From contig CALFWR010000002.1 in the NCBI GenBank assembly GCA_937928555.1, positions 62,001 through 126,000 of the forward strand: a DNA stretch of 64,000 nt, given 5' to 3'. A model generated the notes under the pieces. That model saw only the letters and a program-made list of their open reading frames with translations, had not been told where the DNA came from and did no database searches. Position numbers and translations under genes: made by a program. This document shows, in pieces, positions 1 through 64,000 of this stretch (positions within the stretch are counted from its first letter, which is position 1; the number at the start of each line of letters is the position of its first letter). This DNA is from an uncultured Pirellulaceae bacterium. GTDB lineage: Bacteria; Planctomycetota; Planctomycetia; Pirellulales; Pirellulaceae.

Positions 1-607
1 GGTTGACCAGGTCGGGGCCTTCGTCGATGTCGGTCAGTGGGCGCAGCAGTTTGGCTTGCAAGTCATTTTCACGACATTTTTCCAGCGACTGCTCCAGTAC
101 CTGTTCGGTGCTCCACTGGATCTGTTCGAAAACTTCCGGGGCCGGCCGATTCAGTCCCACCAGGTAGTAGCCTCCGTCGGTGCTTGGCCCGAATACGACT
201 TCGGAATCGGCAAGCAATTCGAAGGCTTGGGCGACGTCATCGAGAGTCAACTGCGGAGCGTCGGATCCGATCACGACCACGCGGCGGTCACCGGCGTCGA
301 ATCGGTCGGTGAAGAACTGGTTCATCCGCTGGCCCAGGTCTGCATCGACCTGGGGCACGAACTGCCAGTTTGGGCTATCGTTTTGCGACGTGAAGCTTTG
401 GAAACTGTCCAGGGACTGAGCTGTATTTGGGCTGTAGACGATGAAGCTCTGGTGATCCGCGGTACCGAACCTGCGAATGTGATGGCCCAGTAGAATTTGG
501 TAAGCTTTACTTGCTGCGGAGTCGCCGATCGACTTTGCGAGGCGAGTTTTAACTCTACCGGGTTGCCAATATTTTGCGAAAAGTCCCAATGAATTGCCGA
601 CTGTCAT
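1..607 (-). CDS. TIGR04282/DUF2064-family glycosyltransferase (3' end outside window)
   Basis: The reading frame enters the window at ATG 605-607 and runs off the left edge, so about 202 residues are visible and the C-terminus is missing. The N-terminus reads GLFAKYWQPGRVKTRLA, matching the FAK.P..G.VKTRL start typical of this small nucleotide-diphospho-sugar-transferase-fold family. Later VIGSDAPQL and VFGPSTDGGYYLVGL match the GsDsP and GP..DGGYyLiGl motifs, which are expected to bind nucleotide and metal. No transmembrane segment is visible. The substrate cannot be told from the sequence; some relatives lie in arsenosugar or rSAM-linked clusters, which is not evident here. The family call is firm and the role is not. 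Confidence 0.85.
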   Translation of the reverse strand, partial: MTVGNSLGLFAKYWQPGRVKTRLAKSIGDSAASKAYQILLGHHIRRFGTADHQSFIVYSPNTAQSLDSFQSFTSQNDSPNWQFVPQVDADLGQRMNQFFTDRFDAGDRRVVVIGSDAPQLTLDDVAQAFELLADSEVVFGPSTDGGYYLVGLNRPAPEVFEQIQWSTEQVLEQSLEKCRENDLQAKLLRPLTDIDEGPDLVN

Positions 608-759
608 GCTAGTGTTGAATTCGTTCAATTCGTTCACAATGGTGGATGGGTGAAATGTTCCGGTAACTGATTAGAATAGCAGAGTAAGATCAATCGTCAG
701 GCGAACAAGTCGTGAATGCTTGTGAGTGCCTGGCTCAACAGAGAAACGAACGTTGACAC

Positions 760-2163
760 ATGGCGGAATCGAGCGCCAAAAACCTGTTGAAACTGCTCGA
801 AAAGAGCAAGCTGGCCGATCCGGACCGGCTCAAGGATTCGCTTTCGTCGTTGTCTGAAAAAGCTGCCGGTCGACGTGTCCGTCAGGATGAACTTGTCGGA
901 CATCTGATCGAAAGCGGCATCATCACCCAGTGGCATGCCGATAAACTTACTGCCGGCAAGTACAAAGGTTTCTTTCTGGACAAGTACAAACTGCTGGGGC
1001 ACCTTGGCACCGGCGGAATGAGCAGCGTTTATCTGGCCGAATCAAAGAGTACCGGTCAGAAGCGAGCCATCAAAGTCCTGCCAAAGAAAAAGGTCTCTGA
1101 CAAAAGTTACCTTGATCGCTTTTATCGCGAAGGCAAAGCTGCCGCCAGTCTGAGTCACCCCAACGTCGTTCGCATCTACGACATCAGCAATTCGGGTGAC
1201 ACGCATTACATGGTCATGGAGTACGTCAAAGGCTCGGACCTGTACGAGAAAGTCAAAGACGAAGGGGCGCTCGGTTTCGACCAAGCCATTGATGCGATCA
1301 TTCAGTCGGCGACCGGATTGCAGCACGCTCACGAGCGTGAGATGGTACACCGTGACATCAAACCGGCCAACCTTTTGATGACCGATGAAGGGGTGGTGAA
1401 AATTCTTGACCTTGGGCTGGCGCTGTTCAGCGAAGAAGGGGAAGAGTCGCTAACGGTTCTGTACAACGAAAAAGTAATGGGCACTGCGGATTATCTTTCG
1501 CCCGAACAGGCGGTCAACTCTCACGAAGTCGACCACCGTGCTGACATCTACAGTCTGGGCTGTACGTTGTATTTCTTGATCGCGGGTCGGCCGCCATTTG
1601 ACAAGGGGACCCTTGCCCAGCGGATCGCGATGCATCAAACCAAAGAGCCCGACGGCATCGAGACGATTCGTCCTGATACGCCCCGGGGGATCATCGACAT
1701 TTGCACGCGGATGATGAAGAAGAAGCCCGAAGATCGATTCGCCGATTGCGGCGAGATCATCGCGGCGCTGAAGAACTACAAAAAAACCGGATCGGGTGTG
1801 ATCGAACACGGGTCTGGCAAATCGGCCGCAGCGTCGGATTCTGGTTCTTCGCTGAATGCCGTGGATGATCCGATCGCCAGTGCGGACAAAGGTTCGATCA
1901 AGCAGCAGGTGGCGTCGCTTTCGAACGTTAACTTTGCAGCAGAAGAGCAACAGCCTGTGGTTCACCATAACGAATTCGAAGTGCAGGCTCACCAATCGAT
2001 CAAGGGCGAGCCGATTCCTGTTGCCAGCAAGCCCAACGCGGCGCCACGGATTCGACGCAGAAAAAAGAAAGCGATTCCCAAGTGGATTATCCCGACGTTG
2101 ATCGCTTCAATGCTGGCGATTCTGACCGCCTTGTTGGTGGTGGTGTCGAAATTCTCCAGTTGA
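760..2163 (+). CDS. Tail-anchored Ser/Thr protein kinase
   Basis: 467 residues. An N-terminal leader of about 75 residues (ending near DKLTAGKYKGFFLDKY) is of a kind common before planctomycete kinase domains. The kinase domain follows: glycine loop GHLGTGGMSSVY (80-91), lysine in AIK (K105), catalytic HRDIKPANLL (H197-D199), a metal-binding DLG (217-219) in place of DFG, and GTADYLSPEQ (241-250) in the activation region. A polar linker follows from about 340, rich in Ser, Asp and Gln. The protein ends in a single hydrophobic segment (about 440-463) with only a few residues after it, so the kinase probably faces the cytoplasm as a tail-anchored protein. No FHA, PASTA or sensor domain is fused. 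The targets are unknown. The gene is convergent with the sulfotransferase downstream. Confidence 0.93.
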   Translation: MAESSAKNLLKLLEKSKLADPDRLKDSLSSLSEKAAGRRVRQDELVGHLIESGIITQWHADKLTAGKYKGFFLDKYKLLGHLGTGGMSSVYLAESKSTGQKRAIKVLPKKKVSDKSYLDRFYREGKAAASLSHPNVVRIYDISNSGDTHYMVMEYVKGSDLYEKVKDEGALGFDQAIDAIIQSATGLQHAHEREMVHRDIKPANLLMTDEGVVKILDLGLALFSEEGEESLTVLYNEKVMGTADYLSPEQAVNSHEVDHRADIYSLGCTLYFLIAGRPPFDKGTLAQRIAMHQTKEPDGIETIRPDTPRGIIDICTRMMKKKPEDRFADCGEIIAALKNYKKTGSGVIEHGSGKSAAASDSGSSLNAVDDPIASADKGSIKQQVASLSNVNFAAEEQQPVVHHNEFEVQAHQSIKGEPIPVASKPNAAPRIRRRKKKAIPKWIIPTLIASMLAILTALLVVVSKFSS

Positions 2164-2203
2164 TCGCTGGCGTTGCTGATTTTGACTTGGAGACAACTGG
2201 TCC

Positions 2204-3037
2204 TCAGGCACCATCTGGTGATGTGTTGGGGTGTTGGATTTTCCAGGGAATCGGAAAGCCAAAGTGATTCATCGCCGTGCCGCAAAGTTGTTCGAACTCA
2301 GCCCGCTGATCCGCGTTCCAGTTTTGCCAGGCAAGCTTTCGTTTTTCGATTCCGGCGTTTGTTTGCGGTGACACGGTGTCTCTGTTTTGGCTGACGAAGT
2401 TGCCTTGGACGAATCGGCAACAGGCAGGCGACAGGTCGAGTTTTAGCCACGCTTGCAGTTTGCTGAAAACTTCCTCGCAGGATTCAGGGGCAAGCAATTG
2501 CTCGTGGCGGACTACGAAAAGCCTGTCTTTCATGGTGCCATTTTTTTCTGCCCACAGGACCACGTCGAGACTGTGCGCCCAAGCCACGCAGTGCTCGGCA
2601 AAGCTGCGGCCTTTACCGATATGCTCGTGCTTGATTCGCGAATTGACGACTTCGATGCCATTGCGGACGATGTTCACCAACAAAGCATTGGGCAACATTG
2701 CGGGAAGCATTTCGAACATGTCCTCACGCAGCGACGAGAACGTGGAAAGGGCCTTGATGTTCGCGTCCAGTGGTTGGGCGATCTCAGGGAACAGGTTTCG
2801 GTACGCTGCGCCACGAAAGTGAGCCAGAAAGCGATCTTTGGAGACGGCCAGCTGGTTAACTCTTGAATCGTCAGCGAATGTGTCCTGGACAAAGACTGCC
2901 AAATCTCGCAGCCAGTTATTTTCTTTTCCGTTGGACAGCACTTGCGGATGGGCAGCGATGGCTTTGGTGAGGATCGTTGTTCCGCTGCGGGCCTGACCGG
3001 AAACAAGAATCAGTGGCAAATCTTTGATCGGATTCAT
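2204..3037 (-). CDS. Sulfotransferase-family protein
   Basis: 278 residues from ATG 3035-3037. The frame stays open further upstream, but that extension would overlap the divergent gene starting near 3072-3090 and lacks the family's usual start. LILVSGQARSGTTIL near the N-terminus is the 5'-phosphosulfate loop of PAPS-dependent sulfotransferases, and VNIVRNGIEVVNSR fits the 3'-phosphate-binding R.P.d...S region. The family transfers sulfate from PAPS to sugars, proteins or small molecules; the acceptor is not predictable here. No signal peptide is seen. The window also holds a second sulfotransferase (52849-53730) and a sulfatase (62758 onward), in line with the heavy sulfate-ester metabolism of marine planctomycetes. 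Confidence 0.85.
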   Translation of the reverse strand: MNPIKDLPLILVSGQARSGTTILTKAIAAHPQVLSNGKENNWLRDLAVFVQDTFADDSRVNQLAVSKDRFLAHFRGAAYRNLFPEIAQPLDANIKALSTFSSLREDMFEMLPAMLPNALLVNIVRNGIEVVNSRIKHEHIGKGRSFAEHCVAWAHSLDVVLWAEKNGTMKDRLFVVRHEQLLAPESCEEVFSKLQAWLKLDLSPACCRFVQGNFVSQNRDTVSPQTNAGIEKRKLAWQNWNADQRAEFEQLCGTAMNHFGFPIPWKIQHPNTSPDGA

Positions 3038-3089
3038 ATTTGTAGGGTAAACTTGAGTCGTACGAATTCCAATGCCGGGCGATGTGCCG

Positions 3090-4898
3090 ATGAAGCAACT
3101 ATTCACACTGTGTCTGTTTTTTGCGGTCCTCTTTGTTGGGGCTGCCGCCGATTCGGCGGTTGCGCAGGTCAAAGCCAAAGACCAGCGAATCGTTGATCAG
3201 GTCTCCAAATCGATCACCAAAGCCGGAGAGCTGTTCAAGGATCAAGATTTTGAAAAGAGTGCCAAACTGATTGGTAAATCCGAAAAACGGTTGCTTCGTC
3301 TGGCCGAAAAAGCAGAAGACGGTGAGCTGTGGACGTTGCTGAAAAAGCAGCACCAGCGGCTTTCCGCTGCCCGCGATCTGTTGGCATCCAAAGGCGTCGA
3401 ACTGGACGAGATCGCGCCGCTGCCCGAGCTCAAGCAGAGTCCGCCCGAGGCGGTAGGTGTGAGTTTTGTTTCCCAGGTCGCACCGATCATCAACGCCAAA
3501 TGCGGGCGTTGCCATGTTGCTGCGGCACGAGGCCAGTTTAGCGCCAGAAGCTTTCAGGCTTTGATGCAGAGCACCACCGTTACGCCGCAGATGGCCGATG
3601 AGAGTCGCCTTATTGAAGTCATCGTCAACGGCGAGATGCCCAAGGGAGGCCTGAAAGTCGAACCTGCCGAACTTGAGATTCTCAAAAAATGGATCGCTGA
3701 AGGTGCAAAATTTGACGGCCAGGACCGGAGCGATCTGATCAGCGCCGCTCCGGCACCGACAGCGGCAGCGACGGCGATCAGAAAACCGACCGGCAAAGAA
3801 ACCGTTTCCTTTGCCGAGCACGTTGCGCCTGTCTTGCAGGCGAATTGCGGGCGCTGCCACATGACTCGCAACCCGCGAGGCAATTTCGACATGGCGAACT
3901 TTCGGTCATTTAACCGCGGCGGCGACAGTGGGGCTCCGGTTGTGGCCGGAAACAGCGCCGGTAGTAACCTGATCAAGCGGCTTCGGGGTGTTGGCGGCGA
4001 CGTGATGCCGCCCAGCGGGAAGCTTGACGACAAACTCATCGACAACATCGCCAAATGGATCGACGAGGGCGGATCGTTTGACGCCGCCGACGCGACGCTG
4101 TCCATGCAAGCCCTTGCAGCCAAGGGACGCAGCGCCAGCATGAGTCACGATGAACTGGCTGCCAGTCGCCTCAAGGAATCGAAACGCATCTGGAAGCTTG
4201 TGATGTCCGATGGTGATCCCGTTTTGGTGAAAAGTGAAAACTTCAACGTGATGGGAGTGATGGAAAAGCCTCGTCTGGATTCGGTGGCAAAGATAGCCCA
4301 AAGCCTCGTCGAACCGATTCAGAAAAGTATCGGAACGACCGACAAAGAACACTTCTTACGCGGCAACGCAACGGTTTTCCTGCTTGAGCGTCGCTATGAC
4401 TTTTCGGAGTTCGGCACGATGATTGTCAAAAGGGAGTTCCCTGCCGGGGTGGGGGCGTGGTGGGATCATAACGTGACTGCGGCCTGGACGTCGGTGTACC
4501 TGAAAAAAGGTATCGACCAAGAGAAAGTCCGCGTCCTATTGGCTCGTCAATTGGCGTCGCTGCACGTGGCAGACATCAGCCCATCGGTGCCGCGTTGGTT
4601 TGCCGATGGCCTGGGTTATTCGGTGGCGGCAAAGATGTTCAAGAAAGACCCGGTCGTTGTCGCGTGGGAAACTGCCGCGGCGAGTGCGTCGTCGTCGATG
4701 CAACGCAAAAGTGATTTTCTGACCGGCAACATGGACCAACACCAGGCAGGGTTGGTCAGTTTTGCTTTCGTGCAACAGCTGCGAAAAAAGAACAGTTCGT
4801 TCAAGCGTTTGATGGGCGAGTTGAACGCTGGAGCCAATTTCGATGCGGCATTTACAGCGGTTTACAAGAAGAGCCCGAGCGACATGGTGGGCTGGTAG
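3090..4898 (+). CDS. Secreted di-haem planctomycete cytochrome protein with peptidase-like C-terminus
   Basis: 602 residues if translation begins at ATG 3090, which opens directly into a signal peptide (MKQLFTLCLFFAVLFVG... ending ...AVAQ); an in-frame ATG at 3072 adds six residues. After a helical stretch come two planctomycete cytochrome c modules with haem sites CGRCHVAAARG and CGRCHMTRNPRG, each followed by an MPKGG or MPPSG methionine segment that could supply the distal ligand. The last 230 residues resemble a DUF1570/MA-type peptidase domain, with VPRWFADGLGYSVA where the family has a W..EGLA segment, but the HExxH site is absent (LLARQLASLHVA). The protein is expected in the periplasm or on the surface. 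Its electron partner and any enzymatic activity are unknown. The stop codon abuts the bioD stop with no gap. Confidence 0.85.
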   Translation: MKQLFTLCLFFAVLFVGAAADSAVAQVKAKDQRIVDQVSKSITKAGELFKDQDFEKSAKLIGKSEKRLLRLAEKAEDGELWTLLKKQHQRLSAARDLLASKGVELDEIAPLPELKQSPPEAVGVSFVSQVAPIINAKCGRCHVAAARGQFSARSFQALMQSTTVTPQMADESRLIEVIVNGEMPKGGLKVEPAELEILKKWIAEGAKFDGQDRSDLISAAPAPTAAATAIRKPTGKETVSFAEHVAPVLQANCGRCHMTRNPRGNFDMANFRSFNRGGDSGAPVVAGNSAGSNLIKRLRGVGGDVMPPSGKLDDKLIDNIAKWIDEGGSFDAADATLSMQALAAKGRSASMSHDELAASRLKESKRIWKLVMSDGDPVLVKSENFNVMGVMEKPRLDSVAKIAQSLVEPIQKSIGTTDKEHFLRGNATVFLLERRYDFSEFGTMIVKREFPAGVGAWWDHNVTAAWTSVYLKKGIDQEKVRVLLARQLASLHVADISPSVPRWFADGLGYSVAAKMFKKDPVVVAWETAAASASSSMQRKSDFLTGNMDQHQAGLVSFAFVQQLRKKNSSFKRLMGELNAGANFDAAFTAVYKKSPSDMVGW

Positions 4899-5630
4899 CT
4901 ACTCGCCGGCAAGCTCCATCGAGGCTCTGGCAAGTTCGCCTTTGGCCAGGGCCATCCAATCGATTTCCCGATCGGTATGATCGGACTCGTGTTTGACACG
5001 TGCCAGAACCGGCACGATACTTCGCCCCGCGATTTCGCCTTCGTTGGATTCACGGCTGGCGTCGCCTTCGAATACCTGCGCGTCGTTGAGCACGATTCCT
5101 GCGACGTCCAGGCCGTCACGAAAACAGGATGCCGTGACCGTGGTCGTGAGAGCTTGATTGATTGCTCCGATGCGGTTGTCGACCACCACGACCACGGGAT
5201 AACCAAAGTCCATCGCGAGGTCGGCGAAGTATTCTTCGTCGCCCAGTGGTGACATGATTCCTCCGGCTCCTTCGACGACCACGATGTCGCACTTGTCAGC
5301 CCACGCCGAAATTCCTGTTCGTGCCAATTCAAGGTCCAGCTCTTTGCCTTCTTTGCGGGCGGCAAGATGCGGCGCCAGCGGCGCCTGAAACCTTTGCGGG
5401 CAAACGGCATCGACGCTCAGTGGCATGCCGGCGGCTTCCCAGAGCAGAACTGCGTCTTCGGAAACGACCATCCGGCCATCAGAAACGCAGTCGCTGGCTA
5501 CCGGTTTGTAGACGCCTACGCGATAGCCAGCGGCAATCAGAGCTTTGACAATGATGCAGCTGACGTAGGTCTTGCCGATCTCTGTGTCGGTACCGGTGAC
5601 GAACAGTCCGAATGGTGGTTTGGTCAACAT
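4899..5630 (-). CDS. bioD: Dethiobiotin synthetase
   Basis: BioD catalyses ATP-dependent ring closure of 7,8-diaminopelargonic acid with CO2 to dethiobiotin, the penultimate step of biotin synthesis. The start chosen is ATG 5628-5630, giving 243 residues that begin MLTKPPFGLFVTGTDTEIGKT; a longer frame to 5684 would overlap the divergent gene. FVTGTDTEIGKT is the BioD-specific P-loop, YKPVASDC carries the substrate-binding lysine, and VEGAGGIMSPL is the second conserved loop. No other biotin gene is in the window, so the pathway must be dispersed. The gene is tail-to-tail with the cytochrome gene and head-to-head with the amidase remnant. Confidence 0.93.
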   Translation of the reverse strand: MLTKPPFGLFVTGTDTEIGKTYVSCIIVKALIAAGYRVGVYKPVASDCVSDGRMVVSEDAVLLWEAAGMPLSVDAVCPQRFQAPLAPHLAARKEGKELDLELARTGISAWADKCDIVVVEGAGGIMSPLGDEEYFADLAMDFGYPVVVVVDNRIGAINQALTTTVTASCFRDGLDVAGIVLNDAQVFEGDASRESNEGEIAGRSIVPVLARVKHESDHTDREIDWMALAKGELARASMELAGE

Positions 5631-5676
5631 GGCGTAATATGAATGATGGTGAGGCGTGATTTCGCGGACAAAGAGT

Positions 5677-6365
5677 ATGAACACAAGTCAATCGATCACA
5701 GTGGCTGCGATTCAGATGCCTTGTGTGGGTGAAGTCGATGCGAATGTAAGTGCGACCCTCGAAGCGGTCCGCGAGGCGGCAGGGCAGGGTGCCCGTTTGA
5801 TATGTCTGCAAGAATTGTTCAGCAGCATATACTTCTGTCAATCCGAAGACCACGACCAATTTGAACTTGCCGAGTCCATTCCCGGCCCCCGATCGATCGT
5901 GTGGCGGCGCTAGCCGGGGGACTGGGCGTGGTGATCGTGGCAGGGATCTTTGAACGTCGAGCCCCCGGGTTGTTTCATAATTCGGCAGCAGTGATCGAAT
6001 CGGACGGTTCCCTTGTCGGGGTTTACCGAAAGATGCACATTCCTGACGATCCGTACTTTTATGAGAAATTTTATTTCACACCCGGAGACCTCGGTTTTCG
6101 TTCTTTTGACACTTCTGTTGGCAAGATCGGCGTCTGTATTTGCTGGGACCAATGGTTTCCCGGGGCCGCCCGGCTGACGGCTTTGGCAGGGGCGGAAATA
6201 CTTGTCTATCCGACTGCTATCGGCTGGCAGGAAAGTGAAAAAGACACCTTCGGAGAAAGCCAACCCCGGATTATTCACGAGGCGTGGGCGTCAGAATCAG
6301 TTGAGACAGTGGTCCGCGACTCTGATGCGATGGAACGATCGCTGTGGTTTTCATCTACCGGATGA
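5677..6365 (+). pseudogene. aguB: Broken N-carbamoylputrescine amidase-like nitrilase
   Basis: The intact enzyme (about 290 residues) hydrolyses N-carbamoylputrescine to putrescine. Here the frame starting at ATG 5677 (MNTSQSITVAAIQMPCVG) meets a stop at about 5911-5913. The family sequence continues in another frame as IDRVAALAGGLGVVIVAGIFERRA, so one base has been lost at or near the C run at 5886-5890. The Glu (LQELF), Lys (VYRKMHIP) and Cys (CICWDQWFP) of the nitrilase triad are all recognisable. After GWQESEKDTFGESQ the family homology stops, at the left end of a 187-bp repeat (6265), and the last 33 residues are translated repeat. The C-terminal third is absent from the window. The frameshift alone could be a base error, but the truncation could not. 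Confidence 0.85.
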
Positions 6366-6451
6366 TTCACATTTCTTGTTGAAATTCAGCTTTTCCCTCG
6401 CTGCTGTTGGCCAGACGTAGAATTAACGCCCGTCGTCGTGAATAATCCGGG
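6265..6451 (+). mobile_element. 187-bp TIR element, copy A
   Basis: The element begins CCCGGATTATTCACGA and ends with the exact inverted repeat TCGTGAATAATCCGGG. The interior is nearly the same as copies at 30938, 47550 and 62517. There is no coding capacity, so it is a non-autonomous MITE-like element. No clear target duplication is seen. It truncates the amidase gene on its left and ends 21 bases before the start of the DapA-family gene on its right. It also contains an internal TIR-like CCGGATGATTCAC near 6358. Confidence 0.85.
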
Positions 6452-6472
6452 ATCAAAACAAAGGGAAGACAG

Positions 6473-7405
6473 TTGGATACAAGTATTTTTTCAGGTTGCA
6501 TTCCGGCGCTGATGACACCCTGTGGCGCCGATCGTGTGCCCAACGTCGAAGCTCTGGTTCGCAAGGCCCAGCAGTTGGTCGCAGCGGGCATGAATGGCGT
6601 GGTCTACTGCGGTTCGATGGGCGACTGGCCACTGCTGACCGACTCGCAGCGAATGGATGGGGTCCAGCAGCTTTGCGACGCGGGTGTTCCGGTCGTTGTC
6701 GGGACCGGTGCGACCAACACCAGGGTCGCGGTCGAACACACAAGGCATGCGGCTCGTGTCGGAGCAAGAGGGCTGATGGTGATTCCACGGGTGCTTTCGC
6801 GGGGGACTTCGGCGACGGCCCAGAAAGATCACTTTTCGGCGATTCTTTCCGCCGCCCCGAATATTCCGGCGGTGATCTACAACAGTCCCTACTACGGATT
6901 CGAAACCCGCGCGGAACTGTTTTTTGAATTGCGAAAGGAGCACGCCAACCTTGTAGGTTTCAAGGAGTTTGGCGGCGGGCCGTCGCTAAGCTACGCAGCA
7001 GAACACATCACCGGTGCGGATCCGGATCTGACGCTGATGGTCGGTGTCGACACACAGGTCTTTCACGGATTCGTCAACTGTGGAGCCAAAGGCGCGATCA
7101 CGGGGATCGGTAACGCGCTTCCCGAGGTTGTGTTGCGGTTGGTTTCGCTGTGTGAAAAAGCAGCTGCCGGCGACGTTCAATCACGGCGGCTGGCGAAAGA
7201 ACTGGACGATGCATTGATGGTGCTTTCGACTTTCGACCAAGGGCCCGATTTGGTGCTGGTTTACAAGTATCTGCTTTTCCTGAACGGCGAAAGCGAATAC
7301 GAGTTGCATTTTAATGAATCGGATTGTTTGAGCCCCGCCCAACGCGGGCATGTCGAATCGCAGTACAATTTGTTCAAAAAGTGGTGGACCAGTTGGGAGG
7401 GGTAA
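6473..7405 (+). CDS. DapA-family lyase, probable pyrroline-4-hydroxy-2-carboxylate deaminase
   Basis: 310 residues of the DHDPS/N-acetylneuraminate lyase family (TIM barrel, Schiff-base lysine). FSGCIPALMTP is the family start, YCGSMGDW stands in the GTTGE region, Y140 (NSPYYG) is the proton relay, and K164 (LVGFKEFGG) is the expected Schiff-base lysine. The start is TTG 6473 with AAGGGAAG a few bases upstream; no ATG fits better. The two genes that follow encode a two-cysteine proline-racemase-family epimerase and a D-amino-acid dehydrogenase. That trio is the bacterial trans-4-hydroxy-L-proline route, in which the DapA homologue deaminates pyrroline-4-hydroxy-2-carboxylate. This role is inferred from context. 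A 187-bp repeat ends just upstream and may have replaced the native promoter. Confidence 0.82.
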   Translation: MDTSIFSGCIPALMTPCGADRVPNVEALVRKAQQLVAAGMNGVVYCGSMGDWPLLTDSQRMDGVQQLCDAGVPVVVGTGATNTRVAVEHTRHAARVGARGLMVIPRVLSRGTSATAQKDHFSAILSAAPNIPAVIYNSPYYGFETRAELFFELRKEHANLVGFKEFGGGPSLSYAAEHITGADPDLTLMVGVDTQVFHGFVNCGAKGAITGIGNALPEVVLRLVSLCEKAAAGDVQSRRLAKELDDALMVLSTFDQGPDLVLVYKYLLFLNGESEYELHFNESDCLSPAQRGHVESQYNLFKKWWTSWEG

Positions 7406-7410
7406 AATAG

Positions 7411-7436
7411 CAGGCACACGGAGTGTGCCTACTACC
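7411..7436 (+). repeat. REP-like hairpin, class 1
   Basis: Perfect palindrome GGCACAC-GGA-GTGTGCC (7413-7429) followed by TACTAC, in the 38-base gap between the DapA-family gene and the epimerase gene. Read on the other strand, GTAGTA precedes the hairpin. The same unit occurs at 38427, 39787 and 47484. In an operon gap it could act as an mRNA stem-loop that changes expression of the downstream gene. Confidence 0.85.
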
Positions 7437-7443
7437 TTGAACC

Positions 7444-8382
7444 ATGAAACGTATCCGGACAATTGACTCTCACACCGGCGGCGAGCCAACTCGCATCGTT
7501 ATTGATGGCGGTCCGGACCTTGGGAGCGGTTCGCTGTCTGATCGCCGCGATCGATTTTGTTCGGACTTCGATCATCTCCGTCGGGCGATCGTCTGTGAGC
7601 CGCGTGGGTGTGACTTTCTGATTGGCGGATTGATTTGTGACGCCACTGAATCCGATTACGCCTGCGGCGTGATCTTCTTCGATACCGCTGGCTTGCTGGG
7701 AATGTGCGGACACGGCATGATCGGTTTGGTTGTGACGCTTCAGTATCTTGGCAGAATCTTCCCGGGGCAACACAAAGTCGAAACGCCTGTTGGTATCGTC
7801 AACGTAACGCTCGATTTGGACAATCGTGTGGCTATCGAAAACGTAACCAGCTACCGATTCAAAAAAGACGTTACTCTCAGCGTGCCCGATTTCGGTCCGG
7901 TGACCGGCGACATTGCCTGGGGTGGCAACTGGTTCTTTTTGGTAAACGATCCGGTGACTGATTTGAGTGCCGCCAATAGCGATGAACTGATTCGCTACAC
8001 CAAAGCCATCCGCGACGCGCTGGATCAGCAGGGCGTCACCGGAGCCCAGGGCGCGTACATCGATCACGTTGAACTGTTCGCTTCGCCTGTTGATCCGCAA
8101 AATCACAGTCGAAATTTTGTGCTTTGCCCCGGCGGCGAGTATGACCGCTCGCCCTGCGGAACCGGAACCAGCGCGAAGTTGGCTTGTCTGGCAGTCGATG
8201 GAAAACTGCAGCCCGGCGAATCGTATCGCCAGGAAAGCTTCATCGGCAGCGTGTTCGAATGCAGCTACCGATTGGTCGACGGAGGAATCGTGCCCACGAT
8301 TTCGGGGCAAGCCTGGATCTCGGGCGAGACAACGCTTTTGCTTGATCCTGACGATCCGTTTTGCGATGGAATTCCCCAATGA
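7444..8382 (+). CDS. 4-hydroxyproline 2-epimerase (proline racemase family)
   Basis: 312 residues. The proline racemase fold uses two acid/base residues; here both are cysteines, C88 in GMCGHGMIG and C238 in SPCGTGTSA. Two cysteines fit 4-hydroxyproline epimerase or proline racemase. trans-3-hydroxyproline dehydratases usually have Thr at the second site, so a dehydratase is unlikely. Epimerisation of trans-4-hydroxy-L-proline to cis-4-hydroxy-D-proline would feed the D-amino-acid oxidase encoded next. The stop codon overlaps the start of that gene (ATGA at 8379-8382), which implies translational coupling. No signal peptide is present, so the enzyme should be cytoplasmic. Proline racemase itself is not excluded by motifs alone; the context favours hydroxyproline. 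Confidence 0.88.
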   Translation: MKRIRTIDSHTGGEPTRIVIDGGPDLGSGSLSDRRDRFCSDFDHLRRAIVCEPRGCDFLIGGLICDATESDYACGVIFFDTAGLLGMCGHGMIGLVVTLQYLGRIFPGQHKVETPVGIVNVTLDLDNRVAIENVTSYRFKKDVTLSVPDFGPVTGDIAWGGNWFFLVNDPVTDLSAANSDELIRYTKAIRDALDQQGVTGAQGAYIDHVELFASPVDPQNHSRNFVLCPGGEYDRSPCGTGTSAKLACLAVDGKLQPGESYRQESFIGSVFECSYRLVDGGIVPTISGQAWISGETTLLLDPDDPFCDGIPQ

Positions 8383-9626
8383 GCGATCGCGTTGTCATTG
8401 TTGGAGGCGGAGTCATCGGGGCGATGTGTGCTTGGTACCTGAGCGATGCGGGCCTTCGAGTTACCGTCGTGGATCGGGGGAAATTTGGATCCGCCTGCTC
8501 GCACGGGAACTGTGGTTACGTCTCGCCCAGCCATGTCCTGCCTTTGACTCGCCCCGGTCAGGTTGCCGCTTCGCTCAGGGAGATGTTCAAAAAGAATTCA
8601 AGCTTTGCAGTCAAACCCCGCTTCAACAGGGACTCGCTGGCGTGGTTCTGGAAATTCGGCCGGCGCTGCAACGAAAGGGACATGCTCGACGCGGCGCAGG
8701 GCCGACATGCGATGCTGCAATCTTCGAAACGGTTGTATCAGGAACTGGTTGCCCGCGAAGACATCGACTGCGAGTGGAAAGAAGCTGGATTGCTGTTCGT
8801 GTTTGATCACGAGAAAGGTTTTGAGGAGTATGGGAAAACCGACAGGCTGTTGCGGGATCGGTTTGGTGTCGGGGCCACTCCGTATGACGGTCAGCAACTG
8901 GTTGAACTTGAACCCGCACTCAAACCGGGGCTTGGTGGCGCGTGGCACTACGAAGGTGATTGCCACTTGCGACCGGACAAGCTGATGGATTCGCTGCGAA
9001 CCAAACTGGAAAGCCGCGGCGTGGACTTTATCGAAGACGCAGCGGTGGAGCGATTCGTAGTTGAGCATGGCAAAGCCAAAGCGGTGGTCGCTGGCGGCGT
9101 GCAGATATCTGCGGATCGGTTTGTTGTCGCGACCGGCGCGTGGACGCCTTTTCTGAATGAGCACCTCGGCTGCCGGATTCCGATCGAACCGGGCAAAGGC
9201 TATTCGCTGACCATGCCGACGCCCGCTCGCATGCCGCAGATCCCCATCGTCTTCGACGACGCTCATGTTGCCGTGACACCGATGCAAAGGAAGTATCGGA
9301 TCGGTTCGACGATGGAGTTCGTGGGCTATGACGCGACGCTCAACCGCAAACGGCTTGAGCTTCTCAAGACTTCGGCAAAGAAATACTTGCACGATCCGTA
9401 TTGCGATCCCGTCGAAGAACAATGGTTTGGCTGGCGACCGATGACTTGGGATGGCAAGCCCATCATTGATGTGTCTCCTGCGATGAGCAACGTGTGGATT
9501 GCTGCGGGCCACAATATGTTGGGCATCAGTATGGCGACGGGCACGGGAAAACTGATTCGCGAACTGATGCTGAACCAGCAGCCCCATGTCGATGCAGCTC
9601 ACTTTTCAATTGCACGCTTGCGATGA
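8379..9626 (+). CDS. DadA-like FAD-dependent D-amino-acid (hydroxy-D-proline) oxidoreductase
   Basis: 415 residues from ATG 8379, which overlaps the epimerase stop; an upstream in-frame start at 8361 lies inside the epimerase gene. The N-terminus VVIVGGGVIGAMCAWYL is the Rossmann GxGxxG FAD motif, and HGNCGYVSPSHVLPL matches the next conserved FAD-contact block of the DadA/DAAO family. The C-terminal GWRPMTWDGKPIID and GHNMLGISMATGTGKLI segments are the conserved second FAD block. In the hydroxyproline pathway this enzyme would oxidise cis-4-hydroxy-D-proline to pyrroline-4-hydroxy-2-carboxylate, the substrate of the upstream DapA homologue. The final alpha-ketoglutarate semialdehyde dehydrogenase is not in this window. 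Confidence 0.88.
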   Translation: MSDRVVIVGGGVIGAMCAWYLSDAGLRVTVVDRGKFGSACSHGNCGYVSPSHVLPLTRPGQVAASLREMFKKNSSFAVKPRFNRDSLAWFWKFGRRCNERDMLDAAQGRHAMLQSSKRLYQELVAREDIDCEWKEAGLLFVFDHEKGFEEYGKTDRLLRDRFGVGATPYDGQQLVELEPALKPGLGGAWHYEGDCHLRPDKLMDSLRTKLESRGVDFIEDAAVERFVVEHGKAKAVVAGGVQISADRFVVATGAWTPFLNEHLGCRIPIEPGKGYSLTMPTPARMPQIPIVFDDAHVAVTPMQRKYRIGSTMEFVGYDATLNRKRLELLKTSAKKYLHDPYCDPVEEQWFGWRPMTWDGKPIIDVSPAMSNVWIAAGHNMLGISMATGTGKLIRELMLNQQPHVDAAHFSIARLR

Positions 9627-9706
9627 ACGAGCGGCTTTGTCGGCAGCACACTGCGACGTGATAAACGATGCGATAGTTTGGTCGTGTTGGTCTGAGAGGA
9701 GGTTCA

Positions 9707-10285
9707 GTGGGATTCAAGTTAACCATTTCGCAATGCCTTGCATTGATTCTTGTGATTGCTTCACTGATTACTTTTTTCGTAAACACTTCGAGCGAGCCGG
9801 TCGTTTGGGATTTGGAAAACTTGCCGTTTCAGATACCGGACTTGCCGGAACAATTCGAAGACAATGGTCGTCCCCGACCTTGTGTGATCCTTGGGACTTA
9901 TTCTCCGGCTACAGAATTTGATAACGGCACTCACCTGTTTCAAAGCCAATACCGTTTTGGCTGGGAGCTATGTCGGGCGACATACTATGACAGAGAAGAA
10001 TTCCTTGACTGGGTTGCCGAGCCGATTGAGAGCCTGAATCCAGGTGCTTGGACACGGGAGCATCTTTCGTACGCGCTTTGCCGTGGGTATCAGCAGTGCA
10101 AGCAGCAGATCATCGAACTTGAGAAACAGAAGAATGTTGATTCAGTGCGCGATCTCATTGGCTATCCCAGCTACTATCGTTTGATTGCGCCGCTTGCGAC
10201 CGGTCTGCTGGGCATTGTCACCCTAGTTTACGTCTCGCGACGAACAAGGGCACGCAAATCTGCGGTAAACCAGGCCGACGCTTGA
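9707..10285 (+). CDS. Hypothetical protein with two membrane segments
   Basis: 192 residues from GTG 9707, which is preceded by a strong Shine-Dalgarno (GAGAGGAGG, four to five bases away), so the GTG start is well supported. A hydrophobic segment at residues 6-24 and another at about 158-177 flank a soluble middle of about 130 residues, rich in aromatic and charged residues. The tail is basic. The topology suggests a loop outside the membrane with both ends inside. I recognise no family. It follows the hydroxyproline genes by 80 bases on the same strand, but nothing links it to that pathway. Confidence 0.75.
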   Translation: MGFKLTISQCLALILVIASLITFFVNTSSEPVVWDLENLPFQIPDLPEQFEDNGRPRPCVILGTYSPATEFDNGTHLFQSQYRFGWELCRATYYDREEFLDWVAEPIESLNPGAWTREHLSYALCRGYQQCKQQIIELEKQKNVDSVRDLIGYPSYYRLIAPLATGLLGIVTLVYVSRRTRARKSAVNQADA

Positions 10286-10308
10286 TATCAGCACTACGCC
10301 AGCGGCGA

Positions 10309-11190
10309 CTACTTCGTCGCCGGGTTCAGCAGGGCGTTGTCTTTCATCCAGTCACCCAAGCGGTGTTTCCAGGTGCTGATGGTGGCCAGTTTGCTGCGTT
10401 GGCCCATGTTGAAGCCGTGGCCACCGGCGTGAAAAAGATGAAGCTCAATGGGGACTTGGGCGGCGCGTAATTTCAGCGCCAGATCAAGGACGACCTTGCT
10501 GGCTCCGTCGTCGTTGGAAACAAGCAGAAAAGTCTTCGGCGAGCCAGCAGGGATGGTTTCCGGGATACCCAGGGGACCGGGATAAACGACAACCTGATAG
10601 TCGGGACGGCAGTTGGCCTGGTCAACCGGATCGGTAGCTGTTGAATCGCCCGCGTGGTTGCCGTAAGTCACCATCGATGCGACTTCGCCACCGGCGCTGA
10701 AACCGAACAGGCCAACTCGCTGCCGATCCAGGCCCATGGCCGTAGCATGATGGCGGACCCATCGCACCGCGCGCTGTCCGTCGGCTTTGGCGTGAACGTC
10801 GATCTTGTACGGCGAATTTTCTTCGCGGGCCAGGCGGTATTTCAAGACGAAGGCCGACACGCCGATTTCGTTCAGGTATTTTGCGGCGTCATTGCCTTCG
10901 GCACCAGCGACCAGCAAGCGATGGCCTCCTCCCGGACAGATCACCACCGCAGCGCCGTTTCGTTTCTCTGGCGGGGCAAGGAACACGGTGACCGATGGAT
11001 TGTGAATGTTCTTCACCCACCAGTCTTTGGCGACCTCGGGTTCATCACTGCGGTTTTCAAACCCGGGAGCGCCGCCGGACCAAAGCGGGATCTGTGTGCC
11101 CGGCTGAATGTTGGCGTTCGGTGGCGAGTCCTGCGCGAATCCTTGCTGAAAACCAAAAACGATGACGAGTACAGCGATCCAGAACTTCAT
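10309..11190 (-). CDS. Secreted alpha/beta-hydrolase (esterase)
   Basis: 293 residues from ATG 11188-11190, preceded by AGGAG at good spacing; upstream in-frame starts lack this. A signal peptide (MKFWIAVLVIVFGFQQGFAQ) is clear. The mature part is an esterase-type alpha/beta hydrolase: VVICPGGGHRLL is the oxyanion-hole loop, GLFGFSAGGEVA carries the nucleophile serine, and the AGGHGF near the end carries the histidine. The acidic residue is probably in the VSNDDGASK region. Close relatives are acetylxylan and other carbohydrate esterases or lipases of the BD-FAE type, so removal of acyl groups from polysaccharide is plausible but unproven. The protein should be periplasmic or outside the cell. 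Confidence 0.87.
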   Translation of the reverse strand: MKFWIAVLVIVFGFQQGFAQDSPPNANIQPGTQIPLWSGGAPGFENRSDEPEVAKDWWVKNIHNPSVTVFLAPPEKRNGAAVVICPGGGHRLLVAGAEGNDAAKYLNEIGVSAFVLKYRLAREENSPYKIDVHAKADGQRAVRWVRHHATAMGLDRQRVGLFGFSAGGEVASMVTYGNHAGDSTATDPVDQANCRPDYQVVVYPGPLGIPETIPAGSPKTFLLVSNDDGASKVVLDLALKLRAAQVPIELHLFHAGGHGFNMGQRSKLATISTWKHRLGDWMKDNALLNPATK

Positions 11191-11263
11191 CTTCTTCTCC
11201 TGGGAGACTTTGCGGTGGGCTGATTCTAGTTCGAACGGAATCGAATTGATCAGGGTCGCGGGC

Positions 11264-11617
11264 CTATTCCCGTTTTTGGACGATGCCTTTTTCGACCATC
11301 TTGTCGACAAAGGTTTGCATCGCGGAAAAGCCCTTGTTGAAGCCGTCCAGTGGGATCGAGACTTCGCGGACTTTGTCGACGCTGCTGCCGTCCGAGTCGT
11401 ACTTCATCAGGTTGATGCGGACGTTGCCGCGATCGAGTTTGATTTCACCAATCCGGTCGGCGCTGAGAATCTGTTTCGCATCTGACGGAGCGGAGGGGAC
11501 TTTGCGGTGTAGCCCGACGAGCATGAACAGGCCGATGCAGACCGCGATCAGGTTCGCGATCAACAGTGCCATGATTGGGAACAGGTTCACGTTCGGGGTC
11601 GTTTCCGATTTTTTCAT
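11264..11617 (-). CDS. Hypothetical single-pass membrane protein
   Basis: 117 residues from ATG 11615-11617 (MKKSETTPNVNLFPIMALL). One hydrophobic helix at residues 13-34 is followed by an 80-residue soluble tail with alternating charge that ends VEKGIVQKRE. The topology, a short cytoplasmic start and one helix, recalls ExbD/TolR-like proteins, but I see no family motif. It lies 73 bases upstream of the secreted esterase gene on the same strand and may be co-transcribed with it. Confidence 0.65.
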   Translation of the reverse strand: MKKSETTPNVNLFPIMALLIANLIAVCIGLFMLVGLHRKVPSAPSDAKQILSADRIGEIKLDRGNVRINLMKYDSDGSSVDKVREVSIPLDGFNKGFSAMQTFVDKMVEKGIVQKRE

Positions 11618-11892
11618 TGGTTCTGACGGGCCAGAGGCCAGTAAATGGCGGTTTTGGTAACGGTGGAGAAAAGAACATTCTATTGCGTTGTTGAAAAAGC
11701 AAAGCCCGGAATTTGGCAAAGCCGGTCTGCAAGGTGCAGAGTTTGTACCGGGAGAGATGGGTCGCGGTGGAACTTCTTGCCTGCCTTGCCCAGTTCAGCC
11801 CTGAACGGCTGTTCAATTCGCGTTTCGGCATCTACTTTCCCGGCCCGGTTGGGACTAGACTGAGCACTTCGACTGAATTTGCGGATGACTGA

Positions 11893-12120
11893 ATGAAGCA
11901 CATAATCTTTCTGCTTGTGGCAGCTCTATTGATATTCCATCAGGACTTTTGGAATTGGGAAAAGTCCGATGCCGTGTTCGGCTTTATTCCGATCGGGCTG
12001 TTCTATCACGCCTGCCTTTCGCTTGCCGCGGGATTCGTCTGGTTCCTTGCGTGTACATTTGCATGGCCCGATGAAATTGACATGGCCGAAGAAGAGTCCG
12101 TCGCACAGGAGGCCCACTGA
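11893..12120 (+). CDS. DUF3311-type small membrane protein
   Basis: 75 residues with two hydrophobic helices (about 3-17 and 30-58) around WNWEKSDAVFGFIPIGLFYH, the pattern of the DUF3311 family. Such proteins are often encoded directly before sodium:solute symporters, and here the stop codon overlaps the symporter start (TGATG, sharing A12120). Tight coupling suggests an accessory or stability role for the transporter, by analogy only. The C-terminus is acidic. Confidence 0.82.
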   Translation: MKHIIFLLVAALLIFHQDFWNWEKSDAVFGFIPIGLFYHACLSLAAGFVWFLACTFAWPDEIDMAEEESVAQEAH

Positions 12121-13694
12121 TGGATCTTCTTGCTGCAATGAATCCGGGTCAGATTCGCCTTCTGATTATCGTTGTTTATTTGTTACTGCTATTGGGGTTG
12201 GGCTTTTTCGCCAGCCGTTCGTTTAGCGGAACAAGAAAAGATTATCTGCTGGCGAGTCATTCGATTGGGCCTTTCCTGCTGCTGATGAGCATCTTTGGAA
12301 CCACGATGACGGCGTTTGCCCTAGTGGGTTCGTCGGGCGAAGCGTTCAAGGAAGGCATCGGCGTGTATGGCATGCTGGCGTCGAGCAGTGGGATCATTCA
12401 CTCGCTGTGTTTCTTTTTGATCGGCGTCAAGGTTTACACCTTTGGTCGCAAGTACGGCTACACGACGCAGTGTCAGTTTTTCCGCGATCGCCTGGACAGC
12501 GATTTTGTTGGCTTGCTGCTGTTTCCGATCCTTGTGATTCTGGTCGTGCCTTACTTGCTGCTGGGCGTGATGGCTGGCGGTGCGGTGATCGAAGCGATGA
12601 CTGGCGGCGCGTTCCCGGATATCTTTCCCGCCAAAGGGCCCGCCAATGGAGCGGTTCCGAAATGGCTGGGCAGTGGGTTGGTGTGTGTTGTGGTTTTAGT
12701 GTACGTGTTCTTTGGCGGGATGCGTGGGACGGCGTGGGCGAATGCGTTTCAGACGATCGTGTTCATGGTCCTTGGCGTGGTGACCTTTTATGTGTTGGCT
12801 GACAAGATTGGCGATGGCGAAACGTTTTGGGAAAGCCTGAAAAATGCGACGGGCAAGGTAGCAGACAAGTACACGACCCGGGAGCACATGAGCCCGACCA
12901 AGTTCTTTACCTACATGCTGATCCCGTTGTCGGTGGGGATGTTCCCGCACCTGTTCCAGCACTGGCTGACGGCCAAAAGTGCCAAAAGCTTCAAGCTGTC
13001 GGTGGTCATGCATCCGATCTTCATCGCGATCGTGTGGGTGCCATGTGTTTTGATCGGAATTTGGGCCACGACGCAGCCGATTCCACCCGCGATTCAATCC
13101 AATGCCAACAAGGTGTTGCCGTTTCTGGTCAAGACAATGACCAGGCCCGAGTTGGGCGGTCTTTTAACGGCCGGGATTCTGGCGGCGATCATGTCGTCGC
13201 TGGACAGCCAGTTCCTGTGTCTGGGGACGATGTTCACCAACGATATTGTGGTTCACTACGGCGGCAAAGACCGATTCAGTGACAAGCAACAGGTTTGGAT
13301 CGCGAGGGCTTTCATCATCCTGATCGTCGCAATCACTTACGTGTTGGCTTTGCAAGGCTACCGCAGTGTGTTCACGCTGGGGATCTGGTGCTTTTCCGGA
13401 TTCGCGGCGCTGTTCCCGATCGTATGGGCGGCGCTTTACTGGAGACGATTGACCGCTGCCGGAGCGGTGTCGGGAATCATTGCCGCTGCTGCCTGCTGGT
13501 TTCTGTTGTTCAGGGAATCCGGTTTTGGCAAGACTACCAATTTCTCGCTCAAGATTCCGTTTACCGAATTGCAGATCATGCCGGTGGTCGCGATCCTTGG
13601 TTGTGCATTACTGGCGATGGTGTTGACTTCACTTGTTACGCCGCCACCCTCAAAGGCGACCCTTGCGAGGTTCTTCCCCGCAGAGAAGGCCTGA
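12120..13694 (+). CDS. Sodium:solute symporter (SSS family)
   Basis: 524 residues with about 13 hydrophobic helices. The N-terminus (QIRLLIIVVYLLLLLGLGFF...GTRKDYLLASHSIG) shows the SSS pattern of a first helix followed by a short polar stretch with a DYLLA motif. GGMRGTAWANAFQTIVF matches the conserved GG..a..wtD..Q segment, and the AAIMSSLDSQFL segment is the SSS signature helix with Na+-ligand serines. It imports an organic solute with sodium; the substrate could be a sugar, amino acid, vitamin or carboxylate and cannot be told. It forms an operon with the DUF3311 gene. Confidence 0.92.
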   Translation: MDLLAAMNPGQIRLLIIVVYLLLLLGLGFFASRSFSGTRKDYLLASHSIGPFLLLMSIFGTTMTAFALVGSSGEAFKEGIGVYGMLASSSGIIHSLCFFLIGVKVYTFGRKYGYTTQCQFFRDRLDSDFVGLLLFPILVILVVPYLLLGVMAGGAVIEAMTGGAFPDIFPAKGPANGAVPKWLGSGLVCVVVLVYVFFGGMRGTAWANAFQTIVFMVLGVVTFYVLADKIGDGETFWESLKNATGKVADKYTTREHMSPTKFFTYMLIPLSVGMFPHLFQHWLTAKSAKSFKLSVVMHPIFIAIVWVPCVLIGIWATTQPIPPAIQSNANKVLPFLVKTMTRPELGGLLTAGILAAIMSSLDSQFLCLGTMFTNDIVVHYGGKDRFSDKQQVWIARAFIILIVAITYVLALQGYRSVFTLGIWCFSGFAALFPIVWAALYWRRLTAAGAVSGIIAAAACWFLLFRESGFGKTTNFSLKIPFTELQIMPVVAILGCALLAMVLTSLVTPPPSKATLARFFPAEKA

Positions 13695-13747
13695 TTCCGG
13701 GCCAGGCTTGATTTTGGCTTTCAGCTACATCTGACAAAGGACGCAAC

Positions 13748-15712
13748 TTGTCGCGGCGAAGAAGCAAACTTCCCCCGATCGAAGTCGAAAGCCACTTTGT
13801 GCGGCTGGTGGAGTGCCTTGCGCTCGAGTCCCAAGCCGAAGTCCAGCGAATGGCGGAGCGGCGGAAACGTCTGGGCTCTGCCAACGCAGAGAAAAGCGGT
13901 GAATCGATTATTGATCTGGTGATTCGCGACTCTCGAAACGGATTGGGCGGTCGGCACCTGGTCGAGTTCGCGAAACGAAGTGCCAATCACGTGATGCCAT
14001 GGCATCGGCTCAAGGTCGGTTCGCCGGTTGTGGTTTGCGAATTTGAATCCGGTTCCGATGCCTCATTGACCGGCGTGGTCAGTGGTCGCCGATCGGATTC
14101 GATTGAAGTGGCATTGGATCGTTGGCCCGAAGGCACGGTCTTTCGTGTGGACTTGACGGCGGATGAGGTCACCCGACAGCGTCACCTGGCAGCCATTGAC
14201 GCGGTGCGTAATTCGCGGGGCAGGGTGGGGCAGCTGCGTGATGTGCTGATGGGCGAAAGGGGGCTTTCGTTTCGCCCGCGAGCTGACGAGGCACCGCCGA
14301 TCCGCAGTCGCATCGAGCTGAACAGGGTCCAGCAGGAAGCGGTTCGCTTTGCCCGCAGCGCCAACGACATCGCGATCATTCATGGCCCACCTGGCACCGG
14401 AAAGACCACGGCGGTTGTGGCATTTATCTGCGACTGCGTGGCTGATGGACAGAAAGTTCTGGCGTGCGCACCTTCGAACACGGCAGTCGACAATCTGCTG
14501 GAACGCCTGGTTGGCGAAGGCGTGCGGGCGGTCCGGTTGGGACATCCCGCCCGAGTCAGCGAGTCGCTTCGTCAGCATTCGCTGGACGCGTTGGCGCTGG
14601 AGCATGAAAGCGCATCGATTGTTCGTGACATGCGCCGCGAAGCCGAGCAGTTGTTTCAAAAGGCGGGCCGCTGGACGCGATCAAATCCCGGCCGCGATGC
14701 CAAACAGGAAATGCGACGCGAAGCTAAACGCTTGATCAGCGACGCGAGACGCCTCGAAAGGATGGCGGTTGAATCGATTCTGGATCGTAGCGAGGTGATT
14801 TGCGCGACCACGACCTTTAACGAAGAAATACTGGGCGATCGTTGGTTCGACACGGCGGTTGTGGATGAAGCCTGCCAGACAACCGAACCTGGTAGTTGGG
14901 TTCCGGTGCTGCGCAGTGATCGGTTGATCCTTGCCGGCGACCCGTTGCAGTTGCCGCCGACGGTGCTTTCCAGTGAAGCGGTCGAAAAAGGGTTCGCCGT
15001 GAGCATGCTTGAGCGGGTGATGGAGCTTTATGGCGAACAGGCGACGCGATTGTTAACGCGGCAATATCGAATGCATCAGGACATCATGGCTTTTTCGTCG
15101 GACCGTTTCTATGACGGTTCACTGGTGGCTGACGAACACGTCGCAGCGCATCTGCTTTGCGATTTGCCCGGGGTCGATGCGGGGGCCAACACCGATTCGC
15201 CGTTGGCGCTGTATGACACCGCCGGAGCGGGCTGGGAAGAAGCCCTCGAAGAGGACGGCTTGAGCAAGCTGAATCAAAAAGAAGCCGAGTTGGTTGTCTA
15301 CAAGGCAAAACAGCTTGTCCGCGATGGGGTGGATCCGCAAAACATCGCGGTGATCGCGCCCTACGCGGCCCAGGTGAGGCTGATTCGCGATTTGTTTCGT
15401 CGCAGTGAACTGCATGGGCCCGATGCGACCGGTGGACAGATTGAAGTCGATACGGTGGACGGTTTTCAGGGTCGCGAAAAGGAAGCGATCATTATTTCTT
15501 TCGTGCGGTCCAATGGCAGTTGTGAAATTGGATTCCTGAAAGACTACCGCCGCACCAATGTGGCACTGACGCGGGCTCGACGCAGGTTGATCGTGATCGG
15601 TGATAGCGCGACATTGGGTGCCGATGAGTTCTACGGTAAACTTTTTGAGTACTTTGAATCAAAGGACTCGTACCATTCGGTGTTCGAAGAAATGAACGAT
15701 ATGAATGGTTAG
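13748..15712 (+). CDS. Superfamily 1 (UPF1/IGHMBP2-like) helicase
   Basis: 654 residues from TTG 13748, with AAAGGA about six bases upstream; later ATGs would cut into the N-terminal domain. Walker A GPPGTGKTT (213-221), VLACAPSNTAVDNL (motif Ia), VVDEACQTTEP (motif II, DEAC), LAGDPLQLPPTV (motif III), RLLTRQYRMH (motif IV), VDTVDGFQGREKEAIIIS (motif V) and NVALTRARRRLIVIGD (motif VI) are all present. This is the eukaryotic-like Upf1/SMUBP2 set of SF1B helicases, which unwind RNA or DNA 5' to 3'. The N-terminal 190 residues include a beta-barrel-like stretch as in that family. No nuclease or RecB domain is fused. The cellular role is unknown. Confidence 0.92.
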   Translation: MSRRRSKLPPIEVESHFVRLVECLALESQAEVQRMAERRKRLGSANAEKSGESIIDLVIRDSRNGLGGRHLVEFAKRSANHVMPWHRLKVGSPVVVCEFESGSDASLTGVVSGRRSDSIEVALDRWPEGTVFRVDLTADEVTRQRHLAAIDAVRNSRGRVGQLRDVLMGERGLSFRPRADEAPPIRSRIELNRVQQEAVRFARSANDIAIIHGPPGTGKTTAVVAFICDCVADGQKVLACAPSNTAVDNLLERLVGEGVRAVRLGHPARVSESLRQHSLDALALEHESASIVRDMRREAEQLFQKAGRWTRSNPGRDAKQEMRREAKRLISDARRLERMAVESILDRSEVICATTTFNEEILGDRWFDTAVVDEACQTTEPGSWVPVLRSDRLILAGDPLQLPPTVLSSEAVEKGFAVSMLERVMELYGEQATRLLTRQYRMHQDIMAFSSDRFYDGSLVADEHVAAHLLCDLPGVDAGANTDSPLALYDTAGAGWEEALEEDGLSKLNQKEAELVVYKAKQLVRDGVDPQNIAVIAPYAAQVRLIRDLFRRSELHGPDATGGQIEVDTVDGFQGREKEAIIISFVRSNGSCEIGFLKDYRRTNVALTRARRRLIVIGDSATLGADEFYGKLFEYFESKDSYHSVFEEMNDMNG

Positions 15713-15799
15713 TTCGAAACGGTTGGCCTAGTCCGAAACCGTTGACCTCCAACGATCGCCCTGAAAAGTTCTGCCGGGTGCAAGCCTCGGCGGTTGCCG

Positions 15800-17008
15800 C
15801 TACCTTCCGTCCCACGTTTCGGGATAGATGACCAGTTCGATCCGGCGGTTGGGGCTTACCCCGCCAACGACTCCTTGACGATGACGTGGCCGATTGCTGG
15901 CCATTCCCATGGTAAACATTTGTCGGTTGGGGATTCCCAGACGAACAAGTTCTTCAAAGACTGCCAGCGATTGGGTGGCGGTCAGTTGGTGATCGGTGGT
16001 TCCGGGTGGGTTCAGCGGTGTGCCATCCCAATGGGCTTCGATGCCGATGATTTGGCGGGGGAACGATTCGCGAATCGTCGATGCGACGTTCTGTAACAGT
16101 GGCAACTGGCCCGGTTGAACACGGAAGCTTCCGGATGTGAACAAGCGGTCGGTTGGGAATTCGATGCGGATCACGTCTCCATCCATTCGCGTGTCACCGC
16201 CGGGAATCCGGATCGCGTTGAGCTTTTGCATCAGCCCGTTGTTGGCCCGGATTGTTGCTGACCCGCCGGGAACGTTACCGCCTGAAAACCCTGCGTTTTG
16301 AAAGGGTCCCGGGTTGTCGAACCGCGAGCCCGAACCGCGCTGCCCCGGGCCGCTGGAAGCGGGCTGAAATGGCCGGTTCTGCAAGGAATCAAGTCTGCTT
16401 TGACGTTGAGCCAGCAGGCTGTCCTGTTCCTGAATTCTCTGCGTGAGTTGCTGGACCTGTTGCTGCAAACCGACAAACTGTTGCTGGTTGATACGGTCCT
16501 GGCTGCCGGAACGGTTTATCCGCCCGGTCATGTCAGAAAGCTGTTGCTTCAAGGTTTGGTTGTACTGATTGGCCAACTCCAGTTTTTGTTGCAACGTGGC
16601 GACTTCGGTGTTGAGCAGTTCGTTGTCCGCGTCGTAAGCTCCGATGCGTTGACTGAGTCGTGAGTGCTCCTGATTGAATTGGAATGGATTCGACCCTGCG
16701 GCAGAACCACTAGGGATCTGTCCGCCGCCAAATTGCCCAGCGATTTGCCCAAGGCCGGAATTTGCCGCCTGTGCGACCTGTTGATTGCGAGCGAAAGGGT
16801 TACTGAACGATGAACCGCCAAAGCCACCTCCGCCAAAGAGCGAAGAACCCGAACTGCTCACAGGCCGGTTGCCAAATCCGAACAGGCCTCCGGTTCGGTT
16901 CTGCGGTTGGCATCCGGAAATGAGAATCACGCAGCAAGCCAAAACGGCAACAGCTCGAACTGAGGCGAAGCGGCAGGCTGAAGATTGGTGGGTTGATTGG
17001 AGTGTCAT
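15800..17008 (-). CDS. OmpA-family outer-membrane lipoprotein with coiled coil
   Basis: 402 residues. The leader (AVAVLACCVILISGC) ends in a lipobox with C33, so the protein should be lipid-anchored. Then come a Gly/Ser/Phe-rich low-complexity stretch (40-110), a coiled coil with many Gln residues (about 125-210), a second Gly/Pro linker, and a C-terminal OmpA-like domain (about 275-402) with IEFPTDRLFTSGSFRV, IIGIEAHWDGTPLN and SPNRRIELVIYP, which corresponds to the peptidoglycan-binding fold. It is likely to tie the outer membrane to the cell wall, or to act as a scaffold. The start at 17006-17008 has only a weak ribosome site. Confidence 0.87.
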   Translation of the reverse strand: MTLQSTHQSSACRFASVRAVAVLACCVILISGCQPQNRTGGLFGFGNRPVSSSGSSLFGGGGFGGSSFSNPFARNQQVAQAANSGLGQIAGQFGGGQIPSGSAAGSNPFQFNQEHSRLSQRIGAYDADNELLNTEVATLQQKLELANQYNQTLKQQLSDMTGRINRSGSQDRINQQQFVGLQQQVQQLTQRIQEQDSLLAQRQSRLDSLQNRPFQPASSGPGQRGSGSRFDNPGPFQNAGFSGGNVPGGSATIRANNGLMQKLNAIRIPGGDTRMDGDVIRIEFPTDRLFTSGSFRVQPGQLPLLQNVASTIRESFPRQIIGIEAHWDGTPLNPPGTTDHQLTATQSLAVFEELVRLGIPNRQMFTMGMASNRPRHRQGVVGGVSPNRRIELVIYPETWDGR

Positions 17009-17128
17009 TGAGAGTCATCCGTGACCGACAATACGCGGGCTGCGAGACGGTAACAGGCGGCCTTCGGCTGGTAAACAGCAACACTTGAGCCAAATCACAA
17101 AAAAGTATAGACGCTAGCGTGAGCCAAG

Positions 17129-17590
17129 TTAGCTCGTTGATTCCCAGCGTTGAATGACTTTTGCGTGTCGGTTTAGCAGCAAGAGCAGTGGGCAAACGTC
17201 GATTCCGGATTCTGTTTTTCCGTCGCAAAGCTCATTCGAATTGAGCCACTGAAGGTCATCGCGAGACTTCAGTGCCTCGAGAGGCTTTCTGCGGTAGAGG
17301 TCGACATTGTAAAACGAGCAGATGATTTGGCTGTCGGCTTCCTCGCCCGGTAGCGGGGCCTGAAAGTCGCTATTCAGCTGAGCCATGTTGGAGACAACGA
17401 AGTCTCTTGATCTGTCCATCCCCAGTTCCCAGGCGACCTCGCGGGTGATCGTTTCGCGGAGTGATTCTTTTTCCAGCCGGGCGGCGGTTACGAATTCGAA
17501 GTGGACTCGCTGAGGGCAGAACTTGCCCAGCCAGATGTTTGGCTGGTGGGCGCTGCGGATCAAGGCAACCGCGACTTCGACGATTTGCAT
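17129..17590 (-). CDS. Nudix-fold-like protein with degenerate Nudix box
   Basis: 153 residues. The segment AARLEKESLRETITREVAWELGM aligns with the Nudix box GX5EX7REUXEEXGU, keeping the first Glu and the R-E...E-x-G core; the leading Gly is Ala and the first Glu of the catalytic pair is Trp. QPNIWLGKFCPQRVHFEFV before it and SFYNVDLYRRKPL...LQWLNSNEL after it fit the strands and the W.....EL end of a Nudix hydrolase. Loss of a catalytic Glu suggests reduced or altered activity, as in non-catalytic Nudix regulators. It is divergent from the next gene with an 85-base gap. The fold assignment is by eye and moderate. Confidence 0.65.
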   Translation of the reverse strand: MQIVEVAVALIRSAHQPNIWLGKFCPQRVHFEFVTAARLEKESLRETITREVAWELGMDRSRDFVVSNMAQLNSDFQAPLPGEEADSQIICSFYNVDLYRRKPLEALKSRDDLQWLNSNELCDGKTESGIDVCPLLLLLNRHAKVIQRWESTS

Positions 17591-17675
17591 GTTATGGCGT
17601 TGGTAAAATTTCGGGAGTGTATGTAACCGATTTTATCCAGACTGGGCAACAACGCCATTTTGCCGGAAACCGCAT

Positions 17676-18098
17676 GTGCATTCGTTGATACGCAACCACA
17701 ACACCGAACGCGAGATTCGGGCCTGGCTGGATGCGAACGGCTATTACGGAAACAGCGCCCGGTTCACAAAAGTCGAATTGTTTGCGATTGAGCGACCGGG
17801 TTGGAAGCAGGTTTTCGAGTTTGCGGCAGAGGTGAAAGAGCGTGAATCGGACCAGTGGCTTAACTACTGGGGGGCAGTCTACAACGACGAGCGTCTGCCT
17901 GCAGAGTCGCGAACTCACATTGAGTTGTTTTCCGAGGAGAGTCAGCGGGCGAAACGGCTGGAAGATCTCGCGGAGGGTCTGCTGACGATTGGTGCCGCGC
18001 GAAGCCAGCGAATGGACGCCAGGGTCATCCTCGCCCTGTTTCCTTTGTTGGTGTTGGTGATCCTGGTCGCGGCTTTGATTCGATGGCTGCTGGGATAG
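17676..18098 (+). CDS. Hypothetical protein with C-terminal membrane anchor
   Basis: 140 residues from GTG 17676; an ATG two bases earlier is in another frame and stops at once. The first 115 residues are soluble and charged with several aromatic positions (WLDANGYY, GWKQVFEF, DQWLNYWGAVYND). The end (about 117-138, ILALFPLLVLVILVAALIRW) is a single hydrophobic helix, so it should be tail-anchored with its bulk in the cytoplasm. No family is recognised. The DUF1499 gene begins nine bases after its stop, so the two are probably co-transcribed. Confidence 0.7.
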   Translation: MHSLIRNHNTEREIRAWLDANGYYGNSARFTKVELFAIERPGWKQVFEFAAEVKERESDQWLNYWGAVYNDERLPAESRTHIELFSEESQRAKRLEDLAEGLLTIGAARSQRMDARVILALFPLLVLVILVAALIRWLLG

Positions 18099-18107
18099 AA
18101 TTGGATC

Positions 18108-18578
18108 ATGAAAGAAAGAAAGTTCCTCTCCCGGCTAATTCGAAAAGCGCTGGTGCTTTTTTGTTTGGCTGTTTTATTCCTTGCGATCATGAGCATGACG
18201 GCTTTCAAGCCGGGAAACCTTGGCGTCAAAAATGGCCGCCTGGCGACGCTTCCTGATTCCCCCAACTGCGTTAGCTCGCAGACCGACGTTGCGGAAAAAA
18301 GGCTTGATCCATTGAAGATGAATTCCAGTCAACCGCTGGAAAGGCTTCGCGCTGTGATCGAAGAGAGCTTTCCCCGAGCCCAACTGGTGGACTCCGAAGA
18401 AGGCTACTTGCGTTTCGAATTCGCCAGCCTGTTGTTTCGCTTTGTTGACGATGTTGAGTTTCTTTTCGACGGCCGGGACGTACACTTTCGCAGCGCATCG
18501 CGAGTCGGGTACTCCGATATGGGTGCCAATCGGGCCCGGATCGCGAAAATTCGCAAACTGGTCGCTGCGGATGAATGA
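18108..18578 (+). CDS. DUF1499 family protein
   Basis: 156 residues. A hydrophobic N-terminal helix (about 12-32) is followed by RLATLPDSPNCVSSQ, matching the family's cPdsPNCVSS start, and ends with HFRSASRVGYSDMGANRARIAKIR, matching the RSaSRvGysDlGvNR.Ri hallmark. This family has no established biochemical function. Membrane anchoring through the N-terminal helix, or export, is likely. It follows the tail-anchored protein by nine bases, and the operon ends before a palindromic repeat at 18625. Confidence 0.88.
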   Translation: MKERKFLSRLIRKALVLFCLAVLFLAIMSMTAFKPGNLGVKNGRLATLPDSPNCVSSQTDVAEKRLDPLKMNSSQPLERLRAVIEESFPRAQLVDSEEGYLRFEFASLLFRFVDDVEFLFDGRDVHFRSASRVGYSDMGANRARIAKIRKLVAADE

Positions 18579-18613
18579 ATCAGCGTGGTGGTTTGTTTGA
18601 CGTCGCCTTAAAG

Positions 18614-18650
18614 CCGGATGATTCACGCCTCGTAGAGGCGTGCTACTTAG
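18614..18650 (+). repeat. TIR-like fragment joined to a class 2 REP-like hairpin
   Basis: CCGGATGATTCACG (18614-18627) resembles the ends of the 187-bp elements with one mismatch. It runs into the palindrome ACGCCTC-GTA-GAGGCGT (18625-18641), followed by GCTACTTA. On the other strand GTAG precedes the hairpin, as in the class 1 repeats. It lies between the DUF1499 gene and the convergent kinase/tubulin gene and could also act as a stem-loop at the mRNA 3' ends. Confidence 0.6.
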
Positions 18651-18711
18651 TGTGCTACTTGGCGCGTATTTAAGAAAGCAATCCTAAATCCAGACGGAAC
18701 AGGGCACCAGA

Positions 18712-21700
18712 CTAGAAAAGATCGTCAAGCGTTGTCCAATCGATGTCGCTTCGAGAGCTGATTCGTTTGACAAGTTCGATAGCGTCGGGCCGCTGTGACA
18801 TCAGGCGAAAGGCAACCGATGCAAAGGAAATGTCTTCGGCCTCAAAACAGACGACCAAGCTTCCTGTAGACCCCTGCATTGTGAGTGATTCAAAGTTCAG
18901 GTTTGCCCCAATGACTCGGTTGGTTTCAGGGTTTTCCGAGAAGGCCGGAAATGCGAACAGTAGTCGCATTTCGCCACCGCAGTCCGCGACTCGGGGCCGA
19001 GCCTCAATGACCCGACAATTGAGCCATTGGACAAGCTGCTCCGGTGCGACGCCGTTTTCCTCGATGATTTCGTCGATCGAGATTGTCTCGTACATTTTCC
19101 GAAGCACGATATGGGCTGCTTCGCGGATTTCGGCTGGCAGTTGATATCGCCAATAAGACATATCCGAGAGTGCGTTGGAAAACGTGCCGGTCGTTTCGAT
19201 GATGGAACCGAAAACCTGAAGTTCGGATTTTCTGGCCAGTTGTTTGATGGATGCTTCAATTTTATTGATCAACAGTTTTTGGAGATCAAAGGCATCATTT
19301 TCGACGCCGAAGTCAAACTCGAGTGCAACCGTCTTACAGAATTCTTCTCGAACGCATTCGAGATTGGTCTTGTAGTTGTCCAACTGGGAGCGAACTGGCT
19401 CAAGTCCGTTATTGACGACCCTGAAGAACTCGCTGGTATACCGTTGAACAAATTCTTGTTCGCGAAGTTCAAACAGTTGCCCGCAGAGCGATTCGACGGT
19501 GTCCAGTCCGACTTCATCAAATCCATTTTTTGAGCGGTGGATCGCGGACACAACATTGGAAATTTCGTCAAAGAGTTCCTCGCATTTGTTCCTGGCCGAG
19601 TCAATTGGTTCCTGTAGTTGCTCACCAATTTTGTCGATAACGTGACGAATCAGGGACAGGCAATTGCCTCGTGAATCTACCAGGCCTGCGACTTTTCGAG
19701 CCAACAGGTACTCTCCCGAAACCGGATGGGTCGAGATCCACTGGTCCAGGTCAGCGGCGAGTTCGGGTTCCACATGCGAAGCATCCCGTCGATGTCGGGG
19801 TGCCCCGAAATAGCCGTCCAAATGTTCCGTGATCGCCGACTCAATTTCATCGTTTGCTTCGACAACACCGATGAGTTTCTGAATTTGATCGCCTTTTTGC
19901 GATTTGGTCTTTTTGAGCGTTTCTTCTGAGACAAGTTTTGAAATGGAATCCGGATCCAGATCAAACTCGCTGACCAATTCGTCAAACTTTTGTTCGATTG
20001 TGGCCGGTTCCGGATTGCTGTTGATCCAGCGGGTGACAAGGTTTTGTCCCAGTCGATCGGTAATTCCATCGTGAAGGCTTGGATCGCCAATTCCGCTGAC
20101 TGAAAGTCCGAGTGAACGCAATCCAAAGTGCTCACGCTGGAACTCATTCGCGCGACAGGCTTCAAAGTACGGTCGGCATCTGGAGGCTGTGGAGAGGGAG
20201 ACATATTCGGCGATCTGCCCAAGTCGCTTTTCGTGCTCGGATTGGCTCAGGTCGTCGCCCAGTTCGACATAGTAGGTGTTGGCGAAGGGTTGTTCTTCTT
20301 CGAATTCGGGAATCCCCAGTGTTTCGTCACCGGGGTAGCCGTACTCGTTGAAGTGACGCATTTCGGTCATGAAGGCAAATGTATTGGCGGTTGCCAGGCC
20401 GGGGTCGCGTTGCCGCTGGTAAGACGAATGCAACAGGATGGCGGTCACATTGTCATCGCGCAACCCTTTTTCGGCCAGCAGAAGTTTGATGGTGTAGGCC
20501 AGGTCAAGGGCCATGCCGCTGCCGATGCCGCCGCTGATTGATGTGATTAGGTAGATTTGTGGCGCGGTGACTTCTCCGGGAAGCATTTCCAGTGACTCGC
20601 AGGTGTCGGCGAGATTTTCCGCTTTGGCGAGTTCGTCGATGGCACGTTCGAGCGTATCGCAGATTGTGTTGAAATGGTCGGCAAATACGAGTCGTCCCAA
20701 TGGCCGGAGACCTTCGGTTTGGAGTGTGCGCGGGACGTTGTAAATCCATCTTCGGCTAAGCCAGTTAAGATGCACTTCGGCGTTGCTGCGGTAGTCTTCG
20801 GGTTTGCGAAGTGGAACGTGGACTGATTCGAGGGTGGAAACAGGATTGGTTCGCAGCATTTCCAAGCGACCAAGTGCTTTTCGGTCCGAGTCGATGTAGA
20901 CCGACTGAATGGCTGGAATGCAGTCGGGATTTCCGACCCGGGAAACGAGTTTACATTTTGTTTTTTGTCCAATCCGGTTGGCGGTATCGCCAACGGTTAC
21001 GATTAGCGCCGGGTTGAACGAGTTTCTATTGGGGTCAAAATCGGGAGGGGAGGCGATCTGGATTTGCTCTGCCTGAATTGGCAACATATTGTTGCCCATC
21101 ATTTCGGTGGCGTCGCGTGAAACGGATGAGTTCGAACTTTGGAAAACAAGTGTTTCCGAGGAAGAATTCTCCTCGTGGCGGTTCGTCGCTGTCTGTCGGC
21201 GAAGCGTCTTTTTGATCGATCGCTTTTGCTTTTTCAGATCATCGACAAACGCGACGCAGTTCGGGTGGCGCGCGTTGGGATCTTTGGTCAGCGCACGTGC
21301 AATCGCGGCCTGATCGGACTTGGGAAGAGCCCTCAGGTTGGGCTTGCCGTGCATGTGCTGAGCGGCTAACTGGGCAGGGGTAGAACCTGAAAAAGGTCGC
21401 ACTCCGGTAAGCATCTCTGCGTACACAATCGCGAGGGAGTACTGGTCGCTACTGTTGGCGGGTCTTCCGTCGAAGAGTTCTGGTGGCGCGTAGGCTGGAG
21501 TCATGCCCTGCATCAGGGATTGAGTCGCGACCTGGAGGTCTTTCATTAACCCGAAGTCTGCGACTTTCACGTGTCCGCTGACGATCAGCAGGTTCTCGGG
21601 TTTGATGTCGAGGTGCTGGAGTGACTTTTCGGCGGCGAGAAAGTCCAAAGCGTCGGCGGCGTTGGAAATGTACTTCAGCAGTTCTTCCCGCGGAATGCCG

Positions 21701-22026
21701 GATTCGCCCTTGGCGGCGTACTCATTGAACAGGTCCGCCATGCTCGCGTCAGCAAGTTCTGTTACGACGACGAGTTGGTTTTCAAAAATCTCGATTCGTT
21801 CCAGCGAAAGCAGAAACGGATGTCGCAGTGATTTGACGCGATCGAGGGCTTTGAGTTCTGACAGCGCACGCTTTTCGTCGTGATATCCGTAGACGATCTT
21901 GATGGCTTTTTTCAAGCCACCGGGCGCCTCGGCAGACCAGACCTCTCCGAAACCGCCCGAGCCGATTCGCTTCTCGAGACGATATCCGAGGATTTCGCTG
22001 GTCGGTTCTATTGGATTGATTGCCAC
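18712..22026 (-). CDS. Protein kinase fused to a tubulin-like (Tubulin_2-type) domain
   Basis: 1104 residues from GTG 22024-22026. The kinase domain spans about 14-270: glycine loop GSGGFGEVW (22-30), AIK lysine K43, HLDIKPENLL (138-147, HLD instead of HRD), DFG (157-159), APPEL (180-184). A Ser/Asn linker (280-335) leads to a second region starting LIVTVGDTANRIGQ (341-354). There IYLITSISGGIGSGMALDLA (491-510) carries the G-rich GGxGSGM loop of tubulin/FtsZ-like GTPases as seen in the bacterial Tubulin_2 family, followed by AILLHSSYQ and an F.TEMRHF segment. The C-terminal 380 residues are mostly helical with no motif I know. No membrane helix is visible. It lies 23 bases downstream of the AAA+ gene, so they share an operon. 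GTP binding and polymerisation are inferred, not shown. Confidence 0.83.
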   Translation of the reverse strand: MAINPIEPTSEILGYRLEKRIGSGGFGEVWSAEAPGGLKKAIKIVYGYHDEKRALSELKALDRVKSLRHPFLLSLERIEIFENQLVVVTELADASMADLFNEYAAKGESGIPREELLKYISNAADALDFLAAEKSLQHLDIKPENLLIVSGHVKVADFGLMKDLQVATQSLMQGMTPAYAPPELFDGRPANSSDQYSLAIVYAEMLTGVRPFSGSTPAQLAAQHMHGKPNLRALPKSDQAAIARALTKDPNARHPNCVAFVDDLKKQKRSIKKTLRRQTATNRHEENSSSETLVFQSSNSSVSRDATEMMGNNMLPIQAEQIQIASPPDFDPNRNSFNPALIVTVGDTANRIGQKTKCKLVSRVGNPDCIPAIQSVYIDSDRKALGRLEMLRTNPVSTLESVHVPLRKPEDYRSNAEVHLNWLSRRWIYNVPRTLQTEGLRPLGRLVFADHFNTICDTLERAIDELAKAENLADTCESLEMLPGEVTAPQIYLITSISGGIGSGMALDLAYTIKLLLAEKGLRDDNVTAILLHSSYQRQRDPGLATANTFAFMTEMRHFNEYGYPGDETLGIPEFEEEQPFANTYYVELGDDLSQSEHEKRLGQIAEYVSLSTASRCRPYFEACRANEFQREHFGLRSLGLSVSGIGDPSLHDGITDRLGQNLVTRWINSNPEPATIEQKFDELVSEFDLDPDSISKLVSEETLKKTKSQKGDQIQKLIGVVEANDEIESAITEHLDGYFGAPRHRRDASHVEPELAADLDQWISTHPVSGEYLLARKVAGLVDSRGNCLSLIRHVIDKIGEQLQEPIDSARNKCEELFDEISNVVSAIHRSKNGFDEVGLDTVESLCGQLFELREQEFVQRYTSEFFRVVNNGLEPVRSQLDNYKTNLECVREEFCKTVALEFDFGVENDAFDLQKLLINKIEASIKQLARKSELQVFGSIIETTGTFSNALSDMSYWRYQLPAEIREAAHIVLRKMYETISIDEIIEENGVAPEQLVQWLNCRVIEARPRVADCGGEMRLLFAFPAFSENPETNRVIGANLNFESLTMQGSTGSLVVCFEAEDISFASVAFRLMSQRPDAIELVKRISSRSDIDWTTLDDLF

Positions 22027-22049
22027 GATTAAACCTTGTCCTTGTTGAG

Positions 22050-23414
22050 TTAGCTAATTCCCCGGGCCAGCGTGCGGGGAGCATTCGGGTCAATGACCTC
22101 TGTAAAGTAGCTCCCGACCACGCGGTCGAAGTATTCATTGCGGATTTCCAACGGTAAATCGTTGTACACGCAATAGTTTCGGATCTGTCCAAGCAGATCT
22201 CGTGGATGACAACGTCGTAGTCGTCGATTGGTTTTGACGTAATGTTCCTGAATCAGATACTCAACGACTGCCTCGTCGTAGTAGCACTTGACTTTTTCGC
22301 AGTAGATCTGGAACAGAAGATGGAATTCCCGGTGCGATGGGTCGCCGATTTCGATTTTGTAAGGGATCCGCCGCATGAAGGCTTCGTCGACCAGTTGCGA
22401 TGGTTCGAGGTTGGTTGAAAAGATAATCAGCTGCTCAAAGGGCACCTGAATTTTCTTGCCGGAGGCCAGTTGGAGAAAGTCGATACGGCTTTCTAGGGGC
22501 ACGATCCAGCGGTTCAACAACTCCTGTGGCTCAATCCGCTGACGCCCAAAGTCATCGATCAACAGGCAGCCACAGTTGCTTTTCATCTGCAGTGAAGCCT
22601 CACTGACGTTGGAGACGGGGTCGTGACGAATCTCCAACGAATCCATTGTCATCTCGCCACCGACAACCACGGTGGGTCGTTGAATCTTGACCCAACGGCG
22701 ATCAAATGAAGACGCGCTCAAATACGAGTCACTGTCGTCCTGGGCGCGATGATGGTACGCCGAATCAAACAGTTTGATGATCATTCCGTCTTCGTAGATG
22801 GCATGGGGAACCCAAATTTCGTGGCCGAAACACTGGGTAATTCGCTGAGCGATGGTGGATTTTCCGTTGCCCGGTTCGCCGTACAGGAACAGACCGGCCC
22901 CGGAGTTAATCGCCGGTCCGAGACTTTCAAATAGCTCTTCATTGATCGTGATGTCGCCGAAAGCATCCCGCAGTTGGGTGCGTTTTGGCGATTCGGCGCG
23001 AATCGTTTGAGCTTCGGCGCTGAGGACATAGTCCATCAGTGGAACTGGAGCCGGTCCGCCGTAGGAGCAAGCCTGGGTCATCAGGGTAGCGCGATCACGC
23101 CCGCTTTCTGTCAATGAGTAGTTATAGTCATTCAGGGGGGCCGATCCGTTGTGAACCAGATACTGCCGAGCCCGGAGTGTCTGGAACAAGTCTTCCAGTA
23201 CGGTAAACGGAAGGCACAAATCGTTCGCCAGCTGGCGACCGCTGCTGATGCCGACGTTGGACAGGCGTTTGAGAATCAGAGATTCGATCAACGATACAGG
23301 CAGGCCAATGTCGGACAAAGACGACGGCTCCGACGGTCGAAACGACTCGTCAGCCATAATCGTTGCCAACAGGCTGTTGCTTAATGAAGCGCTGCTATCG
23401 ATTGTGTTGGACAT
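22050..23414 (-). CDS. AAA+ ATPase with N-terminal winged-helix-like region
   Basis: 454 residues from ATG 23412-23414 (MSNTIDSSASLSNSLL); a longer frame to 23576 opens with unlikely sequence. Residues 35-115 (LPVSLIESLILKRLSNVGISSGRQLANDL...LTESGRDRA) read as a winged-helix module. The ATPase core has Walker A GEPGNGKST (179-187), Walker B CLLIDDFGRQ (283-292), sensor 1 IIFSTNL (330-336) and an arginine pair RR (348-349) before IPYKIEIG. The C-terminal helices include HPRDLLGQIRNYC, an AAA+ lid feature. Such ATPases remodel or load partner proteins or nucleic acid; the partner here is probably the kinase/tubulin-like protein encoded 23 bases downstream. That link rests on gene order only. 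Confidence 0.82.
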   Translation of the reverse strand: MSNTIDSSASLSNSLLATIMADESFRPSEPSSLSDIGLPVSLIESLILKRLSNVGISSGRQLANDLCLPFTVLEDLFQTLRARQYLVHNGSAPLNDYNYSLTESGRDRATLMTQACSYGGPAPVPLMDYVLSAEAQTIRAESPKRTQLRDAFGDITINEELFESLGPAINSGAGLFLYGEPGNGKSTIAQRITQCFGHEIWVPHAIYEDGMIIKLFDSAYHHRAQDDSDSYLSASSFDRRWVKIQRPTVVVGGEMTMDSLEIRHDPVSNVSEASLQMKSNCGCLLIDDFGRQRIEPQELLNRWIVPLESRIDFLQLASGKKIQVPFEQLIIFSTNLEPSQLVDEAFMRRIPYKIEIGDPSHREFHLLFQIYCEKVKCYYDEAVVEYLIQEHYVKTNRRLRRCHPRDLLGQIRNYCVYNDLPLEIRNEYFDRVVGSYFTEVIDPNAPRTLARGIS

Positions 23415-23739
23415 GTGAATACCAGTGTGGGAGTTTTGCACAAGCGTGCGTGCGAAACAGTAGGTCACCGTTAACGACACCCAACCAGCAAGTCGCGGAA
23501 TTTCTTGCATCGGTTCGTTGACGACATGACACCGATTCTTGATGAACAACCGATTCAGCCGCTGATACCCGAACAACCCGAATCGTCACCGTCGAAGCGG
23601 CGATTGCCAACAGAAAAAGTCTGCCAACTTCCGGAAATCTCACCACTGAACCAAAGCCGCAAGCTAAATCTTCCTGGCAGTAGATGCGTTCAGCAACTGC
23701 GAACGAACAAAAATCAGAGGGCCGTTGGCCCGGTTAACT
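23415..23739. other. Divergent intergenic region between AAA+ and FHA-EAL genes
   Basis: About 325 bases separate the start codons of the two divergent genes and must hold both promoters. I see no convincing -35/-10 pair. A small palindrome GGGCCGTTGGCCC lies just before the FHA-EAL start. Open frames crossing the region in both directions look non-coding. Confidence 0.5.
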
Positions 23740-24954
23740 ATGGCAACTTACGAAGAACAAAAATCCGCCCACGGTCGACGAGCTCCGTCAAAGTGGTTCC
23801 TATCCGGTCAGATATCGGAAAGTGAGCCGTTGCGCAAGTTCACGATGCACGCGTTTCCGTTCACCATCGGGCGAAAGTCAGATGCTTCACTGTGTCTGCC
23901 GACCGGATGTATCTCCAAGGAGCATGCGGAACTGGACCTGGGCGAAGACGGCACACTGGTTATCCGTGACCTTGGAAGTACCAACGGAAGCTATGTCAAT
24001 GGCGAGCCGGTCGTGGGAGAGCGTGTTGTTTTTGAGGATGATATTATCCAGTTCGCGACCATCGTATTGCGAGTCGGTTCTGATCGTGTTCAGTCCGAAG
24101 GCAATACAATCCAGGAAGACGTCTGCGACCACGCCCTAGCGATCATCCAGTTCGAAAAATTGATCAGTGATGGCGGCCTGTATCCGCACTTTCAGCCGAT
24201 TGTCAAACTTTCGGATCAGTCGCGGCTCGGCTACGAAGTCCTTGGACGCAGTCGGCTGTTCGGCCTTCAGTCACCTCACGAGATGTTTCTGGCGGCTTCT
24301 CAATTGAACATGGAAGCCCAACTGAGCGAAGCATTTCGCCACCGCGGTATCGAAATTGGGACCGACTTTGGCAGCGAGATGAACCTGTTCGTCAACACGC
24401 ACCCCAAAGAACTGGACCGCCCCGAGTTTTATGCGTCACTGCACGCTTTGCGTGAGATGGCTCCCGAGCAATCGGTTACTCTGGAGATTCACGAAGGTGC
24501 GTCCACCAATGTGGCGATGATGCGAGAGCTTTGTTCAGTCCTTGCGGATCTGAACATCAAGTTGGCCTTTGACGATTTCGGTGTTGGCCGGGCAAGACTG
24601 GTGGAACTGGGCGAAGTCCGTCCTGACTTTCTCAAGTTCGACATGAAGCTGACCAAGAACATTGAAAATGCGCCTCCCCGACGTCAGGAGTTGGTGGCCT
24701 TGTTTGCCAATATGGTGAACAACCTTGGAATTCAGACACTCGCAGAAGGTGTCGAGACCCGAGAATGCCATCAGATTCTGGTCGAGATGGGATTCCAGTT
24801 GGGGCAGGGCTTTTATTATGGCCGACCCTCGCCATTGTCGAAATTTCAGTCGGAGCGAGGTGACCGCGCTGGTTCGCAAACAGACACCGACTGTCATGAC
24901 GGCAATGATTCGCGAACGGATACCAATCCACGAACGGATGCCGAAACCAAATAA
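23740..24954 (+). CDS. FHA domain-EAL domain protein (c-di-GMP phosphodiesterase-like)
   Basis: 404 residues from ATG 23740. The FHA domain is at about 32-112: FTIGRKSDASLCLP, SKEHAEL, and RDLGSTNGSYVNG, which carry the Arg, Ser, His and Asn residues that bind phosphothreonine. The EAL domain is at about 140-370: FQPIV, EVLGR (166-170, Glu retained in the EAL position), FVNTHPKEL (N219), LEIHE (E249/E252), AFDDFGVGRA (D278, D279), FLKFDMKL (K299), LAEGVET (E337) and GFQLGQGFYYGRP. All metal and catalytic positions I can check are present, so cyclic-di-GMP hydrolysis is plausible. A phosphothreonine reader on an EAL enzyme, next to a kinase operon on the opposite strand, suggests kinase control. 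The gene ends next to the rpmG terminator. Confidence 0.9.
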   Translation: MATYEEQKSAHGRRAPSKWFLSGQISESEPLRKFTMHAFPFTIGRKSDASLCLPTGCISKEHAELDLGEDGTLVIRDLGSTNGSYVNGEPVVGERVVFEDDIIQFATIVLRVGSDRVQSEGNTIQEDVCDHALAIIQFEKLISDGGLYPHFQPIVKLSDQSRLGYEVLGRSRLFGLQSPHEMFLAASQLNMEAQLSEAFRHRGIEIGTDFGSEMNLFVNTHPKELDRPEFYASLHALREMAPEQSVTLEIHEGASTNVAMMRELCSVLADLNIKLAFDDFGVGRARLVELGEVRPDFLKFDMKLTKNIENAPPRRQELVALFANMVNNLGIQTLAEGVETRECHQILVEMGFQLGQGFYYGRPSPLSKFQSERGDRAGSQTDTDCHDGNDSRTDTNPRTDAETK

Positions 24955-24983
24955 AAAAGCGAACGGACCGACGCCCATTCGCT
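24953..24983 (-). terminator. Rho-independent terminator for rpmG
   Basis: Read on the minus strand, a 10-bp stem (AGCGAATGGG with TCCGTTCGCT, including G-T pairs) is followed by TTTTTTA. It lies about 55 bases past the rpmG stop. It overlaps the stop codon of the convergent FHA-EAL gene. Confidence 0.7.
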
Positions 24984-25036
24984 GTTGAATTGCTGTTGAA
25001 TCGGAATTGTGCTGCCTGGCGTTGGAGGACTCCGGG

Positions 25037-25216
25037 CTACTTTTTCTTTTCGACGTGCAGCGTGCGTCGACGCAGTCTCGGGCTGTACTTCTTCAGTTTG
25101 AGCTTTTCGCCACCGGATTTGCGGCGAAGCGTGTAGTTGTAGTCGCCGGTCTCTTCACAGACCAGGTGTACTACTTCCAATTTCTTTTTGCGTCCGCCGG
25201 ATTTCTTTTTGGCCAT
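25037..25216 (-). CDS. rpmG: 50S ribosomal protein L33, zinc-free type
   Basis: 59 residues: start ATG 25214-25216, N-terminus MAKKKSGGRKKKLEVVHLVC, followed by EETGDYNYTLRRKSG, LKLKKYSPRLRRRTLHVEKKK. This is the L33 pattern of a basic start, the NYTT-like turn, and KKY.P..RR.TLH.E at the end. The zinc-ribbon L33 has two CxxC pairs; here only one Cys (C20) remains and the later pair is S and L (YSPRLRR), so this is the C-minus form that does not bind zinc. It is a structural part of the large ribosomal subunit. It is a single gene with its own terminator. Confidence 0.93.
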   Translation of the reverse strand: MAKKKSGGRKKKLEVVHLVCEETGDYNYTLRRKSGGEKLKLKKYSPRLRRRTLHVEKKK

Positions 25217-25357
25217 TTTAGGTCACCACAAGGTGAGGGGTCTGCTGTTTTCGAGCGTCGGAGTGTAACAGAGCAGGGCAGGGCAGTTAAGCCGATATTT
25301 TGCCAAGTTTCCCGATTTCTACGCTGATTTCTACGCCTATTGCTGTCGGTTTGGTGG

Positions 25358-27811
25358 CTATCGGCATTCAAGCAGCAATTTCTCAAGCAGGTTCCGATAT
25401 TTTGACTTTTCCCAGCCCGGCGGGACGGCTTTGATGAATCGCAGGAGCTTCTGAGCCTCCTGTTTTCGGCCCAAAGCCACCAGCATCCGGGCGCTCTGGT
25501 ATTTGGCCTCGAACCACGATTCGGTTCCGTTGCGGGTTCGGCTGGCGATCCATCGCCACTGCCCGAGAGCTTTTTCAGGGTCGCCAGAGGGTTCGCCCAG
25601 GGATCGGGCCATCGCTCTGCGCAGTGCGAGACTGTTGGGAGTTTGCGAAATCAGTAGCTGGAAAAGTTCTGCCGCGTCCCCGGTTCGACCCGTCGCGGCG
25701 AGGGCGATGGCTTGGGTTTGGCGAAGAAAGGCCTGGTCGGCTGCGGAGTCGAAGCCTTCTTTTTCCAATGCCGTTTTTGCCAACTCGAGTTGTAGTTGGG
25801 CCAGTTTCTCATTGGCGGGCACCTGCTGCATCCAGGCGACTGCCCGTCTCAGCTCGGTCATTTTCAAGCCGCCATCGAGACTTCGGCTGACCGCAATCGC
25901 AGGCGAGGTGTTGGAGTTGCCGGCAAGTCTTTGGCAAGCGTTCAGAATCAGGGCTCCGAAAGGAAAAGCGTTTTTCTGGCTTTCCTGTTCATCGATTCCC
26001 CAGCGGGGCTGCGTCAAGCGTTTGCCGGTCACGGGGTCGCCACAGGAAAAGGCAACCATTGCCATCTCGCAGGCAAGGTTTGCTTTGGGAAGCCCCGATG
26101 CATTTTTCTGAACGCGCTCCAATCGCGAAATCAGGTTTCGCGCAGTGCCGCGATCGGAACGTTGCTCGACCATTCTGTCCAGGCAAAAGCGAATCTGGCC
26201 AAGGTTCTGCCCGAACGCAGTGGAGGCCGGATCGATTTTGAGCAAGGCATCGAGCGCCTGTTCGATCTTGCTTTCACGGACCAGTTGGCCCGCCAGCCAG
26301 CCGCTGGCTTGACCGGAAGTCGACGAACCGGGCCACGTTTGTGTGTGCTCCATCAGGCGCGCGGTAAAGTCCGGACTCATTGGCTGCAACTGGGTCAACG
26401 TCCAGCATCCGCGCAGATGCACCGAAGGCGCAATTTTCGAGTCCGGTACGCGTTTCGAGTAGTCCAGATACATTGTGGCTGCGGCCTGAAAGTCCTTTGC
26501 CTGTTCGTGGGCTTTGCCACCTTGCACGATGGCCGCCAGGGCCGCGTCGGGATTGCCGTTGTCGATTCTTTCCCGGGCGACCTGTTCGAAAGCTTTTGCG
26601 GCGTCGGCGAAGTTGTTTTTGGCCAAAGCTTCATTTGCGATCCGCAGTAAAATTCGTTCGCCTTTGATGACCGGCGCCGAATCATTTGCTGACGCCGGTA
26701 GCTGGCCCAGCAGCATCAGGTCGGCTTGCCGCGACCAGTACGGCCCATGTCGGGCGATACGACCGGCCACTTCTGCGGCCCCTTCGGAGCGACCGGCGAC
26801 CAGTAGCAATTTCAAAAACGCAATCTCCGTTTCGGCACGATCGAGTGTTTTGGCGTTGACGCCCGCGGCCGTTTCCATGATCGACTCGCGCTCGCCTTTG
26901 GCGATGGCTAACTCGAAGGCCTGCTCAAGCATCAGCATGTCGGTTGTCTTGGGGCGTTTCTTGCTGTGAAGGCTTTGCAGGACTTCGGCTGCGCGACCAA
27001 ATTCTTCCATCAGTCTCAGCCCGGCAAGCTGGTCGATTTTTGTCTTCCACCAAAGTTCCCGCGTGTCCGAAACCCGCTTGCGTACTTCTTCCAGACGTTT
27101 GAGAGAACTGTTGAGCGAATCAATTTTGTCCAGGTTGTTGCCCTGTTGCTGATACAGAGACGCCAGCACAAGATCGGAAACGGCCAAGCGGTATTGGATG
27201 TTGGCATCAAGCGATTTCAGTTGATCATCGTCAAGGCCCGGTTGCGGACGACGACCCTGAAGCTGCTGCGAAACCTCCCAGCCATTTTTCTCAAGGACCG
27301 ATTTGGCGTCTTTGAGAAAGCGGATGCCGCGGGCAGCTTTGCCCGAACGACTGGCCTGTTTGGCAAAAGTCATCTGGGCCAATGCCTGCTGCATCCAGAC
27401 CAACGGAAGCCGGGCGTTGGATTTGTGCTGGACCTCGAATCGTTCGACCAGTTTGCTTATCGATTCAACCTGCTGCGGCTGTTGGTCGGGCTCAAGCGAA
27501 CCCCGTGTTGTGCGGTTGCGAATTTGCTCTACGGCGATCAGGGCATGGTCTTTTTGGGTTAGCTCGGGACGCAGCAGCAACTCCTCGCAGTGGCTTTCTG
27601 CAAAGTCGGTCAACCCGCGCTTGCGCAAACCAATGACAACGTTGCGCTCGCGTTGATCGAAAACGTCGGGGCTGCGCGGATCCTGCAGCACAGTCCCGGA
27701 TCCCGCGCTGGCCCAGAGGCTTAGGCAGAAGCATACGTAGACGCTTAGATTAAAGCTTAAATTAAAGCCCATGCAGCGGCTGAGGCTGACAACACGCACC
27801 ATCGAAGTCAT
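25358..27811 (-). CDS. Secreted or surface TPR-rich protein of the ExbBD operon
   Basis: 817 residues. The start at 27811 overlaps the ExbD stop by four bases (ATGA), supporting coupling, and leads into a long hydrophobic leader (MGFNLSFNLSVYVCFCLSLWASA from the internal Met 14). The remainder is helical and rich in Ala, Leu, Gln and Glu in roughly 34-residue periods (for example ALAKNNFADAAKAFEQVARE, DAAELFQLLISQTPNSLALR), as in TPR solenoids. It has no catalytic motif. TPR proteins encoded with ExbB/ExbD pairs often connect the membrane motor to envelope or outer-membrane processes; that is inference. It is the last gene of the operon. Confidence 0.82.
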   Translation of the reverse strand: MTSMVRVVSLSRCMGFNLSFNLSVYVCFCLSLWASAGSGTVLQDPRSPDVFDQRERNVVIGLRKRGLTDFAESHCEELLLRPELTQKDHALIAVEQIRNRTTRGSLEPDQQPQQVESISKLVERFEVQHKSNARLPLVWMQQALAQMTFAKQASRSGKAARGIRFLKDAKSVLEKNGWEVSQQLQGRRPQPGLDDDQLKSLDANIQYRLAVSDLVLASLYQQQGNNLDKIDSLNSSLKRLEEVRKRVSDTRELWWKTKIDQLAGLRLMEEFGRAAEVLQSLHSKKRPKTTDMLMLEQAFELAIAKGERESIMETAAGVNAKTLDRAETEIAFLKLLLVAGRSEGAAEVAGRIARHGPYWSRQADLMLLGQLPASANDSAPVIKGERILLRIANEALAKNNFADAAKAFEQVARERIDNGNPDAALAAIVQGGKAHEQAKDFQAAATMYLDYSKRVPDSKIAPSVHLRGCWTLTQLQPMSPDFTARLMEHTQTWPGSSTSGQASGWLAGQLVRESKIEQALDALLKIDPASTAFGQNLGQIRFCLDRMVEQRSDRGTARNLISRLERVQKNASGLPKANLACEMAMVAFSCGDPVTGKRLTQPRWGIDEQESQKNAFPFGALILNACQRLAGNSNTSPAIAVSRSLDGGLKMTELRRAVAWMQQVPANEKLAQLQLELAKTALEKEGFDSAADQAFLRQTQAIALAATGRTGDAAELFQLLISQTPNSLALRRAMARSLGEPSGDPEKALGQWRWIASRTRNGTESWFEAKYQSARMLVALGRKQEAQKLLRFIKAVPPGWEKSKYRNLLEKLLLECR

Positions 27812-28272
27812 CTTTGGTTGTCTCCGGAGATTGCGTAGGAAATCTTCGAATAGCCGCTGGATTTGGCGGCGTCAAATGCGGCCACAACATACTCCAGCGG
27901 GACGCTTTTTTCTGGCCACAGGATCACCGGAACATCGGTGCTGATTGCTCCGATCGCGGCTAATTGTCTGCTGACCTGTTCGATGTCGGCCATGGCTTGT
28001 TCCTGCAAGATCCACGTGGCAGCGGCACCGTCGAATTCGATGCGAATGACCAGATTGTCCAGGTCCGACTGTTCGGGCGGCGGATCGATGTCGATGTTTT
28101 GCTGGCCCGATTCGGTGACCAGTTGGCTGGGCAGTACCTGTTCGACGATCTGAAAGCTGGCGGTCCAGACGAAAAACACCAACAGGAGAAACACGACATC
28201 GATCATCGGCGTCATGGCCGAATCGATATCGACGTCGGATCCGGATTGAACAAGCTGGCTGGGTCGACGCAT
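27808..28272 (-). CDS. ExbD/TolR biopolymer transport protein (second copy)
   Basis: 154 residues from ATG 28270-28272, one base after the stop of the first ExbD; the longer frame upstream overlaps that gene. Residues 18-42 (SAMTPMIDVVFLLLVFFVWTASF) are the ExbD/TolR signature: a TPMID motif, where the Asp carries protons, followed by a single membrane helix. A periplasmic domain follows (about 45-154) with the usual strands. With ExbB it should form a proton-driven inner-membrane motor. Two different ExbD proteins in one operon suggest a heteromeric complex. Confidence 0.9.
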   Translation of the reverse strand: MRRPSQLVQSGSDVDIDSAMTPMIDVVFLLLVFFVWTASFQIVEQVLPSQLVTESGQQNIDIDPPPEQSDLDNLVIRIEFDGAAATWILQEQAMADIEQVSRQLAAIGAISTDVPVILWPEKSVPLEYVVAAFDAAKSSGYSKISYAISGDNQR

Positions 28273-28273
28273 G

Positions 28274-28696
28274 CTATCGCTCGCTTTGGTAGACCGCGAA
28301 ACCAACATCCCAAAGCCCGGCTTTGGTGCAGGCCAGCATGATTGGTTCGACTTTGGACCAGGGAACTGTTTTGCTGGAGCGAATGCGGACCTGAAGGTCT
28401 TTGCCTTTGTCCTGGCAAACGGTTTGCAGCATCGGTTCAAGTTGCTTCGAGAGCAGCAGACGACCGGAGACTTTCATCGTCCCGTCATCAAGAATATTGA
28501 TCGTCACGCGCGGCGTGGGGCTGGATTCGTCTTTGTCGCTTGCCGCGGCCACCGGCAGATCAAGATCCTGCTGGGCTTCCTGGCGAGCCAAATGGCTGCT
28601 GACGAGAAAGAAAATGATCAGCAGAAACACGACGTCGATCATCGGCGTCATGTTGAACCCGAACTTTCGCGATGGCTTGTAGCGTGGGACGCGCAT
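28274..28696 (-). CDS. ExbD/TolR biopolymer transport protein (first copy)
   Basis: 140 residues. KFGFNMTPMIDVVFLLIIFFLVSSHL (about 11-36) is the single-helix ExbD motif with the proton-carrying Asp. The C-terminal periplasmic part (about 40-140) contains DKDESSPTPRVTINILDDGTMKVSGRL and a VQVR-like strand as in ExbD. Its start codon overlaps the ExbB stop by one base, indicating coupling. It differs clearly from the second ExbD encoded downstream, so it is not a recent duplicate. Confidence 0.92.
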   Translation of the reverse strand: MRVPRYKPSRKFGFNMTPMIDVVFLLIIFFLVSSHLARQEAQQDLDLPVAAASDKDESSPTPRVTINILDDGTMKVSGRLLLSKQLEPMLQTVCQDKGKDLQVRIRSSKTVPWSKVEPIMLACTKAGLWDVGFAVYQSER

Positions 28697-29451
28697 TACT
28701 TGGCCCTTTTGGCTTTTCGCCGTAGCGGGCTGAACACATGCTGCACCACGTAAGAGGCTTCGGCGACCATCTGGTCAATCCGGTTGCGAAAAACCGCGAA
28801 CGCCCCAATCGACGGGATCGCCACCAACAGCCCACCAACCGTTGTCACGAGTGCCTGGTAAATGCCTTCGGCAAGTTCCGGGGCGCTGGCGGTTCCTTGG
28901 GTCGATGCGACGCCCTGAAAGGCCATGATCATCCCGATCACCGTGCCCAGCAGCCCGATCATCGGTGCCAGGTTTCCGATCACCGACAGGTATTCGATTT
29001 TGCGAAACAGCCGCGCGGACTGTTCGGCCAAAGCATCTTCGACGGATTTCTCGACGCTGTTCCAGCCGAATTCGAGTTCGGAGATACCGTGCATCAAAAC
29101 AAACGACAGAAAACTGGGATTGGCTTTGCAGGCTTCCTGAGCCTGAGCCACGTTGCCTTCGAGCAGATGCCCGCGGACGGTGTCGCCAAGCCCCTCAGGC
29201 ATTAGGTCTTTGCGGCGGATCGTCAACAGGTGGTCGATGACCAGGTACGCCGAAATGACCGACAGGACCATCAGCAAAATGATGATCATGATTCCGATGA
29301 TGCCGCCGGAAAAAATGATTTCGAAGAAGCTTTTGCTACCCGCCGGTTCGGCCTCCTGCAGTATCGGTGTCAAGAGTGCCAACAGGCTATTCGTTTGCCC
29401 AGGTGGAATCACCAAACTTCTCCTTGAGTTCCTGCAGCAACCTTGCTGCAT
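28696..29451 (-). CDS. ExbB/TolQ-type MotA/TolQ/ExbB proton channel
   Basis: 251 residues if read from ATG 29449-29451, but this overlaps the upstream gene by 65 bases; a TTG at 29380-29382 just past that gene's stop would give 228 residues and is an equal candidate. Three membrane helices are seen: GGIIGIMIIILLMVLSVISAYLV, LSVIGNLAPMIGLLGTVIGMIMAF and ALVTTVGGLLVAIPSIGAFAVF. The second and third match the highly conserved ExbB/TolQ helices, with LGTVIGMI. With the two ExbD proteins it forms the motor. It probably powers an outer-membrane or periplasmic process rather than TonB, since no TonB is in the window. Confidence 0.92.
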   Translation of the reverse strand: MQQGCCRNSRRSLVIPPGQTNSLLALLTPILQEAEPAGSKSFFEIIFSGGIIGIMIIILLMVLSVISAYLVIDHLLTIRRKDLMPEGLGDTVRGHLLEGNVAQAQEACKANPSFLSFVLMHGISELEFGWNSVEKSVEDALAEQSARLFRKIEYLSVIGNLAPMIGLLGTVIGMIMAFQGVASTQGTASAPELAEGIYQALVTTVGGLLVAIPSIGAFAVFRNRIDQMVAEASYVVQHVFSPLRRKAKRAK

Positions 29452-30370
29452 CGGTTGTTCGCCCCATTTGTTTCATCGCAACACTCGCCTGGTAAAGCGA
29501 TGCTGCGGACAGTTCTCGCTGCCACGGATCGTTACTGATGATGCGGATCCAGTTTGCAATCGCCCGTTTGCGTTGGGCTTCATCATTACTGCGCGACTGG
29601 TTGCTGGCAATCTGGTACCACGCCCCGGCGCGGCAAAGTTCCGGCATGCCGCTGACTTTTTTGATTCGCTGTTCCATTCGTTTTGGTTTCAAAGCCACCC
29701 GGTCAAGCCGCCAAAGTTGGCCCGTGGCCAAAGCCGCGATTCGCGGATCGATGTCGCGGCTGAGCTTTTCGAGGACTTCTTTGGCCGGCTCGCGATCGGA
29801 ATCCAACAGCCAGCTTGCTCCCAACAGCGCGATCGCCGGTTCGCTCGACGAGATCCATTGCTGTGCCTGGTCGATCGCCGAAGCGGGCGGGCGGTTGGAG
29901 GTCCAGGCCAGTGGTGCCATGTGCAAAAATCGTGTTTGTGGGTCGGTGGCAATGATGCTGATAAAGGACGCCCCGGCGGTGGACCACGAGTCGGTGGCGA
30001 CGGCGCACTCGATTCCTTTGGCGTGAATAATGTTCCGCATCCAGACGCGGTCCTCGCCTTCGAACGCTGCAGCGAAAGATTCACTTGCCGTAACGACGTC
30101 GCCAGCAGCAAGGGCTTTGTCACCGGCGGCAAACCCGGGATCCCAGTCGGTCTCAAGCCGAACCAGACGGTCGGAGTCGATTTCTTTGAGACCAACGGCG
30201 GTCTGGATCGCGATCGTCGTCCCAGTCCACGAAACGACTTCGCCTTTCTTTTTTGTAACGCCGGTGCCGTCGGTGCGATTGAGCACCAGAACGTCTTCGC
30301 CGTGGCACAGGTTCGGTACCAGCAGCAAGGTCATCAGAAGCAGGACGGTTTTGAAAGTTGGTGGCTGCAT
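29387..30370 (-). CDS. Secreted hypothetical protein heading the ExbBD operon
   Basis: 327 residues from ATG 30368-30370 (MQPPTFKTVLLLMTLLLVPN), which opens into a signal peptide ending near LCHG; the frame continues upstream without a leader. The mature N-terminus (EDVLVLNRTDGTGVTKKKGEVVSWTGTTIAIQTAVGLKEIDSDRLVRLE) looks like a small beta domain that senses or binds; the rest is helical TPR-like with IRIISNDPWQRELSAASLYQASV and AARLLQELKEKF. It has no enzyme motif. The first gene of the set 30370-25358, it probably works with the motor in the periplasm. Confidence 0.75.
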   Translation of the reverse strand: MQPPTFKTVLLLMTLLLVPNLCHGEDVLVLNRTDGTGVTKKKGEVVSWTGTTIAIQTAVGLKEIDSDRLVRLETDWDPGFAAGDKALAAGDVVTASESFAAAFEGEDRVWMRNIIHAKGIECAVATDSWSTAGASFISIIATDPQTRFLHMAPLAWTSNRPPASAIDQAQQWISSSEPAIALLGASWLLDSDREPAKEVLEKLSRDIDPRIAALATGQLWRLDRVALKPKRMEQRIKKVSGMPELCRAGAWYQIASNQSRSNDEAQRKRAIANWIRIISNDPWQRELSAASLYQASVAMKQMGRTTDAARLLQELKEKFGDSTWANE

Positions 30371-30566
30371 GCGATCGAAATGAAGAGTTGCCCGTGGACC
30401 CAGTTTACCACGCCGAAAAATTCGTGACACATCAGGTCACTGCCTGGAAAATTGCATGCAGTTGACGCCGAAAAACGTGGGGCAGCAAGAATTCTGAGCG
30501 ACCGCGGACCGGATGTGTCACCCTGCCGCCCAATCATGACTTGTGTAAGGCAATGAAAGGAAAGTC

Positions 30567-30800
30567 ATGATCCAGACCCCACAACAACCTCTTCAAAAAC
30601 GCGTCGGATTGGTCCACGTTTCGTCCGTCATCGAGCGACTGATCAAGCTGTATGAATTGCAGGCAGACGTGGAAGCGGCCGAAGAGCAAAACGCGGCGGT
30701 GCACTTTGAGAGCGAATTCGGAAATCAGGATCAGGGCCTGGTTGCTGCTCCGGTTGCCGTGAACACCCAAGGAACGTTTGGCTGGTTCGAGACGGTCTAG
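30567..30800 (+). CDS. Small hypothetical protein
   Basis: 77 residues from ATG 30567 with GAAAGGAAAG directly upstream, a good ribosome site. The protein is soluble and acidic, starting MIQTPQQPLQKRVGLVHVSS and ending NTQGTFGWFETV. A longer minus-strand frame covers the same bases but has no ribosome site and a less protein-like sequence. No family is recognised; an expressed small gene is likely but unproven. It is isolated between the ExbBD operon and the repeat at 30938. Confidence 0.55.
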   Translation: MIQTPQQPLQKRVGLVHVSSVIERLIKLYELQADVEAAEEQNAAVHFESEFGNQDQGLVAAPVAVNTQGTFGWFETV

Positions 30801-30937
30801 CAAGTTTGGCGACTTGGTTCTCCTAGTGGCGACGCTGGGCCGAGGCGGCTACCAAGTGGCGGCTAACTAACTAAATAAATAAAGCGAATTCGTTTGGCTC
30901 GCAATTGCAGAGTTGCTAGCGGTGTGCGGCAAGTCAA

Positions 30938-31124
30938 CCGGGATTATTCACGACGACGGGCGTTGATTCTACGTTTGGCCAACAGGAGCATGGGAAAAGC
31001 AGAATTTCAACAAGAAATGTGAATCATCGGGTAGATGAAAACCACAGCGATCGTTTCATCGCATCAGAGTCGCGGATCACGGTCGGAACTGATTCTGACG
31101 CCCACGCCTCGTGAATAATCCGGG
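30938..31124 (-). mobile_element. 187-bp TIR element, copy B
   Basis: Both ends match the terminal repeat (left CCGGGATTATTCACGA with one change, right TCGTGAATAATCCGGG), and the interior is nearly identical to copy A in reverse orientation. It ends one base before the CYTH gene stop codon (31126-31128). It accounts for most of the 325-base gap between 30800 and 31126. Confidence 0.85.
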
Positions 31125-31125
31125 G

Positions 31126-31683
31126 TCAAATGTCGCCGCGATTGCGCAGCAGCATTTCGAGGTAGCTGGTGGTTGTGGAGTTCGCTAGCGAAAGGGCGGC
31201 TGAGAGCGAATCAAGTTTGGCGGTGGCGTCCTGAACCTGGCGGTCATCGGTGACAACCAACTCAAGCTCGACAAAGCTTCCGACTTCTTCGACCGTGTCC
31301 AAGCAGGCGGTGACGGTGGAGCCTTCCCATTGGACGGCAATGGATTCGCGTCGCTTTTGGACAGTCGCCACCGAGTACATGCCGACCCCCTGGAAAACTT
31401 TTGTGATGCTCTGAGTTTGAGCATCTGAAAGTTCGACTTCGACTTCTTCGCGGATTTTTGTATCTTCGGCTTGGTTGGGGCCCTTGTAGGTGAGAATCCG
31501 CTTGTCGCCGGTGGTTCGAATCCGCAACGCAATGTCCAGTTGGTCAAATTTGAGCTGCTTGTGATTGAAGTACTGATCGGACTGCGTTTGGGTGGCCCAT
31601 GCTTTATCTGACGCCATTTGTGAAAGCTGCTGACGAAGAGCGTTGGGGTCTGTGACGGGGAATTTCTTTTCGATTTCGATCAT
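31126..31683 (-). CDS. CYTH-domain protein (class IV adenylate cyclase/thiamine triphosphatase type)
   Basis: 185 residues. The N-terminus MIEIEKKFPV carries the ExExK signature (E3, E5, K7) of the CYTH triphosphate-tunnel fold, and QSDQYFNHKQLKFDQLDIALRIRTTGDKRILTYKGP has the expected R-x-R and YKGP strands. FVELELVV later supplies the acidic EXE pair. Members hydrolyse or cyclise nucleoside or thiamine triphosphates; which one is not decided here. The last codon is one base from the right end of a 187-bp repeat, so the repeat may have trimmed the native C-terminus, although the length is normal for the family. Confidence 0.87.
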   Translation of the reverse strand: MIEIEKKFPVTDPNALRQQLSQMASDKAWATQTQSDQYFNHKQLKFDQLDIALRIRTTGDKRILTYKGPNQAEDTKIREEVEVELSDAQTQSITKVFQGVGMYSVATVQKRRESIAVQWEGSTVTACLDTVEEVGSFVELELVVTDDRQVQDATAKLDSLSAALSLANSTTTSYLEMLLRNRGDI

Positions 31684-31815
31684 GATGGTGGGGTGTGGGT
31701 TAGAGCACCACGCGAGAAAGATGGATTTTTTCGTTGAACTTTTGTACCGTAAGTATTCGTATTGCCGCTGCGTCAGATTCCAGTGAACGTTTTGAAGATA
31801 ACAAGGAAGACAATC

Positions 31816-32637
31816 ATGAAACTATCCGCCACCGTTTTGTTGCTTTCGTTGGTTGCCGTATTCTCGTGGGCCAACATGTCGGCTGCAGATGAGTATGCGG
31901 GAACCCAGTGGGCCGCCAAAGATCAGGTTTCGATCGACCAGATCAATCACCAGCCATTCCATGAGCTTTTACAGAAGTTTGTCGATGCAGACGGACAAGT
32001 CAACTACGCCGCGTGGCAGGCCGATACCGAGTCACGCACCAAGCTGACGACTTACCTGACGAATCTCAGCAGAGCCAACCCGAACGCCAACGCGGGACGT
32101 GAGGCCAAACTGGCGTACTGGATCAACGCCTACAACGCGTTGACCGTCGAAGGTATTCTCCGCGTCTATCCGACGACCAGCATCCGAAACCACACTCCAA
32201 AAGTTCTGGGTTACAACATCTGGAAAAAATTGTGGCTGTACAGCGGCAGCGGCAAAATCAACTTGGATCAGATTGAGCATCAGGTGTTGCGAAAGATGAG
32301 CGAGCCGCGGATTCACTTTGCAATCGTGTGTGCGTCGATCGGCTGTCCGCGTTTGATGAATGAGGCATACACTGCCGACAAGATCGAGCAGCAGCTTGTT
32401 ACCAACACGACAGATTTCTTTTCGCGTCAACAAAACCTGCAGCTTGATGTGCAAAACAAGAAACTCAAATTGAGCGCGATCATGGACTGGTTCGGTTCTG
32501 ACTTTGGAGCCACGACCGCTGAGCAAATCAGAAAGGTCATGCCGTACTTTCCTGAAAATGTGAAAACCGCAGTGGCCCAGGGTGGCTACACCGTCGGACA
32601 CCTTGACTACGACTGGAATTTGAACGCGCAGAAGTAG
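31816..32637 (+). CDS. DUF547 secreted protein
   Basis: 273 residues from ATG 31816, with AAGGAAG upstream; an earlier in-frame ATG at 31762 lacks a ribosome site and signal. A signal peptide (MKLSATVLLLSLVAVFSWANMSA) precedes the DUF547 domain: AKLAYWINAYNALTVEGILRVYP, with the NAYN core; FAIVCASIGCPRL; and MDWFGSDFG near the end. DUF547 is of unknown chemistry, and related to the cysteine-protease-like fold by some proposals that I cannot confirm here. It is expected in the periplasm. Confidence 0.9.
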   Translation: MKLSATVLLLSLVAVFSWANMSAADEYAGTQWAAKDQVSIDQINHQPFHELLQKFVDADGQVNYAAWQADTESRTKLTTYLTNLSRANPNANAGREAKLAYWINAYNALTVEGILRVYPTTSIRNHTPKVLGYNIWKKLWLYSGSGKINLDQIEHQVLRKMSEPRIHFAIVCASIGCPRLMNEAYTADKIEQQLVTNTTDFFSRQQNLQLDVQNKKLKLSAIMDWFGSDFGATTAEQIRKVMPYFPENVKTAVAQGGYTVGHLDYDWNLNAQK

Positions 32638-32718
32638 TCGTTAGTGACCGCAAAAACCGGGATCGCGAAACCCGGGATCGCAAAAACGAAACGAACGTTT
32701 GGGGCCAGGATAGTGTTA

Positions 32719-33471
32719 CTACTTCTGAGCCCCAAATTCTTTGAGTTCGTCCGCGGTCAAGCGGTCGTCTTCGTTGGCATCGAGCGAGTAGAGCAATCTT
32801 TTGGCCGCGTCGATCTCCTGAAGTGAAAGCTGTCCATCACTGTTGAGGTCAAAAAACTGGATCAGCTTGTTGGTCGCGAACGGATCGCGTGAGGGGTTTG
32901 GCTGGTTTTGCTGTCGTGATGGTCGACGTCCGCCTCGAGAACGACTTTGACCGCGACCGGCGCGCGAGCCACCTGCCTCGGAACCTATACTGGGTCGCCC
33001 CGCTGTTGATCTACCCGGTCCACCCGCTCCGGCACCACCCGCTTGAGCGCCGCCGCGACCTCTCCCGCGACCAGCGCCGGCTTGACCGCGTCCGTTGTTT
33101 CTCACTGCGATTGATTGGGTTTCATCGGTGCCGTCAAACTTTGCGCCCTGCTCAATCCAGTCTCGCAGGGTTTCGAGTTCCTGTTTGTCGACCTTGGCTC
33201 CACCTTTTGGCATTTTGCCATTCTCGATCATCTTGATGAACAGACTGCGATCGGGTTTTTTGGCTTTGACGGAACCGCCATCAATCAGTTCTTTGAAGGT
33301 GCTAATGCGATACTGCCCCCTTGCCGAAGCGACGTGACACCTGCCGCATTTGGCGTTGATGATTGGCGCGACGTCGTTGACAAAGCTAACGTCGTCCTGG
33401 GCAGACACGAACGCTGGCAATGACAGTGCGACAACAAAACTGCAGATCAACAGGAAACGGGGTACAGACAT
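32719..33471 (-). CDS. Secreted cytochrome c protein with Gly/Arg linker and EF-hand pair
   Basis: 250 residues. A signal peptide (MSVPRFLLICSFVVALSLPAFVSAQ) precedes a planctomycete cytochrome c module with CGRCHVASARG at about 42-52, and MPKGG a little later, as in the protein at 3090. Residues 130-190 are almost wholly Gly, Arg, Ala and Ser (for example GRGQAGAGRGRGRGG). The C-terminus (198-245) has two EF-hand loops, DLNSDGQLSLQE and DANEDDRLTADE, with the normal Asp/Asn/Glu spacing for Ca2+. This suggests a calcium-responsive, haem-bearing periplasmic protein. The combination of haem, basic linker and EF-hand pair is unusual. Confidence 0.9.
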   Translation of the reverse strand: MSVPRFLLICSFVVALSLPAFVSAQDDVSFVNDVAPIINAKCGRCHVASARGQYRISTFKELIDGGSVKAKKPDRSLFIKMIENGKMPKGGAKVDKQELETLRDWIEQGAKFDGTDETQSIAVRNNGRGQAGAGRGRGRGGAQAGGAGAGGPGRSTAGRPSIGSEAGGSRAGRGQSRSRGGRRPSRQQNQPNPSRDPFATNKLIQFFDLNSDGQLSLQEIDAAKRLLYSLDANEDDRLTADELKEFGAQK

Positions 33472-33606
33472 TTTGGCCTCGGAGATTCAGGAGAAGCAGA
33501 TCCACAATATAGTTCATGGTTTGCCCGGGCAGGAGGATCTGCCTGCGGCTCAGTGAATTTTCATCCCATTTTTGAGCGATCCGCCGGTACTGAAACGTCC
33601 GGCCAG

Positions 33607-34677
33607 CTAACCGGTTTCTGACGCTGCGACCAGTGGCTGCAAAAATTCCGTGGCCGATTTGCCGGGGGTGTTGCTGCCGGTGATAGCGGAAGCAACAGCA
33701 ACTCTGCGGCACCCTGCGGCGATGACCTCCCCCAGATTGCCAGCGTTGATTCCACCGATGGCAAAAGCTGGGATGGAAAGTTCAGCGGTGACGGCTTTGA
33801 CGAAATCCAGCCCCGGAAACTGATCGAAAGCCTTTGTGGTCGAAGGAAATGTCGGCCCGATGCCGATGTAGTCGGCTCCGTCGATGACCGCTTGGCGGGC
33901 TTGATCGATGTCGTGAGTTGAAACGCCAATGAACTTGCCGGAGCCTAGGATTTGTCGGGCGCAGTGAACAGAAGCATCCTCCTGGCCCAGATGCACACCG
34001 TCGGCGCCGGCAGCCAAGGCCAGGTCGGCGCGGTCGTTCATGATCCAGCGGCAATCCGTTTCATCGATCGCAGCAGCGATGGTTTTGCCGGCCGTGATTC
34101 GTTGGCGATCGTTCAGCATTTTGTCCCTGAGCTGAATGAAGCTCACGCCAGCGTCGGCCAGCCCGGAGCAGAGTGCGATCAGTTTTTCGGAGTCGCCGCC
34201 GCAACCGTCGACCAACACGTAAAGGTGGGCTTTGGCCAGCCGTGAGCCGTTGAAGGCCGTGTTGACGATGGCTTTTTCGAGCGTGTAGGCGCGATAACGA
34301 AGCTGTTCGACATCGGCGGCGATCTGACCGAAGGACGACTTGCAGTATTCTTCGATCGTTCGCAGCGCCTGCTGGACCCTGGCCATATTGCTGCGAATAA
34401 GTGCCAGCAGATTCTCGCGGTTGAACTCCTGTTCGGTGGTGATGGTTCGTCCAACATCCCGTTCGCTGTTGCGGGCCTGGATTCTTGCCAGTGAGTCGAT
34501 TGGGTCGGTGGCCACTGTAAGGTCGTGGCGGAGGTTCTTGAGAAGTGACGTGAGAAAGGGGTCCGAGAGCCCCATTCGTGCGAAATCTTCGACAACCCGC
34601 AGGCCTTCGGACGCCCGGTTAATCGAAGCGTCCAGGATCCGGAATTGGAAAATCGGGGAATTTTCGGAATCGTCCAT
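33607..34677 (-). CDS. thiE: Thiamine-phosphate synthase with N-terminal ThiD2-like domain
   Basis: 356 residues from ATG 34675-34677; an in-frame ATG at 34722 adds 15 residues. The N-terminal 150 residues (FRILDASINRASEGLRVVEDFARM) are the ThiD2-type domain found before ThiE in cyanobacteria and planctomycetes. The C-terminal 200 residues are ThiE: VSFIQLRDKMLNDRQ, RADLALAAGADGVHLGQED, YIGIGPTFPSTTKAFD, FAIGGINAGNLGEVIAAGCRRVAVASAI, with pyrophosphate- and pyrimidine-binding residues. ThiE joins HMP-pyrophosphate and HET-phosphate into thiamine phosphate. No TPP riboswitch is evident upstream, and no other thi gene is in the window. Confidence 0.93.
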   Translation of the reverse strand: MDDSENSPIFQFRILDASINRASEGLRVVEDFARMGLSDPFLTSLLKNLRHDLTVATDPIDSLARIQARNSERDVGRTITTEQEFNRENLLALIRSNMARVQQALRTIEEYCKSSFGQIAADVEQLRYRAYTLEKAIVNTAFNGSRLAKAHLYVLVDGCGGDSEKLIALCSGLADAGVSFIQLRDKMLNDRQRITAGKTIAAAIDETDCRWIMNDRADLALAAGADGVHLGQEDASVHCARQILGSGKFIGVSTHDIDQARQAVIDGADYIGIGPTFPSTTKAFDQFPGLDFVKAVTAELSIPAFAIGGINAGNLGEVIAAGCRRVAVASAITGSNTPGKSATEFLQPLVAASETG

Positions 34678-34924
34678 CGATGTCACTTTGGCATGGAATG
34701 GGTGAGGTGAAACGATCGCCACCCAAAAAGGCTCGTAGTATCGGGAGTTTTGTGCCGACTGGGAGAGCGTTTATTTTCGCACAAATTGTTTGCGATTGAC
34801 GTATTTTCGCAACAGCCGGATACTCCGGGTTATTCGGACGGAATAACAGGAAAACGGGAATTGGATTCCCGCCCGGGTCCGTAATCAGGTGATATTTTTT
34901 TTAGGTGCGAAACCGGAGTTCGCC

Positions 34925-35569
34925 ATGAGTTTGAGTTCATCGATGCTTTGTTGCTGGCCAGGTCTGCCTGGTTTGTGGTACCAGGGCCGTTGGGCGTCGT
35001 TAATCCTCGCAGTGGGATTCGCGGCGTTGTTGAATCTGACTTTGGTGGCGACCTTTATATGGACGGACCTTTTTCAGGATGACAGCTTTGCGGCCATTGC
35101 GTGGCCGGTGTTGTTATTGTTCTGGCTGGCGACCACGATGGTGGCGCGACGGAACTTGCCTGACGTGATGTCACTGACACGAGAAGATCGATCAAACGTT
35201 GTCCACGACGACACCGCTGACATCGACTCCTTGTTTCTTCACGCTCGTCGGGAATACTTGAAGGGACACTGGCAGGAGGCACAGGGGTTGCTCGAAAGGC
35301 AACTCAGGCGTCATCCGCGAGACGTTGAATCGCGGTTGATGTTGGCAACACTGTTTCGTCATACGAGGCAGTTCAACGCCGCAACTTCACAGCTGGATCA
35401 GTTACAGAAGTACGATCCGGCGGTGATCTGGAAAAGTGAAATTGAGCGGGAAAGAGAATTGCTGCGATTGGTCGAAGAATTCGAGTCGTCGCAACCCTCT
35501 GTTTCCGAATCGGTTTCAACCAACAACGACGGTTTCGTACGTGAAACCCGAGTTCACTACCCCGACTAG
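34925..35569 (+). CDS. Membrane-anchored TPR protein
   Basis: 214 residues from ATG 34925; an in-frame ATG at 34889 adds 12 residues. Two hydrophobic segments (about residues 22-49 and 56-76) are followed by a cytoplasmic stretch and TPR-like repeats at about 103-175 (FLHARREYLKGHWQEAQGLLERQLRRHPRDVESRLMLATLFRHTRQFNAATSQLDQLQKYDP), with the family's W/LG/Y/P spacing. The end is Ser/Glu-rich. It lies 107 bases upstream of clpC on the same strand, so a link to the ClpC protease is possible but unproven. Confidence 0.75.
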   Translation: MSLSSSMLCCWPGLPGLWYQGRWASLILAVGFAALLNLTLVATFIWTDLFQDDSFAAIAWPVLLLFWLATTMVARRNLPDVMSLTREDRSNVVHDDTADIDSLFLHARREYLKGHWQEAQGLLERQLRRHPRDVESRLMLATLFRHTRQFNAATSQLDQLQKYDPAVIWKSEIERERELLRLVEEFESSQPSVSESVSTNNDGFVRETRVHYPD

Positions 35570-35676
35570 TGCAAACGGCGGATCCTGTTTGAGCTTTGAA
35601 TTGAAATCGGTCATCGTGATCGGGCTTGTTCACGGGAACGTTTTTTTGCGACTTCCATCACTAGAGGAATCATCGA

Positions 35677-38307
35677 ATGTACGAACGCTTTACTGACCGG
35701 GCACGCAAGGTTATGCAGCTTGCTAACCAAGAGGCCCAGCGATTCAATCACGAATACATTGGCACCGAGCACATGTTGCTGGGCCTGGTCAAGGAAGGCA
35801 CTGGCGTGGCGGCCAACGTTCTCAAGAACCTAGACGTCGAGCTGCGCAAGATCCGACTGGAAGTCGAAAAGCTGGTTCAGAGTGGTCCCGAGATGATCAC
35901 CATGGGCAAGCTCCCGCAAACGCCACGAGCGAAGAAGGTCATCGAGTACTCGATGGAAGAAGCTCGCAACCTGCAGCACAACTTTGTCGGCACCGAACAC
36001 ATCCTCTTGGGTTTGCTTCGCGAGCAGGAAGGTGTGGCCGCTCAGGTGTTGATCAATCTGGGCCTGAAGCTCGAAGACGTCCGCGAAGAGGTGCTGAACC
36101 TTCTGGGCAATGGGCTTGAGTCGGGCGAAGGTGCCGAACGTGGTGGCCGCGAAGCCGCAGGCGGAGAGGGTGAATCGCCATCGGGCCGTGGCAGCAAATC
36201 GAAAACTCCGGCCCTGGACAGCTTTGGCCGCGACCTGACCGAACTGGCTCGCAAGAACGAACTCGACCCGGTGATCGGGCGTGAAAAGGAAATCGAGCGA
36301 GCGATTCAGGTTCTTTGCCGTCGCACCAAAAACAATCCGGTTCTCCTCGGGGAAGCGGGCGTGGGTAAAACTGCGATCGTGGAAGGATTTGCCCAACGCG
36401 TCATCTCCGGCGAAGTCCCGGAGATCCTTGCCGACAAACGAATCGTCGTCCTTGACCTTGCGATGATGGTCGCCGGTACCAAGTACCGTGGTCAGTTCGA
36501 AGAGCGGATCAAGGCCGTGATGAACGAAGTCAAGCGTGCCCAGAACACGATTCTGTTCATTGACGAGCTTCATACGCTTGTCGGTGCCGGTGGTGCTGAA
36601 GGTGCGATCGATGCCGCCAACGTCCTCAAGCCTGCTTTGGCGCGTGGCGAGATCCAGTGTATCGGTGCGACCACGCTCGATGAGTACCGCAAGTACATCG
36701 AAAAAGACAGTGCTTTGGCGCGTCGTTTTCAGGAGATTCTGGTCGATCCGACTTCGGTTACCGACACCGTGGAGATCCTCAAGGGGCTTCGTTCACGCTA
36801 CGAAGAACACCACCGCGTGCAGATTACCGACGATGCCGTCGAAGCCGCTGTGGAGTACAGCAGTCGCTACATCACCGGCCGTTGCCTTCCTGACAAAGCC
36901 ATCGACGTGATCGACGAAGCGGGTGCCCGTATCCGGCTTCGCACGATGAAGCGTCCGCCGGATCTGAAGGAAATCGACGAGGACATCGAGCGGCTTAATC
37001 GCGAAAAGGAAGACGCCGTCGCCAGTCAGGACTTTGAGAAAGCGGCTTCGCTTCGCGATCAGGCGGACAAGTTCCGCAAGAAAAAGGAACAGATCAAAAA
37101 GGACTGGCGTGAAAAGTCGGAACAGAACGAAGGCGTCGTCGATGAAGAGGTCGTCGCTGAGGTGATCTCCAAGATGACCGGTGTTCCACTGACGCGTTTG
37201 TCGACCGAAGATTCGCTTCGTCTGATGAAGATGGAAGAGGAGCTTCACCGGACCGTCGTCAGCCAGGAAAATGCGGTCAAATCAATCTCCAAAGCGGTTC
37301 GTCGTAGCCGCAGTGGTCTGAAAGATCCAAAACGGCCCATCGGTTGCTTTATCTTTGCCGGTCCAACGGGTGTCGGTAAGACGCTCCTGGCCAAGGCCCT
37401 TGCTGAATTCATGTTCGGCGACCCGGAAGCCCTGGTCACGATCGACATGTCGGAGTACATGGAAAAGCACAACCTGTCGCGGCTCATTGGTGCCCCTCCG
37501 GGATACGTCGGTTACGAAGAAGGCGGTCAGCTGACCGAAAAGATCCGCCGCCGCCCTTACTCGGTTGTCCTTCTGGACGAAATCGAAAAGGCGCATCCGG
37601 ACATCTTCAACATGTTGCTCCAGGTGATGGAAGAAGGCCGCTTGACGGACAGCTTTGGCCGCAACGTGGACTTCCGCAACGTGATCCTGATCATGACCAC
37701 CAACGTTGGTGCTCACGCGATCAAGAACGAATCGGCCTTTGGTCTGCCCGGTGCTGGCGACGACCAGAGCTACGAGTCGATGAAAGAACGCGTTTACGAC
37801 GAGATCCAAAAGGCTTTCCGTCCCGAGTTTCTCAACCGTCTTTCGGAGATGCCGATCATCTTCCGTCACCTCGAACGCAAGGACCTCAAGGTCGTTATCG
37901 ATTTCGAATTGGCGAAAATCAAGGAGCGTTTGAAAGAACGCGGCTTTGACCTTGAGCTGACCGACGACGCGAAAGAATTCCTCATCGACAAAGGCTCCAA
38001 CACCGATTACGGTGCTCGCCCGCTGCGTCGTGCGTTGGAGAACTACGTCGAAGATCCGCTTTCCGAGGAACTGCTGCAAGGAAACTTCACCGGCAAGAAC
38101 AAGCTGGTGGTGGATGCTTTGCGTGGGCCTGACGGCAAGCCCGAGCGAGAAGAACCGCAGTCTGACGAGGAAGTCGGCAAGATCAAGCAGCTCAAATTCG
38201 ACAGCGAGTTCATTCCACCCGCCGAAGAGGACAAGCCTGCTGAGGAAGCGGTGGGTGTTGGTGCCAGCGAAGCGGGTGACAGCGACGACGATTCTTCGGA
38301 TGAGTAG
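35677..38307 (+). CDS. clpC: ClpC, AAA+ unfoldase of the Clp protease
   Basis: 876 residues. Start ATG 35677 has AGAGGAA upstream. Layout: N-domain (1-145, two helical repeats, [13 protein letters not shown] and [13 protein letters not shown]), an unusual Gly/Glu/Arg insert (about 146-180), AAA1 with Walker [10 protein letters not shown] (225-233), UVR-type middle ([23 protein letters not shown]), AAA2 with GPTGVGKT (about 561-568), arginine fingers and a ClpP-loop region. The C-terminus is very acidic ([10 protein letters not shown]). ClpC feeds proteins into ClpP. No clpP or mcsA/B is in the window. The length is slightly above the family norm owing to the insert and tail. Confidence 0.96.
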
Positions 38308-38373
38308 AAATCGCTAACAAGCAGGTCCGCCTTGGGGCTCTGAGGCTCTGGGGCTGGCTGTCAGATTCCGAAC

Positions 38374-38402
38374 AAGCCGCAGTTTTTGACTGCGGCTTTT
38401 TT
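38374..38402 (+). terminator. Rho-independent terminator after clpC
   Basis: GCCGCAG and CTGCGGC form a 7-9 bp GC-rich stem with a TTTTTGA loop, followed by TTTTTT. It lies about 67 bases after the clpC stop. Confidence 0.8.
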
Positions 38403-38426
38403 CGCGGAGTGATGTGAGCGATCAAA

Positions 38427-38450
38427 GTAGTAGGCACACTCCGTGTGCCG
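38427..38450 (-). repeat. REP-like hairpin, class 1
   Basis: GTAGTA followed by the palindrome GGCACAC-TCC-GTGTGCC, same unit as 7411 in the opposite orientation. It lies 13 bases before the GT87 start codon, in its ribosome-site region. A GTG inside it could open a longer frame, but the ATG at 38463 is preferred. Confidence 0.85.
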
Positions 38451-38462
38451 TCAATCGCACCC

Positions 38463-39776
38463 ATGACTCAAAGTACTTTGGACACTCTGCCAAAACAGAC
38501 GAAATCCGAAATGTCGGTCTTGCCGGGTTGGCAGACGTTTGCGCTGTGTCTGCTGATCCCATTTGCGCTGGTGTCGGTGGTGCTCAAGGTCTCGCCCAAT
38601 TTTTCACACGCACCGCATTCAAGCGCCTTCGCTGAGCCGGTTCGTACGGGCTCCTTTGGCGGTGACTTTCTGCAAGAGTTCGTTGGCGGACGAATCTGGA
38701 GCCACGGGCGCGAGAAGCTTTACGATTGGGAGTATTCACGGACCGTCCAACACCAAAGCGAAGTCGTCGGATTCAAGTGGAAGCCGGAATCGTTCTTTCC
38801 GATGGTCTACCCGCCGTACCATTATCAGTTGGCGAGTTTGGCGACGGGGATGTCATATCCAAAATTCGCAATCGCGTTTTCGTTTTTCAATGCTCTCGCG
38901 TTGTCGGTCGCGGCGTTGGCGTTTGTGTACCGCTACAGGTTTCTTTCACGCGAACGTATTGGCTGGCTATGCGCTGCGGTGCTGTTCATGCCGCTGTTGG
39001 TAAGTCTGAACATGGGACAGAAGTCCACGATTTTGCTTGCGATCCTGACGGTGACTTTTGTGTTGCTACACCGGGAGAAGCCGCTTGGGGCTGGACTGAT
39101 TTTTGGGCTGATTGCCTTCAAACCGCACTTTGCGATCCTGATTGGGTTGACGATGCTCTGGAAGCGTCAGTGGTGGTTTGTGGCGGGTTCGCTTTTGACG
39201 TTGGCGATGCTGATCGGCATGTCACTGGTGTCGCCCGAGGCGTGGCGGGGCTATCTGGAAACATGCATGGGGATGAATGACTTCGTCCAAAGCGGCGGCT
39301 ACCAGTTGCACGAATCGCACAGCCTGTGGGGTGCGGCGGAGTTGCTGTTGGGATCGCGTTGGCCGTGGCTGGTCAAGCCATTGGCGGGTTTGCTGGCGGT
39401 CGGCGTTTTGGGGCTGGTCGCGTGGGTGATGCGGGGGACGATTGATTGTGCTTCGCCAAGGTTTGGCTTGCAGTTTTCGGTCATGGTCGTGGCGATGATT
39501 CTTACCAGTCCGCACTTTTATACGTACGATCTGACGATCCTGTTGTTGCCGCTGGCGATTTGCACCGTGAGCCACGGTTTAAGTCAGGGTGCTGAATCGC
39601 ATTCGAGCGAATTGACGCTGCTGAGTGCCTTGGTTTTTTTAGGCGTGGTCTTTTCGCGGGCGGTTGCTGTCGCGGTGGGTTTGCAGTTTACGATTCCGTT
39701 GTTCGTCGCGTGGATCGCGGTGATGGTGGTGGTGAGCCAAAGCATCAGGCACGCTTCGGTTGCCGTTGAGGTCTAA
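38463..39776 (+). CDS. Glycosyltransferase family 87 (DUF2029)
   Basis: 437 residues from ATG 38463. About nine to ten hydrophobic helices are spread through the protein, with a hydrophilic loop (about 60-110: GGDFLQEFVGGRIWSHGREKLYDWEY) after the first helix, and MVYPPYHYQ with the aromatic segment common to DUF2029/GT87. FGLIAFKPHFAILIGL is the typical glycine-rich helix. GT87 enzymes use polyprenyl-phosphate mannose to glycosylate lipids or envelope glycans. The gene is bracketed by inverted copies of the same REP-like repeat, 13 bases before it and 11 bases after it. Confidence 0.85.
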   Translation: MTQSTLDTLPKQTKSEMSVLPGWQTFALCLLIPFALVSVVLKVSPNFSHAPHSSAFAEPVRTGSFGGDFLQEFVGGRIWSHGREKLYDWEYSRTVQHQSEVVGFKWKPESFFPMVYPPYHYQLASLATGMSYPKFAIAFSFFNALALSVAALAFVYRYRFLSRERIGWLCAAVLFMPLLVSLNMGQKSTILLAILTVTFVLLHREKPLGAGLIFGLIAFKPHFAILIGLTMLWKRQWWFVAGSLLTLAMLIGMSLVSPEAWRGYLETCMGMNDFVQSGGYQLHESHSLWGAAELLLGSRWPWLVKPLAGLLAVGVLGLVAWVMRGTIDCASPRFGLQFSVMVVAMILTSPHFYTYDLTILLLPLAICTVSHGLSQGAESHSSELTLLSALVFLGVVFSRAVAVAVGLQFTIPLFVAWIAVMVVVSQSIRHASVAVEV

Positions 39777-39786
39777 TCGCGCGCGA

Positions 39787-39810
39787 CGGCACACGGAGTG
39801 TGCCTACTAC
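39787..39810 (+). repeat. REP-like hairpin, class 1
   Basis: GGCACAC-GGA-GTGTGCC then TACTAC, 11 bases after the GT87 stop. With the inverted copy at 38427 it flanks that gene. It could also act as a 3' stem-loop for the convergent nucleoside hydrolase gene, whose stop is six bases further. Confidence 0.85.
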
Positions 39811-39815
39811 TATGC

Positions 39816-40757
39816 CTACTTTGACTTGTGGCCGGCCATGGTCAGTTGATCGATGATGAACTGGGATGCGGTGTCGCGAATTCCAACAGCGACGTCGACG
39901 TTGGGTCTCCATTCGGGTCTTTCGCGTCGGTCCAGCACCAGCACGCCGCGGGTGAGGCTGCCTTCGATTTCGACATCCGCGGCGATGCGCTCAAACTCGA
40001 ACAGGTCGGGCTCAAGGACCGCCAGAGCGCCAACGGCATCATTGAGAGAGATCTGTTCCATGCCCAGCTGTTGGCGATGGGCGCGGAATGTGAAGGGCAA
40101 GATCTGGCGGAGCAGGTCGCCGACGCGTGAGTTGCCGCCGGGAACGTCCGAGAGAATGTCCATCCCGAATTTGACTTGCCGGGTCACGTCCAGGGGCACC
40201 AGCAGGTTCGTCGTGCGTGCCGAAAGGACTTCGCGGGCGGCTTGTGGGTCGAAGTAGAAGTTAAATTCTGCGGCGGGGGTGATGTTGCCTTGAGCGGTCA
40301 GGCTTCCGCCCATCATGATCACGCGGTCGATCAGCGGTGTGATCTGAGGCTCGCGGCGGATGGCTTGAGCGAGGTTGGTCAGCGGGCCCAGACAGACGAT
40401 CGTGACGTCGTTGGGGTGGCGGCGGACGGCGTCGATGATCAGCTTTTCCGCTGGCGGAGCGGATTGCTTGACGGAGGCCTCAAAATCGGTGTTTCCCAGC
40501 CCGTCGTGACCGTAAAGGAACCGGGTATCCACCGCTGGGCCGTTTTCGCTTGGAGACGCCAATCCGATGCGTGGATAGCGATCGGGATCCAAAAGCGACA
40601 AAACCGCCTGTAGATTGCGGTTGGCTTGCTGGGCATCCACACAGCCCGGAGTGGCGGTAATACCGAGGACTTCCAGCCTTTCGTCGAACAAAAGCATGCA
40701 CAGGGCCACGGTGTCGTCGATGCCCATGTCGCAATCGATGATGATTTTACGAGCCAT
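39816..40757 (-). CDS. Inosine/uridine-preferring nucleoside hydrolase
   Basis: 313 residues. The N-terminus KIIIDCDMGIDDTVALCML has the DxDxGxDD metal-binding motif of the IunH family, and VTIVCLGPLTNLA matches the substrate-site segment, with TPAAEFNFYFDPQAAREVL completing the family pattern (N.DPeA). These enzymes split nucleosides to base and ribose with Ca2+. No signal peptide is seen, so it should be cytoplasmic. The exact nucleoside is not decided. The gene is divergent from trpD. Confidence 0.93.
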   Translation of the reverse strand: MARKIIIDCDMGIDDTVALCMLLFDERLEVLGITATPGCVDAQQANRNLQAVLSLLDPDRYPRIGLASPSENGPAVDTRFLYGHDGLGNTDFEASVKQSAPPAEKLIIDAVRRHPNDVTIVCLGPLTNLAQAIRREPQITPLIDRVIMMGGSLTAQGNITPAAEFNFYFDPQAAREVLSARTTNLLVPLDVTRQVKFGMDILSDVPGGNSRVGDLLRQILPFTFRAHRQQLGMEQISLNDAVGALAVLEPDLFEFERIAADVEIEGSLTRGVLVLDRRERPEWRPNVDVAVGIRDTASQFIIDQLTMAGHKSK

Positions 40758-40900
40758 ATGCTGCAGTGGGTTAATGTTGAATTTGACGGTGGATTGTAGG
40801 AATCCTGCAAATTCCGAACAAGAGAAAAACGAGTGGCTAGGAATGGAGGTCTCTGTTTTGTTAAGATCCTCTTTTGCCCAGATTCCACCCGGAGCCCATA

Positions 40901-41914
40901 GTGATTCGCGAAGCCACCCGGCAAGTTGCCGACGGACAGTCCCTCGACCAGGAGCAGATGACTGAAATTGTCGATGGCATCATGCAAGGCAACTGCAAGG
41001 CAGGTGAGATTTCTTCCCTGTTGGTTGCTCTGTACGAAAAAGGCGAGTCCGTCGAGGAACTTGCGGGCGCAGCGACGGCGATGCGAAAGCACATGTCGCC
41101 CATCAGGACACGTCGCGAGAGCCTTGTCGACACCTGTGGAACCGGCGGCGGAACCTCGGGGATCTTTAATGTCAGCACGGCAGCGGCGATCGTGGCGGCA
41201 TCGGCGGGAGCGTCGGTCGCCAAGCATGGGAATCGCAAGTCGACTAGCAAGACCGGTTCGGCAGATGTGCTTTCGGCCTTGGGTGTGAACATCGAGTGCC
41301 CGATCGAGACGGTGGAAAAATGCCTGGACCAACTGGGGATCTGTTTTTGCTTTGCGCCGCTGTTTCATCCTTCGGTCAAGCACGTGACCAATGTGCGAAA
41401 AAAGCTCAAGCATCCGACGATCTTTAATTTGCTAGGCCCGTTGTGCAATCCGGCGGGTGCCAAATTTCAGGTGCTTGGTGCGGGCCGCAGTGAGACGCGG
41501 GAAAAGATTGCCAGGGCGTTGGCGCTGTTGGGAACCGAGCGTTCGATTGTGGTTCACTCCCGCGATAGCCTGGGTGAGATCTCGATCGGCGATGTGACCG
41601 ATGTTTCGGAGATCATTGGTAAACAGGTTCGCACGGCGGAACTTGCTCCCAAAGATTTTGGACTTGAGCCGGGCAGCATTGGCATGCTCAAAGTCAACAA
41701 CCCAAGCGAAAGCGCTGACATGATCCGTCGGATTTTTGATGGCCACGCGGGACCGCAACGTGACATCGTTGTTATGAACGCCGCGGCGGCGCTTTGGGTG
41801 TCAGGAATTTGCGATGCGTTGCCGATGGCGGTTGAGCGATGCAACACGGCGATCAATAACGGCCAGGCCAAGGGGATGCTTGCCGAGCTTGCCGAACTGA
41901 CGAACAAGGGCTAG
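40901..41914 (+). CDS. trpD: Anthranilate phosphoribosyltransferase
   Basis: 337 residues from GTG 40901 (MIREATRQVADGQSLDQEQM), preceded by GGAG; an earlier TTG at 40874 would add nine residues without a ribosome site. DTCGTGGGTSGIFNVSTAAA carries the PRPP-binding motif, KHGNRKSTSKTGSADVLSALGV is the anthranilate/PRPP loop, and HPSVKHVTNVRKKL...FNLLGPLCNPA completes the family. TrpD adds phosphoribose to anthranilate in tryptophan synthesis. No other trp gene is present, so the pathway is not clustered here. Confidence 0.96.
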   Translation: MIREATRQVADGQSLDQEQMTEIVDGIMQGNCKAGEISSLLVALYEKGESVEELAGAATAMRKHMSPIRTRRESLVDTCGTGGGTSGIFNVSTAAAIVAASAGASVAKHGNRKSTSKTGSADVLSALGVNIECPIETVEKCLDQLGICFCFAPLFHPSVKHVTNVRKKLKHPTIFNLLGPLCNPAGAKFQVLGAGRSETREKIARALALLGTERSIVVHSRDSLGEISIGDVTDVSEIIGKQVRTAELAPKDFGLEPGSIGMLKVNNPSESADMIRRIFDGHAGPQRDIVVMNAAAALWVSGICDALPMAVERCNTAINNGQAKGMLAELAELTNKG

Positions 41915-42219
41915 CCGGTAGAAGCCGCAGCCACCGCAGCGCCACATCAAAACGGGCGCGCCGTGGGGATTTCGCCAGAATCGATCCGAATAAAGCTACT
42001 TGGCGAGGAGACCCTTCAAGCATTAAACGTACATTGCCGATCATTAAAATTGAGCCTCGATAGCGAATGGCAAAGCTGCCTTTTCGTTAAATTTTGCGTA
42101 GCTTGACACCCAGAAAGGGCAGTACTAGGATTGCCCAGCGGTGTTGCAGGCAGCCTTTTTGTTGTGCCAGCAAACCCGAAATTGACTTTTGCGATTTTAT
42201 CGCGATTCAGGAGACTTGA
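41915..42219. other. Intergenic region with fdxA promoter
   Basis: 305 bases between trpD and the ferredoxin gene. It holds a good sigma-70-like promoter at 42103-42131, with no coding frame of note. Nothing else is recognised. Confidence 0.55.
42103..42131 (+). promoter_or_regulatory. Sigma-70-like promoter of fdxA
   Basis: TTGACA (42103-42108), a 17-base spacer, then TAGGAT (42126-42131); the -35 is perfect and the -10 is 4 of 6. It gives an 80-base leader to the start at 42220, where AGGAGA is a strong ribosome site. Confidence 0.5.
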
Positions 42220-42501
42220 ATGACACACGTTGTGACCAAACCTTGTGATGGATGCCGCTACACCGATTGCGTTGTCGTCTGTCCTGTGGAGTGCTTCTAC
42301 GAGGCCGACCAGATGCTTTACATTCACCCTGATGAGTGTATCGACTGCGAAGCGTGTGTTCCCGAATGTCCTGTCGAAGCCATCTACCACGAAGATGAAG
42401 TTCCAGAGGAATGGCAGAGCTATATCCAGCTGAACGCCGACAAGTGCGAAGACGCCGAAAACATTACTGAAAAGAAAGAGCCCTTGAAGAAAGACGATTA
42501 G
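42220..42501 (+). CDS. fdxA: Ferredoxin (7Fe/8Fe type)
   Basis: 93 residues. Two iron-sulfur clusters are set by CDGCRYTDCVVVCPVECF and CIDCEACVPECPVEA; the YTDCV pattern and the second full CxxCxxCxxxCP are those of the FdxA group, which carry a [3Fe-4S] or [4Fe-4S] plus a [4Fe-4S] cluster. The acidic tail (42-93) includes EEWQSYIQLNADKCEDAENI. It moves electrons at low potential between redox enzymes in the cytoplasm. The gene has a promoter and a terminator of its own, so it is a single-gene unit. Confidence 0.95.
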   Translation: MTHVVTKPCDGCRYTDCVVVCPVECFYEADQMLYIHPDECIDCEACVPECPVEAIYHEDEVPEEWQSYIQLNADKCEDAENITEKKEPLKKDD

Positions 42502-42520
42502 TCAAAAGGGCAATTTGAAA

Positions 42521-42574
42521 CAGCTTCAGAATAGCAGCTTCAGAATGGCAGCATCAGAATGGCAGCATCGAATT
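42521..42574 (+). repeat. 14-bp tandem repeat
   Basis: About 3.5 copies of a CAGCWTCAGAATGG unit run into the fdxA terminator, whose stem is made partly from the last copy. Confidence 0.7.
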
Positions 42575-42589
42575 GATGTTGCCTTTTTT
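42561..42589 (+). terminator. Rho-independent terminator of fdxA
   Basis: GGCAGCATC pairs with GATGTTGCC (one G-T), then TTTTTTC. It is about 60 bases past the fdxA stop. Confidence 0.75.
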
Positions 42590-42725
42590 CGTGGCGTCAC
42601 AAAGCAAGCGTGTCTGCCCGGATTCGCATTTTTCCAAAGCCAGTTTCTGGGATAGACGGCCTGCTATTTCTCTGCAAGGAAGCACACGATGCCGTCTCCC
42701 AAAATTGCTCAACCTGTCGTTCTGA

Positions 42726-42912
42726 ACCGGAATTACTCTCGGCGACGGGCGTTGACTTGCGTTGAACCTGACTGACGCGAAGGTCAAAGCTGGATCGTCG
42801 CCCGGGTTTCAGTTCAACTCGCTGCTGAAGTCCAGACCAGAGACTCTTTTTCAGCGGGTGCTGTTCATTGACTAAACTGAAAAATACACCCACGCCTCGT
42901 GAATAATCCGGG
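42726..42912 (-). mobile_element. 187-bp TIR element, copy G (divergent interior)
   Basis: The right end TCGTGAATAATCCGGG is perfect. The left end (ACCGGAATTACTCTCG) is decayed by one insertion and several changes but aligns. The interior is unlike copies A-E, though the length is again 187 bases. It lies between the ferredoxin and PEP-CTERM genes. Confidence 0.7.
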
Positions 42913-43266
42913 CTGTGGCGGTCGTGGGAACGGGTTCCAAGGTGTCCAGCCTTGTGCCGTCTGTTCGGCGATGCCCCTGTTTGCGAAAAATTCATTGCCA
43001 GAGCTGGCGGTTTATGTGGTTTGATTGCGGTTTTGGGGTTCAGCTAACACTGTTGGTCGATAAATCCAAAGGATGAAAAATTCTGTGCTAGACTCCGGAG
43101 CTTACCCAAGTTGGGTGATTCCCGAAGAGCATCCGTTTTCCGGGCGTGGCGATCACGTTCCGGCTCTTTTTGAACGATAGTGTTCGGGTTTTTCACAGAT
43201 TCCGGTGTTCCTCACTTTGCTTGAATTTTCCAACTATTGATTTGACGACGAGATTAGGAGTTTTAG
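42913..43266 (+). other. Intergenic leader of the PEP-CTERM gene
   Basis: About 350 bases with no coding frame I trust. It has a small hairpin (ACCCAAGTTGGGT near 43105) and ends in TAGGAG, a good ribosome site seven bases before ATG 43267. Nothing else is seen. Confidence 0.45.
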
Positions 43267-43911
43267 ATGTTCAAAAGATTGTCAGTGGCTTTTCTGATTG
43301 CGGCTTGCGCTGTGACCGGTGCCGAGGCACAAGATTCACTCAGCACGACGTTTAGTTCAGCAGAATTCGCGACCGGATCGACCGCAGACGTTACGCTGGT
43401 TAGCGACAGTGGAAGTTTTTCGGCATTGTTTTCTGGCGGTATCCAAGAGCAGGCTTTCCATGGCCCGGCTTACAGTGATTCAAACGACGCTTACTTTTTC
43501 GTTAACGGGACGTTCACCGGGAGTTTTGGCCGCGATCTGACCGGCACGACAGATGACGAAGGCACCATTACATTTTCTGCCGGTGGTGTGGATAACGTCA
43601 GCTTCTTCGCGGGAGATTTTGCCAACGGCGTACCAACGTTGAGCGTATTCGGTGTTGATGGTTCGGCACTGGCTTCAGGGGTTACGATCACGCCAGCATT
43701 GTCGCAATTTTCATTCGACAGCGCGACGTTGGGTCAACGAATCGGACAGGTTCAGTTCTTTAACGCGGGCCCTGCTGCCAACGCGCCCTACGTCATCGCG
43801 ATCGATGGCTTTACCGCATCAGTTGCAGCAGTTCCGGAGCCAGCTTCTGGTGCTGTAGTTGCACTGATTTTCGCAGCAATTGGAATGCGTCGACGAACAA
43901 ACCGGTCTTAG
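43267..43911 (+). CDS. PEP-CTERM-anchored secreted protein
   Basis: 214 residues. A signal peptide (MFKRLSVAFLIAACAVTGAEAQ) leads to a beta-rich domain, rich in Gly, Ser, Thr and Asp (SDSGSFSALFSGG and GTITFSAGGVDNVSFF). It ends with the PEP-CTERM signal: VPEPASGAVVALIFAAIGMRRRT, where VPEP is followed by a hydrophobic stretch and Arg cluster. Proteins of this class are cut and anchored by an exosortase (EpsH type); that gene is not here. The domain is a surface adhesin or matrix protein by inference. Confidence 0.9.
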   Translation: MFKRLSVAFLIAACAVTGAEAQDSLSTTFSSAEFATGSTADVTLVSDSGSFSALFSGGIQEQAFHGPAYSDSNDAYFFVNGTFTGSFGRDLTGTTDDEGTITFSAGGVDNVSFFAGDFANGVPTLSVFGVDGSALASGVTITPALSQFSFDSATLGQRIGQVQFFNAGPAANAPYVIAIDGFTASVAAVPEPASGAVVALIFAAIGMRRRTNRS

Positions 43912-44086
43912 GCAGGATTCACACTTTCGAAGCCTGTACCTGTCAGGTTGGCTAAAAAGTAATGCGTCGTCCGCTGAACGGACGCGAATTCGACTGGCCC
44001 GCAGAATTCTCGACCACACAATCAAGTGTGGCTGGTGTCTGCGGGCTTGCGTCGTATCTGCTTCGAGTGATCGCACGTTGCAAAGA

Positions 44087-45022
44087 TCAGGCTTTGGTCG
44101 TCGTGGGGACGGGATCCAGCCAGCGGTGCGCATCCGGCGTTGTGCCGTCGAACAGCCCAAAAAAGGCGGACTGGATCTTTTCGGTGATCGGTCCGCGGCT
44201 TCCGCAGCCGACTTCGATGCCATCGACGCTTCGCACGGGTGTGACTTCGGCGGCGGTTCCGGTAAAGAAGATCTCATCAGCGACGTACATCAGTTCACGG
44301 GGAAGCTGCTGTTCGACGACTTCGTAGCCCAGCGACTTTGCCAGTTCAATTATCGACGCGCGGGTGATCCCGCCCAAGATCGCTGCGCCCAGAGGCGGTG
44401 TGTAGATGATTTGGTCGCGGATCAGGAAAATGTTTTCGGCGGACCCTTCGCTGATGGTGCCTTTGTCGGAGACCGAAATGCCTTCGACGTAACCGTTGCG
44501 TCTCGCTTCGCCGCCGATGAGCATTGCGTTGAGGTAATGACCGCCGGCTTTGGCGAGAACCGGAATCGACGAACTGGTGGTGCGGCTCCATGAAGAGACA
44601 CAGACGTCGATGCCTTGGGTGAGTCCCTCTTCGCCCAGGTAGGCTCCCCATTCGATCGCAATGATGACCGTTTCGACGGGAACGTTCGAGCCTGGAACGA
44701 CACCCAATGAACCGGCTCCGTAAAAACTTAACGGGCGAATGTAGGCGTTGGTGAGACCGTTGGCGTCGATGGTTTGCCGACATCCTTCCATCAGCTGTTC
44801 CTGGGAGTGTTTCAGCGGAATTCGATACATCTTGGCGGACTCGACAAAACGACGCATGTGCGCGTCCAGTCGAAAGATGGCGCGGCCTTCGTTGGTTTTG
44901 TAGCAGCGGATGCCTTCAAAAATACTTGTTCCGTAGTGAAGGGCGTGGGACATGACGTGCACGGTGGCGGATTCCCATGGAAGCAACTCGCCGTTTTTCC
45001 AGATAAATTTGCTTGGATTCAT
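44087..45022 (-). CDS. ilvE: Branched-chain amino acid aminotransferase
   Basis: 311 residues of PLP fold type IV. VHVMSHALHYGTSIFEGIRCY is the family start, K158 in VLAKAGGHYLNAML is the PLP lysine, and GYVEGISVSDKGTISEGSAENIFLI is the next conserved block; GITRASIIELAKSLGYEV follows. This is the enzyme that moves an amino group from glutamate to the keto acids of Leu, Ile and Val. D-amino-acid transaminases and ADC lyases are relatives, but the sequence best fits IlvE. The gene stands alone. Confidence 0.94.
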   Translation of the reverse strand: MNPSKFIWKNGELLPWESATVHVMSHALHYGTSIFEGIRCYKTNEGRAIFRLDAHMRRFVESAKMYRIPLKHSQEQLMEGCRQTIDANGLTNAYIRPLSFYGAGSLGVVPGSNVPVETVIIAIEWGAYLGEEGLTQGIDVCVSSWSRTTSSSIPVLAKAGGHYLNAMLIGGEARRNGYVEGISVSDKGTISEGSAENIFLIRDQIIYTPPLGAAILGGITRASIIELAKSLGYEVVEQQLPRELMYVADEIFFTGTAAEVTPVRSVDGIEVGCGSRGPITEKIQSAFFGLFDGTTPDAHRWLDPVPTTTKA

Positions 45023-45134
45023 CGTTTAGGTTCTCAACAAATAATGAACGATCGGTAACTCAGCCTTGTCAGTTGCGCTGAGTTAGTTGACGATTCGTGA
45101 GGGCTTATTTTAGGCTATTGAGGTCCAGATCAAT

Positions 45135-45644
45135 ATGGCGTTGGAGATGCGTGAGCTGTTGGAGTCGATTCCCCAGACGGGGAAAGTTTGTTGGATTGGC
45201 GTTCGGCCTGCCAGAAAAGAATCGGTCGTCGTGCTCGATTCGGTCAAAGTGAGTCTTGAAAAAGGGCTCGATGGCGACCGGTTTGACGGAAAGGCCGGTG
45301 GTAAACGGCAGGTGACGTTGATCCAGAAAGAGCACCTCGCAGTGATCGGTTCCATTTTGGGACAGGACGCGGTGGATCCGGTTTTGCTACGGCGAAACAT
45401 TGTGGTTCAGGGTATCAACCTCGTGTCGCTGAAGCGACAATTATTCGCCATCGGCGATGCCGTTTTGCAAGGAACCGGCGCTTGTGCTCCCTGTAGCCGA
45501 ATGGAAGAAGCCCTGGGCGCTGGTGGGTACAATGCCATGCGAGGTCATGGTGGCTTGACGGCCACGGTGGTCCAGGCGGGAACCATAAAAGTCGGAGACG
45601 AGGTAAAATTTCGGCCTACGGGTCGTTTGTCGCTGCCAACGTGA
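45135..45644 (+). CDS. MOSC-domain protein
   Basis: 169 residues. LEKGLDGDRFDGKAGGKRQVTLIQKEHLAVIG is the N-terminal MOSC block (G..GD.....RqVtl), LLRRNIVVQGINLVSL the next, and GACAPCSRMEEALG with C118-C121-like cysteines plus MRGHGGLTATVVQAGTIKVGD completes the pattern. MOSC proteins bind a molybdenum or sulfur group and act in molybdenum enzymes or sulfur carriage. Its partner is not in the window. The start could be a few codons later, as other Mets are present. Confidence 0.9.
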   Translation: MALEMRELLESIPQTGKVCWIGVRPARKESVVVLDSVKVSLEKGLDGDRFDGKAGGKRQVTLIQKEHLAVIGSILGQDAVDPVLLRRNIVVQGINLVSLKRQLFAIGDAVLQGTGACAPCSRMEEALGAGGYNAMRGHGGLTATVVQAGTIKVGDEVKFRPTGRLSLPT

Positions 45645-45731
45645 AGGGTATTACAAACTGCCTGGTGATGCGTTAGTGTTGTTAAATTGTTTTTATTGGC
45701 CACCGATTGCCATCCTTGGAGAACCGGGCTT

Positions 45732-46730
45732 ATGAAGTTTGCTTTGCCGTTGATGTTGTTTGTTTTTGTATCGCCTCTGTGGGCTCAGGAAGCGCCCAAG
45801 CAGGAAGCGCCCAAGCAGGTTGAGACAGCCGAACCGGCGGCGCAACCGAAGTCGCGGACGTTCCGATTCACCTACGGCGCGACCCTCACCGAGCTCAAGC
45901 CCGGTGCCCAGGTGCGCGTTTGGATTCCGCTGGCGACCAACACTGCCGACCAGGAAGCCGCCCTTGTGTCGATGGATTTGCCCGGCAAGCACCAGGAAAC
46001 GACCGATTCGAGTCATGGCAACAAGCTGATCTATTTCGAAGCCAAAGCCAACAAGGACGGCGAAGTGCCGATGAAAGTGCTTTATCGTGTTACTCGCCGT
46101 GAAGTCACCGCCGCCAACTACGAGGCAGTGGAACAGGGCAAGGATTGGACGCAGGCTTCGAAGCTTGTCCCCACCAGCGAAAAGCTCCGCAAGGTAGTCC
46201 TTAGCGATGCGGCGACCAAGGGCAGTCGTCTGGACGTTGCCCGGAGATTGTATCTGGGCGTTGGAAAACACATGAAGTACGACAAGCCTGCGGACAAGCC
46301 CGGTTGGGGCCAGGGTGATGCGTTGTGGGCTTGCGACAGTCGCTTTGGAAACTGCACAGACTTTCACAGCCTGTTCATTTCTGCGGCTCGATCGTTGAAG
46401 ATTCCATCGCGATTTGAAATCGGTTTTCCGGTTCCCACTCAACGTGGCAGCGGCGAAGTCGGTGGCTATCATTGCTGGGCCAAATTTCAATCCGCAGGCA
46501 AATGGGTTCCGGTTGACATTTCCGAGGCTGACAAAGATCCGACATTGGCCGATTACTATTTTGGCAACCTGACCGAGAACCGTGTCACGTTTTCGATCGG
46601 CCGCGATTTGGTGCTACAGCCTGCCGCTGCCTCGCCGAGGGTGAACTATCTGGCGTACCCGTATGCTGAGGTCGACGGCAAGCCCCACAAGAGTTTCCGC
46701 AAGGAGTTCCGCTACGAGGACGTGAAATAG
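45732..46730 (+). CDS. Secreted transglutaminase-like protein
   Basis: 332 residues from ATG 45732 (MKFALPLMLFVFVSPLWAQ), a signal peptide; the frame extends upstream without one. After a duplicated EAPKQ stretch comes a beta region (FRFTYGATLTELKPGAQVRVWIPLATN), then the transglutaminase core: GNCTDFHSLFISAARSLKIP with the Cys, GYHCWAKFQSAGKWVPVDIS with the His and Asp. Bacterial members are often proteases or peptidyl-glycan handlers rather than crosslinkers. The mature protein is periplasmic. Confidence 0.9.
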   Translation: MKFALPLMLFVFVSPLWAQEAPKQEAPKQVETAEPAAQPKSRTFRFTYGATLTELKPGAQVRVWIPLATNTADQEAALVSMDLPGKHQETTDSSHGNKLIYFEAKANKDGEVPMKVLYRVTRREVTAANYEAVEQGKDWTQASKLVPTSEKLRKVVLSDAATKGSRLDVARRLYLGVGKHMKYDKPADKPGWGQGDALWACDSRFGNCTDFHSLFISAARSLKIPSRFEIGFPVPTQRGSGEVGGYHCWAKFQSAGKWVPVDISEADKDPTLADYYFGNLTENRVTFSIGRDLVLQPAAASPRVNYLAYPYAEVDGKPHKSFRKEFRYEDVK

Positions 46731-46780
46731 TGCCGCGACCATCGTGGTGAAGGCTTCCAGCGTCTTCATTTCCAGCGCAG

Positions 46781-46820
46781 CGGCTTAGCCTCCACCGCAG
46801 CGGCTTAGCCTCCAACGCAG
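46781..46820 (+). repeat. 20-bp tandem repeat (two copies)
   Basis: CGGCTTAGCCTCCACCGCAG is repeated directly with one change, in the 100-base gap between the transglutaminase gene and the MBL-fold gene. No function is apparent. Confidence 0.75.
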
Positions 46821-46831
46821 TTTCTGCCGAC

Positions 46832-47461
46832 CTATCGGAGAAACGGATTGCCTGTCCGCTCTTCCCCGATCGACGATAGCGGAGTGTGGCCCGAGAGAAA
46901 GGTGTAGTCGTCGTCCAGGGTCATGATTTTGGTGGCGATGCTGTGCAGCAGTTGCTGATGGTTGCCGCCGGGAAGATCAGTCCGTCCAATCGAGCCCTTG
47001 AACAGGACATCGCCCATGAGAATGAACTTGTTGGCGTGATTGATAAACACCACGTGCCCGGGAGCATGGCCAGGACAGTGGCGGACTTCGAATTCGTTAT
47101 CGGCGATTGAAAGTGTGTCGCCGTCGTTTAGCCAGCGGTCGGGCACGGCGTTAAACATGCCGCTCATGCTGTAATCGGCGGCAACGGTTTCGATGTTGTC
47201 CAGGAGCATTTTGTCTGCTTCGTGTGGACCGATGATCTGAACTTTGAATTGCTTTTTCGCTGCTTCAGCACCGCCGGCATGATCAAGATGGCCGTGCGTC
47301 AACCAGATGGCTTCGACGGTGATGCCAAGTTCCGCGACTTCGGCGGCGATGCGGTCAACGTCGCCCCCGGGATCGACGATGACGCCGACTTTTTTGATTT
47401 CGTCGTAGACGATGGAGCAGTTTTGGTGGTAGTCGGTGACCGGGACGATGGTGAATTGCAT
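46832..47461 (-). CDS. MBL-fold hydrolase (glyoxalase II-like)
   Basis: 209 residues from ATG 47459-47461 (MQFTIVPVTDYHQNCSIV); the frame extends 21 codons upstream only because it reads through the REP-like repeat at 47484. WLTHGHLDHAGG is the HxHxDH zinc site, VDPGGDVDRIAA precedes it, and RHCPGHAPGHVVF, MGDVLFKGSIGRTDLPGG and FLSGHTPLSS supply the other metal ligands. It fits the glyoxalase II-like hydroxyacylglutathione hydrolase/rhodanese-type family, often active on thioesters. The exact substrate is not known. Confidence 0.9.
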   Translation of the reverse strand: MQFTIVPVTDYHQNCSIVYDEIKKVGVIVDPGGDVDRIAAEVAELGITVEAIWLTHGHLDHAGGAEAAKKQFKVQIIGPHEADKMLLDNIETVAADYSMSGMFNAVPDRWLNDGDTLSIADNEFEVRHCPGHAPGHVVFINHANKFILMGDVLFKGSIGRTDLPGGNHQQLLHSIATKIMTLDDDYTFLSGHTPLSSIGEERTGNPFLR

Positions 47462-47483
47462 GGATCGGATGGTTGGTTCCAAA

Positions 47484-47507
47484 GTAGTAGGCACACTCCG
47501 TGTGCCG
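47484..47507 (-). repeat. REP-like hairpin, class 1
   Basis: GTAGTA plus the palindrome GGCACAC-TCC-GTGTGCC, 22 bases upstream of the MBL gene start. It lies in that gene's leader, so it may affect its transcript. Confidence 0.85.
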
Positions 47508-47549
47508 TGAGAAATGGTAAGCACTCGTGTGCCATTGAGAAAGTTTCAG

Positions 47550-47736
47550 CCCGGATTATTCACGACGACGGGCGTTAATTCTACGTCTGGCCAACAGGAG
47601 CAAGGGAAAAGCTGAATTTCAACAAGAAATTTGAATCATCCGGTGGATGAAAGCCACAGCGATCGTTTCATCGCATCAGAGTCGCGGATCACTGTCTCAA
47701 CTGATTCTGACGCGCAAGCCTCGAGAATAATCCGGG
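47550..47736 (-). mobile_element. 187-bp TIR element, copy C
   Basis: Starts CCCGGATTATTCACGA and ends with a one-base-changed TCGAGAATAATCCGGG. The interior is nearly identical to copy B. It lies 42 bases beyond the REP-like repeat at 47484 and 430 bases before the orphan gene at 48169. Confidence 0.85.
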
Positions 47737-48168
47737 TTCAGGTAATCGTCGCCACGATCGATGCCTTGTAGTTGATTATTTAAGCAAAGGCCCCCGAGTT
47801 CTACGGTCGCCCCGCGCCCGACTAATCAGTATCTTGTCTTCATCTTCCTGCATCATGATCTCACAAGCGTCGAAATTTCGGAAGTAATTCTCCAGGGGTT
47901 ACAAACGGGTCCACTCATCAATGAGTTTTAGCTCTTTGGCGGCTCTGGGAAGAATGTCGCTTGCTGATTTTGGGGTTCATCGCGATGATGTCTCCAGACC
48001 ACATGTTGCCAGTTTGCAACACGCGAGGTGCGGATTCTGCCAGAAAAGCCTCGTGAAAAACAAACTCATCGCCCAGTTTCGGATTCGGCAGTTGCCTTGG
48101 CACTGCGATTGCTTTGAATGCCTTCCTGGTCCTGCTGGACCACTATTTTCTGTGATGAGTCAAATACT
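47737..48168. other. Intergenic region without recognised gene
   Basis: About 430 bases. Open frames exist on both strands (about 47918-48103 minus and 47921-48229 plus) but neither has a good ribosome site or a protein-like sequence, and they overlap each other. I see no RNA gene here. Confidence 0.45.
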
Positions 48169-48975
48169 ATGCACGCAAGCCAACTGGCACAAATTGGGAG
48201 CTGGATCGCGATCCACGCTCCCAACCTGATCTTTGGAGGCGGCGAGCCTCAGGAACTTGTTGCGGTGGACTACTGGGTCCACTCGAAGGCTCGCCTGCAG
48301 CGCTGGGTCACTTCGCTCAAGATGTTTCAGGCTGACTTTGATTCACCTTCCGGTGCGCACGATCCCTGGCCGGCGATGGAAGTTGTCATCGAGGAGATTT
48401 TTGTTTCCGAGTTTCTGACTCGTATCTGGTCAGCGGCCGTTTTGGCGCACGACAGCTACCGGGAATCCGACGAACTATTCGGCGTGGCCCATTCGGTACA
48501 CATCAGCCACATTGAAGCCCGCAATCGGGCGATGCGAATCCTGTTGGCGCAGCAAGGCACCAACGAAGTCGCGTTTGAACGACTGAATCGAATTCGCCAG
48601 AAGACGGAGCGTTGGACGGACGTTTTCCTCGCGATGGTTCCGGATGAAAAGATCGCCCGAACGTTTGCCTTTGACGCCAATCGCGTTTCGGATTTCCAAG
48701 AAGAAAACCAGTTTCATCCCAACGATGGGCTTTTCCGTCGTCAGCAGATTTTGCTGGCTTCGTTTTCGGCAGAACTGCGAAAGCCATGTTCAAGGTGGGC
48801 TGCCAACCCCGATCTTAATCGCCAAATCGCCAGTTCGTTGATGAATTGTTTCCCGGCGGACCGATTCGATTCGCTAGGTTTGCCAAAGGCCTTTGGGATG
48901 GTGTTGCTGGAAAAGTCCCATGACGACACGCAGGCGTTGGTGTCGACGTTGCTGGAATTGGATCAGATCTCGTAG
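48169..48975 (+). CDS. Hypothetical protein of unknown family
   Basis: 268 residues from ATG 48169 (MHASQLAQIGSWIAIHAPNL); an earlier frame start at 48118 is possible but has weak support. The protein is soluble and mostly helical with many Arg, Trp and acidic residues (WTDVFLAMVPDEKIARTFAFDANRVSDF, DGLFRRQQILLASFSAELR). I see no metal, nucleotide or catalytic motif and no membrane helix. It is bracketed by two inverted copies of the 187-bp element (47550-47736 and 48976-49139), the right one starting one base after its stop codon. Confidence 0.65.
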   Translation: MHASQLAQIGSWIAIHAPNLIFGGGEPQELVAVDYWVHSKARLQRWVTSLKMFQADFDSPSGAHDPWPAMEVVIEEIFVSEFLTRIWSAAVLAHDSYRESDELFGVAHSVHISHIEARNRAMRILLAQQGTNEVAFERLNRIRQKTERWTDVFLAMVPDEKIARTFAFDANRVSDFQEENQFHPNDGLFRRQQILLASFSAELRKPCSRWAANPDLNRQIASSLMNCFPADRFDSLGLPKAFGMVLLEKSHDDTQALVSTLLELDQIS

Positions 48976-49139
48976 GCTTCAGAATCAGTTGAGACAGTGA
49001 TCGGTTACTCTGATGCGATGAAACGATCGCTGTGGTTTTCATCTACCGGATGATTCACATTTCTTGTCGAAATTCAGGTTTTCCCTTGCTCCTGTTGGCA
49101 AGACGTAGAAGCAACGCCCGTCGTCGTGAATAATCCGGG
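48976..49139 (+). mobile_element. 187-bp TIR element, copy D (left-truncated)
   Basis: 164 bases match copies A and E from about base 24 to the end, including the right TIR (TCGTGAATAATCCGGG). The first 23 bases, with the left TIR, are missing; the match begins at the base after the stop codon of the orphan gene. It is inverted relative to copy C. Confidence 0.8.
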
Positions 49140-49154
49140 TCTAGGTCCGACCTG

Positions 49155-50120
49155 CTATCGCGTTGCCAGCAGCAAGCCGTACAGGAATGGCTCGCAGGTT
49201 AGCCAGGCGAATTGAACCTGGCGGAAGCCTGCTGTCTTCAGCTCTGTCTCAAGCTCCTTGGCGTCGCAGATGGATTTTCCGGTGCGCAAACCAAGCTCCA
49301 GCTCAAAGTCTGCCGCACGTTCGATGCCATTTTCCTGCCCCCGGAATACATCGACGATCATCAGCTCGCCTTCTTGATGCAGCAGCGGACGAGCGTGCGA
49401 AAACCACTGGGCTCGCTGCTCGGCAGAGAGCCGATGGATCTCGTTGACCATCAACATCAAGTCCGCGCCCGGCAAACCGGCTTCCCACCACTGCTGGCCG
49501 GCTTCGATCGTGATGAATTCGGTTCGTTCTTCGACTTCGATACTGGGCACTGTCTTGCGAGCTCGCTCCAGTCCTTCGGCTTGGTCGACCAGAAAGATCC
49601 GTGACGTTGGGTCGCGATGCGTCAGGGCTGATGCAAACACCGCTGAACCCGCGTGAACTTCGAGAACAAACAGGCCTTTGCGGCTCACACCGCCGACACC
49701 GAGCGCTTGCAGGGCGGTCAGTGCAGCGGGCGTCAATGTCCATTCTCGCGACGCCAGCTCCATGTTCCAGCCGGCTTCGCCGTCGATGGAGGCACCAGAC
49801 TTCAGATGGCTGACGATGTGTTGCAAATGATCGCTGCCAAAATCCAGCAGCGGTTCGGGCACCAAGCGGCCAAGAGTCGTCAAGGCAAAGTCATCACCGT
49901 ACTGGTCGACCATTTCGGTTCTGCAAAGAACAACCATGAGTCGCTGTGTCGCTGCGCCGTCGAGAGAAAGTAAATCGGCGAGCTGGGCTGCCGTTTTTTG
50001 ACCTTTGGCCAGTTCGCGAAAGACCCCCGTTTGCGATGCCGCTTGAAGCGCGTGCCACTCGATGGCTCGACTTTTGAGACGGTAAAGGCTTTCGATTGTT
50101 CGTTCCTGGGAATTGCTCAT
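49155..50120 (-). CDS. Methyltransferase of the O-methyltransferase/acetylserotonin type
   Basis: 321 residues from ATG 50118-50120. An N-terminal winged-helix dimerisation domain (residues 10-90: ALQAASQTGVFRELAKGQKTAAQLADLLSLDGAATQRLMVVLCRTEMV) is followed by a Rossmann-type domain (about 130-300): GLFVLEVHAGSAVFASALTH, then DQAEGLERARKTVPS and ADLMLMVNEIHRLS. The first SAM-binding glycine loop is poorly kept (EVHAGSAVFA rather than D.GGG.G), so SAM binding may be altered. The call rests on overall layout. It is monocistronic. Confidence 0.78.
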   Translation of the reverse strand: MSNSQERTIESLYRLKSRAIEWHALQAASQTGVFRELAKGQKTAAQLADLLSLDGAATQRLMVVLCRTEMVDQYGDDFALTTLGRLVPEPLLDFGSDHLQHIVSHLKSGASIDGEAGWNMELASREWTLTPAALTALQALGVGGVSRKGLFVLEVHAGSAVFASALTHRDPTSRIFLVDQAEGLERARKTVPSIEVEERTEFITIEAGQQWWEAGLPGADLMLMVNEIHRLSAEQRAQWFSHARPLLHQEGELMIVDVFRGQENGIERAADFELELGLRTGKSICDAKELETELKTAGFRQVQFAWLTCEPFLYGLLLATR

Positions 50121-50366
50121 CGGTCTCGGTGCGAAGGGACGCAAACACGTCACAGGCGTTATGACATGCCTCTGTCAGTTGGCAGGGGCCAAAATACGGT
50201 GGATGCGATTCCGTGCGGGGATTCGCAAGCTACTTTTTCGTCGAACTGAGCGTTTCTGAAAACCGCAATTTCTCAACAAATCCGGCATCTCGATGAATTC
50301 TCCTGCTCACAACGCCCCGACAGAGGTCAAACTTGTGGGGTCCGGTTTCCTTCAGGGTTGACGACG

Positions 50367-52829
50367 ATGCGACAAAAGAACTTTCTGGCTACGCTTTTAT
50401 TTCTTGTCGCCGCTGCCAGTGATGCAGTTGGCCTTGCCCAAGAAAATGAAGCCGGAGTTCCCCGCAGGCTGAACTTGCCCAAGGGCTTTGAAAGCCAGGT
50501 CGTCTACGTCGTCCCCAAAAGCCAAGGCTCATGGGTCTCGATCACGACCGATCCCAAAGGCCGGCTGATCGCATCAAGCCAGTACGGCCGCATGTACCGA
50601 ATCACACCCGGCGCAGGTGAAACGCCCACAAACGTTGAACCCATTGACGCCCCGATCGGTCGGGCTCAGGGGCTGCTGTGCGCTTTTGACAGTCTCTACG
50701 TTGTGGCCCACCGCAGTCACGATCGCAAAACGCCTGCGGGACTCTATCGCTGCAAAGACACCAATGGCGATGACCAGTACGACCAAGTCAAACTGCTGCG
50801 CAAGCTCGGCGGTGCCAGCGAGCACGGACCGCACGCGGTGATCCTGAGTCCGGACAAAAAGTCGTTGTACATTTGCGCCGGCAACATGACCAGAATTCCC
50901 GACCCCGAATCGTCCCGAGTTCCACGCCACTGGGAGGAAGACCAGTTCGTCCCGAGGCTTCCTGACCCCAACGGCCATGCTGCGGGAAAGATGGCTCCTG
51001 GCGGTTGGGTTTGCAAAACCGATCCCGATGGGAAGTCATTTGAACTGGTCTGCAGTGGGTTTCGCAACGAATATGACATTGCGTTTTCGCCCCAGGGAGA
51101 GCTGTTTACTTTCGATGCCGACATGGAATGGGACGTGGGGCTGCCGTGGTACCGTCCGACTCGCGTCTGTCACGTGGTCAGTGGCGGCGAGTACGGTTGG
51201 CGCAACGGAAGCGGTAAATGGCCCACGCACTACCCGGATTCCTTGCCGCCGGTTGCGGAGATTGGCCCGGCCAGTCCAACCGGTGTGACCTTTGGGACGG
51301 GCGCGAAGTTTCCCGCAAACTACCAGAACGCGATGTTCATCGGCGACTGGAGTTATGGTGTGATCTACGCGATGCACATGAAGCAGAATGGGGCCTCGTG
51401 GTCGGCGGAAGCAGAACGGTTTTGTCACTCAAATGCCCTTCCGGTGACCGATATCGTTATCAACCCGCATGATGGTGCGATGTACTTTCTGATCGGTGGC
51501 CGGAACAGTCAGTCGGCGCTGTTTCGTATCCGCTACATTGGCAGCGAATCGACCGATGCCGTTGCGGCAGAGGAGCTTTCGGGCGAGGTCGCCGATCGGC
51601 GGAAGTTGGAACAAAGCCACCAGTCCGATTCGGGATTTCCGCTGGATGAGTTGTGGCAAAACCTCTCCAGCGAAGATCGCTTTATTCGCTTTGCCGCAAG
51701 AATTGGTCTGGAGCATCGTGCTGCGGCAGATTGGGAAAGCAAAATCACTGGCGCCGTCAACGCCTGGGCAACCATCGAAGGGGCCGTGGCGATCGGACGC
51801 TGTGGGTCTGGTGCCGGCAAGAAGCTCGCCGCCGCGGCCCTGGGTAAGCTCGACTGGCAAACGCTAACGCGGCCACAAAAGTTCGCCTACCTCAGAGCCA
51901 ATCAACTGCTGTTGCTGCGTGCCGAAGCGGCCACCCGAGATCCGATCAGGAACCTGGAAAAACTTGACGCCGTGTTCCCAAGTGGAGACGTCGAGCTGGA
52001 TCGGGAGCTGTCCAAAGTCCTCGTCGTTGCGGCTCCCGATACGGCGGTTGCGAAAACATTGCAGCTGCTCAAGAAGGCGCCTTCGCAGCAGCAGCAGGTG
52101 GCTTACGCGTGGCACCTCGCGTCTGCCAAATCGGGCTGGACTCAGGAGTTGCACGCGGCTTACTTTCAGTGGTTTCTGGATTCAGCGGGCTTCCTGGGCG
52201 GGCATTCTTTTGGTGGTTACGTTAAGAGCATTCGCGACATGGCGGTCGAGAATCTGTCGCGGGATCGCAAGACAGAGTTGGCTGAGCTTCTTGCCAAAAC
52301 GCCGCAGGTCAAAGATCCGTATGCGGGTTTGAAGGCTCGGGCGACGGTCAGGCAATGGAAAGTCAAAGACCTGATGCCGGTGACCGATGCGGACTTTGCG
52401 AACCGCGACCTGGAAAACGGAAAGCAAATGTTTGCTGTTGGCGGTTGCTACAAGTGCCACCGGCTAAGAGGGCAGGGGGGGATGGTGGGTCCGGATCTGA
52501 CCGCCGCCGGTAATCGCTTCAATACGCGTGATATGCTTGAGACATTGATCGAGCCTGACAAAACGATTTCGGATCAGTATTCGGCAACGATCTTTGCGAT
52601 GGAAAATGGCACGACGGTAAACGGCCGCGTCGTGAATCTGGCCGGCGACGAGTATTGGGTTCAGCCCGACATGATCAATCCTGACAGCATGGTGAAGATC
52701 AAGGTCGCGGAAATCGAACAGATGAAAGAATCGAAAGTCTCGCTGATGCCATCGGGTTTGCTGGACACGATGACGCGGGACGACATTCTCGATCTGATTG
52801 CCTGGATGCGGGCTTCGCAGCAGCGATAG
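50367..52829 (+). CDS. Secreted haem-binding beta-propeller protein
   Basis: 820 residues from ATG 50367 (MRQKNFLATLLFLVAAASDAVGLAQ), a signal peptide; a TTG nine bases upstream is possible. The first 400 residues are a propeller of the glucose/sorbosone dehydrogenase-like kind (YVVPKSQGSWVSITTDPKGRLIASSQYGRMYRI, GLLCAFDSLYVV, SGFRNEYDIAFSPQGELFTFDADMEWD). A helical HEAT-like part follows (about 430-660). The C-terminus is the planctomycete haem-binding domain with CYKCHRLRGQGGMVGPDL at about 695 and IEQMKESKVSLMPSGLLDTM at the end. This pattern is a large planctomycete family, probably of periplasmic oxidoreductases. The substrate is unknown. Confidence 0.9.
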   Translation: MRQKNFLATLLFLVAAASDAVGLAQENEAGVPRRLNLPKGFESQVVYVVPKSQGSWVSITTDPKGRLIASSQYGRMYRITPGAGETPTNVEPIDAPIGRAQGLLCAFDSLYVVAHRSHDRKTPAGLYRCKDTNGDDQYDQVKLLRKLGGASEHGPHAVILSPDKKSLYICAGNMTRIPDPESSRVPRHWEEDQFVPRLPDPNGHAAGKMAPGGWVCKTDPDGKSFELVCSGFRNEYDIAFSPQGELFTFDADMEWDVGLPWYRPTRVCHVVSGGEYGWRNGSGKWPTHYPDSLPPVAEIGPASPTGVTFGTGAKFPANYQNAMFIGDWSYGVIYAMHMKQNGASWSAEAERFCHSNALPVTDIVINPHDGAMYFLIGGRNSQSALFRIRYIGSESTDAVAAEELSGEVADRRKLEQSHQSDSGFPLDELWQNLSSEDRFIRFAARIGLEHRAAADWESKITGAVNAWATIEGAVAIGRCGSGAGKKLAAAALGKLDWQTLTRPQKFAYLRANQLLLLRAEAATRDPIRNLEKLDAVFPSGDVELDRELSKVLVVAAPDTAVAKTLQLLKKAPSQQQQVAYAWHLASAKSGWTQELHAAYFQWFLDSAGFLGGHSFGGYVKSIRDMAVENLSRDRKTELAELLAKTPQVKDPYAGLKARATVRQWKVKDLMPVTDADFANRDLENGKQMFAVGGCYKCHRLRGQGGMVGPDLTAAGNRFNTRDMLETLIEPDKTISDQYSATIFAMENGTTVNGRVVNLAGDEYWVQPDMINPDSMVKIKVAEIEQMKESKVSLMPSGLLDTMTRDDILDLIAWMRASQQR

Positions 52830-52848
52830 GGCACGAACGTCGCGTTGC

Positions 52849-53730
52849 CTACTCATCGACCAAGAAGTGATCGAATCCGTGCCTCCGGGCGGCTTGCTTG
52901 ACTTGCTCGTAGTTTTCAATAGCCGAGGGCAAATCAATGGGGGTGGCTTTGCAGATACGCGACGTGAGTGACTGTTCCGGGTCCACTTCCAAAAACTCAA
53001 GAACGCGGGTCATTGTTGCATTTGACTGATGGAGCAAATCGGCGTACTCGACGTCCAAAAAGCGGTCAGGATGTTTCTGGAACTGCCGGATGTCGTTTTC
53101 AAAGCCAGCTTCCTCGTTGCATAGCCAGTTCATTTTTCCGACCAGGAGGCGGATATCGACCTGAATCTTGCTGTCCAGTAACTGGCCTTTGCTGGTGAGG
53201 TCTTGCTGCCACAGGTTGGCCCGACCACGATACTTTTCCTGAATTCGCTGCATGTTCAGATGCGAAATGGCTTTGCGAAACAGATTTCGTCGGCGCAAAA
53301 TTATGACGCGGAGTTCAGGCCCCATGTGGAGTAGTTCGTCGATGACATCGGCAAAGCATTGGAATTGGCTTTCCTGTTTGATCTTGAAGCCGCAGGCTTT
53401 ATTGGATCTGCGGGTGAATATGTCATGCAGATGCTGGACCGCCTGCTTTCTGGTCGGCCCTTGGACCTGAGATGCGTACGTTCCCACAACACGAATCATG
53501 TCTCGTTCGCGGAACCGAAACGTCGGATGGGGCGAATTGTGCCCCGGTGGAAGTGGCCGCAGCCAGAAGTTTTCCATGCGGCAGTGGACGTCGGGATGGC
53601 TTTGCAGTAGCGAGCATAGATGGGTGCTTCCAGATCGTTCGCGAAACAGAATCACGAATGGGACTTCACACCGCCGGACACGGAAGCGGCGAATGGCACG
53701 TTCGATGGAAAGTGTTAGCGATTGAATCAT
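52849..53730 (-). CDS. Sulfotransferase-family protein
   Basis: 293 residues from ATG 53728-53730 (MIQSLTLSIERAIRRFRV); the frame continues upstream to 53949 without a plausible start. PFVILFRERSGSTHLCSLLQSHP is the 5'-phosphosulfate-binding loop, and RVIILRRRNLFRKAISHL the R.P...S region. It has no signal peptide. The acceptor is unknown. It resembles but is not a close duplicate of the sulfotransferase at 2204. Confidence 0.85.
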   Translation of the reverse strand: MIQSLTLSIERAIRRFRVRRCEVPFVILFRERSGSTHLCSLLQSHPDVHCRMENFWLRPLPPGHNSPHPTFRFRERDMIRVVGTYASQVQGPTRKQAVQHLHDIFTRRSNKACGFKIKQESQFQCFADVIDELLHMGPELRVIILRRRNLFRKAISHLNMQRIQEKYRGRANLWQQDLTSKGQLLDSKIQVDIRLLVGKMNWLCNEEAGFENDIRQFQKHPDRFLDVEYADLLHQSNATMTRVLEFLEVDPEQSLTSRICKATPIDLPSAIENYEQVKQAARRHGFDHFLVDE

Positions 53731-53963
53731 CGGGGCTTGGCTGGCATCGCGATCCTTGCAGATTAGCAAGCCTTCCAAGATAGTTGGTGCGTTAGCCAAT
53801 TGCCGGAATTCAACCCCGAAAGCACCAGCGGACCAGAGAATTATTCCGCTGCACCCGTGAAACGCTAAACCACAAGCCCCGCCATCGCCACGCTTACTCA
53901 CAGAAGTGAAGCATTTTAACCGTGGCGTTACGCAAAGATTTGGCGTCACGCCATGATTCGGCG

Positions 53964-54593
53964 TTATCCTGCGATTTTACGCCGGCGCGATGCGACGACC
54001 ATGGCGATGCCAACGACCAACAATGCCGATGACGGTTCGGGAACGGCAACGACAGTAAACGTCAGATTGTCGTTGTGGTCGAAAAAGATAGGCGCCGTCG
54101 GATCAACGACGTTTGAAAAGTCATCGCCCTGATCCAAAATGTCCAATTGATAAACACCCGGAGCGATGCCTGTTGTGTCAATCGATATCGAAAGCCACAG
54201 CTCTGGGGTGCTGGTTAACAGCTGTGGGTTATTGAATTCCTGATTTATGCCAAAAATGGTGTTGCCAGAAGGGGTGACGCCTGATGCGTTCAGGTTTCCA
54301 TCTCCGAAAAAACCACTGCCGCTATCGGTAGGGCCCACTGGGGCCAGTGACACGACCGGAGCCACGGTCAATGGAGCCGAGATTTGAAAAAAGGGCGTGA
54401 TCGCTGTCAGTTCTGTTGGTGTTCCCGAACTTGGCGCGGTTTCTCGAAGGAACAGGTTGATGGTTTGGTTGGGACCGACTCCCACATTTGCATTGGTTGA
54501 TGAACTTGTGTCCACAGCGATGCCGATGTCGGCCCTGGCAGTGCTGAGACCTGAAAAGACACATATCAAGATAAGTAGTAGTCGCAGATGCAT
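53964..54593 (-). CDS. PEP-CTERM-anchored secreted protein
   Basis: 209 residues from ATG 54591-54593, which has AGGAA seven bases upstream; a second ATG 18 bases earlier lacks this. A signal peptide (MHLRLLLILICVFSGLSTARA) leads to a beta-rich domain (DIGIAVDTSSSTNANVGVGPN, LWLSISIDTTGIAPGVYQLDI) that ends VVAVPEPSSALLVVGIAMVVASRRRKIAG, the PEP-CTERM tail. It probably has an exosortase-anchored surface role. It is the second PEP-CTERM protein in the window. Confidence 0.88.
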   Translation of the reverse strand: MHLRLLLILICVFSGLSTARADIGIAVDTSSSTNANVGVGPNQTINLFLRETAPSSGTPTELTAITPFFQISAPLTVAPVVSLAPVGPTDSGSGFFGDGNLNASGVTPSGNTIFGINQEFNNPQLLTSTPELWLSISIDTTGIAPGVYQLDILDQGDDFSNVVDPTAPIFFDHNDNLTFTVVAVPEPSSALLVVGIAMVVASRRRKIAG

Positions 54594-54691
54594 CGTCAAG
54601 TTCCTGTTCATTCAATCTTCCAAACGCATGTCTGGCTTTATCGACTGCAATCGATTTTATCGGCCAGACCACTCAAACTCTTCAAATTATC

Positions 54692-57600
54692 TTACTGTGC
54701 CTGTCTGCCCAGGTTGTCAAAGTCAACAAGGAAATCTGCAAACACGGTGTCGACTTTCTTCAAGTCAACCGGAGCGTCGTCCAAATCGTTCTTGTCTTGC
54801 CTCGTTACGCGGTCAAGCACTTTTTCCAGCTTGTCAAACGCACGTTTGCTGTCGGCTTGACGTTCGCTAGCAACTGTAGTCGCCACCTCACCGATTGCAA
54901 GTTGTCGCAGCAAAGTTTGATGGAACGGTGAAAGCTCCCGCTCGACTCCAATCGAAAGTCCGTCGGTGCGTAATTGGACTGTAGAAAACAACAAATCATT
55001 GAGCACCAAAGGTCGCTCCGGGGTCAGCGATGCAGGCGTTGAGGACTCGACTGGAGCAGTTTCCGCAACCCTCGATTCATTCGCTGCTTCGGTAACGGTC
55101 GCTTCAACTTTGACCGTTTCGGTTTTAGTCGCGGTGGCTGCCTCGACGCTGCCAACTGTCGGCGGATCGACCGCCGCTGTTTCAATCGCGGACGATTTTA
55201 GCCGATCTGCAATTTCTGCGGTTACCTTGGCTTCGGTCACAACTGCCTCGGGATCAGCGGCTTTCGAATCTGTTTTCGTCGTAGGTTCTTTCACTGCAGC
55301 AGGCTCGGCTGGTTTTGCGCTTGCTGTCTCGCGAACCTGATCCTGTTTCGTTGACACTGCTGGAGCACCAAGCCCGGTTTCTTTAGCCTTGTCACCCGCG
55401 ACGTCGATTTGTTCATTGGAGCGATCGGTCGCCGCAGGCGAGGTGGTGGTCGAATCGGTGGACGGCAGCACCGTGTTTAATGTAAACGAATTTGCAGGCG
55501 CACCGGCGGGAACTTCAATCAAAACCAGTCCGCCAAAAAGTACGGCACTCGCACGCACGAAGCTCGTGTCCAACGCGTTGACTTCGCCACTGCGATTGAC
55601 ATCGTAGATGTTGTCAATGCCGACGCTGTCAGGAATGGGGCTTGAATTGGCCCGCACAAAACTTGTGTCGAGGGCATTGACGATCACGTTGCTGCCCACG
55701 GGCGTGTTGCCAAAAACGTCACCGACCTGGTTCCCAAAGTAAAACACGTAATCTGAATCCAGATTTGTGTTTTCATTGGCCCGGATGGTTACTTCCAGCC
55801 ACTCGTTACGGATCAGGTTGTCTGGAAACGTCAACGTAATCTGATCAGACCCGTCTTCACCCGCACCGACATCAAATCCAATAACGGGACTTTCAGATAA
55901 CGCGGACCATTCTGAAATGTCGGAAGAATTTCCAACCCGGAACGAGAAATCAGATGCGACTGGTGCACGTGCGAAGTTCGTGGCATCGATGATGATGCCA
56001 TTAAGACCATTGGTGAAGTTGGTGTAATTGGCTCGCGAAGCGCTCTGGCCGGGACGCAGTGCGACTCGGTTGGTGGCGATGGCGTCCCGATCCGATGTGC
56101 CGTCGAACCCCGAGTTGTTATAGAAGACGTACTGGCCATTGATGGTGGCAGGCGTTTGGGCTTCAACGTTTACTTCGACCGTCGCGGTATCAAATCCGCC
56201 AGCCCCATCGCTGACGATGTAGATAAACGAATCGGTACCAACAAACCCGGGGTCGGGCGTGTAGTTGACACTGCGGCCGTCGCTCGAAATTTCAATTTTG
56301 TCGGAGGCGCTTTCGACCGATCGTTCAATGGAGAAGTCAAAGGGGAACGAACCATCGCCTCCATTTGTTTTGCCGGAACCCAGGCCAATGTAGATCGTTT
56401 GCCCAGCAGTCAGTTCGCCTAAAGAACCATCAAAGTTTCCGGTCTCTTCGGATCCAATGGTCGCCAGTGTGGTAACCGCGCCGCCGGTAATGTGTACCTT
56501 GACGTTGGCACCATCGGAGAATCGATTTCCGTTACTGACAATCGAATCTGTAATAAAATATTCACCGTCAGCGGGGACGGTAAATGCCACAATCGCATGC
56601 TGTTCAAAGCCATCGCCCTGGCTGGTGCCCGGGCCAGGGTGAGCCGAAGTTCGGCCCACGTTGGGGAAGTTGCTACTGGGGGCACGAAAACGGTTATTCC
56701 TGAATTCCAATGGAATGTAGTTGTCCGGATTTCCAAAATCGGCACCCTGATTAAAAAGGTACTGATAGCCAGCGGGGGCTGTGCCTGTTTGGAAATCGTC
56801 CTGGTAGTTTGCGATTTGTACTGTTTCACCAACTGGGCTGTCGGCGCGAAGAATCAGGAAGTCGAATGGGCTTGAGCCATCGCCACCATTGTTCGCTCCG
56901 GATCCCAATCCGATATAGATCGTTTCGCCAGCCGTCAAATTCCCTAGGAATCCGTCGAAGCTTCCCGTTGTTTCAGAACTGATCGAAGCCAACGTGGTGA
57001 CTTCCCCGCCGGTGACATGGACTTTGACATTGGTCCCGTCGGAGAACCGGTTTCCGTTACTGACGACTGAATCCGCGATAAAGTACTCGCCGTCGGCAGG
57101 CACGGTGAAGGCGACGATTGCATGCTGTTCAATGCCGTTGCCCTGAGCGGTGCCGGGTCCCGGGTGTGCGAACCCGTTTCCAACGCTGGGCAAGCTACTG
57201 TTGGGAGCCCGATACTGGCCGTTTCGGAATTCCAGTTCCGTATAGCTGTCAGGCTCTCCAAATTCTCCGCCGTCGTTGAAAAAGAACTGATAGTTGGTTG
57301 GCGGTGTATTGCTTCGGTAATCCGTTGAAAAGCTGGCGACAACGGTTGACCCTGCTGATACGACGGTCAAGCTGTCTCCATCGGGATCGTTGTCGTTTGC
57401 GGTGACCGCTATTTCGACGGTACTTCCTTCGACTGTTGTGGCAACGTCGTCGACCGCAATCGGCGAATCATTGACACGCGGCTCGAACAGGATCTGAGAT
57501 CGGTTGCTGAAAAATTTGACAAGCAGGTCGTCACCATCGACCGTAAAGCTAGTTTCTGATTCGCCGCGCAGCTGATCAACGCTGGCTGACTGGCTTACCC

Positions 57601-60142
57601 CGCGTGGTCGCAAAACGGCAGCAGCCCCGGAAAATCGCACGACCGTTGAACCGGTGTCAGGACCAACGCGAATGTAATGCAAAATTTCAAATCCCTCGGC
57701 GACGGAATCAACGCCATCGAGGAAATCGACGGTGTAATCACCATCATTGGTTTTGACAACGGTCGCAAAATTGCTTCCAGAACGCGTGCCAGTATCGCCG
57801 TCAGGTGCCGTCACTTGGAATTCCGCATCGCGATTGACTGGCTGGAAGTTAAGCGTGGAATAAATATCGTCGGTGATGATCGCGTTCCACCCTTCGGGAA
57901 GAAAATCGTTGCCGTCGGCGAAAAACGGATGATTGGCAACGACCGTCGAACCGGGTCCACCGCCAACATGTCCGGTAAGCGTGCCATCGACGTCGTACAG
58001 TGCCGATGCGGTTGAGGAGATCGGTCGGGAGTGGTTGGCACCGCGACCCTGGTTGGCGATGCTGACGTGTTGGGCTGAACCATCGTCCTCAAAGGAAGTA
58101 TTGGACAGGAGGTGCGACGTGTGGCGGCGGGCGCTACCGTGAACGCGGAACGTGTGCGCGTTATTGCGGGCGTAACCTGCGAAGTGAATTCCGTCCAACG
58201 TGTTGGCGCCATCGTAAATCGAATGCCCGGTCACGGGTCGGCTAAGGTTGGCATTGGTACGGCTGTGCCCGACAAACAGGGAATCGGTTATCCGTTGCGT
58301 GAAGGTGATGAAAGTGGAAATCGAATTGTCTGCGAAACGGTTTTCGTGAAAGTTGGCTTCCAATCCGCGATGATAAACACCAACGTTGTGCTTGTAGGCT
58401 GTGAAGTTGTTGATCTGCGGTTCATCTGGCGGCAGGTATCGGTCACCCGCGTAAAAAGGTTTCAGGTCCGGTTCGGCGTCGCCAGGCGAGAACGGTTGCT
58501 CGATGTCCGAACCGCGGTCAAAGTTCAAGCCGATCGGTGAAGAGTGGGATGAGTTAAAATCGAACTGACGCAGATTGGTCCGGCTTGGATTGACATTACG
58601 GAACTTGTAGTTGGGATGTGACGGCGTCGCGTCGGCCGGGACAAAGGATGATCCGATCGCAAATCGCGGCAACGTAAACCAAAACCCGATCCCTTCGGAA
58701 CCGGCTGAAATGTTCCCGACAAATGTGTTGTCCGGGTTGGTGATCCAGAAAGCAGCAGAGCTGAGAAATCGTTCCGGGTTTTGTCCCACGACATCGTGTG
58801 TATCGACGATAAAGGGATCGTTGATATCGGGACCGCGCTGTAACGGGTCGGTGATGCTACGTCCCACCGCGTGGATACCAAACGCAATATTGGAGATAAA
58901 TTCGTTGTCGGTTTCCACGCCATTGGCGGTAAAGAAACCGTGGCCTTGAATGTCATGCAGAACAACGCCTTCGACTCGCACGCCGTTGGTGATGTAGTGT
59001 ACCACGCCGCGGTTATTGGAATTGGTGATGCTCGAATTGATCAGCAAGTCACCCGTTCGGTCGCCACCTTTGTACCACTGGATCGGATACCGGGCTTCTC
59101 TCGCCGTTTGCCCAAGACCATCGAACTGCACGCTGTCGATCGTGATCCTGCCGGCAGATCCGTAAATCAACGTGTGACCACCAAACCCGTCGCCTTCGCC
59201 GGGCGTTGGACTGAACCGGGCTCGATCACCGAAACTGTTGTCCGTGTCGTGGTACGCGAGGCCTTGCACGCGCACGTTGCGACTGAGCACCGCGACTTCG
59301 GCTCGCAGGTCGATCGTAAATGATCGCGTGTCGTTGTTGTATGTTTCAATGTTTCCGTTGTGACGATTGGAAAGCGCACTGTCCAGGGTCAATAGCGTTG
59401 TCCCGTCGCCCTGATCGGCAATCGCCGTCACGATCCTGACGTCTTCGTCCTGATAGTCTTGCGTGGAACTGGCGATCACAATTTGGTCGCCGACCTGCCA
59501 GTTAAAGAATCCGTCATCACCGTTGATCACACCGTCGTAATTTCGATCGACCGCATTATGAATCAGGATTTGATTTTCGCCTGCGTTGGCCGTTGCGGCC
59601 AGTCGGGTGTAAGTCGTCCGCTGATCGCCGAAGAACTGAAGGGAGCCGCCTTCAGTGGCAATCAAAAACGAATTGTTGTCCGCGACGGTGACTGATCCGG
59701 TTGCTGTTTCGACCTGAAAGACCTCACCCGTGTTTTCACCGGTAAGCGTGATTTCAAATTCGGCTTCGTCGTACCGATTCGATGCGGTACCGATTTGGAG
59801 AACTCCACCGCTGTTGACGTGAATCCAGTTGGATGTGATACCACGATCAATCCCTGCGGTTTCAACGGCCTCCAAATTTCCCTGAATCACCAACTCGCGG
59901 ACAACATGATCGGTGCCATCAAGCAGCACCGTGGTGTTCTGCGGAATGATGGCCCGGTCATTCTCGCTTGGCACGACACCGCCAATCCACGTGGAACTAT
60001 CGGTCCAATTAAGGGGGCCCGAAAGCGAAGCGTCGGCCACGATCGTGGCCATCATCTTTCGGGGTTCAAACTTTTCGTACTGGAAACCGCCTAATGAAGA
60101 CCTGGTTTGCCGGGAGGGTGGGGCAATGGGACGTCGGGGCAT
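54692..60142 (-). CDS. Giant surface protein: LEPR-like leader, G8 domain, beta-helix, split cadherin-like domain, dockerin-like pair
   Basis: 1816 residues. No classical signal peptide; QYEKFEPRKMMATIV (22-35) fits the planctomycete LEPR-XLL N-terminal motif. A G8 domain follows at about 44-165 (LNWTDSSTWIGGVVPSEN, AIIPQNTTVLLDGT, ELVIQGNLE), as in TMEM2/CEMIP/PKHD1 relatives. Then a right-handed beta-helix (about 170-830), a cadherin-like domain whose first half (VDDVATTVEGSTVEIAVTAN, near 895) and second half (DGRSVNYTPDPGFVGTDSF, near 1280) are split by two tandem repeats of about 175 residues. Two dockerin-like motifs (NALDTSFVRAN, NALDTSFVRAS, near 1490) precede a Thr/Ala/Glu-rich low-complexity tail. 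A polysaccharide-binding or hyaluronidase-like role is inferred from the G8/beta-helix pair. Confidence 0.9.
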   Translation of the reverse strand: MPRRPIAPPSRQTRSSLGGFQYEKFEPRKMMATIVADASLSGPLNWTDSSTWIGGVVPSENDRAIIPQNTTVLLDGTDHVVRELVIQGNLEAVETAGIDRGITSNWIHVNSGGVLQIGTASNRYDEAEFEITLTGENTGEVFQVETATGSVTVADNNSFLIATEGGSLQFFGDQRTTYTRLAATANAGENQILIHNAVDRNYDGVINGDDGFFNWQVGDQIVIASSTQDYQDEDVRIVTAIADQGDGTTLLTLDSALSNRHNGNIETYNNDTRSFTIDLRAEVAVLSRNVRVQGLAYHDTDNSFGDRARFSPTPGEGDGFGGHTLIYGSAGRITIDSVQFDGLGQTAREARYPIQWYKGGDRTGDLLINSSITNSNNRGVVHYITNGVRVEGVVLHDIQGHGFFTANGVETDNEFISNIAFGIHAVGRSITDPLQRGPDINDPFIVDTHDVVGQNPERFLSSAAFWITNPDNTFVGNISAGSEGIGFWFTLPRFAIGSSFVPADATPSHPNYKFRNVNPSRTNLRQFDFNSSHSSPIGLNFDRGSDIEQPFSPGDAEPDLKPFYAGDRYLPPDEPQINNFTAYKHNVGVYHRGLEANFHENRFADNSISTFITFTQRITDSLFVGHSRTNANLSRPVTGHSIYDGANTLDGIHFAGYARNNAHTFRVHGSARRHTSHLLSNTSFEDDGSAQHVSIANQGRGANHSRPISSTASALYDVDGTLTGHVGGGPGSTVVANHPFFADGNDFLPEGWNAIITDDIYSTLNFQPVNRDAEFQVTAPDGDTGTRSGSNFATVVKTNDGDYTVDFLDGVDSVAEGFEILHYIRVGPDTGSTVVRFSGAAAVLRPRGVSQSASVDQLRGESETSFTVDGDDLLVKFFSNRSQILFEPRVNDSPIAVDDVATTVEGSTVEIAVTANDNDPDGDSLTVVSAGSTVVASFSTDYRSNTPPTNYQFFFNDGGEFGEPDSYTELEFRNGQYRAPNSSLPSVGNGFAHPGPGTAQGNGIEQHAIVAFTVPADGEYFIADSVVSNGNRFSDGTNVKVHVTGGEVTTLASISSETTGSFDGFLGNLTAGETIYIGLGSGANNGGDGSSPFDFLILRADSPVGETVQIANYQDDFQTGTAPAGYQYLFNQGADFGNPDNYIPLEFRNNRFRAPSSNFPNVGRTSAHPGPGTSQGDGFEQHAIVAFTVPADGEYFITDSIVSNGNRFSDGANVKVHITGGAVTTLATIGSEETGNFDGSLGELTAGQTIYIGLGSGKTNGGDGSFPFDFSIERSVESASDKIEISSDGRSVNYTPDPGFVGTDSFIYIVSDGAGGFDTATVEVNVEAQTPATINGQYVFYNNSGFDGTSDRDAIATNRVALRPGQSASRANYTNFTNGLNGIIIDATNFARAPVASDFSFRVGNSSDISEWSALSESPVIGFDVGAGEDGSDQITLTFPDNLIRNEWLEVTIRANENTNLDSDYVFYFGNQVGDVFGNTPVGSNVIVNALDTSFVRANSSPIPDSVGIDNIYDVNRSGEVNALDTSFVRASAVLFGGLVLIEVPAGAPANSFTLNTVLPSTDSTTTSPAATDRSNEQIDVAGDKAKETGLGAPAVSTKQDQVRETASAKPAEPAAVKEPTTKTDSKAADPEAVVTEAKVTAEIADRLKSSAIETAAVDPPTVGSVEAATATKTETVKVEATVTEAANESRVAETAPVESSTPASLTPERPLVLNDLLFSTVQLRTDGLSIGVERELSPFHQTLLRQLAIGEVATTVASERQADSKRAFDKLEKVLDRVTRQDKNDLDDAPVDLKKVDTVFADFLVDFDNLGRQAQ
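56320..57346 (-). repeat. Two tandem 525-bp coding repeats
   Basis: Within the giant gene, two units of about 525 bases (175 residues) are offset exactly 525 bases (for example at 57091 and 56566). Shared protein motifs are FRNGQYRAP/FRNNRFRAP, HPGPGT, HAIVAFTVPADGEYFI, VSNGNRFSDG and IYIGLGSG. They encode beta-rich domains inserted in a cadherin-like fold. Confidence 0.85.
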
Positions 60143-60763
60143 GATGAGTCACTTAATAGATGGCAAATAAATTGATCACCGGTGAACGACGCGGGAGGGA
60201 GCTGGCAAGTCATTGGCCAAAAAGAACAAAATGATCCTCGTGGACAAAGTGAAGCGAAACCAAATCGAACCGGGAGTGTTGGCATAGCGTACCAAGACAC
60301 TTTCGTAAATCGCCCCGATCTTACTGGAAATTGCAACCAATTTTCAAAAAAGACACCATTGCGAGTGCTCAGAGTGGTGAACCTCGCCTTTAAACTTGCA
60401 TTTGCATTTGGTTTGAGTCCGGATTATTCACGAGGCGTGTGCGTGACTTTCAGTTCAGCCAATGGACGCCGTGTCAGTCCGGGTAAAACCGTTTTCCTAC
60501 ACGTCGTCGGCGAGGTGAACCGAAATTTCCGAGGCGAACCCGGTGTCACGTTAGCGTTTGCGTGGGTCAACCCGATCTACGTCCGTCGTCGTGAATCATT
60601 CCCGTTGAGCGATCAAAAAAACGAAAGTCAGCGTTAGTAGCGGCTGGAACCGATGCAGCCTGACAGATGAAGTGCCTTTATCGATTTCGTAATTATCTTG
60701 CCAACAAATCGAAGGCGGCTTCGAGCTAGCTCATGCTTGCAAAGCACCTTGGGGCACATCGGC
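60143..60763. other. Intergenic region with copy F of the 187-bp element
   Basis: 620 bases between the divergent-side starts of the giant gene and the 3' end of xerD. The only feature I see is the repeat at 60418-60604. The remainder (60143-60417 and 60605-60763) has no convincing gene; it should hold the giant gene's promoter. Confidence 0.5.
60418..60604 (+). mobile_element. 187-bp TIR element, copy F (divergent interior)
   Basis: Left end TCCGGATTATTCACGAGGCGTG, matching the TIR; right end TCGTGAATCATTCCCG, a decayed inverted copy. The spacing is again 187 bases, but the interior is unlike A-E. Part of it (a CTGAACTGAAAGTCACGCA-like segment near the left end on the minus strand) resembles copy G. 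Confidence 0.65.
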
Positions 60764-61708
60764 TTAGGCGCGCGGGTGGTACTGCTGGTGGACTTTCTTG
60801 AGCCGCGATTGATCGACGTGCGTATAGATCTGCGTCGTTGAGATGTTGGCGTGGCCAAGCATCTCCTGGACCTGACGGAGGTCCGCGCCGCCGGCAAGCA
60901 AATGGGTGGCAAAGCTGTGTCGAAGCGAGTGGGGGCTGATACTGACATCGACGTTCGCGATCAAAGCGTACTTTTTGACCAGTTCCCAGATGGCTTCGCG
61001 GCGCAGCTGGCGTCCCGAACGAGTCAGTAGCAGCCAGTCAAGTTCGTCCGGTCGATGGCGGGCAAGGGCAGGGCGTTGCCGCTGAATGTAGTCCCGTGTG
61101 GCTTGAACCGCAGCCTCCCCCAGGGGCACCATTCGCTGCTTGTTGCCTTTACCGTGGACCTTGCAGAATTTTTCGTCCAGCTGCATGTCGCGCAATCGCA
61201 GACCCGAAAGCTCTGACGCGCGGCAGCCGGTGGCGTAAAGCAACTCCAGCAAAGCCCGATCCCGCCAGTAGTACGTTTCGCGACGTTTCGGAGCGGCAAG
61301 AAATCGTTCGACTTCTTTGGGAGAAAGCACGCCGGGAATGCGCTGCCACAACTTTTGGCTTCCCAGAAGCTCAACTTTGTTGTCGACAAGGATACCTTCA
61401 AGCTGCAAGTAGCGAAAGAACATCTTGACGCCGATGATGTTGCGGGCGATCGATGCCGGTGCAAGTTCGCGTGAGTGGAGCCAGGCGACGAAATCGGAAA
61501 GCTCGCTGATGGTCAGGTCTTTTGGGTTTCGCGGACCGAGCCAATCGTAGAATCGATTGACGTCCCGGTGATAGGCGCCCACGGTGTTTTCGGCGAGGTG
61601 GCATTCGCTGCGGAGGTAGTCGATGAAGGCTTCCCTGCGCGGGGCTGATTCCTCGCGCGGTTTGGATTTACCCAACAGCCGGCTTTTGCTTTTCTTCAGC
61701 TTTTTCAT
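60764..61708 (-). CDS. xerD: Tyrosine recombinase XerD/XerC
   Basis: 314 residues. N-terminal SAM-like core-binding domain (about 25-110: FIDYLRSECHLAENTVGAYHRDVNRFYDWL) and C-terminal catalytic domain with R163 (ATGCRASELSGL), K187 (VHGKGNKQRMVPL), H260 and R263 (HSLRHSFATHLL), H286 (MLGHANISTTQIYTHV) and nucleophile Y295. It resolves chromosome dimers at dif with FtsK; it could alternatively serve an integrative element, but nothing mobile adjoins it except copy F. It lies at the end of an operon with the upstream gene, whose stop overlaps its start by four bases. Confidence 0.95.
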   Translation of the reverse strand: MKKLKKSKSRLLGKSKPREESAPRREAFIDYLRSECHLAENTVGAYHRDVNRFYDWLGPRNPKDLTISELSDFVAWLHSRELAPASIARNIIGVKMFFRYLQLEGILVDNKVELLGSQKLWQRIPGVLSPKEVERFLAAPKRRETYYWRDRALLELLYATGCRASELSGLRLRDMQLDEKFCKVHGKGNKQRMVPLGEAAVQATRDYIQRQRPALARHRPDELDWLLLTRSGRQLRREAIWELVKKYALIANVDVSISPHSLRHSFATHLLAGGADLRQVQEMLGHANISTTQIYTHVDQSRLKKVHQQYHPRA

Positions 61709-62415
61709 GGCGAGCTGCCGCTTGTGCGAAACAGGACCGTGTCGGCGACAAGGCTGCCATTTTGAACCGTCCCAACGACCAAGGCGGTGCTTTGGTTGGG
61801 GACCAGGTCAGCGATCGAACGATCAAGCAACGTGGCTCCTCTGTGGCCAAGTTGAATGGCGTAAGTCCGACCATCGATCGCCAGTTCGGACTTGACGAGA
61901 TCGAGCTCTCCGGCGATCAGGAGTGACTTTCCGCTGGGCATTAAAGGGTCGATCGGGTTGGTGGTGAGCAGGTAGGAATTGAGCCGCCAGGGAGATTTTT
62001 TCATCAACCGATCGCGTTGCGCAACAGTGCGGAAGCTGGCCAGCAGGTAATGCTGCCTGGCGGGAAGTTGAAACTTAAGCCGTTCGAATCCGCCGTCAGG
62101 AAGGGGTTTGCCGTCGACATCGACCGTGTTGTTTGCTCCGTTGAACCACGGCCGCGACATTCGCAGTGCGTACGCGGTCTGCTCGTTGGTGATTACTTCG
62201 GTTGTTTTTTTGTCTTCGGACTGAACCTGAAAGCCGTACTTGGTCGTAGCAGTGACAAGCCCCCGGATTTCGAAAGAAGCGGGCTTTGCTTCTTTTGCCT
62301 CTGACGCGGGCGCTGCGACCGACTCCTGGGCGGCGGTGAAACTTGCCGTCGCAAAGGTGAATGTCAGCAAGCCAAGGACCATCCAAACTACTGAATTGTT
62401 GAATCCCCGATTCAT
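61705..62415 (-). CDS. Secreted hypothetical protein coupled to xerD
   Basis: 236 residues. A signal peptide (MNRGFNNSVVWMVLGLLTFTFATASFTAA) is followed by beta-rich sequence with GLVTATTKYGFQVQSEDKKTTEVITNEQTAY and LAIDGRTYAIQLGHRGATLL. I recognise no family. The stop overlaps the xerD start (ATGA), an odd pairing of an exported protein with a cytoplasmic recombinase; it may be translational accident. It lies upstream of copy E. Confidence 0.75.
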   Translation of the reverse strand: MNRGFNNSVVWMVLGLLTFTFATASFTAAQESVAAPASEAKEAKPASFEIRGLVTATTKYGFQVQSEDKKTTEVITNEQTAYALRMSRPWFNGANNTVDVDGKPLPDGGFERLKFQLPARQHYLLASFRTVAQRDRLMKKSPWRLNSYLLTTNPIDPLMPSGKSLLIAGELDLVKSELAIDGRTYAIQLGHRGATLLDRSIADLVPNQSTALVVGTVQNGSLVADTVLFRTSGSSP

Positions 62416-62516
62416 GGATGACAGACCTTCATTCGATAATGACAGCGTAGCGAGCCAAACCCGCTATGAAATTATTCGGCACTTTCAGGCCGCTGGCGGA
62501 TAAAATGCCTCTTCAT

Positions 62517-62703
62517 CGCGGATTATTCACGAGGCGTGGGCGTCAGAATCAGTTGAGACAGTGATCGGTTTTTCTAATGCGATGAAACGATCGCTGTGGC
62601 GTTCACCTACCGAATGATTCACATTTATTGTTCAAATTCAGTTTTTCCCTTGCTCCTGTTGGCCAAACGTAGAATCAACGCCCGTCGTCGTGAATAATCC
62701 GGG
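62517..62703 (+). mobile_element. 187-bp TIR element, copy E
   Basis: Begins CGCGGATTATTCACGA (two changes in the first bases) and ends TCGTGAATAATCCGGG. The interior is close to copy A. It lies 55 bases upstream of the sulfatase start and fills most of the 342-base gap after the hypothetical gene. Confidence 0.85.
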
Positions 62704-62757
62704 TTCACGGGAGGAACTCAACCTACACGCCAACCCGAATATCTGGAACAACTGACA

Positions 62758-64000
62758 ATGAACATGGCATCCCAAGTTTCGTTAATTCGACATTTGTGGC
62801 TTGGGCAAAAGATTCCACTGCTGGGACCGCTTTGTCTGTCTGCGGCCGTATTTTTCTACGGCGGCTCGAATGATGTTCTCGCCGATCGGCCCAACATCAT
62901 CCTGATTAACCTTGACGACTGCGACATGGATTTGGTCAGCGAGGAGAACCTTGTTCACTTTCCAAACCTGAAGCAGTTTGCGTCGCAAAGCGTCCGCTTT
63001 ACCAACTGCCATGTGACCACACCGCTATGTGGTCCATCCCGGGCCTGCCTGCTGCGATGCCAATACGCGCACAACACAGGGTACCGAACGAATCGCGCCA
63101 ACCTGGACGTTGGAGGAGGCTTTACTGGAGGGACGCAGTTCTTTAACGATCAGGGACTCGACAAAGAGCAACTTCCGGTGTGGATGCAACGTGCCGGCTA
63201 CCACACCATTCATGTGGGAAAATTCTACCAGGGCAAAACCAGTTTCGTGCCTGTTCCGGCCTGGGATCAGTTTTTCCCATGGCTGGGAAACTTGTACTTT
63301 GACAGCCACCGGATCCATTTCGATCCACAAGGCAATCTGATCCGCGGCACCAACAAGGGCTATCGCACCGAAGGCGAAACGGACAACGTGCTGCAATGCC
63401 TTGATTCGTGGAAAAAGCAAACCGGCGGTGACAAGCCATTCTTTCTTTCCTTTGCACCGGTTGCGCCGCATGCCGGAATTCACTGGCAGAACCCCATTCC
63501 TGAAAAGTGGAAAGGTCGCTTTGCCGACGTCAAGCTTCCGGACCCCGAAAGTCAAAACGAAGAAAACCTCTCTGACAAGCCCAGTGTCTATCGCGTGACG
63601 CCGGTGTTGACCGAACACAAAATTCAGTGGCTGCACGAAGAACAGCGCAAACGGAAGATCGCGATGCTGGGGGTCGATCAGATGATGCAACGACTCAGAG
63701 CCTACCTGAGCAAAAAAGGCCTGGCCGACAACACCATCGTGATGCTAACTTCGGATCACGGTTATCTGGTGGGGCAGCACCGACAATATGGCAAAGCCCT
63801 TCCGCTGGACCGGACGACGAGAGTTCCCCTGTGGGTGTACTGGCCGGCGCGAAAAGCCAAGCCCCGGGACAAGCAGCACCTGCTGGCCCACATCGACATC
63901 ACGGCGACGATCGCGGAACTGGGAACGGCAACATTGCCAGACTTTGTGGACGGTCGCTCTTTTGCAAAATTGTTACGCGATGACAGGATTAGCGAACTAA
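62758..64000 (+). CDS. Sulfatase (3' end outside window)
   Basis: 414 residues visible from ATG 62758 (an in-frame ATG at 62764 is equal in quality). A hydrophobic N-terminal segment (about 12-42) looks like a signal or anchor. NIILINLDDCDMDL (D53, D54) is the first metal site, and PLCGPSRACLLR holds C91, the residue changed to formylglycine by the sulfatase-maturation enzyme (CxPSRxxLL). HVGKFYQ and TSDHGYLVGQHRQYGK further down supply Lys, Asp, His and the rest. It removes sulfate from sulfated polysaccharide. The protein continues beyond the window. Copy E lies just upstream. Confidence 0.94.
   Translation, partial: MNMASQVSLIRHLWLGQKIPLLGPLCLSAAVFFYGGSNDVLADRPNIILINLDDCDMDLVSEENLVHFPNLKQFASQSVRFTNCHVTTPLCGPSRACLLRCQYAHNTGYRTNRANLDVGGGFTGGTQFFNDQGLDKEQLPVWMQRAGYHTIHVGKFYQGKTSFVPVPAWDQFFPWLGNLYFDSHRIHFDPQGNLIRGTNKGYRTEGETDNVLQCLDSWKKQTGGDKPFFLSFAPVAPHAGIHWQNPIPEKWKGRFADVKLPDPESQNEENLSDKPSVYRVTPVLTEHKIQWLHEEQRKRKIAMLGVDQMMQRLRAYLSKKGLADNTIVMLTSDHGYLVGQHRQYGKALPLDRTTRVPLWVYWPARKAKPRDKQHLLAHIDITATIAELGTATLPDFVDGRSFAKLLRDDRISEL

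Follow-up and report, generated by a model that had tools for sequence, protein, structure and literature searches.

The closest described relatives of the locus analysed here are found in the FtsZl1 family, for which the main text of Makarova & Koonin (2010, PMC2875224) describes four members from planctomycetes that carry a kinase at the N terminus. The partners named there are vWA, GTPase, kinase and OmpA, with an operon being usual but not obligatory. The kinase-tubulin fusion was reported again in a 2023 study on tubulin evolution. In a 2024 study, no domain was associated more often with solely cytoplasmic planctomycete kinases than the tubulin-like domain. The fusion protein and its family were described in 2010 in a lineage lacking FtsZ, and they still have no assigned function.

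Tubulin-family proteins also occur in the GTPase-centred conflict systems of Kaur et al. (2020, PMC7159879), which resemble the present locus in combining such a protein with NTPase and signalling genes. These systems use GAP1-N2 GTPases, vWA or HSP70, none of which is conserved beside KT here. Well-known pairs of a kinase with an FHA protein are PknB with GarA/OdhI and PpkA with Fha1. As in these pairs, a Ser/Thr kinase adjoins a phosphothreonine-reading FHA protein at our locus; here, however, EAL is the fusion partner of the FHA domain, and a tubulin-like domain that of the kinase.

The locus lies in the genome of an uncultured Pirellulaceae bacterium and was read within a stretch of 64,000 nucleotides, referred to as the window. 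Its kinase-tubulin fusion protein (KT) shares with the planctomycete FtsZl1/Tubulin_2 branch, as presented in the main text of PMC2875224, both the lineage and the order of kinase, FtsZ-like and C-terminal parts, the last being helical in FtsZl1 and predicted as mostly helical in KT. AAA+ and FHA-EAL proteins are absent from the partners given in that main text, whereas here a dedicated AAA+ ATPase and an FHA-EAL protein are conserved. A preceding sequence-only reading of the window had known of no description of this four-part arrangement. This holds for the trio, of which no description was found in open-access full text (subscription papers and preprints lay outside the search), but not for the kinase-tubulin fusion, which was published in 2010. 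We conclude that the three-gene module is real, conserved and apparently undescribed, while its core fusion protein is known but uncharacterised.

Results

Organization of the locus and its host genome

The KT gene (18712-22026, minus strand) encodes 1104 aa. Its GTG start codon is preceded by a ribosome-binding-like stretch, AAGGACAAGG, and the AAA+ ATPase gene (22050-23414, minus strand, 454 aa) ends 23 bases upstream. Divergent from the latter, the FHA-EAL gene (23725-24954, plus strand) encodes 409 aa from a TTG codon, with an in-frame ATG five codons in, at 23740. The divergent intergenic region (23415-23724, about 310-325 bp) is predicted as a likely shared promoter region for AAA+ and FHA-EAL. 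Coordinates and Pfam matches thus agree with the sequence-only reading, which had placed AAA+ 23 bases upstream of KT and FHA-EAL in divergent orientation. None of the three window proteins contains a convincing transmembrane stretch; the highest 19-residue hydropathy in KT is 1.28.

About 1.7 kb beyond the KT gene, an OmpA-domain protein with a coiled-coil stretch is encoded (15800-17008, minus strand), which is not a conserved neighbour. On the other side, several short genes in a row (27808-29451, minus strand) resemble TolQ/TolR or ExbB/ExbD-type membrane motors in a reading of their sequences.

The source genome comprises 4.87 Mb in 168 contigs and is 91% complete, and the closest named relatives of its KT are from uncultured Pirellulaceae. 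No recognisable FtsZ was found in it, as is usual for the phylum. It carries eight GGDEF genes, and the host therefore probably makes c-di-GMP.

A tubulin-superfamily domain fused to a Ser/Thr kinase

KT consists of a Ser/Thr kinase domain (residues 15-264; Pkinase, 110.8 bits), a variable linker (about 266-338), a Tubulin_2/FtsZl1 domain (residues 341-633; PF13809, 94-96 bits, cut-off 27) and a C-terminal region that is predicted as mostly helical. In the kinase, K43, D140, N145 and D157 (D157-F-G) are invariant across 37 KT homologues, and judged from these alignments the catalytic Lys, the HxD Asp/Asn and the DFG Asp of a Hanks-type kinase are intact. Tubulin_2 was matched by 33 of 33 homologous domains, nine of which additionally matched the classical Tubulin family.

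AlphaFold models of KT, calculated from a three-sequence alignment, have low confidence, with mean pLDDT values of 41.5 and 50.4. All 50 PDB matches listed for the low-confidence model are nevertheless to tubulin, FtsZ, TubZ or CetZ (Foldseek E-values down to 7e-5). The best structural match of this low-confidence model is CetZ1 (Z 15.8 over 183 residues, rmsd 3.5), and CetZ, tubulin and FtsZ are all matched at Z about 14-16. FtsZl1 proteins have an extended coiled-coil followed by a helical C-terminal domain. The KT model is mostly helical after the tubulin domain, but its pLDDT falls below 50 after about residue 610, so that no fold is assigned to this part. Together, the profile match (Tubulin_2, 94 bits) and the matches of the low-confidence model to CetZ, tubulin and FtsZ bear out the earlier proposal of a tubulin-type fold and indicate that KT carries a true tubulin-superfamily domain fused to a Ser/Thr kinase.

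The T4-like glycine loop (GGxGSG) is intact in the window KT as GGIGSGM (residues 499-505; 20512-20532, minus strand, from the translation), and its first glycine, G499, is invariant in 37 sequences. The T1 nucleotide loop, in contrast, is eroded to TVGDTANRIG where relatives have GVGGxG, and in a solo KT family it is the T4 loop that is eroded. GTP binding and polymerisation are thus possibly not essential, and with the T1 loop eroded in the window KT, polymerisation of this protein may be doubtful. Both erosions fit an alternative in which the tubulin-like domain would be a non-polymerising scaffold, either sensing GTP/GDP or binding proteins, with KT acting as a cytoplasmic signalling kinase, AAA+ as its activator or chaperone and FHA-EAL as effector. 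The main text of Makarova & Koonin (2010, PMC2875224) is in line with this, since the T6-H7 elements were not confidently identified in FtsZl1 and filament formation, if it occurs, would require a novel mechanism. However, the T4 loop and invariant aspartates are retained by most module KT copies, and nucleotide-bound tubulin folds are still matched by the KT model (Z about 15). We therefore regard a pure scaffold as unlikely, though it deserves serious weight.

In the linker, the candidate phosphosite motif T[EQVLT][VIT][FLVI][DEQSN] was over-represented among the 37 aligned linkers, yet occurred in 0 of 18 held-out linkers and was rejected, as was the looser motif T.V[FLVI], which was contaminated by the start of a tubulin strand. 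No conserved docking site in the kinase-tubulin linker survived this held-out test (37 aligned, 18 held-out linkers).

The AAA+ ATPase is a dedicated paralogue

The AAA+ protein shows a Walker A motif (GEPGNGKST), a Walker B-like motif (LLIDDFG), a sensor-1-like FSTN and an arginine-finger-like FMRRIPYKI. In a reading of 32 homologous sequences, G179, P181-K185, T187, D287, D288, N335, R348 and R349 are invariant. By inspection, the N-terminal region resembles a winged helix. No Pfam AAA family scored above its curated cut-off for the window protein (best 18.1 bits), while the family profile matched the AAA+ PDB chains of spastin, Vps4 and Cdc48 at E about 6e-7. Spastin severs microtubules. 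Spastin, Vps4, Cdc48 and Msp1, the best PDB profile matches, have the AAA+ core motifs in common with the module protein; this similarity is weak (E about 1e-6 over 40-70 residues) and generic to AAA+, so that a severing analogy is tempting but would have to be drawn with caution.

Relatives of the AAA+ protein occur in 260 of the 297 genomes of the class. In a phylogenetic tree, the module AAA+ is separated from 12 unlinked paralogues by a branch with 100/100 support, and every match of at least 550 bits came from a genome that also has a KT gene. At five loci with FHA-EAL but without a linked AAA+, a module-like copy is present elsewhere in the same genomes, at 587-679 bits compared to about 500 bits for the unlinked type. 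The module AAA+ is thus a dedicated paralogue. The second AAA+ paralogue (L088-L099) is about 50% identical to the module AAA+ and occurs in most of the class; its surroundings at 12 loci contained no conserved neighbours and hence gave no functional clue.

FHA-EAL proteins also occur outside the module

Pfam assigned an FHA domain (residues 47-110, 56.8 bits) and an EAL domain (residues 144-368, 141.6 bits) to the third protein of the module. All phosphothreonine-binding FHA residues (R50, S64, H67, N87) and all eight metal-binding or catalytic EAL residues (E171, N224, E254, D283, D284, K304, E341, Q361) are present in the window protein. The top NCBIfam match of its EAL domain is to the RimA-type phosphodiesterases (NF052265, 83 bits), with which it shares the eight catalytic residues. 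It remains far below the cut-off of 430 bits and differs by its FHA fusion.

A role of FHA-EAL as a dedicated partner of the module was rejected, as linked and unlinked copies are mixed in the tree. Directly beside the unlinked FHA-EAL gene, a different large Ser/Thr kinase is encoded at 5 of 20 loci (L120, L121, L122, L129 and L136), which suggests that pairing of a kinase with FHA-EAL is general in planctomycetes.

The three genes stay linked while their surroundings change

Relatives of KT were found in 151 of the 297 genomes searched, all of one class, with sequence identities down to about 30%. For reading, 61 loci were chosen among the better KT matches, and the partners were counted by profiles of the three proteins. 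The full trio is present at 51 of these, AAA+ at 52 and FHA-EAL at 56. One locus (L117) probably lacks FHA-EAL because its contig starts about 600 bases ahead of the AAA+ match. By tblastn positions alone, the AAA+ and KT genes lie no more than 10 kb apart at 55 of 63 loci outside the families f106, f107 and f110. Of the 151 genomes with KT relatives, about 88 belong to these three families. The four loci read there, all from f107 (L083, L084, L085 and L087), have neither the AAA+ nor the FHA-EAL partner, so that the module characterises part of the class rather than all of it. By its sequence, f107 KT is possibly a non-nucleotide-binding branch. An eroded T4 loop, e.g. GGGSGF, is seen in aligned f107 KT.

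The gene order varies. The divergent arrangement of the window (FHA-EAL<AAA>KT>) was found at 16 loci, FHA-EAL>AAA>KT> at 13 and at one more with a broken AAA+ frame, AAA>FHA-EAL>KT> at 12 and AAA>KT>FHA-EAL> at seven; rarer forms also exist. Clustering of open reading frames around the first 43 loci gave no other flanking gene family at more than 8 of the 43, and vWA, GTPase or OmpA families were not recurrent around KT in this set. At a few loci this clustering undercounted the partners owing to ORF-calling, and for them it is superseded by the profile count.

The neighbourhood of the trio is conserved far beyond chance, and the AAA+ and FHA partners accompany KT in many families of the class. 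That the trio has persisted through changes of order, within flanks that are scrambled, strongly argues for a joint function of KT, AAA+ and FHA-EAL. Conserved linkage across genomes was, besides the tubulin fold, one of the two checks that the sequence-only reading had named, and the trio came through it at 51 of 61 loci in several orders. As the loci all stem from one class and are hence not independent, common ancestry with slow shuffling might produce such clusters without any joint function. Yet identities reach down to about 30%, the flanks are scrambled and the trio is kept together in at least four main orders or orientations, which makes this explanation very improbable.

The flanks also bear on a possible role of the module in phage defence or conflict, comparable to the MoxR-vWA and GTPase-tubulin proposals, with the kinase as sensor or effector. 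Tubulin domains are known from GTPase-centred conflict systems, and the KT kinase domain matches the defence kinases MAD6 and PD-T4-6. These matches, however, are limited to the kinase fold, as any such kinase would give, and the flanks of the 43 loci contain no recurrent nuclease, toxin or other effector. Unlike patchy defence islands, the genes are widespread; a genome has one or two copies, and these group by lineage. We therefore consider a defence function improbable.

Two types of the module differ in the EAL site

Each of the 56 module copies retains the phosphopeptide-binding FHA residues, but only 39 also keep the eight EAL residues intact; in the other 17 the EAL site is lost. FHA docking thus appears as the fixed part of the module and c-di-GMP catalysis as the variable one. 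The earlier proposal of a link to c-di-GMP turnover would accordingly apply to the EAL-intact type, to which the window belongs, but not to the 17 copies in which the EAL site, never the FHA site, was lost.

The 17 degenerate-EAL copies are exactly those at loci ordered AAA>FHA-EAL>KT> or FHA-EAL>KT>. Upstream of most of them, part or all of a REC-GGDEF-CBS protein is encoded (for example L057:5219-6652, L103:10331-11836, L069:5554-7458 and L104:6198-7889), whose GGDEF motif is degenerate in the inspected copies, e.g. GDDCF, LEEDCF or SADQL. Such a protein with a degenerate GGDEF lies upstream of FHA-EAL only at module copies with a degenerate EAL site. The degenerate-EAL module occurs in the genomes G340, G352, G367 and G494, and at least G352 and G367 also contain an intact module. 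The KT tree requires only three changes among the labels intact, degenerate and solo; the types therefore follow lineage, and the 17 degenerate copies are not independent events. The two types offer a natural comparison between modules with an active-looking and an inactive-looking EAL domain.

A possible mechanism

Tentatively, and with close to even weight, we propose that the three genes form one functional unit. It would consist of a tubulin-like assembly under the control of phosphorylation, an AAA+ remodeller belonging to this assembly and a c-di-GMP module docked through phosphothreonines. The kinase of KT would phosphorylate threonines on KT itself or on a partner, and the FHA domain would bind these phosphothreonines and thereby bring EAL to the tubulin-like assembly, which AAA+ would remodel or pull apart. 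For the EAL-intact type, including the window, the output would be local hydrolysis of c-di-GMP, by which the state of the assembly might be linked to cell-cycle or surface-life decisions. Where the EAL site is degenerate, EAL and GGDEF-like domains may instead serve as ligand-binding or scaffold parts. The conserved linkage, the split of the module AAA+ from unlinked paralogues, the invariant FHA residues and the GGDEF genes of the host were counted in favour of this proposal, as were the kinases beside unlinked FHA-EAL genes, which fit such a kinase-FHA pairing; the eroded T1 and T4 loops, the failed linker motif, the non-exclusive FHA-EAL and the partnerless f107 KT were counted against it.

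A more specific version, which we regard as doubtful, is that these FtsZ-less bacteria possess a tubulin-like cytoskeletal element that would be switched by its fused kinase, disassembled by a dedicated AAA+ and coupled via phosphothreonine docking to local c-di-GMP breakdown. If true, a cytoskeleton would be directly and physically coupled to second-messenger signalling. The conserved partners provide three handles on KT, namely the ligand of the FHA domain, the substrate of AAA+ and the effect of c-di-GMP, and make its function directly testable in cultivated planctomycetes.

Tubulin_2 proteins without a KT-type kinase domain were also observed in other planctomycete lineages (L004-L009, L013 and L017), and in one genome (G081) two of them are encoded in tandem (L006/L017).

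Follow-up and report, generated by a model that had tools for sequence, protein, structure and literature searches.

The closest described system to the one reported here is DgcB (Bd0742), an FHA-GGDEF diguanylate cyclase of Bdellovibrio that is gated by a phosphorylated threonine in its own tail, and whose kinase is not identified in the available part of that report (PMC6733907). Both features of the DgcB type are found in the FHA-EAL protein that is the subject of this study: an FHA domain is fused to a c-di-GMP enzyme domain, and a conserved threonine lies in a flexible segment outside the FHA fold, a residue that in the accessible text on DgcB is the proposed ligand (PMC6733907). The two proteins differ in that DgcB makes c-di-GMP through its GGDEF domain, whereas FHA-EAL is predicted to degrade it through its EAL domain, in that the threonine belongs to the N-terminal tail of DgcB but to the linker between the FHA and EAL domains here, and in that a conserved kinase gene neighbors FHA-EAL. 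Sequence matches were also obtained to GarA and OdhI, which, according to the part of the same report available, likewise combine an FHA fold with a threonine self-ligand (PMC6733907). As for the EAL fold and its catalytic positions, the protein resembles RocR, PdeA, and MorA, whose sensory input domains are other than FHA. GarA and OdhI, for their part, lack a c-di-GMP domain and have metabolic enzymes as their binding partners.

The neighboring kinase, here called KinTub, combines Pkinase and Tubulin_2 in the same way as the kinase-FtsZl1 (FtsZ-like-1, Tubulin_2, PF13809) fusions described in planctomycetes (PMC2875224, PMC9871819, PMC11032199). The published context of FtsZl1, in the portions of these papers available, consists of vWA, GTPase, and OmpA genes, in contrast to the AAA and FHA-EAL genes that accompany KinTub. 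In the 2010 paper (PMC2875224), a reviewer drew attention to one diguanylate phosphodiesterase, Psta_0487, whose gene lies next to FtsZl1 in Pirellula staleyi, an association that the authors set aside as not conserved; the accessible text of that paper mentions neither an FHA domain nor the AAA gene nor any conservation. In the open-access library searched, Psta_0487 was found in PMC2875224 alone, and no report was found on FHA-EAL proteins, on FHA plus EAL in Planctomycetes, or on forkhead-associated domains together with EAL and c-di-GMP.

Organization of the FHA-EAL locus

The window, i.e., the whole stretch of 64,000 nucleotides analyzed here, belongs to contig C2 of an assembly of 4.87 Mb. 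Among named organisms, Mariniblastus and other Pirellulaceae are the closest relatives of this assembly. The FHA-EAL gene (23740..24954, plus strand) encodes a protein of 404 aa (P0001) from an ATG start; use of an in-frame TTG at 23725 would extend the N terminus by five residues. Pfam places an FHA domain at residues 42-105 (23863..24054, plus strand; E 3e-15, 56.8 bits against a gathering score of 20.7) and an EAL domain at residues 139-363 (24154..24828, plus strand; E 3.2e-41, 141.7 bits against 31.3). The original prediction had assigned an FHA-EAL fusion to this ORF, and both its coordinates and its domain calls were right. The FHA site is complete (G44, R45, S59, H62, S80, T81, N82, G83, N87, G88), with R45, S59, and N82 forming what we take to be the phospho-threonine site. 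As had also been predicted, the catalytic EAL positions are present: all nine of those looked for (E166, N219, E249, E252, D278, D279, K299, E336, Q356), presumably the metal- and substrate-binding and catalytic residues, were found in the window protein and are conserved among its relatives. The AlphaFold model of the EAL part resembles solved structures of EAL phosphodiesterases, with TM-scores (by target) reaching 0.89 in the 50 matches listed, and the protein is predicted to be a c-di-GMP phosphodiesterase.

Two departures from the consensus were observed. The signature EAL triplet reads EVL, and loop 6 reads DDFGVGRARL, a variant that recurs among FHA-EAL proteins of the family. The canonical form of this loop is DDFG-x-G-x-S-S, of which DDFG and the second Gly are retained, and the loop presumably differs from those of RocR, PdeA, and MorA. 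Owing to this departure c-di-GMP hydrolysis could be low, so that activity is predicted rather than assured.

Upstream of FHA-EAL, across a divergent intergenic region of 325 bp (23415..23739) in which a consensus scan detected no sigma-70-like promoter, lies a gene on the minus strand (22050..23414) for an AAA-type P-loop ATPase of 454 aa (P0003). Its Pfam AAA matches are weak and its matches to PDB profiles are to generic AAA ATPases only, mostly around Walker A, but its GxPGNGK and DD motifs are invariant in an alignment of 16 relatives and it forms part of the conserved block described below. After a gap of 23 bp follows KinTub (18712..22026, minus strand; GTG start, 1104 aa, P0002), a Ser/Thr kinase-Tubulin_2 (FtsZ-like-1) fusion with both Pfam matches above cut-off (Pkinase E 9.8e-32, 110.8 bits; Tubulin_2 E 1.5e-26, 94 bits). 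The kinase domain covers residues 15-264 (21235..21984, minus strand) and contains K43, D140 in an HLD motif, and D157 in DFG; from the HLD motif we assume KinTub to be a non-RD kinase. The Tubulin_2 domain covers residues 341-633 (20128..21006, minus strand) and carries a GGIGSG loop. The gene had been described as divergent from a kinase operon. The divergent neighbors are real, but according to Pfam they comprise a single kinase, fused to Tubulin_2, plus an AAA ATPase rather than several kinase genes; the tubulin-like domain had gone unnoticed.

Other genes of the window were also recorded. An OmpA-like gene (15800-17008) lies at least two genes away from KinTub and was not found near other type-a blocks (defined below). 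A further Ser/Thr kinase of 467 aa is encoded at 760-2163 on the plus strand (Pkinase E 2.5e-53). Just downstream of FHA-EAL, a small basic ORF on the minus strand (25037-25218) is ribosomal protein L33-like by eye, and ORFs at 27808-29451 (minus strand) are ExbB/ExbD-like by eye. Elsewhere in the genome of the window, two other AAA relatives (contigs C123 and C115; L178 and L179) were found, with no KinTub or FHA-EAL gene in the stretches fetched around them.

Conservation of the gene neighborhood

In a first sample of 60 family-level genomes, KinTub was found in 35 (best E 1e-95 or lower), with two loci (G034 and G052) that could not be evaluated because contig ends interrupt them, leaving AAA pieces on either side. 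An FHA-EAL-type gene adjoins KinTub in 30 of the 33 evaluable loci, of which 20, including the window, have FHA-EAL divergent from AAA and KinTub (type a) and 10 have an FHA gene of a second type (type b) immediately before KinTub and in the same orientation; in the remaining genomes, G004, G053, and G056, the genes are not adjacent, and a type-b FHA-EAL gene is found elsewhere in the latter two. In a second sample, of 199 family genomes, KinTub was present in 125, and 80 fresh loci were fetched from genomes outside the first sample, with five tests fixed beforehand. Six of these 80 regions were excluded as lying on contigs of earlier named loci, and three of the remaining 74 were cut by contig ends. 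In the 71 evaluable fresh loci, the FHA gene adjoins KinTub in 60 (49 type a, 11 type b), although these adjacency counts include related genomes within genera and do not represent independent events. Loci L092 and L101, whose records are identical to L051 and L064, were removed before counting, and L171 and L172 were kept in the adjacency count but left out of the residue tables. The 11 fresh loci without adjacency comprise eight from one genus, two from the genus of the window, and one other; a search of 12 genomes revealed an FHA-EAL gene elsewhere in all 11 genomes of these fresh loci, G004 being the sole one without.

Gene order is less constant than adjacency. Out of 29 three-gene loci, 25 are divergent and four have all genes on a single strand, in two orders. 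Among the named loci, the orders AAA-KinTub-FHA-EAL (L097, L098), FHA-EAL-AAA-KinTub (L100, L109), and FHA-EAL-KinTub (L096) were found. Outside the block, only 29 of the 406 pairs of these 29 loci have any ORF in common within 7 kb (E 1e-8, more than half of the query). The three proteins also show correlated pairwise distances (Mantel r 0.775, 0.676, and 0.817; 0/2000 permutations), a result compatible with joint inheritance of the block or with mere common descent. Because adjacency is conserved across several gene orders, a partnership in which FHA-EAL works together with the neighboring kinase KinTub is well supported by the genomic evidence.

It is very unlikely that the association reflects nothing beyond shared regulation or history, with the FHA domain reading the targets of other kinases and the linker threonine, T123, acting as a helix cap (T-x-x-E). 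Other kinases are indeed present, one of them in the window (760-2163), FHA-EAL proteins with the same features occur without KinTub, and in locus L089 an orphan FHA-EAL gene directly adjoins a different kinase; against this, adjacency stays while gene order changes and the flanks are mostly unshared. Even less credence, close to none, can be given to a phage-defense module made up of kinase, ATPase, and effector. PADLOC kinase models match the kinase domain of KinTub, and the AAA protein is weakly matched by models of IetA/MkoB, but the kinase matches are generic, FHA-EAL has no PADLOC match, the distances of the three proteins correlate as under co-inheritance, and 125 of the 199 family genomes contain KinTub.

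Intact and degenerate EAL sites in the probable partners of KinTub

The FHA site positions R45, S59, H62, S80, T81, and N82 are invariant in both partner types (39/39 first-set and 60/60 fresh proteins), and it is the EAL domain that sets the two types apart. In type a, to which the window protein belongs, the nine EAL positions are complete in all 49 fresh proteins. In an initial residue table the full set was present in 27/28 type-a proteins, the exception being L066, which lacks E336 although its gene adjoins KinTub; in a larger first set, it was present in 29/30 adjacent and 18/20 orphan proteins, one of the orphan failures being a cut at a contig end. In type b, by contrast, the FHA site is kept and the EAL catalytic set is intact in none of the proteins (0/10 first-set, 0/11 fresh). 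A type-b model nevertheless still matches EAL folds, e.g., FimX. A second FHA-EAL protein (33 per cent identity) is encoded in the genome of the window itself (contig C80; L090:8671-10293, minus strand); its EAL site is degenerate, and it carries a SPOR domain at the C terminus.

Type b is predicted to be non-catalytic and still sits beside KinTub, suggesting that a non-catalytic role could be what all partners share. The EAL domain would then be mainly a c-di-GMP receptor or regulator rather than an enzyme, with c-di-GMP or the state of the FHA domain controlling KinTub through FHA-EAL. That type b has retained its position next to KinTub, its FHA domain, and the threonine of the linker while losing the catalytic set agrees with such a role, as does the FimX-like fold. 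We nevertheless regard it as improbable: a pure receptor would not need the full catalytic set that is found in every fresh type-a protein, and type b has also lost the residues that bind c-di-GMP and metal.

KinTub shows little variation in its kinase site. K43, D140, and D157 are kept in 44/44, 43/44, and 44/44 KinTub proteins, respectively, and the fresh proteins retain the kinase Lys in 74/74, the catalytic Asp in 74/74, and the DFG Asp in 73/74. One KinTub (L078:8129-11482, genome G004) has HLN in place of HLD and is a predicted pseudokinase. No FHA gene was found in the 19-kb stretch of this locus, and no FHA-EAL gene genome-wide at E 1e-15, a threshold that a very divergent type b could escape. 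Loss of the catalytic Asp upon loss of the partner was considered from this single case and is suggestive only; HLD is kept in 11/11 fresh partnerless loci, whose genomes have FHA-EAL elsewhere.

The original prediction was that of direct kinase control, with the FHA domain docking on autophosphorylated KinTub; hydrolysis would in that case be recruited to the tubulin-like assembly and T123 would have a different role. The conserved adjacency and correlated distances, the FHA site intact in 60/60 fresh neighbors, and the Ser/Thr residues in the KinTub linker between the kinase and tubulin domains are all compatible with docking. However, no conserved Thr was seen in this linker. A candidate docking motif, T[EQ][VILM][FMLIV], was found post hoc in the kinase-tubulin linker of 8/42 proteins against 0.78 expected (0/1000 shuffles), but when fixed in advance as a test it failed replication in the fresh set (1/74 against 1.44 expected) and was dropped, which speaks against docking, at least through this linker. 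Docking appears unlikely; of the control originally envisaged, the partnership of FHA-EAL with the kinase is well supported and the proposed mode of contact does not find support. The strongly conserved threonine sits instead in FHA-EAL itself, pointing to a self-ligand switch as in DgcB.

A conserved threonine in the FHA-EAL linker

This threonine, T123 (codon 24106..24108, plus strand), is a candidate phospho-acceptor and FHA self-ligand. It is Thr in 46/50 type-a proteins and then in 49/49 fresh ones (13/13 after clustering at 60 per cent identity), in a linker in which the commonest residue at any other position from 113 to 125 occurs in at most 25 of 50 type-a proteins. An equivalent Thr was found in type b in 12/12 and then in 11/11 fresh proteins, together with a second invariant Thr at residue 3 (11/11 aligned proteins). 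The linker is disordered in the models, with pLDDT below 50 at residues 117-126 in type a and 110-129 in type b. Ser replaces T123 in 1/99 type-a proteins, which gives 95 Thr to 1 Ser, and Asp or Asn in none. FHA domains read phospho-threonine and are not known to read phospho-serine, and the near absence of Ser at this position thus matches the prediction for a self-ligand.

The same numbers bear on T123 as a helix cap, the chief alternative to the self-ligand reading of this residue. The motif T123-x-x-E126 is present in 26/50 and 32/49 type-a proteins, in agreement with capping, but a cap would tolerate Ser, Asp, and Asn, and the reading misfits type b, because in the type-b model the helix starts 12 residues beyond the invariant Thr.

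Among orphan proteins, 4/20 of type a lack T123. A comparison of KinTub-adjacent with orphan proteins for the presence of T123 (79/79 against 16/20, Fisher p 0.0013) was made post hoc and is not relied on, the orphans being more diverse.

Occurrence without KinTub and the c-di-GMP background

FHA-EAL proteins are not confined to the block. The first set includes 20 orphan type-a proteins without KinTub, and 12 FHA-EAL proteins were found outside Planctomycetes, the full catalytic set being present in 11 and a Thr aligned at T123 in 11/12, although lengths are variable and a test of composition gave no significant result. The records outside Planctomycetes (L107-L122, L124) come from, e.g., Rhabdochromatium, Cellvibrionaceae, and Desulfobacteraceae; KinTub is absent from the stretches fetched for them, and it was not found at E 1e-40 in seven FHA-EAL-bearing planctomycete genomes outside the family. 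Since FHA-EAL with the same Thr and catalytic set occurs without KinTub, a T123 switch would not need KinTub everywhere. The orphan gene that adjoins another kinase lies at L089:9088-13185 (genome G043), and that kinase has a DUF5939 domain.

In a phylum-wide set of 199 genomes, AAA relatives were found in 13 and FHA-EAL relatives in nine. That the block is general in the phylum was rejected, as the 11 genomes followed up had no KinTub-like match except one that was kinase-only; as far as sampled, the three-gene block thus appears to be a family-level feature. Spread by plasmids was likewise rejected, with no plasmid record matching at E 1e-20.

The genome of the window has eight GGDEF matches, five EAL matches (one of them a fragment), and one protein with two PilZ matches. 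Because of these GGDEF and PilZ matches, c-di-GMP probably exists as a signal in the source cell, and the GGDEF proteins could supply substrate for the EAL domain of the window. The same genome encodes an FHA-GGDEF protein of 296 aa (contig C40; L182:4184-5074, minus strand) with the domain order of Bdellovibrio DgcB. The presence of FHA-GGDEF alongside FHA-EAL in one genome suggests that both the making and the breaking of c-di-GMP may be under phospho-threonine control.

Discussion

The reading that we favor, to which we assign a probability of roughly 0.47, is a switch resembling that of DgcB, with T123 being phosphorylated by KinTub and then bound by an FHA domain, and c-di-GMP hydrolysis being set in this way. 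The observed features behind it are the domains, the residue conservation, the synteny, and the modeled disorder of the linker. KinTub, as the putative kinase, would phosphorylate T123 in the flexible linker between FHA and EAL; phospho-T123 would then be bound by an FHA domain, more likely that of the partner protomer, and this binding would rearrange the EAL dimer, with hydrolysis going up or down. The AAA ATPase may act with KinTub, perhaps by remodeling the tubulin-like assembly. In type b, a sister group in which the EAL fold is kept and the catalytic site lost, the FHA domain and the threonines could form a switch without phosphodiesterase activity.

A broader version of this model can be put forward only tentatively and is rather unlikely as a whole: by way of the kinase-fused tubulin-like GTPase, a cytoskeleton-like assembly and its state would be coupled, through FHA and T123, to the local breakdown of c-di-GMP, with the AAA protein as remodeler, and the enzyme of a sister lineage would have decayed to a non-catalytic phospho-switch.

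The link between FHA-EAL and KinTub is real and conserved, and better supported than could be known when it was originally predicted. What is new is a variant of an FHA-gated c-di-GMP enzyme with a conserved kinase-tubulin partner, whose mechanism as proposed here is inferred from sequence. To our knowledge, links from Ser/Thr kinases to c-di-GMP have rarely been tied to a named kinase gene. The block brings together a kinase, an enzyme that carries a phospho-reader, and one candidate residue, making such a link testable with three purified proteins, and type b provides a natural contrast, with the same FHA domain and Thr but no catalytic site. The function of FtsZ-like-1 can also be revisited, as conservation of its association with c-di-GMP is now shown for one family; should the coupling of tubulin assembly to c-di-GMP prove true, it would be the first concrete output for the FtsZ-like-1 family. 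Altogether, the data suggest an overlooked switch that may connect kinase signaling, a cytoskeleton-like protein, and c-di-GMP in aquatic Pirellulaceae.
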